This document shows, piece by piece, positions 1-36,065 of a stretch of 36,065 nt of DNA. The stretch's first letter is position 1, and each line of letters starts with the position of its first letter. The stretch is taken from NCBI GenBank assembly GCA_902799015.1, contig CADBZI010000046.1, positions 1-36,065 on the forward strand, written 5' to 3'. The stretch comes from an uncultured Lachnospiraceae bacterium (GTDB lineage Bacteria > Bacillota > Clostridia > Lachnospirales > Lachnospiraceae). The notes below the pieces were generated by a model. It searched no databases. It saw only the letters and a list, made by a program, of their open reading frames with translations, and was not told the origin of the DNA. Made by a program: the position numbers and the translations under genes.

Positions 1-68
<68 letters not shown>

Positions 69-371
69 AATTTGATCAGGGTTCGGAAAATCTTGCTGAC
101 TTTCTTTACCTTATCCTTACTGTTTTTAAAGGTCAGTTCCTTAGAATGATTCAGCACTCCCACGCTCAGAATACTTCGTATTCTTCGCTGTGATCGTTCA
201 GAGGCGCTTCGCGCCTTGCCCGCTCCTTCGAAGTGACCTGAATCCGTCTGACAAGCAAGCTTGTCATCCTGGATTCCGCTCCCTTCAAGGAGTGCTGACT
301 TTTTTTCAGAATCTTCAAGGTTGTTTCACTGTTCAGTTATCAAAGAACTCTTCTTCGGATTCTCATCCGAG
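69..371 (-). other. Pre-16S leader / spacer between tRNA-Ser(GGA) and 16S
   Basis: This stretch of about 300 nt holds no convincing gene. On the minus strand it has a 10-bp long-range inverted repeat (289-298 with 151-160, TCAGCACTCC/GGAGTGCTGA). This encloses three local hairpins: 240-276 (outer GAATCC/GGATTC, inner GACAAG/CTTGTC), 203-215 (GGCGC-TTC-GCGCC) and 168-184 (AGAATAC-TTC-GTATTCT). The arrangement resembles a processed rRNA leader. That it is an RNase III-type processing region is inference; the helices are read directly from the sequence. Confidence 0.6.
336..348 (-). promoter_or_regulatory. boxA-like antitermination element
   Basis: The minus strand reads GTTCTTTGATAAC, close to the boxA elements of Firmicute rRNA leaders (core CTTTGA followed by A-rich sequence). 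It sits between tRNA-Ser(GGA) and the folded 16S leader, where an rRNA operon would load Nus factors. The call rests on motif similarity and position only. Confidence 0.5.
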
Positions 372-461
372 CGGAGAAGGAGGGATTTGAACCCTCGCGC
401 CGCTATTAACGACCTGCACCCTTTCCAGGGGTGTCCCTTCGGCCAGCTTGGGTACTTCTCC
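372..461 (-). tRNA. tRNA-Ser (anticodon GGA)
   Basis: The minus strand folds as a class II tRNA. The acceptor stem is GGAGAAG/CTTCTCC, the anticodon stem-loop carries GGA (plus positions 424-426) in a CTGGAAA loop, the variable arm is long (as in serine tRNAs), and the T-loop is GGTTCAAATCC. The discriminator base is G, as expected for tRNA-Ser. The 3' CCA is not encoded; the next bases are CTC, so CCA must be added enzymatically. It lies 74 nt downstream of another tRNA-Ser and upstream of 16S. Confidence 0.95.
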
Positions 462-534
462 AAAAATACATTTGCCCGAATTAAACCGGTATTTGATTGT
501 ATGGTCGAAACGCATCTCTATGCTCTTGACCAAG

Positions 535-620
535 CGGAGAGGATGGGATTCGAACCCATGCGCCCTTGCGGACAAACGGTTTTCAAGACCGCCTCGTTAT
601 GACCACTTCGATACCTCTCC
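535..620 (-). tRNA. tRNA-Ser (anticodon TGA)
   Basis: The minus strand gives a class II tRNA with acceptor stem GGAGAGG/CCTCTCC, anticodon TGA (plus positions 583-585) in a CTTGAAA loop, a long variable arm and T-loop GGTTCGAATCC. The discriminator is G and CCA is not encoded. It is the first gene after a consensus promoter at 651-679 and is probably cotranscribed with tRNA-Ser(GGA) and the rRNA genes. Confidence 0.95.
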
Positions 621-650
621 AAAGCCGCTTTCCGAATCAGCGCAAGAGTG

Positions 651-679
651 ATAATATCATTTGAAGAAGGGATTGTCAA
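651..679 (-). promoter_or_regulatory. Promoter of the tRNA-Ser/rRNA unit
   Basis: On the minus strand there is a perfect -35 TTGACA (674-679), a 17-bp spacer and -10 TATTAT (651-656). This is the best sigma-A-type promoter in the window, and it lies about 30 bp before the first tRNA. No comparable promoter was seen between the tRNAs and 16S, so it may drive the whole operon. Confidence 0.8.
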
Positions 680-720
680 CGAGTATTTTCATACTTGCCG
701 CAAAATATTTTCTGTGCATT

Positions 721-1905
721 TTATTCTTCCTGGAAGGAATCCTCCCAGCCGACGTTGGCCGCCCCGACACTCGTCGCCCCTTCTTCGATCTCGGATACAT
801 TGATGGCGAGTTCATACTGTCCATTTTCAAGGACAGCATTATATTGCACATCCTCTTCCTCACTGAATGTCAGATATTCATAGTTTCCCTCAGGGCCGAA
901 GGTTTCCGCCAGTCCGTACCATTCCGTTCCGGAACCATCCTTTATATGATAGGTGCCCGCGGGGAGATCCGTCTTCGCCGAACTGCTTCCTCTGACAAAT
1001 ACAACCGAAACCAGTTGGTCGTCGGTGTCATACACCTCAAAGCACATTCCGCTCGAATCCTCGGATCCTTTCACCGTGAAGGTAAGGCCGGACTCTGTTC
1101 CTGTGATGTCAGGATTGCGCCAAAGCAGGCCGCTGTCCGGCAGCTCCTGTACACAGGCTGCCGCGCGCTCCTGGCTATCCTGCCAGGAACTGTTTTCAAA
1201 TGCTTCTCTGGCGGAATAATACTTCCCGATGCCTGCCATCGCGCAGCCTTTCAGGTACTGATAATATCCTTCTCCGCGCGCGGCATCATAGAAGCCCTGC
1301 ACATCCACTTCGCTCGAGTCCTCTCCTCTTGTCATCAGAAGCAGCGGAACCAGGGTATCAAACACGGACTGATCAATCTGATCTGACAGAGCAAGGCCAA
1401 ACCGTTCCTGCACCTGATGCAGTGCTTCGATCGTTTTGGTGCCAATTGCACCATCCACCGTGATGTCGCAGCCGAATTCTACTAGCATCTGCTGTAAGCC
1501 AATCCCTGCATCACCCTTGTAGCCGTCCTCGATCACACCACCTTTAAGCAGAAACTTCCTTGTCGTACGAAGCGTCTGATCTCCCATCGCAAGCATGATC
1601 TTGTGAACAGACTCTCTGTCCATGGTCAGAGAAGGCTCCGCTTCTGTCTCGGATTCTGCTTCGGTTTCTTCTTCAGACTCCGCTGCCGGCTTCGCTTCGG
1701 ATTCTGCTTCGGACTGTGCTGCAGGATTCGTTTCCATTTCTGCCAGGATTCCCGCTTTCGTCTCCGCCGCTGTTTCCGTCTCCGACTCCATTTCCTCGAT
1801 CAGCTGCCCCGCCTCATCAGCCGGTTCCTCTGCGTATGCAAGAGCAGGCACAGAAACAGCCATGATCACAGCAACATACAATCCGGGCAACAGGTGTTTT
1901 TTCAT
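721..1905 (-). CDS. Secreted protein with peptidoglycan-binding-like domain
   Basis: The start at 1905 (MKKHLL...) is chosen because GGAG lies 6 nt upstream; an in-frame ATG at 1917 is less well placed. The product is about 394 aa. It begins with a signal peptide ending in the cleavage-like ALAYA/EE near residue 25, then a Glu/Ala/Thr/Ser-rich linker (about 26-95). Next comes a segment resembling a PG_binding_1 fold, with the family-like run CDITVDGAIGTKTIEALHQ. The remainder has a short helical TPR-like part and a beta-rich C-terminus, with no catalytic motif seen. It is probably exported and wall-associated; the function is unknown. No sorting signal or C-terminal anchor is visible. It stands alone between ispD and the rRNA promoter. 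Confidence 0.75.
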   Translation of the reverse strand: MKKHLLPGLYVAVIMAVSVPALAYAEEPADEAGQLIEEMESETETAAETKAGILAEMETNPAAQSEAESEAKPAAESEEETEAESETEAEPSLTMDRESVHKIMLAMGDQTLRTTRKFLLKGGVIEDGYKGDAGIGLQQMLVEFGCDITVDGAIGTKTIEALHQVQERFGLALSDQIDQSVFDTLVPLLLMTRGEDSSEVDVQGFYDAARGEGYYQYLKGCAMAGIGKYYSAREAFENSSWQDSQERAAACVQELPDSGLLWRNPDITGTESGLTFTVKGSEDSSGMCFEVYDTDDQLVSVVFVRGSSSAKTDLPAGTYHIKDGSGTEWYGLAETFGPEGNYEYLTFSEEEDVQYNAVLENGQYELAINVSEIEEGATSVGAANVGWEDSFQEE

Positions 1906-2025
1906 ATGAATCTCCATTCCGCCGCCTTTGGCTGGCGGCACAAATAGTGTTCAAGAACGCCAACGGCTTTCTTTCACATTACTTCCTCTGCATAGGAATA
2001 TAAAAACCTCTTGTGATGCAGGCGC

Positions 2026-2844
2026 TCAGTCTTTTTGTCTGCTTCCGAGAAAAAGGCCTGCGATGGCCAGATCCTCCGGCGTTGTGATCTTGAGGTTCTG
2101 CCAGGAGCCCTCTGTCAGTCTGACCCGTACAGCTGTCCCGCGCTCTACGACCATCGCGTCATCTGTCACATCCGTGAAGCCTTCCTCCATCAGTTTCCGG
2201 TAAGCATGGTAGACCAGCGAAAATGAAAAAACCTGCGGTGTCTGAATCTGCCACAGAAGCCTGCGGTCAGGCGTCTTTGCCGCAAATCCATGTTCATCCG
2301 CGATCTTGATCGTATCCTTTACCGGCATGGCGCAGACACAGGCGCGATACGCCTCCGCGTCCCGAAGTGTCCTCGTCAGGATTGCATGATCGACAAGCGG
2401 ACGGGCCCCGTCATGGATAAAGATCATACTGTCTGCGTCGTTACGCTTATTTCCATCGATGCCTTTCTCTGACTCGTGATCGATATTTGGAAATGCGTTC
2501 TTGTCTGCATCGCCGTGCGGGAGAATCCTTCCGGCTTCCTTCAGACCTTCCCAGACCGAAAGATAGCGTTCCGCGCCTCCTGCCACAATGCTGCGCACCT
2601 TCTGAAAGCCATAAGCCTGTACGATTTCAGTCCGGCAATAGGCGATCTCTTCAGGGGAAGTGACCAGGATGATATCGCTCACCGGTTCAAAGGTTTCGAA
2701 TGCTTCCAGAGACCATACAATCACCGGCTTGCCGCACAGATCCAGATACTGTTTTGGGATATCCGTATGCATCCTGCTGCCGCGGCCGGCAGAAAGTACA
2801 ATTGCGATATTCCGCTGTCTGTTTGTTTCGCTCATATCCGCCAT
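2026..2844 (-). CDS. ispD: 2-C-methyl-D-erythritol 4-phosphate cytidylyltransferase
   Basis: IspD transfers CMP from CTP to methylerythritol 4-phosphate, the third step of the non-mevalonate isoprenoid pathway. Family motifs are present: the nucleotide-binding AIVLSAGRGSRM near the N-terminus, PKQY, the GG-ERYLSV segment, HDGARPLV, VKDTIK, TPQVF and the DDA/ITTPEDL end. At 272 aa it is longer than the usual 230-240. The excess is mostly a charged, Asn/Asp-rich insertion at about residues 106-138, just before HDGARPL. The start could be the ATG at 2844 or the one three codons later. It is the last gene of the tsaE-tsaB-rimI-rnz-tsaD run. The three 49-bp repeat copies end just upstream of its start and include tsaD's end. 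Confidence 0.92.
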   Translation of the reverse strand: MADMSETNRQRNIAIVLSAGRGSRMHTDIPKQYLDLCGKPVIVWSLEAFETFEPVSDIILVTSPEEIAYCRTEIVQAYGFQKVRSIVAGGAERYLSVWEGLKEAGRILPHGDADKNAFPNIDHESEKGIDGNKRNDADSMIFIHDGARPLVDHAILTRTLRDAEAYRACVCAMPVKDTIKIADEHGFAAKTPDRRLLWQIQTPQVFSFSLVYHAYRKLMEEGFTDVTDDAMVVERGTAVRVRLTEGSWQNLKITTPEDLAIAGLFLGSRQKD

Positions 2845-2854
2845 TTCCTCAGCC

Positions 2855-3001
2855 TTTTCTCTCCACGCTCTCCCAGCTTCAGGTTGCGAGCCGCATTCAG
2901 GCTCTTTTTCTCAGCGCTCTCCCAGCTTCAGATTGGGAATCGCGTTCGGGCTCTCTTTCTCAGCGCTCTCCCAGTTTCAGATTGGGAATCGCATTCAGGC
3001 T
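2855..3001 (-). repeat. Three tandem 49-bp copies of the tsaD 3' end
   Basis: Three head-to-tail 49-bp units lie at 2953-3001, 2904-2952 and 2855-2903. The first is the real tsaD end, coding [13 protein letters not shown] and the stop codon; the other two repeat it in the tsaD-ispD gap with few changes in the second copy and more in the third. Each begins AGCC(T/C)GAA(T/C)GCG and carries a CTGGGAGAG block. The growing divergence away from tsaD suggests duplication outward from the gene. Confidence 0.9.
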
Positions 3002-3997
3002 CCAGTCGGAGCGAACGCCCTTGATATATTCATAGTAAGCAGCCGCGCCGATCATAGCCGCATTGTCGGTGCACAGGATCGGACTGGGGCGATAAAACTC
3101 CACCTGCCTCTTCCGGCACATGGCTTCCATCGCTTCTCTCAGCGCACTGTTGGACGCAACGCCGCCCGCGATGGCAAACTTCCGGAATCCGTATTCGCGA
3201 ATTGCTGCTTCACTGTGTCCGACCAGCACGTCAACAACCGATTTCTGAAAAGAGGCAGCCACATCCTCTGTCCGGATCTGCACTCCCTTCATCTTCTTGT
3301 CATTCAGATAATTGAGAACCGCGCTCTTCAGACCGCTGAAAGAAAAATCATATTCAGAACCGCGGACCTTTCCGTGCGGAAATTCAATCGCAAGGGGATC
3401 TCCCGACCTGGCTGCCTTGTCAATCTTCGGTCCTCCCGGATACCCAAGTCCTATGGCTCTTGCCACCTTGTCGAATGCTTCTCCTGCCGCATCGTCCGCA
3501 GTCTTTCCGAGAATCTCATATTCCCCGTAGTCCTTCACACGGACCAGATGCGTGTGTCCGCCGGACACGACCAGGCAGCCAAACGGCGGTTCCAGGTCTG
3601 GGTGCTCGATGTAATTCGCACTGATATGTCCCTCGATATGATGCACCCCGATAAATGGAAGGTTCTTCGCCCATGCAATGGCTTTCGCCTCCGCGACTCC
3701 CACCAGAAGAGCGCCTACCAGTCCGGGCCCGTAAGTCACTGCAACCGCGTCCATTTCGTCCAAAGACATCTGCGCGTCGTCGAGTGCCTGCTGCACAACC
3801 TGGTTGATTCGCTCAATGTGTTTCCTCGACGCGATTTCAGGCACGACACCGCCATACAGCGTATGAATATCAATCTGCGAGGAAATGACATTGGACAGCA
3901 CTTTTCGCCCGTTTGCCACGACAGCTGCCGCCGTCTCATCACAGGAGCTTTCAATTGCAAGGATGCGAATGTCTGTATGCGCTTCGTTCTGTCTCAT
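2960..3997 (-). CDS. tsaD: tRNA threonylcarbamoyladenosine transferase TsaD
   Basis: TsaD transfers threonylcarbamoyl from TC-AMP to A37 of ANN-decoding tRNAs, forming t6A together with TsaB and TsaE. The sequence (345 aa) shows the ASKHA start [11 protein letters not shown], the metal-site [23 protein letters not shown], the SGLKSAV segment, AGGVASNS and the C-terminal CTDNAAMI, all typical of the family at normal length. The ATG at 3997 is preferred (AGGAGAG 9 nt upstream) over an in-frame GTG at 4030. It lies 40 nt after rnz and before ispD in a same-strand run. The last codons are copied twice in the downstream gap. Confidence 0.96.
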
Positions 3998-4037
3998 ATC
4001 CGGATCTCTCCTGTTTTCTTTCTCCTTCACTGGTCAT

Positions 4038-4952
4038 TCATTCCTCAAACCCGAGCTCCGCACTCATTCCGTCATGTCCGAAAACCGTATGCGGAAAGAT
4101 CGCCCTGGCCATCTTTTCATATTCTTCCGGGTGGGTCATGGAAGGACTGTAATGCGTCAGCCACAGCTCCTTTACCTGCGCCTGGTTCGCGATCTGACAG
4201 GCTTCTTCGATCATCATGTGCCGGTGCTCCTTCGCGTTCGCGTACTTTTCCGGCTCGCCGTACATTCCCTCGCAGATGAAAAGGTCTGAATCCTTCGCCT
4301 GCTCCGGAATTGAGGCGCAGGGTCTGGTATCCGTGACATACGTCAGCTTCAGCCCCTTTCGCGCTCCGCCCAGAACCATTTCCGGCCGGAATTCTCTTCC
4401 GGTCTCGGGATCGGTTACCACATTTCCCTTCTGGAGCGGGTTCCAGAATTTCAGTGGAATCTCCGCCTCCTTTGCCCGCGCCGGATCAAACTTGCCTGCA
4501 CGGTCCAGCATGAGACTGTACCCGTAGCATACCACCCGGTGATTTACACGGAATGCCTTCAGGCGGTACCCGTTCATGGCAAATTCCTGTTCCGGCTGTT
4601 CGATCTCCACACAGCGGACTTCAAACGGCAGCTCCGGCGCGATCACCCTGAGAGAATTCACCACCCGCGTCAGGCCTCTGGGGCCGATGATGGTCAAAGG
4701 CTCAGTCCGCTCCGCATTTCCCATGGTGAGCAGCAGCCCCGGAAGTCCTCCGATATGATCCCCGTGAAAATGCGTGATGCAGATCACATCGATCGGCTTG
4801 AAGCTCCACCCCTTTTTGCGATTTTCGATCTGCGTCCCCTCTCCGCAGTCAATCAGCAGACTGGAGCCGGAGATTCTGGCGATCATGGAGGTCAGATGCC
4901 TCCAGGGGAGCGGCATCATGCCGCCGCAGCCCAGCAGACATACATCGATCAT
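4038..4952 (-). CDS. rnz: Ribonuclease Z
   Basis: This is a metallo-beta-lactamase-fold endonuclease that trims the 3' trailer of pre-tRNAs, which fits the local tRNAs that lack an encoded CCA. The hallmark zinc motif HFHGDHIGG is near residues 61-69, preceded by LIDCGEGTQ. Further family blocks are VVCYGYSL, YVTDTRPC, CEGMYG, HMMIEEA and LTHYSP. The length of 304 aa matches the usual long-form bacterial RNase Z. It sits between rimI (18 nt upstream) and tsaD. Confidence 0.95.
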   Translation of the reverse strand: MIDVCLLGCGGMMPLPWRHLTSMIARISGSSLLIDCGEGTQIENRKKGWSFKPIDVICITHFHGDHIGGLPGLLLTMGNAERTEPLTIIGPRGLTRVVNSLRVIAPELPFEVRCVEIEQPEQEFAMNGYRLKAFRVNHRVVCYGYSLMLDRAGKFDPARAKEAEIPLKFWNPLQKGNVVTDPETGREFRPEMVLGGARKGLKLTYVTDTRPCASIPEQAKDSDLFICEGMYGEPEKYANAKEHRHMMIEEACQIANQAQVKELWLTHYSPSMTHPEEYEKMARAIFPHTVFGHDGMSAELGFEE

Positions 4953-4970
4953 ATTCGATATGTATCCTTT

Positions 4971-5510
4971 CTATCCTTCTTCTTTTCGCTTTTCATCACC
5001 CTGTCCCGTTTCCGGAACACCCGTCCACAGGATCAGCGCATCTTCTCTCGGAGATTCATAGTATCCGCGCCGCACGCCTTCCTGAACAAAGCCAAGGTTC
5101 TGGTACAGCCTAATCGCGTGCTCGTTTGAGCGCCGCACTTCCAGTGTGAAGCGTTCGATTCCATCTGCCCGGCCCATTTTCATCAAGGCTCTGAGCATCT
5201 TCTCTCCAATTCCCCGGCGTCTGTATTCCTTTCGCACTGTCACATTTGTGATCTCGGCGATCTCAAAGGATCTCAGATATCCGCAGTATCCTGCGAGAGC
5301 TCCATCCATCTCGGCTTTCAGAAAGAGATAGTTCTCTCTCTCCAGCGCATCGCAGAAGGCCTGCGCGCTCCAGGGCAGAGCATAGTTGTCCTTCTCGATC
5401 AGCGCCACAGCCGGAATATCCTCCCTGCGCATGAGGCTGATGCAGATCTTGTTCTCCGGGCACTCCGCTCCCGGTCCGGATGTGTACACGGTCTCTTTGG
5501 GCATTGTCAT
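4971..5510 (-). CDS. rimI: Ribosomal-protein-alanine N-acetyltransferase (RimI-like)
   Basis: This GNAT acetyltransferase is expected to acetylate the N-terminus of a ribosomal protein (S18 in E. coli). Visible features are the RimI-like opening IPAVALIEKDNYALPWS, the acetyl-CoA-binding RRRGIGEKMLRAL and the ending SNEHAIRLYQNLGF. At 179 aa it is slightly long, owing to an extra N-terminal segment of about 25 residues and a charged tail. Its ATG overlaps the tsaB stop (ATGA, 5507-5510), which suggests translational coupling. The tsaB-rimI-tsaD neighbourhood is common in Firmicutes. Substrate is inferred from the family. Confidence 0.9.
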   Translation of the reverse strand: MTMPKETVYTSGPGAECPENKICISLMRREDIPAVALIEKDNYALPWSAQAFCDALERENYLFLKAEMDGALAGYCGYLRSFEIAEITNVTVRKEYRRRGIGEKMLRALMKMGRADGIERFTLEVRRSNEHAIRLYQNLGFVQEGVRRGYYESPREDALILWTGVPETGQGDEKRKEEG

Positions 5511-6253
5511 TGACCGAGCCTCTGTGCGCGTACGCGCTCTGCCTGTGAAACGCGCAGATAATCGGGACGATGCTGCGCGGCCGTTTCCAGTTTTCCCTGT
5601 CTGGCAAGATCCGCAGCCCGCACGGCAACAGACCCGGCCTTCTGCTGGGACAGGTGTGCCGGCGCATACCAGTGAGGCATTGTCAATTGCTCCTCCAGAA
5701 GATCCCGGTACACATGCGCGCCGTCTCCGAGCAGAAGAACGGTCTTTCCGCTCTCCTGTGCCAGCTCATTCAGCCGTGTGCACAGCTGCGCAACGCCGAT
5801 TGCAGTCTGGTCACAGATCACACGGAGCGGATCTTCCGGCTCTGTGTCCTTTTCCGGCTGTATCTGCCCGAATGTGTAGATTCCTGCAAACACCTGCTTG
5901 TTGCGCGCGTCGATCATCGGAACAACGAGACAGGGGGAACCATAGAAATGATAGGCCAGCCCTTCCAGTGTCGGAACATGGATGAGCGGCTTATCCAGAG
6001 CAAGGCCGATTCCCTTGGCCGCAGCTGACCCGATCCGAAGCCCGGTAAAGGAGCCGGGGCCGCCGGCTGCAGCGATGGCATCGATGCTCTCCAGATCCAG
6101 TTCCAGCATGTTCCGGACCTCGTCCAGCATCGGAACCAGCGTCTGGCTGTGCGTTCTCTTAAAATTCAATGTGTATTCTGCCAGCAGCGTCCCGTCTTCG
6201 CACACAGCAACGGAGGCCGGCATGCCTGAGCTGTCAATCGCAAGTATTTTCAT
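5507..6253 (-). CDS. tsaB: t6A biosynthesis protein TsaB
   Basis: TsaB is the non-catalytic ASKHA partner of TsaD in the t6A complex. The sequence (248 aa) shows the N-terminal KILAIDSSG, the LNFKRTHSQTLVP segment and the diagnostic GGPGSFTGLRIG, as expected. It starts with ATG after GGAG at 6253 and lies 54 nt downstream of tsaE. Its UGA stop overlaps the rimI start. Confidence 0.94.
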   Translation of the reverse strand: MKILAIDSSGMPASVAVCEDGTLLAEYTLNFKRTHSQTLVPMLDEVRNMLELDLESIDAIAAAGGPGSFTGLRIGSAAAKGIGLALDKPLIHVPTLEGLAYHFYGSPCLVVPMIDARNKQVFAGIYTFGQIQPEKDTEPEDPLRVICDQTAIGVAQLCTRLNELAQESGKTVLLLGDGAHVYRDLLEEQLTMPHWYAPAHLSQQKAGSVAVRAADLARQGKLETAAQHRPDYLRVSQAERVRAQRLGQ

Positions 6254-6307
6254 CTGTTCTCCGCTTATCCTTCCTTGTTCCGCATTTCCGGTGAACCTTT
6301 GGCGGCA

Positions 6308-6781
6308 TCAGCTTTCCGCTGCAATCTGCTTCCGGCAGATCTGAATCATCCGGTAATCGTTTCCCTTTGACAGGTCCTTTTTGATCTCTACCTGCAGAAC
6401 CTTCTCCGGCGGAATCTCATGGACCAGATCTTCGATCATCTCCGCCCATTCGACCAGGCAGACCCCTTCGCCGTACACGTATTCTTCCCAGCCGATCTCC
6501 AGCATCTCTTCCGGATCACCGATCCGGTAGACATCAAAATGGTACAGAGGCATTCTTCCCTCTTCGTAGATCTGCAGGATGGTAAAGGTCGGGCTGTTCA
6601 CGGTCTCCCGGATACCGAGCCCCTCCGCGAATCCCTGCGCAAATACCGTCTTTCCTGTTCCCAGATCACCGGTCAGCGTCACGACCAGGCCCGGAACCGC
6701 TTCCTGTCCCATCCTTCTGCCGGCCTCCCGGGTATCCTGTGCACTGTATGATTCTATCTTATCTTTTCTGTTTTCCATCAT
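6308..6781 (-). CDS. tsaE: t6A biosynthesis ATPase TsaE
   Basis: TsaE is the small P-loop ATPase that resets the TsaB-TsaD complex. The Walker A TGDLGTGKT is near residues 37-45, followed by FAQGFAEGLG, the family-typical VNSPTF(T), LYHFDVYRI and LVEWAE. The length (157 aa) is normal. Two consecutive ATG codons are possible starts. It heads the t6A cluster; tsaC, the fourth t6A gene, is not in this window. Confidence 0.95.
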   Translation of the reverse strand: MMENRKDKIESYSAQDTREAGRRMGQEAVPGLVVTLTGDLGTGKTVFAQGFAEGLGIRETVNSPTFTILQIYEEGRMPLYHFDVYRIGDPEEMLEIGWEEYVYGEGVCLVEWAEMIEDLVHEIPPEKVLQVEIKKDLSKGNDYRMIQICRKQIAAES

Positions 6782-6817
6782 ATCATTAAGCCTTCAAAAG
6801 ACGATTACGGATTGTGC

Positions 6818-6913
6818 CGCGCACCCGGACGCAAGACTTCCGGTGGCAGGCTTGAATGGTGCAATCCGCATCAGGATCGCCGTAAAAAAGAAAAGGCATC
6901 GTCCGGGTGCGCG
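6818..6913 (-). repeat. 13-bp perfect inverted repeat across the Nudix gene end
   Basis: CGCGCACCCGGAC (6818-6830) is exactly complementary to GTCCGGGTGCGCG (6901-6913), with 70 nt between them. The right-hand arm is inside the coding end of the Nudix gene; the left-hand arm lies beyond its stop codon. There is no U-run, so it is not a standard terminator. Confidence 0.7.
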
Positions 6914-7485
6914 ATAAAATGCATCAGCATGTAAGCGCAGTTAGCGGCAACCCGTTCTTCCTTCAGGATGCGCTCCGCCTCCTTGCAGTCGGCCAGAACA
7001 ACGTCCAGTTCCTCACTGCTTTCCAATCCGTCACGGCTGATCGTTCCCTCGCTGTATCCGTAGACCATGCAGCAGCTTTCGTCTGTCATACCGACGGAAT
7101 TGTAGAACGGTCTCTCATACATCGGGTCCACATCAAGAGGCCGGAAAGTCAATCCTGTCTCCTCCTTCATTTCCCGCACTGCGGTTTCCTTATGATTCTC
7201 GCCCTTCTCGATCAGGCCGGCAGGAAGTTCATAGATCCATCCCGCGATCGGATAACGATACTGTCTTACGAGCACCACCTGGTCCCGCCGCTGCCCGGTA
7301 AGAGAAAATATGACAACACCATCCGGCTGATTCTGTCCGGTGGACAGGTCCAGGGCGGAGATGCTCGCCGCCCTGGATGCCATAAAGTATCTTCCATGCT
7401 CTCCCGTTCTTTTTGTCGTAGAGAGTTCATAATAATTCAGAAACCGGTTATCTGTAACCTGTGTTACCTTATCTACACTCGCCAT
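6871..7485 (-). CDS. Nudix hydrolase (ADP-ribose pyrophosphatase-like)
   Basis: A full Nudix box is present at residues 90-112 (G-x5-E-x7-RE-x-KEETGL), preceded by IAGWIYELPAG, which is typical of the ADP-sugar pyrophosphatase group. At 204 aa it probably cleaves a nucleoside diphosphate derivative using Mg2+; the substrate is not certain. The ATG at 7485 is used because the Nudix fold starts here and AGGAGA lies about 11 nt upstream. The frame stays open further upstream, but that part only overlaps queT. The gap from the queT stop is 5 nt, so the two are probably cotranscribed. Confidence 0.88.
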   Translation of the reverse strand: MASVDKVTQVTDNRFLNYYELSTTKRTGEHGRYFMASRAASISALDLSTGQNQPDGVVIFSLTGQRRDQVVLVRQYRYPIAGWIYELPAGLIEKGENHKETAVREMKEETGLTFRPLDVDPMYERPFYNSVGMTDESCCMVYGYSEGTISRDGLESSEELDVVLADCKEAERILKEERVAANCAYMLMHFIAHPDDAFSFLRRS

Positions 7486-7490
7486 TGCTA

Positions 7491-8012
7491 TCAAGTCTCC
7501 TGCGGATGAAAGATCCTGCTGCCTGCTTTCTCCAGCGCAAACTGGAAGATCATGCCGATCACGCCGCACGAAAGCACCTCTCCGAGTCCAACCGTTGCCA
7601 TCTGGATCGGAATCGGAATGTTGATCCCGTATCCATAGTAAAGAATCAGCGGAATGATAACCGTATTGGCCACGATGGGCGGGATCGGAAGCCAATATTT
7701 ACTTGCGTTGCTCCGCTGATGCCTGCGAATCCAGTTTCCGATGGCCCAGGTTCCCAGCGCGCCGATCAGGGTAGCAAGGCTTCCGAAGATCACATCCACC
7801 GGAATCGCGCCGCCCAGCAGATTGCCCAGCAGACAGCCGATAAACAGGCCCGGGATCGCTGCAGGTGTAAAGTACGGAAGAATCGTAAGTCCCTCCGCAA
7901 TTCTGACCTGAACATCACGGAAGCTGATCGGCGCGAATATCTGGCACAGAACCACATAGATCGCGGCGATCACCGCCCCTTGCGTCAAATAACGTATTCT
8001 TTTGTCACTCAC
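7491..8012 (-). CDS. queT: QueT family queuosine-precursor transporter (ECF S component)
   Basis: This is a small hydrophobic protein (173 aa) with about five membrane spans. It matches the QueT/COG4708 family: TQGAVIAAIYVVLCQ, FAPISFRDVQVRIAEGLTILPYFTPAAIPGL and IGCLLGNLLGG. The family supplies the substrate-binding subunit for ECF uptake of preQ1 or preQ0, precursors of queuosine in tRNA. A GTG at 8012 is chosen because GGAGG lies 9 nt upstream; an in-frame GTG at 8018 leaves only 3 nt. A preQ1-I-like riboswitch directly upstream supports the assignment. The general ECF module is not adjacent. Confidence 0.9.
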   Translation of the reverse strand: MSDKRIRYLTQGAVIAAIYVVLCQIFAPISFRDVQVRIAEGLTILPYFTPAAIPGLFIGCLLGNLLGGAIPVDVIFGSLATLIGALGTWAIGNWIRRHQRSNASKYWLPIPPIVANTVIIPLILYYGYGINIPIPIQMATVGLGEVLSCGVIGMIFQFALEKAGSRIFHPQET

Positions 8013-8031
8013 TTTCACTTTCCTCCATTTT

Positions 8032-8071
8032 CCGTAGTTTTGTTTAAGGTGAGGATGGTCACGAACTCACC
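8032..8071 (-). promoter_or_regulatory. preQ1 class I riboswitch upstream of queT
   Basis: On the minus strand, stem P1 is GGTGAG (8066-8071) with CTCACC (8048-8053). The loop starts TTCGTGACC. After P1 comes an A-rich linker, TTAAACAAAACTACGG. The loop CGTG can pair with the tail TACG, giving the H-type pseudoknot expected of preQ1-I aptamers. The SD (GGAGG) follows within a few bases, so control of translation initiation is likely. The call is based on matching helices and loop landmarks, not on a covariance model. Confidence 0.72.
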
Positions 8072-8092
8072 GTATCTGCCGCTCAGCGGCCC

Positions 8093-8115
8093 GCATAGAA
8101 TATCATTTTCTATGC
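8093..8115. promoter_or_regulatory. Palindrome overlapping the queT promoter (possible operator)
   Basis: GCATAGAA (8093-8100) and TTCTATGC (8108-8115) form a perfect 8-bp inverted repeat with a 7-bp spacer. It covers the queT -10 and part of the promoter spacer. Its size and position fit a dimeric repressor site; the regulator is unknown. Confidence 0.45.
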
Positions 8116-8125
8116 GAAACCGCAA
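8097..8125 (-). promoter_or_regulatory. Promoter of queT
   Basis: On the minus strand, -35 TTGCGG (8120-8125), 17 bp, -10 TATTCT (8097-8102). Transcription would begin near 8090, just before a small GCCGC-TGA-GCGGC hairpin and the riboswitch. Confidence 0.6.
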
Positions 8126-8181
8126 GACGATAAGCTTCATTTTACACCGTACAATCTGGGGCTTGTAACGATTACTTTCAG

Positions 8182-8211
8182 TTGCTTCTCTGCCTGTTTT
8201 TTGGATATAAT
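8182..8211 (+). promoter_or_regulatory. Promoter of cbiMQO
   Basis: -35-like TTGCTT (8182-8187), an 18-bp spacer and a perfect -10 TATAAT (8206-8211). It lies 64 nt before the cbiM ATG and diverges from the queT promoter. Confidence 0.65.
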
Positions 8212-8274
8212 GGTGTCGCGTAACGGACAAAGTCCTGAATTGGGCAAAAAGGCTTCCAGGAGGAGGTATGTACT

Positions 8275-9294
8275 ATGCATATGGCTGATGCTTTGATCAT
8301 CCCTGCAACCGCGGGGGTAATGTATGCTGCATCCGGTGCTGCCGCGGCTTATTCGATTCATAAGGTCCGGCAGGAGCATGCGCCGGAAAAGATCCCGGTA
8401 ATGGGTGTCATGGGTGCCTTTGTATTCGCAACGCAGATGATTAATTTCACGATTCCGGGAACCGGATCGAGCGGTCACCTGTGCGGCGGACTTCTGCTGT
8501 CAGCGATTCTGGGCCCCTACGCCGGTTTTCTTACGATGATCGGAGTGCTTCTGGTACAGTGCCTTTTTTTTGCAGATGGCGGGCTGTTGGCGCTTGGTTG
8601 TAATATCTGGAATATGGCCTTCTACGGCTGCTTTGTCGGAGCACTGCTGATATGGAAGAATATCATGCAGAACGGAGCTTCCAAAAAGAAGATCACCATC
8701 GCTTCCATTCTGGGCTGTGTGATCACCCTCCAGATGGGTGCCTTCTCTGTCTGTATGGAAACCTATCTGTCCGGTGTATCCTCCCTGCCGTTTGGCGCGT
8801 TTCTTGCTGCCATGCTGCCGATCCATCTTGCGATCGGTCTGGTTGAGGGACTCATCACCGCTGCTGTCCTGTGCTTTATCTACGAATCCCGTCCGGAGCT
8901 TTTGTGGGGGATCGGATGGAACAGTGCTCCGAAAGCACGCTTTTCTCTCGGAAAAACACTTGGAATCCTGGCAGCCGCTGCTGCTGCAATCGGCGGGATT
9001 CTGTCGCTGTTCGCGTCCGCGCTTCCGGACGGTCTGGAGTGGGCACTGGAAAGAGTTGCCGGAACTGCAGAGCTTCCCGCTGCCGGTGCTGCCTTTGATG
9101 CAGCCCAGTCCATTCAGAATAAGACTTCTTTCCTTCCTGATTATGCGCTGCCCGGCTCCGAGAGTGCGGCAGGCACTACTGTTTCCGGACTGGTCGGTGC
9201 TCTGATCACCGCTGCTGTCTGCGTCGCAGTTGCGCTGGCATTTCACTTTTTCCGGAATAAAAAGGCAGGTTCCGGAAGGAAAGCCATTGGATGA
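8275..9294 (+). CDS. cbiM: Cobalt/nickel ECF transporter S component CbiM (fused CbiN/NikN-like tail)
   Basis: This membrane component binds Co2+ or Ni2+. The start at 8275 (AGGAGGAGG upstream) gives MHMADALI. Its His2 is the metal-chelating N-terminal residue of CbiM/NikM proteins, so this start matters functionally. Typical core segments are IPGTGSSGHLCGGLL, LGPYAGFLTMIGVLLVQ and GLLALGCNIWNM. At 339 aa it is longer than plain CbiM. After about residue 230 come a further span, a loop (PDGLEWALERVAG...FLPDYALPG) and a last span, resembling a fused CbiN/NikN accessory subunit. The stop overlaps the cbiQ start (ATGA). Confidence 0.9.
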   Translation: MHMADALIIPATAGVMYAASGAAAAYSIHKVRQEHAPEKIPVMGVMGAFVFATQMINFTIPGTGSSGHLCGGLLLSAILGPYAGFLTMIGVLLVQCLFFADGGLLALGCNIWNMAFYGCFVGALLIWKNIMQNGASKKKITIASILGCVITLQMGAFSVCMETYLSGVSSLPFGAFLAAMLPIHLAIGLVEGLITAAVLCFIYESRPELLWGIGWNSAPKARFSLGKTLGILAAAAAAIGGILSLFASALPDGLEWALERVAGTAELPAAGAAFDAAQSIQNKTSFLPDYALPGSESAAGTTVSGLVGALITAAVCVAVALAFHFFRNKKAGSGRKAIG

Positions 9295-10091
9295 GCAGGA
9301 TCGCGAATGCTGAGCGCAGCCTGAAAAAGCTGGACGAACTGGCCAGGCAGGATACCTGGCTGAATCGGGTCCATCCCCTCGTGAAGCTCCTTGTGACGAT
9401 CCTGTATCTGGTCCTGGTGGTTTCATTTCAGCCTCGTCAGCTGACCGGGGTTCTGGGGATGGCGCTCTATCCGTTCCTGCTTTTTGAGATCAGCGGACTC
9501 TCCTTCAAGGATGCCCTGTACCGGCTTCGTGTCGTGCTTCCTGTTGTCTGTATGGTCGGAATCCTGAATCCTTTCTTTGACCGGGAGCCGGCACTTTCGC
9601 TGTTCGGCATCACGATAACCGGCGGCGTTCTGACCATGCTCAGCCTGATGGTGAAAGGCATTCTCACGGTCCTGGCTTCCTATCTGCTGATTGCCTCCAC
9701 AACCGTGGAATCTGTCTGCAGCGCGCTCAGCATGCTGCACATTCCCGGTATCCTGGTAACAGAATTTCTGCTCATCTGCCGCTATGTCTCCGTCCTTCTG
9801 AACGAAGCGGACCGGATGACGCAGGCTTACGCACTTCGTGCGCCGGGGCAGAAAGGCGTTGCCCCAAAAGCCTGGGGTTCCATGATCGGACGGCTCCTTC
9901 TGCGGAGCATGGACCGCTCCGCAGAATTGTACCAGAGCATGTGCCTGCGCGGCTTTCGCCAGGAGCAGCCATTGTTCCGGCAAAAGAGCTTCTGTGCTTC
10001 AGACTTTTTCTATCTTGCCGTCTGGACCTTTATCCTGATCTGCCTGCGGATCTTTCCGGTGCTGGAAATTCTGGGAGGGTTGTTTCTATGA
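9291..10091 (+). CDS. cbiQ: ECF transporter transmembrane T component CbiQ
   Basis: This is the energy-coupling membrane subunit (266 aa, about five spans). It has the family pattern WLNRVHPLVKLL near the N-terminus and, towards the C-terminus, two ATPase-contact segments, the second near RSAELYQSMCLRGF. It overlaps cbiM and cbiO by ATGA junctions on both sides, so translation of the three is probably coupled. Metal specificity comes from CbiM and cannot be fixed between Co and Ni here. Confidence 0.92.
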   Translation: MSRIANAERSLKKLDELARQDTWLNRVHPLVKLLVTILYLVLVVSFQPRQLTGVLGMALYPFLLFEISGLSFKDALYRLRVVLPVVCMVGILNPFFDREPALSLFGITITGGVLTMLSLMVKGILTVLASYLLIASTTVESVCSALSMLHIPGILVTEFLLICRYVSVLLNEADRMTQAYALRAPGQKGVAPKAWGSMIGRLLLRSMDRSAELYQSMCLRGFRQEQPLFRQKSFCASDFFYLAVWTFILICLRIFPVLEILGGLFL

Positions 10092-10864
10092 GCCACATTC
10101 ATATCGATATCCATGAACTCTCCTTTTCTTATGAGAAAGATACGCCTATTTTCGACAAGCTTTCCGTTTCCTTTCACGAGCATGACGCGGTCGGACTCAT
10201 CGGAGCGAATGGTGCAGGAAAGTCTACGTTTCTGAAGCTTCTGGTGGGGCTCGAGACAGCACAGTCCGGGAGCATCCGCATCGAAGAAATTCCCGTGGAA
10301 AAGAAAACCCTTCCGAAGATCCGGGAAAAGATCGGCTATGTCTTTCAGGATTCGGATACCCAGCTCTTCATGACAACCGTTCGGGATGATGTTGCCTTCG
10401 CGCCGCGCAACTACTCGCTTCCGGAAGAGGAAGTGAACAGCCGCGTGGAGCGCGCCCTTTCGCTTGTGCATATTCCGCACCTGGCAGACAAGGCGATCCA
10501 TAAGCTTTCAGGGGGCGAGAAAAAGCTTGTCTCCCTGGCAACGATTCTATCCATGACGCCGGATATTCTGCTGATGGATGAGCCCTCCATCGCGCTGGAT
10601 CCCCGAAATCGGAAGAACCTGATCCATATCCTGAACGAATTCGATCATCTGAAAGTAATCGCCTCCCATGATCTGGATTTTATCTGGGATACCTGCAATC
10701 GGATCCTGCTCCTGGATCACGGAGCCATTGTCGCGGACGGCCCCGCAGAAGAGATCCTCCAGGATGAAGCACTCCTGACCGCACATGGATTGGAGCTGCC
10801 GCTCTCCCTGACCGGGCGCACGCACGTGGCGTGTGAAGAATCCGTGAAGTTTGCCCGGGCATGA
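10088..10864 (+). CDS. cbiO: ECF transporter ATP-binding component CbiO
   Basis: This ABC ATPase (258 aa) powers the CbiMQ importer. It has the Walker A GANGAGKST, the Q-loop YVFQDSDTQLF, the signature LSGGEKKLV, the Walker B ILLMDEPS and a switch His in IASHD. The start at 10088 overlaps the cbiQ stop; an open frame further upstream is only the cbiQ reading in another frame. No terminator was seen in the 73 nt before the next gene. Confidence 0.94.
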   Translation: MSHIHIDIHELSFSYEKDTPIFDKLSVSFHEHDAVGLIGANGAGKSTFLKLLVGLETAQSGSIRIEEIPVEKKTLPKIREKIGYVFQDSDTQLFMTTVRDDVAFAPRNYSLPEEEVNSRVERALSLVHIPHLADKAIHKLSGGEKKLVSLATILSMTPDILLMDEPSIALDPRNRKNLIHILNEFDHLKVIASHDLDFIWDTCNRILLLDHGAIVADGPAEEILQDEALLTAHGLELPLSLTGRTHVACEESVKFARA

Positions 10865-10937
10865 TTGTCTTCCCTTTCCCGTGGTGCTAAACTTACAGAC
10901 AGATCAATCAAACAATGTCAGATAGATGGGGTAGAAA

Positions 10938-11450
10938 GTGAACGATTCAGGATATCAGAACAATCCTTCCTCCGGACGGGGGGAACCGGATGATTACAGA
11001 CGCTTCAAGGCATCGGTCGCGAAGCGGAATATGGCAACTGCCTCGATGGTCTGCGGGATCATCGCGGTGATTTCTTTTCAGCTGTTCTTTATCAGCCTTC
11101 CGCTGGCAGGAGCGGCCATCATTCTTGCGCTCTTATCCCGTCAGAAGAATCGCGTAGAAGGACGCGCACGGGTTGCCCTGATTGCCGGGGCGGCTGCCAT
11201 GGTCTTCACCTGCCTGTATACATGGTACGCCATCAAGACCGTGTACAGTGATCCCAGGCTGCGTGCGCAGGTAGAGCAGCTGTACAACTACTATACGGGA
11301 CAGCTCTCCGGACAGGCAGAGTCGGAAAGCAATGCCCAGTCAGAAGATCCGCAGCAGATTCTCAATGACATACTCTCCGGAAAGTACCGTGAGGGCAAGT
11401 CTGGCAGCGATGCTCCGGCGATTCCGGGAAATGGAGGCGCGTTGATATGA
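10938..11450 (+). CDS. Small membrane protein (DUF4190-like)
   Basis: The 170-aa product has a hydrophilic N-terminus. Two hydrophobic segments follow, at about 34-66 (CGIIAVISFQLFFISLPLAG) and 80-103 (VALIAGAAAMVFTCLYTWYA), joined by a short basic loop (SRQKNRVEGRAR). The C-terminal tail is Ser/Gln/Glu-rich. The layout resembles DUF4190-type proteins; no function is known. The start is a GTG with a weak SD. Its TGA overlaps the next start (ATGA), so the two are coupled. Confidence 0.75.
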   Translation: MNDSGYQNNPSSGRGEPDDYRRFKASVAKRNMATASMVCGIIAVISFQLFFISLPLAGAAIILALLSRQKNRVEGRARVALIAGAAAMVFTCLYTWYAIKTVYSDPRLRAQVEQLYNYYTGQLSGQAESESNAQSEDPQQILNDILSGKYREGKSGSDAPAIPGNGGALI

Positions 11451-12208
11451 CACGTTCCCTTTCCCAGATCAAGGAAGATTCCAGGCAGGTACTGGCCGGC
11501 AATTATATGCTCTTCTTTGTCGTGCTGGTGCTCACCGGTCTGATGACCGGCGCTGCGAATCATCTGCTCTCCTATTTGCCCCTGCCCTACGGCAGGGTTG
11601 GATTTGTCTTCCTGATGGTGCTGAACCTGATTCTGGACTACCTCGTCATGATTCTGGCGAAAATGTTTCAGGCCGGACAGTATTTTCTCTCTCTGAACAT
11701 TGCCCGCTACAATCGTGTATCGGTGTCTGACCTGTTTCTGGCATTCCGGTATGACACAGCGAAAGCCTGGAAGATCTCTGCCATTCTTGCACTGATCGAG
11801 ACACTGTGCACCGTGCCGATGACCATATCCTTTTCCAATCTTCTGTATGTCGGCGCCTTCCGTATCGGCAAGGGAGCGGATGTGCCGGTTTTCTCCATCC
11901 TTCTGGTCGCCGGACTCGGCATTCTGGGCATGATTCTTCTGGAAGTCGGTCTTGCATACCCGTTCAGCCAGGCGCTCTTCCTCTACATCGATCATCAGGA
12001 ATACAGCGCAGCCGAATGCCTGGCAAACAGCCGCAGTCTCATGCGCGGGAAGATCGGCAATTACTTTTTGCTTCATCTTACCCTGACCGGCTACTTCGTG
12101 CTGTGCATCCTCAGCATGGGAATCGGCCTGATCTGGGTTCTTCCGTATCTGAATGTGATCCGGGCGAATTACTACATGAACCTGACCGGAGCTTACAAAC
12201 CATATTAA
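11447..12208 (+). CDS. DUF975 family integral membrane protein
   Basis: The 253-aa product has about six hydrophobic segments. It opens with a DUF975-like stretch (SLSQIKEDSRQVLAGNYMLFF) and has a late SRSLMRGKIGNYFLLHLT segment followed by GIGLIWVLPYLNVIRANYY, both typical of that family. Function is unknown. It is translationally coupled to the preceding small membrane protein and followed by a strong terminator. Confidence 0.85.
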   Translation: MTRSLSQIKEDSRQVLAGNYMLFFVVLVLTGLMTGAANHLLSYLPLPYGRVGFVFLMVLNLILDYLVMILAKMFQAGQYFLSLNIARYNRVSVSDLFLAFRYDTAKAWKISAILALIETLCTVPMTISFSNLLYVGAFRIGKGADVPVFSILLVAGLGILGMILLEVGLAYPFSQALFLYIDHQEYSAAECLANSRSLMRGKIGNYFLLHLTLTGYFVLCILSMGIGLIWVLPYLNVIRANYYMNLTGAYKPY

Positions 12209-12233
12209 TCTTCAAACTCCGAAAGAATTGTCA

Positions 12234-12266
12234 AACTCCGCAAGCATCGCTTGCGGAGTTTTCTTT
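12234..12266 (+). terminator. Rho-independent terminator after the DUF975 gene
   Basis: A perfect 12-bp stem, AACTCCGCAAGC (12234-12245) with GCTTGCGGAGTT (12249-12260), has a 3-nt loop and is followed by TTCTTTT. A partial copy of the left arm (AACTCCG) lies about 20 bp upstream. The minus-strand side has a poorer U-tract. Confidence 0.92.
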
Positions 12267-12304
12267 TACAGTCTGTTTCTGTGTTATCCCGGTCTGTTAT
12301 CCAT

Positions 12305-12907
12305 TCAGCCCAGTGCTCCTTTGATTGCTTCCAGGAACTGAGGATATTCTTCGTAAGCCGGGATGTCCGGATTGTCGGCGATAATCTTCGGCGTGCTCCG
12401 GAACAAAAAGCCTGCGCGGCTGGCCCTTATCATCGCCAGATCGTTGTAGGAATCTCCTGCCGCGATCGTGTCAAATCCGATGGATTGCAGGGCTTTTACT
12501 GTGCTCAGCTTTGAATTCTCGATCCGCATCCTGAACCCGTCGATCATGCCGTCCTCCCCTACCTCGAGGGTGTTGCAGAACAGTGTCGGCCGTCCCAGCT
12601 TTTTCATAAGAGGGGACGCAAACTGCGTGAATGTGTCTGAGATCAGGATCACCTGCGTCATCTCCCGAAGCTCATCGAGAAATTCCTTCGCGCCGGGCAG
12701 CGGATCGATCGTGGCGATCACATCCTGAATCTCCTTCAGTCCCAGGCCATGCTCTCTCAGAATCCCAAGCCTCCAATTCATCAGCTTGTTGTAATCCGGC
12801 TCATCCCTTGTTGTTCTCTTCAGCTCGTCGATTCCGCTCGCCTTTGAAAACGCGATCCAGATCTCCGGAACCAGTACCCCTTCCACATCCAGACAAACGA
12901 TATTCAT
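12305..12907 (-). CDS. thrH: ThrH-like phosphoserine phosphatase / homoserine phosphotransferase
   Basis: This HAD-superfamily enzyme (200 aa) starts NIVCLDVEGVLVPEIWIAF. It carries the DxE variant of motif I seen in ThrH of Pseudomonas rather than the usual DxD. Motif II is in VILISDTFTQF, a conserved Lys is in the SKLSTVKAL region, and motif III is GDSYNDLAMI. ThrH can dephosphorylate phosphoserine and pass phosphate to homoserine; which role applies here is not known. It starts at an ATG with AGGAG upstream and lies 22 nt after the SPFH gene, so cotranscription is likely. Confidence 0.88.
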   Translation of the reverse strand: MNIVCLDVEGVLVPEIWIAFSKASGIDELKRTTRDEPDYNKLMNWRLGILREHGLGLKEIQDVIATIDPLPGAKEFLDELREMTQVILISDTFTQFASPLMKKLGRPTLFCNTLEVGEDGMIDGFRMRIENSKLSTVKALQSIGFDTIAAGDSYNDLAMIRASRAGFLFRSTPKIIADNPDIPAYEEYPQFLEAIKGALG

Positions 12908-12929
12908 GTACTTCTCCTGTTTCCGGAAC

Positions 12930-14051
12930 TCACTCCGGCTTCTTGGTTCCGCAGTTCATGCAGAACTTTCCAGCGTTCAGGGTGCCGCACTCCGGGCAGA
13001 ACCACTCACCCGGCTGCTTTTGGCGCGCACCGCCGGCTGCGGGTGCTTCCGGGGCTGCCTGCGCCTGCTGCTGCATCTGAGCCGCATTGGTCGCGCTTGC
13101 GCCTTGCATGAATCCGCCGGCCGCGTTCATACCCATGCCCATGCCCATGAAGGCCGCGCCTGCGCCTGCCGGGTTCGAGCCCGCATTCTGAAGGCCCTGT
13201 GCGACCGCGCTCTGAACGAAGCCCTCGCGGATCGTCGGATCCTGCATCATCGCGCCCTGGTTGCGCATATTGATCAGCTTCTGAGATTCTTCGTCATAGG
13301 AGATGGAGCCGATTCCGACTGAGACGACCTCAAGGCCGCGCAGTTCTTTCCAGCTGTCATCCAGCACATCCGCCATATACTTCGACAGCGTCGCGCTCTT
13401 GGAGGCAACAAAGCTGATCCTTTCCCCATCCGCGCTCATCTGGTTGATGGCAGCCTGCAGTGCTTCGAGGAATTCGTTCAGATACTGCTCGTTGATATCC
13501 GGAACATCAACCTGCGTCGCGTTGCGCGGGCATCCGTTCGCATAGAACAGCAGCGGATTCGTCACCTGAATGGAGTAGGTTCCGAACGCCCTGAGGAACA
13601 GCTCAGCATTGTAGAAGCTGTCAAAATAGTTGATCGCGTTGCGGGTTCCGAACTTGATCCCCTTGATCTCCTGGGTGTTGATATAATAAACCTTCTGAGA
13701 CTGCGGAGAAGTTCCGTTGTACTTGAATCTCTCCCATACATCCTTCAGGCTCGCCTTGAACTGTCCCTGGAACAGAGACGGCGCGGAGGAATTGTCAATG
13801 ATGAAATAACCCGGCTCCGCCGTATAGTCAATGATCTTTCCGCCGTCGGTCAGAATCATGAACTGATTGTCATATACATGGACGCAGGATCCGTTTGAGA
13901 TGATATCGCTCGATGCGAATCCGCTCTTGTTCTTCAGTTTTCCCTGCGTCATAAGGGTCTGTGCACCCATGTTGACCGGCTCCACGACCTCCAGAAACTG
14001 ATCGCTGAGCGCACCTGTTACCGAACCGACTGCTGCTCTGATAATACCCAT
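12930..14051 (-). CDS. SPFH-domain protein with C-terminal zinc ribbon (YdjI-like)
   Basis: The 373-aa product has an SPFH/virion-core-like body over roughly residues 25-260 (FMILTDGGKIIDYTAEPGYF; FGTRNAINYFDSFYNAELFLRAFGTYS). A Met/Gly/Ala/Gln-rich low-complexity stretch follows (about 295-340), then a zinc ribbon with C352, C355, C364 and C367. This layout matches the B. subtilis YdjI group, thought to act at the membrane; the exact role is unclear. There is no signal peptide or membrane span. The start has GGAGG 6 nt upstream. Confidence 0.87.
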   Translation of the reverse strand: MGIIRAAVGSVTGALSDQFLEVVEPVNMGAQTLMTQGKLKNKSGFASSDIISNGSCVHVYDNQFMILTDGGKIIDYTAEPGYFIIDNSSAPSLFQGQFKASLKDVWERFKYNGTSPQSQKVYYINTQEIKGIKFGTRNAINYFDSFYNAELFLRAFGTYSIQVTNPLLFYANGCPRNATQVDVPDINEQYLNEFLEALQAAINQMSADGERISFVASKSATLSKYMADVLDDSWKELRGLEVVSVGIGSISYDEESQKLINMRNQGAMMQDPTIREGFVQSAVAQGLQNAGSNPAGAGAAFMGMGMGMNAAGGFMQGASATNAAQMQQQAQAAPEAPAAGGARQKQPGEWFCPECGTLNAGKFCMNCGTKKPE

Positions 14052-14174
14052 AATTTACCTCCATTCATTTTGTTAAGTGCTCTGTGCCTTTCTGACCATC
14101 TACGCTTAACATGACTGCATGGCTGAAAAGCCGCCGGATGCAGCCGTTTTGCCTGACGCAACGATTCTCTATTT

Positions 14175-15276
14175 TCAATCAGCAGACATCGCCTTGCGGT
14201 CCGGCCTGCCGAGGGAATCCCACTTGAGGTACGCATCGATAAACGGATCCAGGTCGCCGTCCATGACCGCCTGTACATTTCCGGTCTCCTGGCCGGTCCG
14301 AAGATCCTTCACCATCGTGTAGGGCTGGAATACATAAGAGCGGATCTGACTGCCCCAGCCGATCTCCTTCACTTCGCCGCGGATGCCTGCCGCCTTCTCC
14401 CGGTTCTCTTCCATCTTGAGCATCAGCAGCCTCGCCTTGAGCATCTGCATTGCCTTATCCTTGTTCTGGAACTGCGAGCGCTCATTCTGGCAGGTTACCA
14501 CGATTCCCGTGGGGAAATGGGTAATGCGGATGGCCGCTGGATCGATAGGTATCGATCCGGATGTCCTCATCCTTTACCTCGATGTCAACATCTTCCTCAA
14601 TGTCAGGCATGACATCGCAGGAGACAAAGGAGGTCTGACGCTTGCCGGCTGCATTGAAGGGAGAGATCCGCACCAGACGGTGAATTCCCATCTCACTCTT
14701 CAGAAGACCGTAGGCATTCTCCCCGTTTACCTGGAAGGTAATCGACTTTATGCCGGCCTCATCCCCGTCCAGCGAATCCAGGATCTCCATCGAGAGTCCC
14801 TTCTTATCGATCCATCTGGAATACATGCGATAGAGCATGCCGCACCAGTCACAGGCTTCCGTCCCGCCCGCGCCGGAGTGCAGCGTCACAATCGCGTCGT
14901 TGGCGTCATAAGGCCCGGACAGAAGCGTACGGATCCGCATGGACTCGAAGTCCTCCCTGAATGCGTCCATATCGCTCCGGATATCGGGAAGGACTGACTC
15001 ATCCTCGTCTTCATTCGCCATGTCGATCATCATGAGGGTCTCTTCATAGAGGTTCTCAAGCTTGCTGTAGGCTTCGATTCCGTTGCGAAGAGAACCCAGT
15101 TCCTTCTGCAGCTTCTGCGCGTTCTCGGGATTCTCCCAGAAGCCCGGCTCCGCCATCGTGCGTTCCAGTTCTTCGATCCGCTTCTCCTTATTGTCCAGAT
15201 CCAGGGAGGAGCGCATCTGCTGCATGGGCTCCTCATAGGTCTTCATCTGGGCTTTCAGTTCATCTAATTCAAGCAT
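14175..15276 (-). pseudogene. prfB: Peptide chain release factor 2, internal deletion and frameshift (GGQ lost)
   Basis: RF2 frees the peptide at UGA and UAA. The reading from 15276 matches RF2 through GAGGTEACDWCGMLYRMY, the codon-recognition SPF (LVRISPFNAAGKRQTSF) and [10 protein letters not shown]. It then runs out of frame for 16 residues and stops at 14482. RF2 resumes in another frame at [13 protein letters not shown] and continues to the normal end at 14175. The block expected between RSSG and AIRIT in the family, including the catalytic GGQ and about 11 codons, is absent from the DNA; by family spacing about 35 nt are lost. The usual RF2 programmed-frameshift site is also absent: RSSLDLD reads straight through. 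It lies 31 nt after secA, as in other Firmicutes. It is either a true mutation or an assembly error. Confidence 0.85.
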
Positions 15277-15307
15277 AGTGTTCTATCTTTCCTGCCTGTA
15301 GTCTGTC

Positions 15308-17887
15308 TTATTTCGCCTGATCCAGCCGCATATGGCACTGCTTATACTTCTTGCCGCTGCCGCAGTAGCACAGATCATTCGGATAGATCTTCTTCTGTTC
15401 CCGTTTCTTCGGCGCGCGCACCGCGGTCTCATCGCGGTTCGTACCGGTCACCTTCGCGACCTCCTCGCGCTCCACCTTCTCCTGTACCTTGACATGGTAC
15501 ATCATCTTCAGGGTGTCTTCCTGGATGGCGCTCGTCATGGCGTTGAACATGTCATAGCCTTCCATCTTGTACATCACCTTCGGATCCTTCTGCCCATAGG
15601 CAGCCAGGCCGATGCCCTGTCTGAGCTGATCCATATCATCGATGTGGTTCATCCAGTGGCGGTCAACAGATCTGAGCAGAAGGACACGCTCAATCTCACG
15701 CACATCCATCCCTGCTTCCGTCAGTTCCGCTTCTTTCTGCTCATACACCGCAAGCGCGTCCGCGGTCAGCTTCTCCTTAAGCTGCGCAGAGGACAGGCCC
15801 TTGACATATTCTTCCGTAATCGGCTGGATCGGGAAGATCGGACGCAGATAATCATTCAGCGCACGCAGATCCCATCCGTCTGCCTCATTTTCCCCGGCCG
15901 CGGCCAGATCTACATAGGAGTTGACGGTATCACCGATCATGCCGATGATCGACTCGCGCATGTTCTCGCCGTCCAGCACCTTGCGCCGCTCGGCGTAGAT
16001 GATCTCTCTCTGCTCATTGTTGACCTGGTCATACTCAAGCAGATTCTTTCTGATTCCGAAGTTGTTCGATTCGATCTTCTTCTGTGCCTTCTCGATTGCA
16101 GAGGAAAGCATCTTGTGCTGAATCCGCTCGCCCTCCTGAACGCCCAGGCGCTTGAAGGTCGACATCATCTTCTCCGAACCGAACAGACGCATCAGATCGT
16201 CTTCCAGAGAGATGTAGAACTGAGATTCACCCGGATCTCCCTGTCGTCCGGAACGTCCGCGCAGCTGGTTATCAATACGGCGGGACTCGTGGCGCTCCGT
16301 GCCGATGATCTTCAGACCGCCGGCCGCCCTTGCCTCCTCATCCAGCTTGATATCGGTACCACGTCCTGCCATGTTGGTCGCGATGGTAACCGCGCCGTGG
16401 ATACCGGCATCCTTGACGATCTCCGCCTCCAGCTCATGGAACTTTGCGTTCAGGACATTGTGCTTGATGCCTTCTCTGCGCAGCATTCCGGAGAGCAGTT
16501 CGGAAACATCGATGGTAATCGTTCCGACCAGGACCGGCTGCTGCTTCTCATGCGCTTCCTTGACTGCCTCCACGACGGCCCGGTACTTTTCCTTCTTCGT
16601 CATGTAAACCGCGTCATCCAGGTCCTTCCTGGCAACCGGCTTGTTGGTCGGAATCTCGATGACATCCATGCCGTAGATGTCTCTGAACTCCTGCTCTTCG
16701 GTCAGGGCCGTACCGGTCATACCGCTCTTCTTCTGATACTTGTTGAAGAAGTTCTGGAAGGTAATCGTCGCAAGCGTCTTGGATTCTCTCTTGATCTTGA
16801 CATGTTCCTTCGCCTCGATCGCCTGATGCAGGCCATCCGAGTAGCGTCTGCCGGGCATGATACGTCCGGTGAATTCATCGACGATCAGCACCTCATCATC
16901 CTTGACCACATAGTCCTGGTCACGATGCATCAGGTTATGCGCACGCAGCGCAAGGATAATGTTATTCTGAATCTCGATGTTCTCCGGGTCGGAGAGGTTG
17001 TCAATCTGGAAGAAGCGCTCGCACTTTGTAATTCCCTGCGCCGTCAGTGTAACAACCTTATCTTTTTCATTTACGATGAAGTCGCCGGTCTCCGTGATCT
17101 CCTCCCCCATGAGGGCAGTCATCTTCGTCACTTCTCCGCTCGCTTCACCTTTTTTGAGCTGTCTGGCGAGAATATCGCAGGTCTCATACAGCTTCGTGGA
17201 CTTTCCGCTCTGGCCGGAAATGATCAGCGGCGTTCTGGCCTCATCAATCAGAACAGAGTCGACTTCGTCGATGATCGCATACACAAGGTCTCTCTGCACA
17301 AGCTTTTCCTTGTAAATGACCATGTTGTCACGCAGATAATCGAAGCCGTCTTCGTTGTTTGTGATATATGTGATGTCCTTCGCGTATTCGGCTCTTCTCT
17401 CATCCGACTCCATCGAGTTCTGGATGCAGCCGCAGGTAAGGCCGAGAAACTCGTGAATCGGCCCCATCCAGTCCCGGTCACGCTTTGCCAGGTAGTCGTT
17501 GACCGTGACGATATGCACGCCCTGGCCGGTCAGCGCATTCAGGTACGCGGGAAGCGTCGAAACCAGCGTCTTACCTTCACCGGTACGCATCTCGGCAATA
17601 CGTCCCTGATGAAGAATAATGCCGCCGATGACCTGTACGCGGTAAGGCTTCAGGCCGATGACTCTCCATGCAGCCTCTCTGACCGTCGCAAATGCTTCCG
17701 GAAGAAGATCGTCGAGGCTCTCGCCGTTCTGATACCTCTTCTTGAACTCTTCCGTCTTACCTCTGAGCTGTTCGTCCGTGAGCTTCGCGTAGCTGTCCTC
17801 GAGGCTCATGACCTTCTCAACAATCGGCTCGATCTTCTTCAGCTCACGCTGTGAATGCGTGCCGAATACCTTTTCCATGAATCCCAT
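15308..17887 (-). CDS. secA: Protein translocase ATPase SecA
   Basis: SecA is the motor ATPase that drives preproteins through SecYEG. The sequence (859 aa) has Walker A in [26 protein letters not shown], the second-NBD [12 protein letters not shown], and [10 protein letters not shown]. The C-terminal zinc SEC-C motif carries C840, C842, C851 and H852. Length and order are normal. The start at 17887 has AAGGAG about 12 nt upstream; an ATG three codons in is an alternative. It follows hpf after a 329-nt gap with its own promoter candidate and precedes prfB. Confidence 0.97.
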
Positions 17888-17924
17888 CTGAATCTGGTTC
17901 TCCTTTGCAGGTTACTGGCAAATG

Positions 17925-17965
17925 CCTCATCGCTCATCGCGGCGCAAAACGCCTCTGTGATGAGG
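17925..17965 (-). promoter_or_regulatory. Hairpin in the secA 5' leader
   Basis: On the minus strand CCTCATC (17959-17965) pairs with GATGAGG (17925-17931), enclosing a smaller GGCG-TTTTG-CGCC hairpin. It lies between the predicted start of transcription and the secA SD. A regulatory role is speculative. Confidence 0.4.
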
Positions 17966-17991
17966 AAAATGCGAATTACATAATTACACTG

Positions 17992-18020
17992 ATTCTATCA
18001 CATGACAGGTTCCGCGACAA
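17992..18020 (-). promoter_or_regulatory. Promoter of secA
   Basis: On the minus strand, -35 TTGTCG (18015-18020), 17 bp, then -10 TAGAAT (17992-17997) with an extended TG one base before it. It would give a leader of roughly 100 nt. The rest of the 17888-18216 gap holds the leader hairpin and the hpf terminator; no gene was seen in it. Confidence 0.55.
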
Positions 18021-18106
18021 GTTGCGGGAGGGAATCTGTCTGCCGCCTCCGGGAACAGTCACCGCAAGTCACGCCCCTGCCGGTACCTGCGGCGCAGACA
18101 TAAAGA

Positions 18107-18147
18107 TTTCAGAGAGCCTCCTGCCGCGGCAGGTGTGCTCTCTGAAA
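18107..18147 (-). terminator. Terminator-like hairpin after hpf
   Basis: An 11-bp perfect stem, TTTCAGAGAGC with GCTCTCTGAAA, encloses an inner CCTGCCGCGGCAGG palindrome. On the minus strand it is followed by TCTTTAT, a weak U-tract. It lies 70 nt past the hpf stop and before the secA promoter. Confidence 0.6.
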
Positions 18148-18216
18148 CAGTTTCGCATTCTATACAATTTCAAGTACGTAACGGGTCTTCTCCGGCAGTC
18201 ACCAGAACATGACGGA

Positions 18217-18741
18217 TCAGATCTCGGGCTCGATCATGCCATAGGTGCCGCCTTTTCTCTTATAGACAACATTCACCTGATCATTCTCCGCGTTGCGGAA
18301 AACATAGAAGGAGTGACCGAGCAATTCCATCTGCACGCAGGCATCCTCCGGATACATCGGCTTGATGTCGAACTGTTTCGTCCGGACAATACGGATATCA
18401 TCGGTGTCCTCTGCCTCATACTCCAGGAATTCTCTCTTAAAGCTGCCATCCTGATGACGGTCCACCAGTTTCTGTTTATACTTGCGCAGCTGTCTCTCAA
18501 TGACCTCCTCAACCAGGTCGATGGAAACATACATATCGTTCGATACCTGCTCAGAGCGGATCACATTTCCTTTCAGCGGGATCGTCACCTCAATCTTCTG
18601 CCGATCCTTCTCAACGCTCATCGTGACGATGATCTTCGTTTCAGGAGTAAAATAACGTTCCAGTTTTCCAAGCTTTTCCATGACTGCCTTCCGCATGGAA
18701 TCAGTCACTTCCAGGTTTTTTCCGCTAATCGTAAATCTCAT
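18217..18741 (-). CDS. hpf: Ribosome hibernation promoting factor, long form
   Basis: Long HPF binds the 30S subunit and dimerises ribosomes in stationary phase. The N-terminal domain (about 1-100; MRFTISGKNLEVTDSMR, KLGKLERYF, DMYVSIDLVEEVIERQL) is joined by a charged linker to the C-terminal dimerisation domain (about 118-172; RTKQFDIKPMYPEDACVQMELLG, FYVFRN). At 174 aa it is a typical long form. The start has GGGAGG 8 nt upstream. A promoter with -10 TATACT lies 86 nt upstream. hpf-secA order is conserved in Firmicutes. Confidence 0.95.
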   Translation of the reverse strand: MRFTISGKNLEVTDSMRKAVMEKLGKLERYFTPETKIIVTMSVEKDRQKIEVTIPLKGNVIRSEQVSNDMYVSIDLVEEVIERQLRKYKQKLVDRHQDGSFKREFLEYEAEDTDDIRIVRTKQFDIKPMYPEDACVQMELLGHSFYVFRNAENDQVNVVYKRKGGTYGMIEPEI

Positions 18742-18826
18742 ATGCAGTACCTCCCTGTGAAGGATTCGCTGTCTGGAGCGCTTTCAGACACCCCGCAGCA
18801 GCGGTTTTCCGACTTTTGTTGATACA

Positions 18827-18855
18827 AGTATAGCACAGTTATATGTTACGAACAA
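18827..18855 (-). promoter_or_regulatory. Promoter of hpf
   Basis: On the minus strand, -35 TTGTTC (18850-18855), a 17-bp spacer and -10 TATACT (18827-18832), with an extended TGC just before the -10. It is the only good promoter between hisA and hpf. Confidence 0.65.
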
Positions 18856-18926
18856 TGAAAAATGTTGTCTCCGCTCAGGAGCCCTGTGTATGCCTTGCGC
18901 CTGGTCAGGGTGAGACTTGTAATATC

Positions 18927-19703
18927 TCATGACTTCCGGCACGCATCCAGAACCTCTCGGTAGGACATGTTTCCCCCGAACAGATCCAGCGCGCTTCCGA
19001 CCGTGACATCCACTCTCCCTTGTCCGTGCGATCTCAGTTCCTCCAGATCCTCAAAGCTGGCGATGCCGCCCGCATAGGTAACAGGGATCGGCGACTGTGC
19101 CAGAAGGTCCACCAAGGTCAGCTCCGGGCCATTCCTGCGTCCTTCCGAATCCACGGCATGAACCAGGAATTCACTGCAGCTTCCCGCCAGCTGCGCAAGC
19201 GTTTCCGGGTTCAGGCATACATCCGTAAACTTCTGCCAGCGGTCCGTGACGATGTAGTAGTCCTCATCCCTTCTTCTGCAGCTCAGATCCAGAACAAGAT
19301 GTTCCTTTCCGACTGCAGTCACCAGTTTTTCGAGGTGTCTGCGGTTAAATGTGCCATCCTGGAAAACATAGCTTGTGACGATCACCTTGGACGCGCCTGC
19401 GCTGAGAAACTCTTCTGCGTTGTAGGGCGTCACGCCCCCGCCCAGCTGGAAATAACCCGGGGCCTGCTCCAGCGCCAGCAGCGCCTGCTGACGGGTATCG
19501 CGGTACTGCGGAGCGCTGACCGGATTGAGCATGATGATATGACCGTCCTTCAGTCCGTCTTTGGCATAGAAGCGTGCAAACCATGCTGCGTCGTGATCTG
19601 ATACATAGTTTTCCTCCGCGATCGCTTCCTTGTCTCTGAGTGAGCCGCCCACGATCTGCTTCACTTTTCCATTATGAATATCAATACATGGTCTGAATCT
19701 CAT
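18927..19703 (-). CDS. hisA: ProFAR isomerase HisA, eukaryotic type
   Basis: This beta-barrel isomerase of histidine synthesis converts ProFAR to PRFAR. The N-terminus FRPCIDIHNGKVKQIVGGSL is the pattern of the eukaryotic HIS6 group rather than common bacterial HisA. The catalytic Asp pair is seen as D8 in CIDIH and an Asp in LVLDLSCRRRD. The C-terminal VTYAGGIASFEDLEEL and VDVTVGSALDLFGG phosphate-binding segments are present. The length of 258 aa is normal. It follows fhs by 56 nt and no other his gene is nearby, so it is probably cotranscribed with the folate gene. Confidence 0.9.
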   Translation of the reverse strand: MRFRPCIDIHNGKVKQIVGGSLRDKEAIAEENYVSDHDAAWFARFYAKDGLKDGHIIMLNPVSAPQYRDTRQQALLALEQAPGYFQLGGGVTPYNAEEFLSAGASKVIVTSYVFQDGTFNRRHLEKLVTAVGKEHLVLDLSCRRRDEDYYIVTDRWQKFTDVCLNPETLAQLAGSCSEFLVHAVDSEGRRNGPELTLVDLLAQSPIPVTYAGGIASFEDLEELRSHGQGRVDVTVGSALDLFGGNMSYREVLDACRKS

Positions 19704-19759
19704 CGTTTTTTCCTTTTATCTGCTGTCTTCCCAAGGAGCTGTCTGCAGGAGCGCAGCGT

Positions 19760-21520
19760 TCAGAACAGGCCGGTGACTTCCCCGGTCTGTGTGTCAACAT
19801 CGACTCTGCGGTAAGCCGGATTGGATCCGGTTCCGGGCATCATGGAGATCGCTCCGGCCATCGGGCACAGGAATCTTGCTCCGCCGTATTCCAGAATATC
19901 ACGGATCGGAAGCCTCCAGTTTTTCGGAACGCCCTTAAGTGTCGGATCGTGGGACAAGGACAGATGCGTCTTGACCATCATGGTGCAGTAGTCGGCATAC
20001 TTCGGATCGCTCTCAAAGCGCTGTGCCTTTTCGATGGCAAGCGGCTCCCAGTCGACGCCGTCCGCGCCGTATACCTGCGTCGCAATCCGTTCCACCCTCT
20101 GGCGGAGCGGAAGATCCATCTCATACAGATAATTCAGCTCCGCCTTTTCTTCGCACGCGTCCACAACCGCCTGGGCCAGCTCCAGCGCGCCTTCGCCTCC
20201 CAGTCTCCAGTGCTCGGACAAAGCGCAGCGTACACCGTGCTGTTCGCACAGCGAGCGGATCAGGGCAACCTCTGCGTCGGTGTCCGTATAGAACCGGTTG
20301 ATGCATACGACCGGGCGGATTCCGGACATCCGGACATTCTTTACATGATGGAAGAGGTTCTCGCAGCCCTTCTCCAGCAGGGCCAGATTCTCCTTTGTGT
20401 ACGCGTCGGGAAGCGGCTTGCCGGGCTTGACATCGGGTCCGCCGCCATGCATCTTCAGTGCGCGAATCGTCGCGACGATGACCGAAACATGCGGCTTCAG
20501 GCCGGAGAGACGGCACTTTACGTTCCAGAACTTCTCAAAGCCGATATCCGCGGCGAAGCCGGATTCCGTGACATGATAGTCGAAAAGCTTGAGTCCGAGC
20601 CTGTCACCGATGATCGAGGACTGTCCGATCGCAATGTTCGCGAAGGGGCCTGCATGGACCAGACACGGCTGATGCTCAACGGTATAGCACAGGGTCGGAT
20701 TGATCGTATTGCGCATCCATGCGGTCATCGCGCCGGCCACTTCAAGATCCTCGGCTGTGACCGGATTGCCCTTCTTGTCATAGGCAAGGACGATATTCCC
20801 GATCCGCTCCCTGAGATCCTTCAGGTCTGTTGCGATCGAGAGAATGGCCATCAGCTCGGAAGAGACCGCAATGTTCGTGCGGGTCGTCATCCGATATCCG
20901 TCCATCTTCCCTTCCCCAAGGCCAATCTCCATCTTTCTCAGAGCCTGGCAGCAGAAATCCATGACGAAGTTCCACTGAACCCGCTTCGGATCGATGTCCA
21001 GCCTGCGGATTCCGATCTTCGCAAGGCGCTCGTCATCATAGTTGCGCTCATGCTGCATTCTTGCGTTCAGCGCGGTCATGCCAAGGTTATGGGCATTGGT
21101 AATGTCATTGATATCGCCGGTGAGACCAAGGGAGAATTCCGTCATCGGAATCAGGAGCGCATTTCCGCCGCCCGCGGCGGTTCCCTTGACATTCATGGTC
21201 GGCCCGCCCGATGGCTGGCGCAGACATCCGCCGGCATTCAGTCCAAGCTTCCCGAGGCCCTCGATCAGTCCGAGAGAGGTCGTTGATTTGCCTTCTCCCA
21301 GAGGAGTCGGGGTGATCGCTGTCACTTCGATGTACTTTCCGTCCGGCTTGTCCTTCAGCCGCTCCATGATCTTCATGAAGTCCAGCTTCGGTGTCCGGCC
21401 ATACGGAATGATCTCATCCTCCTTCAGCCCCATCCGCTGCACGTATTCCTGCACAGACGGCAGTGTTTTCTCTGCCTCCTGTGCGATCTGCCAGTCCTTG
21501 TACTGTACCGGGTCAAGCAT
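19760..21520 (-). CDS. fhs: Formate-tetrahydrofolate ligase
   Basis: Fhs makes 10-formyl-THF from formate, ATP and THF, feeding purine synthesis or acetogenic routes. The sequence (586 aa; the usual length is about 555) shows the ATP loop [12 protein letters not shown], the [18 protein letters not shown] region, [31 protein letters not shown] and [13 protein letters not shown]. It has a normal C-terminal ending ([14 protein letters not shown]...TGLF). The extra length is mainly at the N-terminus. The start has AGGAG 9 nt upstream. It is followed by hisA. Confidence 0.96.
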
Positions 21521-21546
21521 AGTTTTTTCTCCTGTCTGTTTGCGTT

Positions 21547-21585
21547 GCAGCCTTCGGCGGAATTCTTTTCCGCACAGCAGGCTGC
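21547..21585 (-). promoter_or_regulatory. Hairpin upstream of fhs
   Basis: In the nadE-fhs gap, GCAGCCT (21579-21585) pairs with AGGCTGC (21547-21553), enclosing GCGGAA/TTCCGC. There is no U-run, so it is not a standard terminator. A weak promoter (TTGACG at 21585-21590, 17 bp, AAGAAT at 21562-21567) overlaps it. It does not fit the ZTP riboswitch pattern often found before fhs. Confidence 0.4.
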
Positions 21586-21611
21586 GTCAACAAGTAACCT
21601 GTCTGTAAGGG

Positions 21612-23537
21612 TCAGGCTTCCAGCCCCTCCAGCTCTTTCTGCCACAGTGTCACGCAGGCGTCGCTGGGCATGCGCAGATCTCCCCGCGGGCTTATGGCGA
21701 CGGATCCTGCCTTCGGGCCATCCGGCACGCAGGACCTCTTGTACTGCTGGGAGAAGAATCTCCAGTAGAACTTCCTGAGCCATCTGAGAATCGTCGTCTG
21801 ATCGTAGCGTCCTTCAAATGCTGCCACGGCGATCCGATAGATCTTGGCAGGCGAAAAGCCGAATCTCAGCACATAGTACAGGAAGAAATCGTGCAGCTCA
21901 TACGGTCCGACCAGGTCCTCCGTCTTCTGCGCGATCTGACCATCCTTCGGAGGAAGAAGCTCCGGGCTGACCGGCGTATCGAGGACGTCCTCCAGCACCT
22001 GCTTCAATTCCTCGGAAGCAAGAGACTGTGCATAGTAATGGACAAGATGGCGCACCAGCGTCTTCGGCACGGAGCTGTTCACGGCATACATGGACATGTG
22101 ATCTCCGTTATAGGTTGCCCAGCCGAGTGCCAGCTCCGACAGATCGCCGGTTCCGACGACAATTCCTCCCGTCTGGTTCGCAAGATCCATCAGCACCTGT
22201 GTTCTTTCTCTGGCCTGCGCATTTTCATAGGTCACATCCATGACAGACGGATCATGCCCGATATCCTGAAAATGCTGCATCACACTCTGTCCGATCGGAA
22301 TCTCCTGCAGACTGCAGCCGAATGCTTTGGACATTGCGACAGCATTCTGATAGGTGCGGTCCGTCGTGCCGAAAGCCGGCATCGTGACGGCATGAATTCC
22401 TTTCCGGTCCAGGGAAAGCATGTCAAATGCTCTGACGCATACCAGCAGGGCAAGGGTGGAATCCAGGCCTCCGGAGATTCCGATCACCGCATCCTTTGCC
22501 TTGATATGGTCCAGCCGCTTCTTCAGGCCAAGCGCCTGAATCTGGAAGATCTCCTCACAGCGGCGGATCCTGTTCTGCATTCCGGAGGGAACAAACGGCA
22601 TCGGATCAAACAGGCGGGTAAGCTGCGTCTTGCTGATATCCACATCGAACAATGTCGATGTAAACTGTGCGTCTTTTCTCACCGGGAACGTGGTGGTGCG
22701 TCTTCTCTCCGCTCTGAGGCGGTCCACATCGATCTGCGCATAGGTGATTCCCGTGGTAAATCTTCCGGAGTCCGCCAGCAGGCTGCCGTTTTCCGCAATC
22801 ATCCGCTGCCCGCAGAAAACCAGATCCTGGGAGGATTCCCCTTCTCCTGCGCTTGCGTAGATGTAAGCCGAGATCAGGCGGGCGGACGTCATCCGCACCA
22901 GATCTCTGCGGTATGCTGTCTTTCCGGTCACCTCAACCGAGGCGGAAAGATTCACGATCACATTTGCGCCGGCCAGCGCCGCGCGGGTGCTGGGCGGATC
23001 CGGCGTCCAGAGATCCTCGCAGATCTCACATGCGACACGAAGTCCTCCTGGAATCGCATCCTGCGCGCATACAAACAGCTGAAATGCCCCCATCGGAACC
23101 GTCCACCGGTCAAACCGGACCAAAACCGTCTGGCCCATGCCCGGGGTGAAATACCGGTGTTCATAGTATTCGCTGTAATTCGGGATCGCTCTTTTCGGGA
23201 CAAAGCCGAGAAGCTCTCCGTCTGAAAGAACTGCCGCGACATTATACAGTTTCCCGTCCTCCTCCAGAGGAAGACCGACAAAAACCAGGGCACGGATGCC
23301 CTCGCAGGCGCGGATTACCTCCAGCAGTCCCGCTCTTGCCTCCCGAAGCAGGCTGCTCTGCAGAAAGAGATCATTGCAGGTATATGCGGTGAGGACCAGC
23401 TCCGGAAAAACGATAATCTTTGCCCCTTCATCCGCTGCCTCATGCAGGTGCCGGATGACTTCCTGCGTATTGAATGACACATCAGCGACTCTGACCTGCG
23501 GCGTAACCGCTGCCACCTGAATAAAACCATCCTTCAT
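21612..23537 (-). CDS. nadE: Glutamine-dependent NAD+ synthetase
   Basis: NadE amidates nicotinic acid adenine dinucleotide to NAD. The N-terminal nitrilase-like glutaminase domain (about 1-280) has the catalytic Glu in VFPELVLTAY and the Cys in ACEICEDLW. The synthetase domain (about 320-640) has the P-loop IGISGGLDST, GTGDLSELALGWATYNGDHM and YAVNSSVPKTLV. At 641 aa it is a standard two-domain form. It ends in UGA. GGAGG lies 10 nt upstream of the start. It follows hslO by 60 nt on the same strand. Confidence 0.95.
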   Translation of the reverse strand: MKDGFIQVAAVTPQVRVADVSFNTQEVIRHLHEAADEGAKIIVFPELVLTAYTCNDLFLQSSLLREARAGLLEVIRACEGIRALVFVGLPLEEDGKLYNVAAVLSDGELLGFVPKRAIPNYSEYYEHRYFTPGMGQTVLVRFDRWTVPMGAFQLFVCAQDAIPGGLRVACEICEDLWTPDPPSTRAALAGANVIVNLSASVEVTGKTAYRRDLVRMTSARLISAYIYASAGEGESSQDLVFCGQRMIAENGSLLADSGRFTTGITYAQIDVDRLRAERRRTTTFPVRKDAQFTSTLFDVDISKTQLTRLFDPMPFVPSGMQNRIRRCEEIFQIQALGLKKRLDHIKAKDAVIGISGGLDSTLALLVCVRAFDMLSLDRKGIHAVTMPAFGTTDRTYQNAVAMSKAFGCSLQEIPIGQSVMQHFQDIGHDPSVMDVTYENAQARERTQVLMDLANQTGGIVVGTGDLSELALGWATYNGDHMSMYAVNSSVPKTLVRHLVHYYAQSLASEELKQVLEDVLDTPVSPELLPPKDGQIAQKTEDLVGPYELHDFFLYYVLRFGFSPAKIYRIAVAAFEGRYDQTTILRWLRKFYWRFFSQQYKRSCVPDGPKAGSVAISPRGDLRMPSDACVTLWQKELEGLEA

Positions 23538-23597
23538 GTCTCATTTTCCTCCGTAGCAAAATCGTCCTCTTCCAGGGTGATCCGCAGCCGGTTCCTG

Positions 23598-24482
23598 TTA
23601 TTTCTTTTTCTGGAAGGAAAGAATCCTGCGAAGATCCTCCACGCCAAACCGATATTGCTTCCCGCAGAACTGGCAGCCAACCTCAATCGGCTTGCCTTCC
23701 TCTATCATCTCGGTAACATCCTCCGGCCCGATCGAGATCAGTGCTTTCTCGATTCTCTCCCTGGAGCAGCTGCACGCAAAGGAAACCTCATGCTTCTGTG
23801 TAATCTGCAGCCCGAAATCTCCGATCAGCTCCCCGAGAATGTCTTCCGGGAGCATCCCCTGCTCCAGCAGATCCGTAACCGAGCGAAGACCGGCGATTTT
23901 CTTTTCCAGCCTGTCAATCACTTCATCTCCGGCACCCGGCATCAGCTGCAGGATGAATCCCCCTGCCTGTCTGACGCTCCAGTCACGGTCTACCAGCACG
24001 CCAAGGCCGACCGAGCTAGGGATCTGCTCTGATTCCGCAAAATACAGTGTCAGATCCTCCGCAATCTCTGCGCTTGGCATCTGGATCGTCCCGACGTAAG
24101 GCTCTTTCAGGCCGATATCCCGGATCACGGTCAGGGTGCCCTTTCCGATTGCTCCGGAAACATCCAGCTTGCCGTTTGGCTTCAGCGGGATCTGCACATG
24201 CGGATTGTTCACATAGCCCTTCGCGTGAAAATGCGAGTCCGCTGTGACAGTCAGTCCGCCGGCCGGTCCGTCTCCTCTGATCTGAATCGTGACAAGCGCC
24301 TTGTCCTCCTTCAGCATGCTTCCGATCATCACGCCTCCTGTAAGAAGCCGGCCCAGCGCTGCCGTGCAGACAGGCGTGGTATAATGCGCACGCCTGGCGT
24401 CCTCCACCATCTGTCTGGTTGTCGCTGCGAACGCCCGGATGGAATCGTCCGCCGCAGTTGCTCTGATCATATAGTCCTGCAT
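23598..24482 (-). CDS. hslO: Redox-regulated chaperone Hsp33
   Basis: Hsp33 is a cytosolic holdase switched on by oxidation of a zinc-binding Cys cluster. The body shows MIRATAADDSIRAFAATT, the GSMLKEDKALVTIQI region, GKGTLTVIRD and FAESEQIPS. The C-terminal switch has CSCSRERIE and, about 32 residues later, CQFCGKQYRF, that is C-x-C and C-x2-C. The length is 294 aa. The start could be 24482 or the ATG at 24470. A near-perfect hairpin (24503-24541) lies just upstream of the gene. Confidence 0.95.
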   Translation of the reverse strand: MQDYMIRATAADDSIRAFAATTRQMVEDARRAHYTTPVCTAALGRLLTGGVMIGSMLKEDKALVTIQIRGDGPAGGLTVTADSHFHAKGYVNNPHVQIPLKPNGKLDVSGAIGKGTLTVIRDIGLKEPYVGTIQMPSAEIAEDLTLYFAESEQIPSSVGLGVLVDRDWSVRQAGGFILQLMPGAGDEVIDRLEKKIAGLRSVTDLLEQGMLPEDILGELIGDFGLQITQKHEVSFACSCSRERIEKALISIGPEDVTEMIEEGKPIEVGCQFCGKQYRFGVEDLRRILSFQKKK

Positions 24483-24502
24483 ACTCTACGCCTCTGTTCT
24501 GT

Positions 24503-24541
24503 GGGAGCGCTGATGTCGCTTTTCCGCAATCAGTGCTTCCC
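24503..24541. repeat. Imperfect hairpin between transporter remnant and hslO
   Basis: GGGAGCGCTGAT (24503-24514) pairs with ATCAGTGCTTCCC (24529-24541), with one bulge and one G-T pair. No U-run follows on either strand. It may be a processing or mRNA-stability element; the role is unknown. Confidence 0.4.
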
Positions 24542-24576
24542 CGTCATTTCGTCATTATGATAAGGAATCCTGAAAT

Positions 24577-25354
24577 TCAAAAGATCCTGAGCATGGAGGT
24601 CAGAAGTCCCCCTATGACACCTGCCGCATACAGAATCCCGATCATCTTTGCGCTTTCTCTCCGGCTGCGGTTCGAACGGGCAAGCACCAGAATTCCGACT
24701 CCTGCTCCAACCATCAGGCCTGACATCATCGCTCCGGCGCTCATGGCACCGTCCAGATACATGCTGGTGATCGCCACGGAAGCGGCACAGTTCGGAATCA
24801 GGCCGATCAGCCCGGCAAGAATCTCTCCGATGACAGGCTGATTGAAAACAAGATTCTCCAGATTCTGTGTTCCGATCATCTCCAGCACGATATTCAAAAC
24901 AACGGAGATCAGAAAGATATAGCCTGCGATGCTGAGGGTATGCTTCAGCGATGAAGTCCAGATGCCTTTCTCACAATCGCAGTGCTCCGCCTCGCAGATT
25001 CCATGAATTCCGGCTCCGATCTTCCTTACATTCAGGCTTCGGAAAAGAAAGTCCACCGCAAAGCCGGCAATCACGCTCCGAGGTCGACAGAAATACTGCG
25101 ATCAGGGTTCCGGCGGTGATGACCCGGCCGGCATACAGACTTGCCGCAGCAGCGGAAAACCCGCACTGCGGAAACGCCCCCAGAAGTCCCCCTGCCAGCG
25201 GGCCGAACCGATCCGCTCTTCGGATCACGGTTTTTGTTTTGTCACTTGTGTGATGCTCGATATACTCCATCACCAGATAGGTCAGGAATAAAAACGGGAC
25301 CAGTCTGACCGTGTCCTTGGCCCCGTCTGCTATGGCATCCCAGATCTGTACCAT
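24577..25354 (-). pseudogene. Putative ArsP_2-type (putative manganese) transporter, internal deletion and frameshift
   Basis: The N-terminal part starts at 25354 (AAGGAG upstream, overlapping the glyA stop). It reads VRLVPFLFLTYLVMEYIEHH...GAFPQCGFSAAAASLYAGRVITAGTLIAVFLSTS, then leaves frame near 25080. The C-terminal part resumes at VIAGFAVDFLF and runs through GLIPNCAASVAITSMYLDGAMS to 24577. The two Cys motifs PQCGFS and PNCAAS match the family's internal repeat. The segment expected after FLSTSDE, roughly 25-30 residues with part of a membrane span, is missing. The family label and size of the gap are from memory of related proteins. The gene looks disrupted. Confidence 0.75.
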
Positions 25355-25362
25355 GTTACTCC

Positions 25363-26601
25363 TTACTGAAGCGGATATTTCTTCGTGATATCCGCTACTA
25401 TCCTGCGGCACTTGTCCGCCTCCGCATCTCCTTTCAGAATCACAGAGGCGATGACTTCCGCAACCTGGTCAAAGTCATCCTCTTTCAGACCGCGGGTGGT
25501 CGCCGCCGGTGTTCCGAGACGCAGCCCGCTTGTCACAAACGGTGATCTCGGATCTCGCGGAATCGTGTTCTTGTTCGCGGTAATGCCGACATTGTCGAGC
25601 GCTTCTTCCACCTCTGCTCCTGTCCTGCCGGATGCGGTAAGGTCGACCAGCATCAGATGATTGTCGGTTCCGCCGGATACAAGGTCGATGCCTCTGCTTT
25701 GCAGACCCTTTGCAAGCGCGCTGGCATTTTTGACAATCTGTTCGCAATACTGCCGGAATTCAGGCTGCAGGGCTTCCCGGAAGCAGACTGCCTTGGCAGC
25801 GATCACATGCTCCAGAGGTCCTCCCTGGATTCCCGGGAATACTGCTTTATTCAGCTTATGTTCCTTTCCGAATTCTGCGCTGGAAAGGATCAGGCCGCCG
25901 CGCGGTCCGCGAAGTGTCTTGTGCGTTGTCGTTGTCACCACATGCGCATAGGGGAACGGGCTCGGATGAACCCCGGTCGCAACCAGTCCCGCAATGTGCG
26001 CGATATCTGCCATCAGATAAGCACCCACCGCATCCGCGATCTCACGGAATCTCTTAAAATCAATCGTCCGCGCATAGGCGCTGGCGCCGCAGATGATCAG
26101 TTTCGGTCTGCATTCCTTTGCAATGCGCTCCACCTCATCATAATCAATCACGCCATCCGCTGACACGCCGTACGGAACATACTTGAAATAGAGGCCGGAG
26201 AAATTAACGGGGCTCCCGTGCGAGAGATGTCCGCCCTCTGAAAGGTTCATTCCCATAAAGGTGTCGCCCGGCTGGAGCAGGGCCAGTTCGACTGCCATAT
26301 TCGCCTGACAGCCGGAATGCGGCTGGACATTTGCCCAGGTGCATCCGAACAGACGCTTTGCTCTCTCTCTTGCAAGGTTCTCAATCTCATCTACGACACT
26401 GCATCCGCCATAGTAGCGATGCCCCGGAAGGCCTTCCGCGTATTTATTCGTCAACGGGCTTCCCATTGCTGCCATCACAGCATGCGATACCCAGTTTTCC
26501 GACGCGATCAGTTCAATGTGGCTGTTCTGTCTTGCAACCTCTTTCTCAATGGCAGCTGCAATCTCCGGATCTTCCCTCCGTACCTCGTCAATAGAGTACA
26601 T
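25363..26601 (-). CDS. glyA: Serine hydroxymethyltransferase
   Basis: GlyA is a PLP enzyme interconverting serine and glycine and giving methylene-THF. The sequence (412 aa) has the [14 protein letters not shown] start, [12 protein letters not shown] and GSPVNFSG. The PLP lysine is in [16 protein letters not shown]. The C-terminal [15 protein letters not shown] is typical. The ATG at 26601 is preferred (AGGAG upstream) over a start nine codons earlier. A good promoter lies 134 nt upstream. It and fhs, which is nearby, share folate chemistry. Confidence 0.96.
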
Positions 26602-26734
26602 AAGCGTCCTTCTCCTTTCCGAAACCATTCCATCCTGCTGCCGGCAGGTTTTCGTTTACCCCTTCGCGGAAGCTGCATGATTCCCGCAAACTGCCGGCAC
26701 CCGGCAGACAGGCCTTCCCCGTCCGCCCGCGTGA

Positions 26735-26763
26735 ATCATATCGAATTCATAAAGGGACGTCAA
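26735..26763 (-). promoter_or_regulatory. Promoter of glyA
   Basis: On the minus strand, -35 TTGACG (26758-26763), 17 bp, -10 TATGAT (26735-26740). The -35 overlaps the end of the CPBP gene. The leader of about 125 nt has a CTGCCGG-GTG-CCGGCAG hairpin and a 7-bp inverted repeat (ATGATTC/GAATCAT), but it matches no riboswitch I recognise. Confidence 0.65.
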
Positions 26764-27254
26764 GCAGGAAAGGCCTGTCTCATAAAAGAGGAGATCAGGA
26801 TCGCAGTCAGATTCGCGCCGATATGGCACAGTATCGGCACTTCCATCCGTCCGCTCCTGCTCCGCAGCTTTTGCAGAATCAGACCGGCGGGAAATGCATA
26901 CAGCATCTGGAGCACATTTCCATGCCACAGTGCAAACAGCGCGGAAACAATCCACGTTCCCGCCTTTTCCCCGGCAAAGCGTTTCACCAGGTCGAACAGG
27001 AGCAGGCGGAACAGGAATTCCTCCAGAACCGGGCTGACGATCCCGTACAAGGCAATCTGTATCTGCAGCGGCTGAGAAAACAGCCCGGCAAGCACCGTAT
27101 CCGGAAACCATCTCTCCGGGTGAAGCAGCGCTGATACCGCGCCCCAGGCAAGCGCCATCCCCACGCCGGCCAAAAAAGCGCCCGCCAAAGAAGCCGCTGT
27201 GCGGATGCCGCTGCCATGGTCCGTATGCATCTGATTCTTTCTTCTTGTGCCCAT
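26760..27254 (-). CDS. CPBP family intramembrane metalloprotease
   Basis: The 164-aa membrane protein has the three CPBP/Abi signatures: EE at 78-79 with R83 (EEFLFR), FALWH (F107...H111), and a final H144 with N148. The family includes CAAX-type prenyl-protease relatives and bacteriocin-immunity proteins; the substrate is unknown. The start is uncertain. The ATG at 27254 would be leaderless or nearly so if TATAAT at 27262-27267 is the -10; the ATG at 27230 is the alternative. The product is shorter than many family members, but the motifs are complete. Confidence 0.82.
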   Translation of the reverse strand: MGTRRKNQMHTDHGSGIRTAASLAGAFLAGVGMALAWGAVSALLHPERWFPDTVLAGLFSQPLQIQIALYGIVSPVLEEFLFRLLLFDLVKRFAGEKAGTWIVSALFALWHGNVLQMLYAFPAGLILQKLRSRSGRMEVPILCHIGANLTAILISSFMRQAFPA

Positions 27255-27261
27255 GGAGCTT

Positions 27262-27267
27262 ATTATA
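27262..27267 (-). promoter_or_regulatory. -10 box of the CPBP gene
   Basis: A perfect TATAAT on the minus strand lies 7 nt before the first ATG of the CPBP gene. The -35 is poor (TTTTGG with 17-bp spacing). If used, transcription starts at or just before the ATG at 27254. Confidence 0.4.
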
Positions 27268-27281
27268 TCATGGTGATTACA

Positions 27282-27483
27282 ACGCCAAAAGCCTGACCTC
27301 CACGCAAGCACGCTTGCGGTGGAGGGAAAGGGTTTTTGGCGTGCCCCTGCATGAGTGCGTAGTGGGGCCCACGACGTCCGGTGGACGTCGGCTTTGGGCC
27401 GGCCGGAGCGAAGCGGAGACCAGGGGCCCCATGGAGCACGAATGAAGGGCAGGATTGTGAAAGCGCGAAGCGCGGAGCAATCC
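27282..27483. other. Unidentified highly structured non-coding element
   Basis: About 200 nt between two minus-strand genes are almost entirely inverted repeats. (A) 27282-27342: ACGCCAAAA/TTTTGGCGT, enclosing CCTCCAC-GCAAGC/GCTTGC-GTGGAGG. (B) GCCCCTG 27343-27349 pairs with CAGGGGC 27421-27427, enclosing (C). (C) 27366-27400: GGCCCA plus CGACGTCC paired with GGACGTCG plus TGGGCC, with a GCTT bulge. (D) 27452-27483: GGATTG/CAATCC enclosing GCGC-GAA-GCGC. Two similar direct segments (CATGAGTGCG, CATGGAGCACG) flank C. No convincing gene or U-tract is present. It may be a structured RNA or a dispersed repeat. Confidence 0.55.
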
Positions 27484-27512
27484 GTAATCGACTTTTGATG
27501 GGTTAATTGTTC

Positions 27513-30500
27513 TCACCTGACGTACCATCTGCGATAAAGGAAGATTCCAAGCCCTGTTATCCCGGCAAAGAGCGCCAGCGCAATCCGGAAGGCCGCGTTG
27601 AACAGTCTTTTGTCTTCTTCCCCTGCTTTTGTCAAAAGCCTGGACGCAGTAACCTGGGTATCCGGTACAGGCGATGTCTGACGCATCGCATCCATCCGCT
27701 GCCCCTGATACAGATTTCTCACGATTCCTGTCCCGCTCAAGGGTCGGCTCCTGAATCGTACCTTCTGTCCGAAGTAAGACCACAGTCTGGTCAGAGACTT
27801 CCTGATCAGTGCGATCTGCTGCGCGCTGAGCCTGTCTTTCCGATAATCCTTTGCGGCGGAAGGATCCTTCGAGGAAACATAAACCGGTATCTCCGCAGTC
27901 CATGCTTCATTTCCCGCCTTATCCGCAGCGTGTACCTGAACGGTCTGCCAGGATTCCTTCTCGGAAAGCGGAATCTTGATAATCCTTCCCGCACTGCCGG
28001 AAGGTTCCGTTTTCGGATCCTTGATCTTCCCGGAATTTACATATACCTCCGCCTTGTCGAGCGCCTGATTGTCCCGGATCTCAACGACTGCGGTCAACTC
28101 CCTTTCCTGGTATCTGCCTTCCGGGCGGATCCCGGATACAAGGAATTCCGGCGCTGCCGTATCAATCGCAAACCGCACGGGAAGCCTCTGTGCGGAGCTG
28201 TCCGATGCGTTTCCGGCGCGGTCGGTCGTCACAAGCATGACCTCATAGGTACCATCCTTCCGGAAGCTGGAAGCCGGAACTGTATAGGTATACTCAGATC
28301 TGCCCTGAGTGGACCTGCTCTCCTGCACGGCAAGCTCCGAGCCCGCATGCAGTTCACGCATATTCTCGCCTGCGCGAAGCAAAACCTTCGCTTCTCCTAC
28401 CCGGTCCAGGTTCGTCTCCAGAAAAGTGACATCAAAGGGCTTCGTGTGATAAAACCTGCTCAGCATACTGCGGGTACTGTCAGACAGACCATAGGTGGAG
28501 CCAAACCGGTTCACAGAGAAGGACAGCTGACGCTTCGACTGGTTCCCTGCCCGGTCTGACGCTGTTACGGTCAGATGATAGATCGCGTCTGCCTCTCTTC
28601 TTCGGGGAAAGTCCCCGAATGTCAGGAGGGCGCCTCCGCCCGACTCCTCTCTGAGTGATGCGGCAGGAATGATTCCGCCAAAATCTGCTTTCATCTCTGC
28701 TTTCATAGAACCGGGAAGAAAGGATGCGTCAAGGCACCTTGCCTGAATATGCAGCGTGGATGCATTTGCGCTTCCGTCCTCTGCGCCGGTAATTTCGATC
28801 GTGGGATCCGACGCGTCAATCACAACCATCTCACTTTGTGCAAGGCTTTCATTTCCGACCCGGTCCCTGACCCATGCTTCTACGGCAAAGATCCCCTCTC
28901 CGCCCATTGGAACAGACCCCGTCTGTCCGGTCTCTTTCCATTCTGTCCGGGGAGACAGCTTTAAGGATCCGCGCAGGGCAGCCTGCACATTCTCCGTACT
29001 CAGAGGGGCTGAAAGAGTCCGGTACAGGATCGAATCCAGACCGCTGACGTCATCCTCCGCGACCTTGATCGAGGCAAGCGCGGAGGATGGCGAAAACAGC
29101 AGTCCGCCCGAAGAAGAAGCACCTGAGATCCGGAAGGAAGCTGTCTGTGTGTTTCCGTCAGCGCGGCACACAACACGTTCCTCCTCGGAATCTGCCAGGA
29201 GCGCTCCATCCGGCCCGCGCATTTCCAGCCGGAAACGAAAAACCGTATCTCCTGTGATATTGGCCAGTCTGGCACCGCTGTTATATCCTTGTTCAGGCAG
29301 AGGCTCTGCCCGCAGCGCGGTCCCGGCGCGCACGATTACGCCTCCATTCTCATCCATCCGGAAGGCTCCCTTTCCTCCCTTCAGCTCATAGGAGACATCT
29401 CTCTTGAGCGGTGCTCTCAGAATTGTAACCGTTCCGCTCTCAAACCCCTTCTGCCCGGGATCGGAACAGAACGCATAGTTGGCGGTCGGGTTGCCGGCCG
29501 GGACGCCGGCCGCATCCTTCTTCAGCAGTATGGCATCCTGATATTGCCGTACGCGCACCGCTCCTGCAGGGTCTTCCCCTTCCGGTTCGTATATCGGGCT
29601 CCATCTCTGAAGGACGGATGGATTCACCTCAGGCTGCGGAGGCTCAAACCCCTCCGGTATGATCTCCTCCCCGGCCTGATTTCGTACGAACCCGCTTACG
29701 CGGATAACCGTCTCTTCCTCAAAATGGATATGCTCCAGATCTGCCGGATCCCCGTACAGCTTGGTCCCGTCTGCGATGCGGACCGAAAGAAGGGCTTTCC
29801 TGACCGTCACCTTCAGATCGGGGTGGGTCGTTGTCTCATCCAGCTTCACATATTCCGGGCTGGGCGTCTGAAGGGTGAAACTGCACACGACTTTTCGCTC
29901 TCCCGCATCCGCGCTTTCCAGGCGTGCGCTGCATACAACATGATATTCCGGGGTTTTCTCTTCCGAAGCGGATTCTTCCTCCTGCTCATCCATGCCATCC
30001 TTTCCTCCCGTTTCCTCCGGGATCTGGTGAATCGATGTCTGAAATGTCAGATCTATCTTGTCAGTGCCGTCATATACTCTGCCGCCTTCCGGAAGAACGG
30101 CAGCTGCGTTCAGAATCCGCACCAGATAATGATGCGGCCGCTCCGGCTTTTCCGTTTCCGGGGAGGACTCACTCTGGGAAGAAGACTCTGTCTCGGAAGC
30201 AGATTCACTCTGAGAGACAGTCTCCGCCTCGGAGGAAGGCTCATTCCGGGAGTCAGTCTCCGCCTCGGAGGAAGGATCACTCCGGGAGGCTGTCCCCGTC
30301 TCGGAGGAAGGATCATTCCGGGAGGCGGACTCATCCCGCGGGGAATGCTCTGCTCCGGTTGCGTCTTCTTTTTTCGGCGCGTTCTCCCGCGCTGCGTCCG
30401 GCCGGCCGGATGGCAGAGTTTCCCCCGGCAAGTTGGTACTTTCCGGCGGTGCACTTTGCACCGCTGCTCTTTCCGGCTCTGTCTCCACACAGGTTCCTTT

Positions 30501-30590
30501 TACAGTGCCCCCCGGCAGCAATACCGCCATTGTCACGGCAAGCATCCATGCGGCTATGCCTGTTCCCAATCTGATTCCCGTCTGCTTCAT
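27513..30590 (-). CDS. Large surface protein with MBG/YDG and Ig-like domains
   Basis: The product (1025 aa) has a signal peptide (about 1-33) and a Ser/Glu/Pro-rich stalk with five 12-residue repeats (87-146). A YDG-like segment (GRVYDGTDKIDL) and an MBG-like segment (GTKLYGDPADL) follow. Then come several Ig-like modules marked by DRVGN, DRAGN, DRAGN and DKAGN. A C-terminal span (FRIALALFAGITGLGIFLY) ends in RRWYVR, so it is a membrane-anchored exoplasmic protein. No LPXTG was seen. It starts 3 nt after the kinase stop, with GGAGGAAT upstream inside the kinase gene, so the two are coupled. Function is unknown; adhesion or wall contact is a guess. Confidence 0.8.
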   Translation of the reverse strand: MKQTGIRLGTGIAAWMLAVTMAVLLPGGTVKGTCVETEPERAAVQSAPPESTNLPGETLPSGRPDAARENAPKKEDATGAEHSPRDESASRNDPSSETGTASRSDPSSEAETDSRNEPSSEAETVSQSESASETESSSQSESSPETEKPERPHHYLVRILNAAAVLPEGGRVYDGTDKIDLTFQTSIHQIPEETGGKDGMDEQEEESASEEKTPEYHVVCSARLESADAGERKVVCSFTLQTPSPEYVKLDETTTHPDLKVTVRKALLSVRIADGTKLYGDPADLEHIHFEEETVIRVSGFVRNQAGEEIIPEGFEPPQPEVNPSVLQRWSPIYEPEGEDPAGAVRVRQYQDAILLKKDAAGVPAGNPTANYAFCSDPGQKGFESGTVTILRAPLKRDVSYELKGGKGAFRMDENGGVIVRAGTALRAEPLPEQGYNSGARLANITGDTVFRFRLEMRGPDGALLADSEEERVVCRADGNTQTASFRISGASSSGGLLFSPSSALASIKVAEDDVSGLDSILYRTLSAPLSTENVQAALRGSLKLSPRTEWKETGQTGSVPMGGEGIFAVEAWVRDRVGNESLAQSEMVVIDASDPTIEITGAEDGSANASTLHIQARCLDASFLPGSMKAEMKADFGGIIPAASLREESGGGALLTFGDFPRRREADAIYHLTVTASDRAGNQSKRQLSFSVNRFGSTYGLSDSTRSMLSRFYHTKPFDVTFLETNLDRVGEAKVLLRAGENMRELHAGSELAVQESRSTQGRSEYTYTVPASSFRKDGTYEVMLVTTDRAGNASDSSAQRLPVRFAIDTAAPEFLVSGIRPEGRYQERELTAVVEIRDNQALDKAEVYVNSGKIKDPKTEPSGSAGRIIKIPLSEKESWQTVQVHAADKAGNEAWTAEIPVYVSSKDPSAAKDYRKDRLSAQQIALIRKSLTRLWSYFGQKVRFRSRPLSGTGIVRNLYQGQRMDAMRQTSPVPDTQVTASRLLTKAGEEDKRLFNAAFRIALALFAGITGLGIFLYRRWYVR
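30153..30332 (-). repeat. Five 36-bp imperfect tandem repeats in the surface-protein stalk
   Basis: Residues 87-146 are five 12-residue units of the form ESxSRNDPSSET and its variants, changing towards SQSESxSETE near the wall-distal end. Each unit is 36 bp. Such stalk repeats often vary in number between strains. Confidence 0.75.
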
Positions 30591-30593
30591 GCC

Positions 30594-32276
30594 TTATGAT
30601 TCCTCCTTCCCATCCTCCTGATCTGATATCTTCCGGGCTGCTTCCATCGCTGTAAGGCAGGCCTTCTCTACGTCCTTTTGCACCGGCTCATACAATGCTT
30701 CCCGTCCGGCGGGGACCGCCACCTCTTCCGCCATCTGCTTCAGTTCTTCGATTCGCCCGATCTGCAGTGTTCTGCCGATGCCGCCCCGGGCAAGCTCTCC
30801 CGAAAGAAAGGGCAGCGTCTGCAGGGTTTCCCTGCAGAACTTCAGCCTCTGCAGCGGGTTCTGCAGGATGCTGTCCAGCCCGCCATCCGCCAGAATCCGG
30901 CTCAGGTCCTCCCAATACTGCATCGCATGCAAAGAAGGATCCTCCCCGGATTCCGTATGCAGCTTTTCCAGAACCGCCCCGAGCTTCAGGTACCAGGATG
31001 CCTTGCTCCGAGCCTCCTCTGCCTCTGCATTTTGTGTGCCCTGCGCGGCTTCCAGTACCTTCTCAAACCAGCCCATCGCGATCCTCCTGCTGTCTTCCCG
31101 CGGGCTGCTGTACCAGTAAGCCAGGGCGATCTGAACCGCCGTTTTAAGATAAGCCTCCGGCGCTTCCGCCAGCAGTTCCTCAAAAGTCCTTTCTGAGCCG
31201 GGTCGTACCGAATGCAGCGTGTCGCGCAGAAAGGTCTCTTCCTCGTCGGAGAAGCTTCCGTCTGTCTGCGCGTCCTCAAGAAACTTCAGATAGGCATCGC
31301 TTTTTGACGGGTTCAGAAAGACCGCCCTTCTGTAATAATCCCTGCTTTCCGCTTCGCTCACGACACTTGCCTCACGAACCAGCTTTTCATAGTTCCACGA
31401 TTCGTCCGCAGACAGATCCAAGGCAGACGGAAGGATCTGAATGCACAGGGCTGCGGCCGGAAACGCAATTGACAGTGATCCGAGCAGCTGAAGTCTTCTG
31501 CGCTTTCTCCTCTCCTTCTTCCTGATCCGTTTCAATGCTTCCCGCAAAGCGGCCGCGCTTTGAAAACGCTGCCCCGGATCCTCCCTGAGACAGCGCAGGA
31601 TCAGATCTGACAGCTGCGGGGGAATGTTCGGCACACAGCTTTTATCCGCCGCCTTGCGCCAGGTCACTCCTGCCGCGATCCGGTAGAGGGTCGCGCCAAG
31701 CCCGTAGAGATCTGTCCTGACATCCGGCTGTGGTCCGCCTGTGCGGTACTGCTCCGGAGCCGCATATCCATCTGTCCCCATCCCCTTCATCCGCTCCTTC
31801 TCCTTCCATGCAGATCCAAAGTCCACAAGCTTGATCAGGCCATCCGGCCTGCGGATCAGGTTCGACGGCTTGATGTCCAGATGGCAGACCGGCGGCTTCT
31901 GCTTCTCCAGATAGCACAGAGCTTCCGTTACCTGCTCCGCCACATCCTGCACCTCCCGGGCGGAGAGTACCTGCCTGTTCCGGATCCTTTTGTCCAGGGA
32001 GACGCCCCGGACATGCTCCATCACCAGAAAAACCCGGTCCTTCTCCTGCAGTACATCAATGACCTGTGCAAGATGATGCATCTTGAGCCGTTTCATCATC
32101 TGAAGCTCATGGCAGAAGCATGCATCCTCCGCACTCTCACAGACCCGGATCTCCTTGATGGCCCAGAACATCTCAGTCTGCATGTGAATGGCAAGATAGA
32201 CGCTGCCCTCCGCACCTTCTCCCAGCTGCCGGAGCAGTTTGTATTTTCCGGCCAGGACCTCCCCCTCCCTCATCAT
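30594..32276 (-). CDS. Membrane-anchored Ser/Thr protein kinase with extracytoplasmic helical domain
   Basis: The Hanks-type kinase domain (about 8-250) has the glycine loop LGEGAEGSVY, K41 (AIKE), catalytic HLDIKPSN (H132, D134), DFGSAW (D152) and APEQY. All key residues are present, so it should be active. A basic run (RIRKKERRKRRR) and one membrane span (about 262-285) follow. The remaining 270 residues are TPR-like helices outside the cell; there are no PASTA repeats, so it is not PrkC-like. The start at 32276 has AGGAGG 7 nt upstream. It is coupled to the surface-protein gene and preceded by a terminator-like hairpin. The product is about 560 aa. Confidence 0.88.
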   Translation of the reverse strand: MMREGEVLAGKYKLLRQLGEGAEGSVYLAIHMQTEMFWAIKEIRVCESAEDACFCHELQMMKRLKMHHLAQVIDVLQEKDRVFLVMEHVRGVSLDKRIRNRQVLSAREVQDVAEQVTEALCYLEKQKPPVCHLDIKPSNLIRRPDGLIKLVDFGSAWKEKERMKGMGTDGYAAPEQYRTGGPQPDVRTDLYGLGATLYRIAAGVTWRKAADKSCVPNIPPQLSDLILRCLREDPGQRFQSAAALREALKRIRKKERRKRRRLQLLGSLSIAFPAAALCIQILPSALDLSADESWNYEKLVREASVVSEAESRDYYRRAVFLNPSKSDAYLKFLEDAQTDGSFSDEEETFLRDTLHSVRPGSERTFEELLAEAPEAYLKTAVQIALAYWYSSPREDSRRIAMGWFEKVLEAAQGTQNAEAEEARSKASWYLKLGAVLEKLHTESGEDPSLHAMQYWEDLSRILADGGLDSILQNPLQRLKFCRETLQTLPFLSGELARGGIGRTLQIGRIEELKQMAEEVAVPAGREALYEPVQKDVEKACLTAMEAARKISDQEDGKEES

Positions 32277-32303
32277 GCAGCACCTCCTTTTGGCCAAAAC
32301 AAA

Positions 32304-32330
32304 AAGAGACCCACGCAATGTAAGTCTCTT
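32304..32330 (-). terminator. Terminator or attenuator between recD2 and the kinase
   Basis: On the minus strand AAGAGAC (32324-32330) pairs with GTCTCTT (32304-32310). The stem extends to about 11 bp through G-T pairs around a 5-nt loop, followed by TTTTGTTTT. It lies 28 nt before the kinase start, so it either ends recD2 transcripts or controls read-through into the kinase. Confidence 0.75.
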
Positions 32331-32435
32331 CAATCCTGATTGTATGCTGTTTTCAGACGCGGAGCAATTGACACCTTCGCCAAAATAATCTGCCCTGCAG
32401 CCCGTGCTTCTCCATCCCTTCGTGCAGTCACTTAT

Positions 32436-32462
32436 GCAAGTGTGACAACTGCAAGTGTGACA
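32436..32462. repeat. Direct repeat of 12 bp upstream of the kinase operon
   Basis: GCAAGTGTGACA occurs at 32436-32447 and 32451-32462, a period of 15 bp. It lies in the gap between recD2 and the kinase. The spacing is not a whole number of helical turns; a regulator site is possible but unproven. Confidence 0.45.
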
Positions 32463-32493
32463 GCCTCGGCGCGTCGCTGCTCTTTGCTCTTAT

Positions 32494-34920
32494 TTATGAC
32501 AAAGCAGAAAACGGATCCTCCGGATCGATCTGTCCGGGATCAAAGGCATACGCTGCCAGCGGGTCATCCGGATCAGCCTGCCCTGCATCAGAGGAATCAT
32601 CTGCCGGCAATGCTTCCCTCCCGTCTTTGGCCGCTTCCTGCCGGAGATAAAGGTCCAGACTGGTATACCGCTTCTCCTGTGTCCCGTTGTCGATCATTGC
32701 GTTCATCACGTCCGGATTGCCGATCAGTACAACCATCCGCCTGGCACGGGTAACAGCCGTATACAAAAGATTCCGGTTCATCAGCATCCTGGGACCGGAA
32801 AGCAGCGGAATCACGACTGCCGGATATTCACTTCCCTGCGATTTGTGGATGGTTACCGCATAGGACAGCTCCAGCTGGTCGAGTTCTCCGAATTCATATT
32901 CGACATATCGATCTTCATCGAATACAACGGTAAGGGTCTGTGTGAATGGATCAATTTTTCTCAGAATCCCCATATCCCCGTTGAACACGCCCTGTCCGGT
33001 ATGAAGCACTGCCTGGTGCCTTCCTCGCTGCGTCCACTCGATCTGATAGTTATTGCGCACCTGCATCACCCGGTCGCCTTCCCGAAACAGCGTATCCCCC
33101 CGGCTATGCTCCGCCTTCCCGTCAGAAGGAGGATTCAGATAGGATTGCATGGCCTTATTGAGATTCGTAATTCCGAGCACACCCTTTTTCATCGGTGCCA
33201 GAACCTGAATCTCTGAACCGGAGACCTTCAGGTAGCGGGGCAGATTGTCCTGCACCAGCTTGATCGCGGTTCCGATAATCGTACCGGGATCCATTTCCCT
33301 GATGAAAAAGAAGTCGGGGCTTTTGCTGCTGATCACAGGATGCTCTCCACGGTTGATCTTATGCGCATTTACAACAATATCGCTTTGCAGCGCCTGGCGG
33401 AAGATCCGGCTGAGTGTGATCGTCGGAATCATCCCGGACGCGATCAGGTCTCCCAGAACCCGGCCCGGCCCGACGCTGGGGAGCTGATCCGCATCACCCA
33501 CCAGGATCAGGTGCATGCCCGGTACGATCGCGCTGAGCAGGGACTGAAACAGGTAAAGGTCCACCATCGACATTTCATCAACGATCACCACATCACAGTC
33601 GAGTGGATCCTCTATGCCCTTATTGAAGTACAGCACATCCTCCGGATCCCCGTTCACCTCCAGGAGCCGGTGGATCGTGCGCGCCTCGCGGCCGCAGGCC
33701 TCTTTCATCCTTTTGGCAGCCCTGCCGGTCGGTGCCGCAAGCTCGATGCTAAGACCCTCCTCCTCAAACACGCGGATCATCGTATTGATCGTGGTGGTTT
33801 TTCCGGTTCCGGGGCCTCCCGTAAGAATCAGGAGCGTCCCTCTTTGCGCCTCGACAACTGCCTCCAGCTGAGATTCATCCAGTTCATAGCCGGAAGCGGA
33901 CGCTGCCTGCACCGCCTTCTGCCTGGCCTCCTCGATCGAACACCGGGTTCTGAGATTCCGCTCCAGCACCATCCGTGCCGTGCGCAGCTGGGCATAGAAT
34001 GCTCTGGCGCTGTATACCCTGCTTTCTTCGTCTTCCGTTTTCAGTATGACCTTCTTCTCCACCGCCAGATCCAGAATGCAGGCGCCGACCGGATCATCGG
34101 CGCCCTCGAGCGCCTTTGGCGAAGAGATTGCTTCCCTGCCCGGATCGAAGCCCTGGAACTGTCCGTAATCTCCCAGAAGACGCTTCGTTCGCTCCACCAG
34201 AAGCGCTCTTGGCAGATACAGGCTTCCCTCGCCTGCTGCGGCTTCCAGTGTATACAGAATCGCACTGCAGATTCGAAATCTGGAATCGACCGGGATCTGT
34301 GCTCTCATGGCAATCTCATCCGCAGTGTGAAAACCGATTCCCCGTACCTCATCTGCCAGTCGGTAAGGGTTCTCCCGCAGAATCGAATAGATATCCGGCC
34401 CGTATTGATTCCAGATCTTCAGTGCAAGGGTATTGGAAATGTTGTACCGGGAAAGAAACAGAAGGCCATCCCGAAGATCGCGCTTCTCATAGAGCTGAGC
34501 CGCGATCTCCCGCGCCTTCTTTGCTGAAATCCCCTTGATCTCTGCAAGCCGCTCCGGCTCTTCGTCCAGAATCCGGAACGTATCTTTCCCGAACGCCTTG
34601 ACAATCCGGTGCGCCAGAGCCTGCCTGACCCCACTGATCATCCCCGATCCAAGGTATCGTTCCATCGCCGCGATACTGTCCGGGCGGCGGATCTCAAAGG
34701 AGGCAATCTTAAACTGCTCTCCATAGACCGCATGCGTCACCCAGTTGCCTTCCAGCTGCAAAAGCTCGCCTTCCCCGACATCCGGCAAAGATCCGACCGC
34801 AGTAAAAACACTGTCCAGACCTTTCTTTTCCAGAGCTGGATCCAACAAGATCAGGACAGTATAGCCGTTCTCTTCATTCCGGTATGTGATATGCTCAACA
34901 TATCCTGTAACTGTTTCCAT
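32494..34920 (-). CDS. recD2: RecD2-like DNA helicase
   Basis: This superfamily 1B 5'-3' helicase acts outside RecBCD. The 808-aa product opens with an OB-like N-terminal part (VTGYVEHITYRNEENGYTV), then helix-hairpin-helix-like segments (ISAKKAREIAAQ, GIGFHTADEIAM). Walker A is GGPGTGKTT at about 368-376. VDEMSMVD follows, then GDADQLPSVGPG, and LSYAVTIHKSQGSEYP and AVTRARR near the end. The C-terminus is an Asp/Pro-rich tail. The ATG at 34920 with GGAAGGAAAC upstream is preferred over a TTG four codons earlier. It lies 32 nt after the mreB-type gene. Confidence 0.94.
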   Translation of the reverse strand: METVTGYVEHITYRNEENGYTVLILLDPALEKKGLDSVFTAVGSLPDVGEGELLQLEGNWVTHAVYGEQFKIASFEIRRPDSIAAMERYLGSGMISGVRQALAHRIVKAFGKDTFRILDEEPERLAEIKGISAKKAREIAAQLYEKRDLRDGLLFLSRYNISNTLALKIWNQYGPDIYSILRENPYRLADEVRGIGFHTADEIAMRAQIPVDSRFRICSAILYTLEAAAGEGSLYLPRALLVERTKRLLGDYGQFQGFDPGREAISSPKALEGADDPVGACILDLAVEKKVILKTEDEESRVYSARAFYAQLRTARMVLERNLRTRCSIEEARQKAVQAASASGYELDESQLEAVVEAQRGTLLILTGGPGTGKTTTINTMIRVFEEEGLSIELAAPTGRAAKRMKEACGREARTIHRLLEVNGDPEDVLYFNKGIEDPLDCDVVIVDEMSMVDLYLFQSLLSAIVPGMHLILVGDADQLPSVGPGRVLGDLIASGMIPTITLSRIFRQALQSDIVVNAHKINRGEHPVISSKSPDFFFIREMDPGTIIGTAIKLVQDNLPRYLKVSGSEIQVLAPMKKGVLGITNLNKAMQSYLNPPSDGKAEHSRGDTLFREGDRVMQVRNNYQIEWTQRGRHQAVLHTGQGVFNGDMGILRKIDPFTQTLTVVFDEDRYVEYEFGELDQLELSYAVTIHKSQGSEYPAVVIPLLSGPRMLMNRNLLYTAVTRARRMVVLIGNPDVMNAMIDNGTQEKRYTSLDLYLRQEAAKDGREALPADDSSDAGQADPDDPLAAYAFDPGQIDPEDPFSALS

Positions 34921-34952
34921 GTTTCCTTCCAAAACACGGCAGTGCCGCTCTT

Positions 34953-35933
34953 TTATTCCAGCACGAGCTCCGCGTACCGGCCGGTTCCGATTGCCACCGC
35001 GCAGAGCGGATCATCGGCTGTCACCACGTTCACGCCGGTCCTTGACTCTAAGAGCTCCTCCAGTCCGTCGATCAAAGACCCGCCGCCTACCAGGACAATT
35101 CCGCGGCTCACAACGTCAGAGGCAAGCTCCGGAGGCGTCTTCTCCAGCACACTGTGCACCGCCTCAACCACTCTTGTCGTGAGCTCTCTGCATGCCAGCC
35201 TGCAGTCTTCGGAGCTGATGCGGACCTTCTTGGGAAGGCCTGTCTCGATATCTCTTCCGATGAACTCCAGAAAACGCTCCTCCGGACGCTCATATACCGT
35301 TCCGACCTGCATCTTGATCTCTTCCGCGGCTGCCCGCTCGATCACTACGCCAAACTGATTCCTGACATAGCGGATGATCGCCTCATCGTAGTCATTTCCG
35401 CCCACCTTGACATGCGTGCTGACCACGATTCCGTCCATGGAAAGGATTGCGACATTGGTGCTCCCGCCTCCTATGTCAACGATCATATTTCCGCAGGGCT
35501 TTGAAAAATCAATGCCTGCTCCGATGGCCGCGGCGATCGGCTCCTCTACCATATGCACATCTCTGGCGCCTGCCTGATAGGCAGCATCCTCCACCGCATG
35601 TCTCTCCACCTGGGTCAGTCCCACCGGAACACTGATGCTGACGCGCGGTTTGCGGAAGGACAGCCTACCGACCGCCTTCTGGATGAAATAGCGAAGCATC
35701 TGCTCCGTCACCACATAGTCCGCGATGATTCCATTTTCGAGCGGATGAATCTGCGTCAGATTCCCTGCCGCCCGGGACAGCTGGATCCTGGCCTCTTCGC
35801 CGATCGCGCGAATCTTCTCCTCATCCCTGTCAAAGGCAGCAACGGAAGGCTCCTTCAGCACGACACCTCTGCCGCGCACATAGACCAGAATGCTGGATGT
35901 GCCAAGATCAATTCCCACATCTGTAATTGCCAT
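34953..35933 (-). CDS. mreB: Rod shape-determining protein MreB/Mbl
   Basis: This actin-like filament protein (326 aa) guides lateral wall synthesis under the membrane. Family motifs are present: phosphate-1 VGIDLGTSSILVYVRGRG, the PVGLTQVERHAVEDAAYQAGA region, MVEEPIAAAIGAG, phosphate-2 VDIGGGSTNVAIL, KVGGNDYDEAI and GIVLVGGGSLIDGLEELL. The N-terminal membrane helix seen in some MreBs is absent. It starts 18 nt after the lgt stop with AAGGA near the start. Which paralogue it is (MreB, Mbl or MreBH) cannot be told here. Confidence 0.93.
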   Translation of the reverse strand: MAITDVGIDLGTSSILVYVRGRGVVLKEPSVAAFDRDEEKIRAIGEEARIQLSRAAGNLTQIHPLENGIIADYVVTEQMLRYFIQKAVGRLSFRKPRVSISVPVGLTQVERHAVEDAAYQAGARDVHMVEEPIAAAIGAGIDFSKPCGNMIVDIGGGSTNVAILSMDGIVVSTHVKVGGNDYDEAIIRYVRNQFGVVIERAAAEEIKMQVGTVYERPEERFLEFIGRDIETGLPKKVRISSEDCRLACRELTTRVVEAVHSVLEKTPPELASDVVSRGIVLVGGGSLIDGLEELLESRTGVNVVTADDPLCAVAIGTGRYAELVLE

Positions 35934-35951
35934 AGTTATGTCCTTCCATTT

Positions 35952-36065
35952 CTATCTGTGCCTGCGCAGCAAAGCAATCAGGATGGCTGCTGCAGCTGCA
36001 AGCAGTGCCGACAGCACCTGGGATACCGCAATTTCGGTACCGGGGATCAGAAGCTGGTCCGTTCG
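35952..36065 (-). CDS. lgt: Prolipoprotein diacylglyceryl transferase, C-terminal end (partial)
   Basis: The final 37 codons of a gene entering from the right edge read RTDQLLIPGTEIAVSQVLSA, then an Ala/Leu-rich membrane span ending LLRRHR and a TAG stop. The opening R-T-D-x-L and the following V-S-Q-x-L-S are characteristic of the last part of Lgt, which attaches diacylglycerol to lipoprotein signal Cys. With so little sequence the name is probable rather than certain. Confidence 0.7.
   Translation of the reverse strand, partial: RTDQLLIPGTEIAVSQVLSALLAAAAAILIALLRRHR

Follow-up and report, generated by a model that had tools for sequence, protein, structure and literature searches.

According to one report, those Mycoplasmatota that have lost the release factor RF2 read UGA as tryptophan, and TGA hardly serves as a stop codon in them (PMC12421855). 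The same source describes apparent prfA pseudogenes in 34 genomes, mostly from species that are represented by one genome, and its authors leave sequencing error open (PMC12421855). Here, we analysed a stretch of 36,065 nucleotides from an uncultured Lachnospiraceae bacterium (assembly GCA_902799015.1, contig CADBZI010000046.1), which is referred to below as the window and which carries an interrupted prfB, the gene for RF2. As in those Mycoplasmatota, the window in its assembled form yields no functional RF2; unlike there, TGA ends 21 of the 30 genes that were considered (TAA 8, TAG 1), a set that was picked by hand from the ORF list and that includes the 3' pieces of both broken genes. The initial annotation had called UGA a normal stop in this DNA, and the count agrees with it, as cbiM, cbiO, nadE and tsaB, which it had named, are all among the 21. 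With this use of TGA, the loss of RF2 should be lethal, and a cell without it is not credible on present knowledge. A change of the code, in which TGA would no longer be a stop, was rejected on the same count. A tRNA scan within the window found two tRNA-Ser genes. With the prfA pseudogenes, the locus shares a broken-looking release-factor gene and differs from them in that the catalytic block is absent from prfB. Compared with prfB of other Lachnospiraceae, the gene is the same and lies in the same neighbourhood, next to what we take to be secA, and like 14 same-genus copies it has no early in-frame stop; the difference lies in the broken frame and the absence of 35 nt with the GGQ block, both seen in the draft of the window only. 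We consider this gap to be, very probably, an error of assembly rather than a real loss.

The prfB gene and its junction

The first piece of the gene groups with RF2, being 96% identical to prfB of the same-genus genome G008 over 249 residues, against 28-29% identity to the RF1 genes found in the same draft as the window. It reads RISPFNA, and its SPF motif is presumably a mark of RF2 rather than RF1. The 264-aa ORF at 15276..14482 (-) is homologous to RF2 as far as RIDTYRSSG and then continues outside the family; the homology restarts at AIRITHF in a different frame, in the ORF at 14570..14175 (-), which ends in TGA (Table 1). In comparisons with four same-genus relatives, the gap measured exactly 35 nt each time and was placed at 14534 or 14536. 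An alignment with 14 same-genus copies showed that the absent stretch consists of the codons for AGGQHINKTSS (residues 249-259) plus 2 nt, with the frame broken there. Both the switch of frame between the two motifs and the absence of about 35 nt of GGQ-loop DNA, as proposed in the initial annotation, are therefore borne out by the ORFs and the relatives. At the level of domains, PCRF (Pfam PF03462) is present in the first piece (E 1.8e-54, residues 31-219 of the 264-aa ORF), while the RF-1 domain that carries the GGQ motif (PF00472) is incomplete, the second piece covering, in the other frame, only profile positions 32-116 of 116; the intact G008 protein covers positions 2 to 116. As no N marks the junction, the flanks were either joined by the assembler or are adjacent in the cell.

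Table 1. Positions of the two interrupted genes in the window
Feature	Position	Strand	Basis
prfB, RF2 gene as a whole	15276 to 14175	(-)	ORFs and RF2 homology
prfB 5' part, 248 codons to RIDTYRSSG; PCRF and RISPFNA codon-reading region	14533..15276	(-)	ORF, domain match
prfB junction, 35 nt missing relative to same-genus relatives	14534..14536	(-)	alignment
prfB 3' part, other frame, AIRITHF to AMSAD, TGA stop	14175..14540	(-)	ORF, relatives
ArsP_2-like permease, 5' part	25073..25411	(-)	relatives, Pfam
ArsP_2-like permease junction, 80 nt missing from the conserved DEMLPI block onward, frame broken	25072..25077	(-)	alignment
ArsP_2-like permease, 3' part, other frame	24577..25074	(-)	relatives, Pfam

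The reading frame is open from the ATG at 15276 through RIDTYRSSG, with no early in-frame stop. The combination by which a programmed frameshift would be recognised, an early in-frame stop together with a frameshift site, was not found in the gene, and all 14 same-genus copies that were read are open as well. The usual autoregulatory frameshift of RF2 thus seems to have been lost in prfB of this genus, alongside the high use of TGA in the window.

A second gap and selection past the junction

The gap in prfB is not the only one in the contig. In an ArsP_2-like permease gene, whose product has 284 aa in the relatives, 80 nt are missing at about 25074. This gene was whole in all 11 same-genus genomes that were searched and also in G018; a search of seven more distant genomes gave no match for it. 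Compared with G008, its two parts had a pS of 0.58 and 0.70 and a pN of 0.062 and 0.075, and by these values both parts have stayed under selection. When ORFs of the relatives were used as queries, no sense gene other than prfB and the permease was divided between two frames, a count that omits three multi-frame queries (two from G008 and one from G002) that run antisense, on the plus strand, to genes of the minus strand. Among the other 28 window genes that were compared with G008, 27 matched in a single frame and the remaining one (721-1941) had no match. Moreover, on contig C24 of the same genome none of the 31 ORF matches to G008 (antisense ORFs included) revealed a frame break, which indicates that such gaps are not found everywhere in the draft.

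The 118 codons past the prfB gap had 0 nonsynonymous and 43 synonymous differences from G015, 0 and 36 from G014, and 2 and 41 from G008. By hand arithmetic, half of the G015 distance should have produced about 76 nonsynonymous changes had there been no selection. Set against this expectation, the absence of any such change shows that the function of prfB was kept until the last few per cent of the G015 branch or is still kept, and a loss, if there was one, would fall within roughly the last 4% of that branch. Since the 3' part is undamaged although it is out of frame, the gap either arose very recently or does not exist in the cell at all. Synonymous distances on either side of the gap, compared with a two-species chimera at the junction in mind, were 0.58 and 0.53 to G008 and 0.65 and 0.47 to G014, values that are near saturation.

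A real and very recent deletion of 35 nt in some of the cells, a dying or minor variant of a species that keeps RF2, would account for several of these observations: the contig is continuous, the 3' part is undamaged, as would be expected of a new mutation, and the synonymous distance to G008 is alike across the gap. We nevertheless regard it as unlikely, because it would require two frame-breaking deletions in one contig, with none in the 27 other compared genes, and because a cell without RF2 should fail to end properly the 21 genes that stop at TGA.

Release factors in relatives and in the rest of the draft

An assembly error in prfB is consistent with the state of the gene in related genomes. 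In a first search, all 31 genomes gave a match, some of them to RF1 only, and in a draw of 397 genomes from the family 395 had a match at 1e-20, RF1 matches included. The part of prfB that contains the gap is covered in 15 of the 18 same-genus genomes, and the block is kept in all 15; in 14 of the 18, the gene could be read through GGQHINKTSS, and G012 shows the block at a contig end. RF2 was not found in three of the same-genus genomes (G007, G011 and G016). The eight closest same-genus copies were 87-96% identical to the window copy over 249 residues, and the nearest one in a scan of named genomes, among which that of the window may be lacking, from the Lachnospiraceae draft RUG12671, was 97% identical over 248 residues. 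Among the prfB copies that were read, the window copy is the only one in which the block is absent while its flanks are present.

It was also proposed that a second RF2 exists. According to this account, prfB would truly be lost and its work done by a gene outside the assembled contigs, for which there is room in that the draft bin (2.64 Mb, 168 contigs, 3.9% contamination) is only 85% complete. Within this draft, matches to the RF-1 domain were confined to three places, prfB of the window and RF1-like genes on contigs C24 and C103, and a full-length RF2 query returned the same three and no second RF2. A degenerate DNA pattern for GGQHINKT had zero matches across the draft; as a control, the same pattern was present in 9 of 11 same-genus genomes, and of the more distant genomes 1 of 7 had it. 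Both of the other RF-1-domain genes read PET, which presumably fits the PxT motif of RF1, and by identity they are RF1: the C24 gene is 92% identical to RF1 of G008, and for the C103 gene the identities are 96% with RF1 of G006, 95% with RF1 of G004 and 68% with RF1 of C24. The C103 gene was considered as a replacement for RF2 and rejected as an RF1 that probably comes from a second species of the genus. A second RF2 is accordingly not supported in the assembled part of the genome, where the other two RF-1-domain genes are RF1, one of them probably foreign. Such a gene would, in addition, leave the undamaged 3' part of prfB unexplained, and we hold this account to be extremely improbable.

Contig C103 (3018 bases) carries ORFs that we take to be prmC-, prfA- and glmM-like. 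The high identity of its RF1 to that of G006, set against 68% to the RF1 of C24, marks the contig as probably foreign. On these identities, C103 probably belongs to another species of the genus, which would make the bin impure.

The last proposal, that a truncated RF2 with its codon-reading domain and without a hydrolysis domain is made and put to lasting use, can point to an open 264-aa ORF with a whole PCRF domain and is scarcely conceivable, since the 3' part, useless in such a protein, is fully selected in its old frame, which excludes a long-standing truncated form, and no such form occurs in the relatives' copies that were read; as a lasting state it is contradicted by the undamaged 3' coding sequence together with the heavy use of TGA as a stop. 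If a factor bound at UGA but did not release the chain, it should obstruct the reaction.

Origin of the gap and its meaning

In view of the undamaged 3' part, the intact relatives, the impurity of the bin and the presence of two N-free gaps on a single contig, an error of assembly is the simplest account. The window would then be one contig of a draft bin from a gut-type, Lachnospiraceae-like bacterium with an ordinary RF2 gene; the 35 nt that encode the GGQ block would have been dropped in the assembly, just as the same contig would have lost 80 nt in the permease; we infer that the assembler, not the cell, made the gap in prfB. The cause may perhaps be that related species within a sample have this conserved stretch in common, so that short reads resolve it poorly.

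Evidence on an assembly error comes from other drafts, and on such a cause from sequence sharing. Breaks were sought in 20 chosen genomes, 16 of the 397 selected for a low best score or for single or three matches and four of the 31 from the first search; the damaged prfB copies given here are those among the matches listed in this sample, so that there are at least these. In four further drafts, prfB is interrupted at the GGQ block or close to it: in query residues, G012 has a contig end at 241, G394 a contig start at 248 and G023 a break at 265-267, and G239 is the fourth. Breaks away from the block were found in G024 (114 and 152) and G031 (139). Coming from a chosen sample, the breaks near the block are no more than suggestive.

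In G239, prfB (G239:C69:24600-26200) has a run of N after the GGQ block, near residues 285-294 and with a short repeated stretch on its flanks; this has the look of a scaffolding artefact. In nine of the 16 chosen family drafts (G060, G094, G155, G194, G248, G273, G343, G371 and G414), only an RF1-like match was found; five of these nine are 90-95% complete, and missing contigs are the likely reason for the result.

In conservation across 13 relatives, the 35-nt gap stretch ranked 36 of 1100. The most shared exact 21-mer of prfB in these relatives starts at the gap (0.22, with the next at 0.21 elsewhere), whereas the most shared 27-mer (0.15) lies elsewhere and those at the gap reach at most 0.08. 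In the permease, the most shared 21-mers lie away from its gap. When random blocks were drawn from the syntenic stretch, 13% were at least as shared as the deleted block for 35 nt and 6.5% for 80 nt; by summed sharing, 12% and 9%, respectively, at least equalled the deleted ones. In their degree of sharing, the deleted blocks stand out only moderately within the region as a whole. A cause in shared k-mers is thus favoured by the 21-mers of prfB but not by its 27-mers, and the signal is weak or absent elsewhere.

Among the three options that had been raised at the outset, a wrong assembly is well supported by the second gap, the selection on the 3' part, the intact relatives and the breaks in other drafts, while a second RF2 is not supported in the assembled part of the genome and a truncated RF2 is contradicted as a lasting state. 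If the gap were real, this would be a bacterium with UGA stops and no working RF2, contrary to what is known about termination. That some Lachnospiraceae strain has really, and very recently, lost the catalytic block of RF2 and survives for the time being with the codon-reading half only, through some bypass of UGA termination, is in our estimate very unlikely. As an artefact, the locus is a reminder that N-free gaps of tens of bases can leave a draft genome with an essential enzyme stripped of its defining motif; testing the stranded 3' part for selection tells such artefacts from long-standing gene loss.
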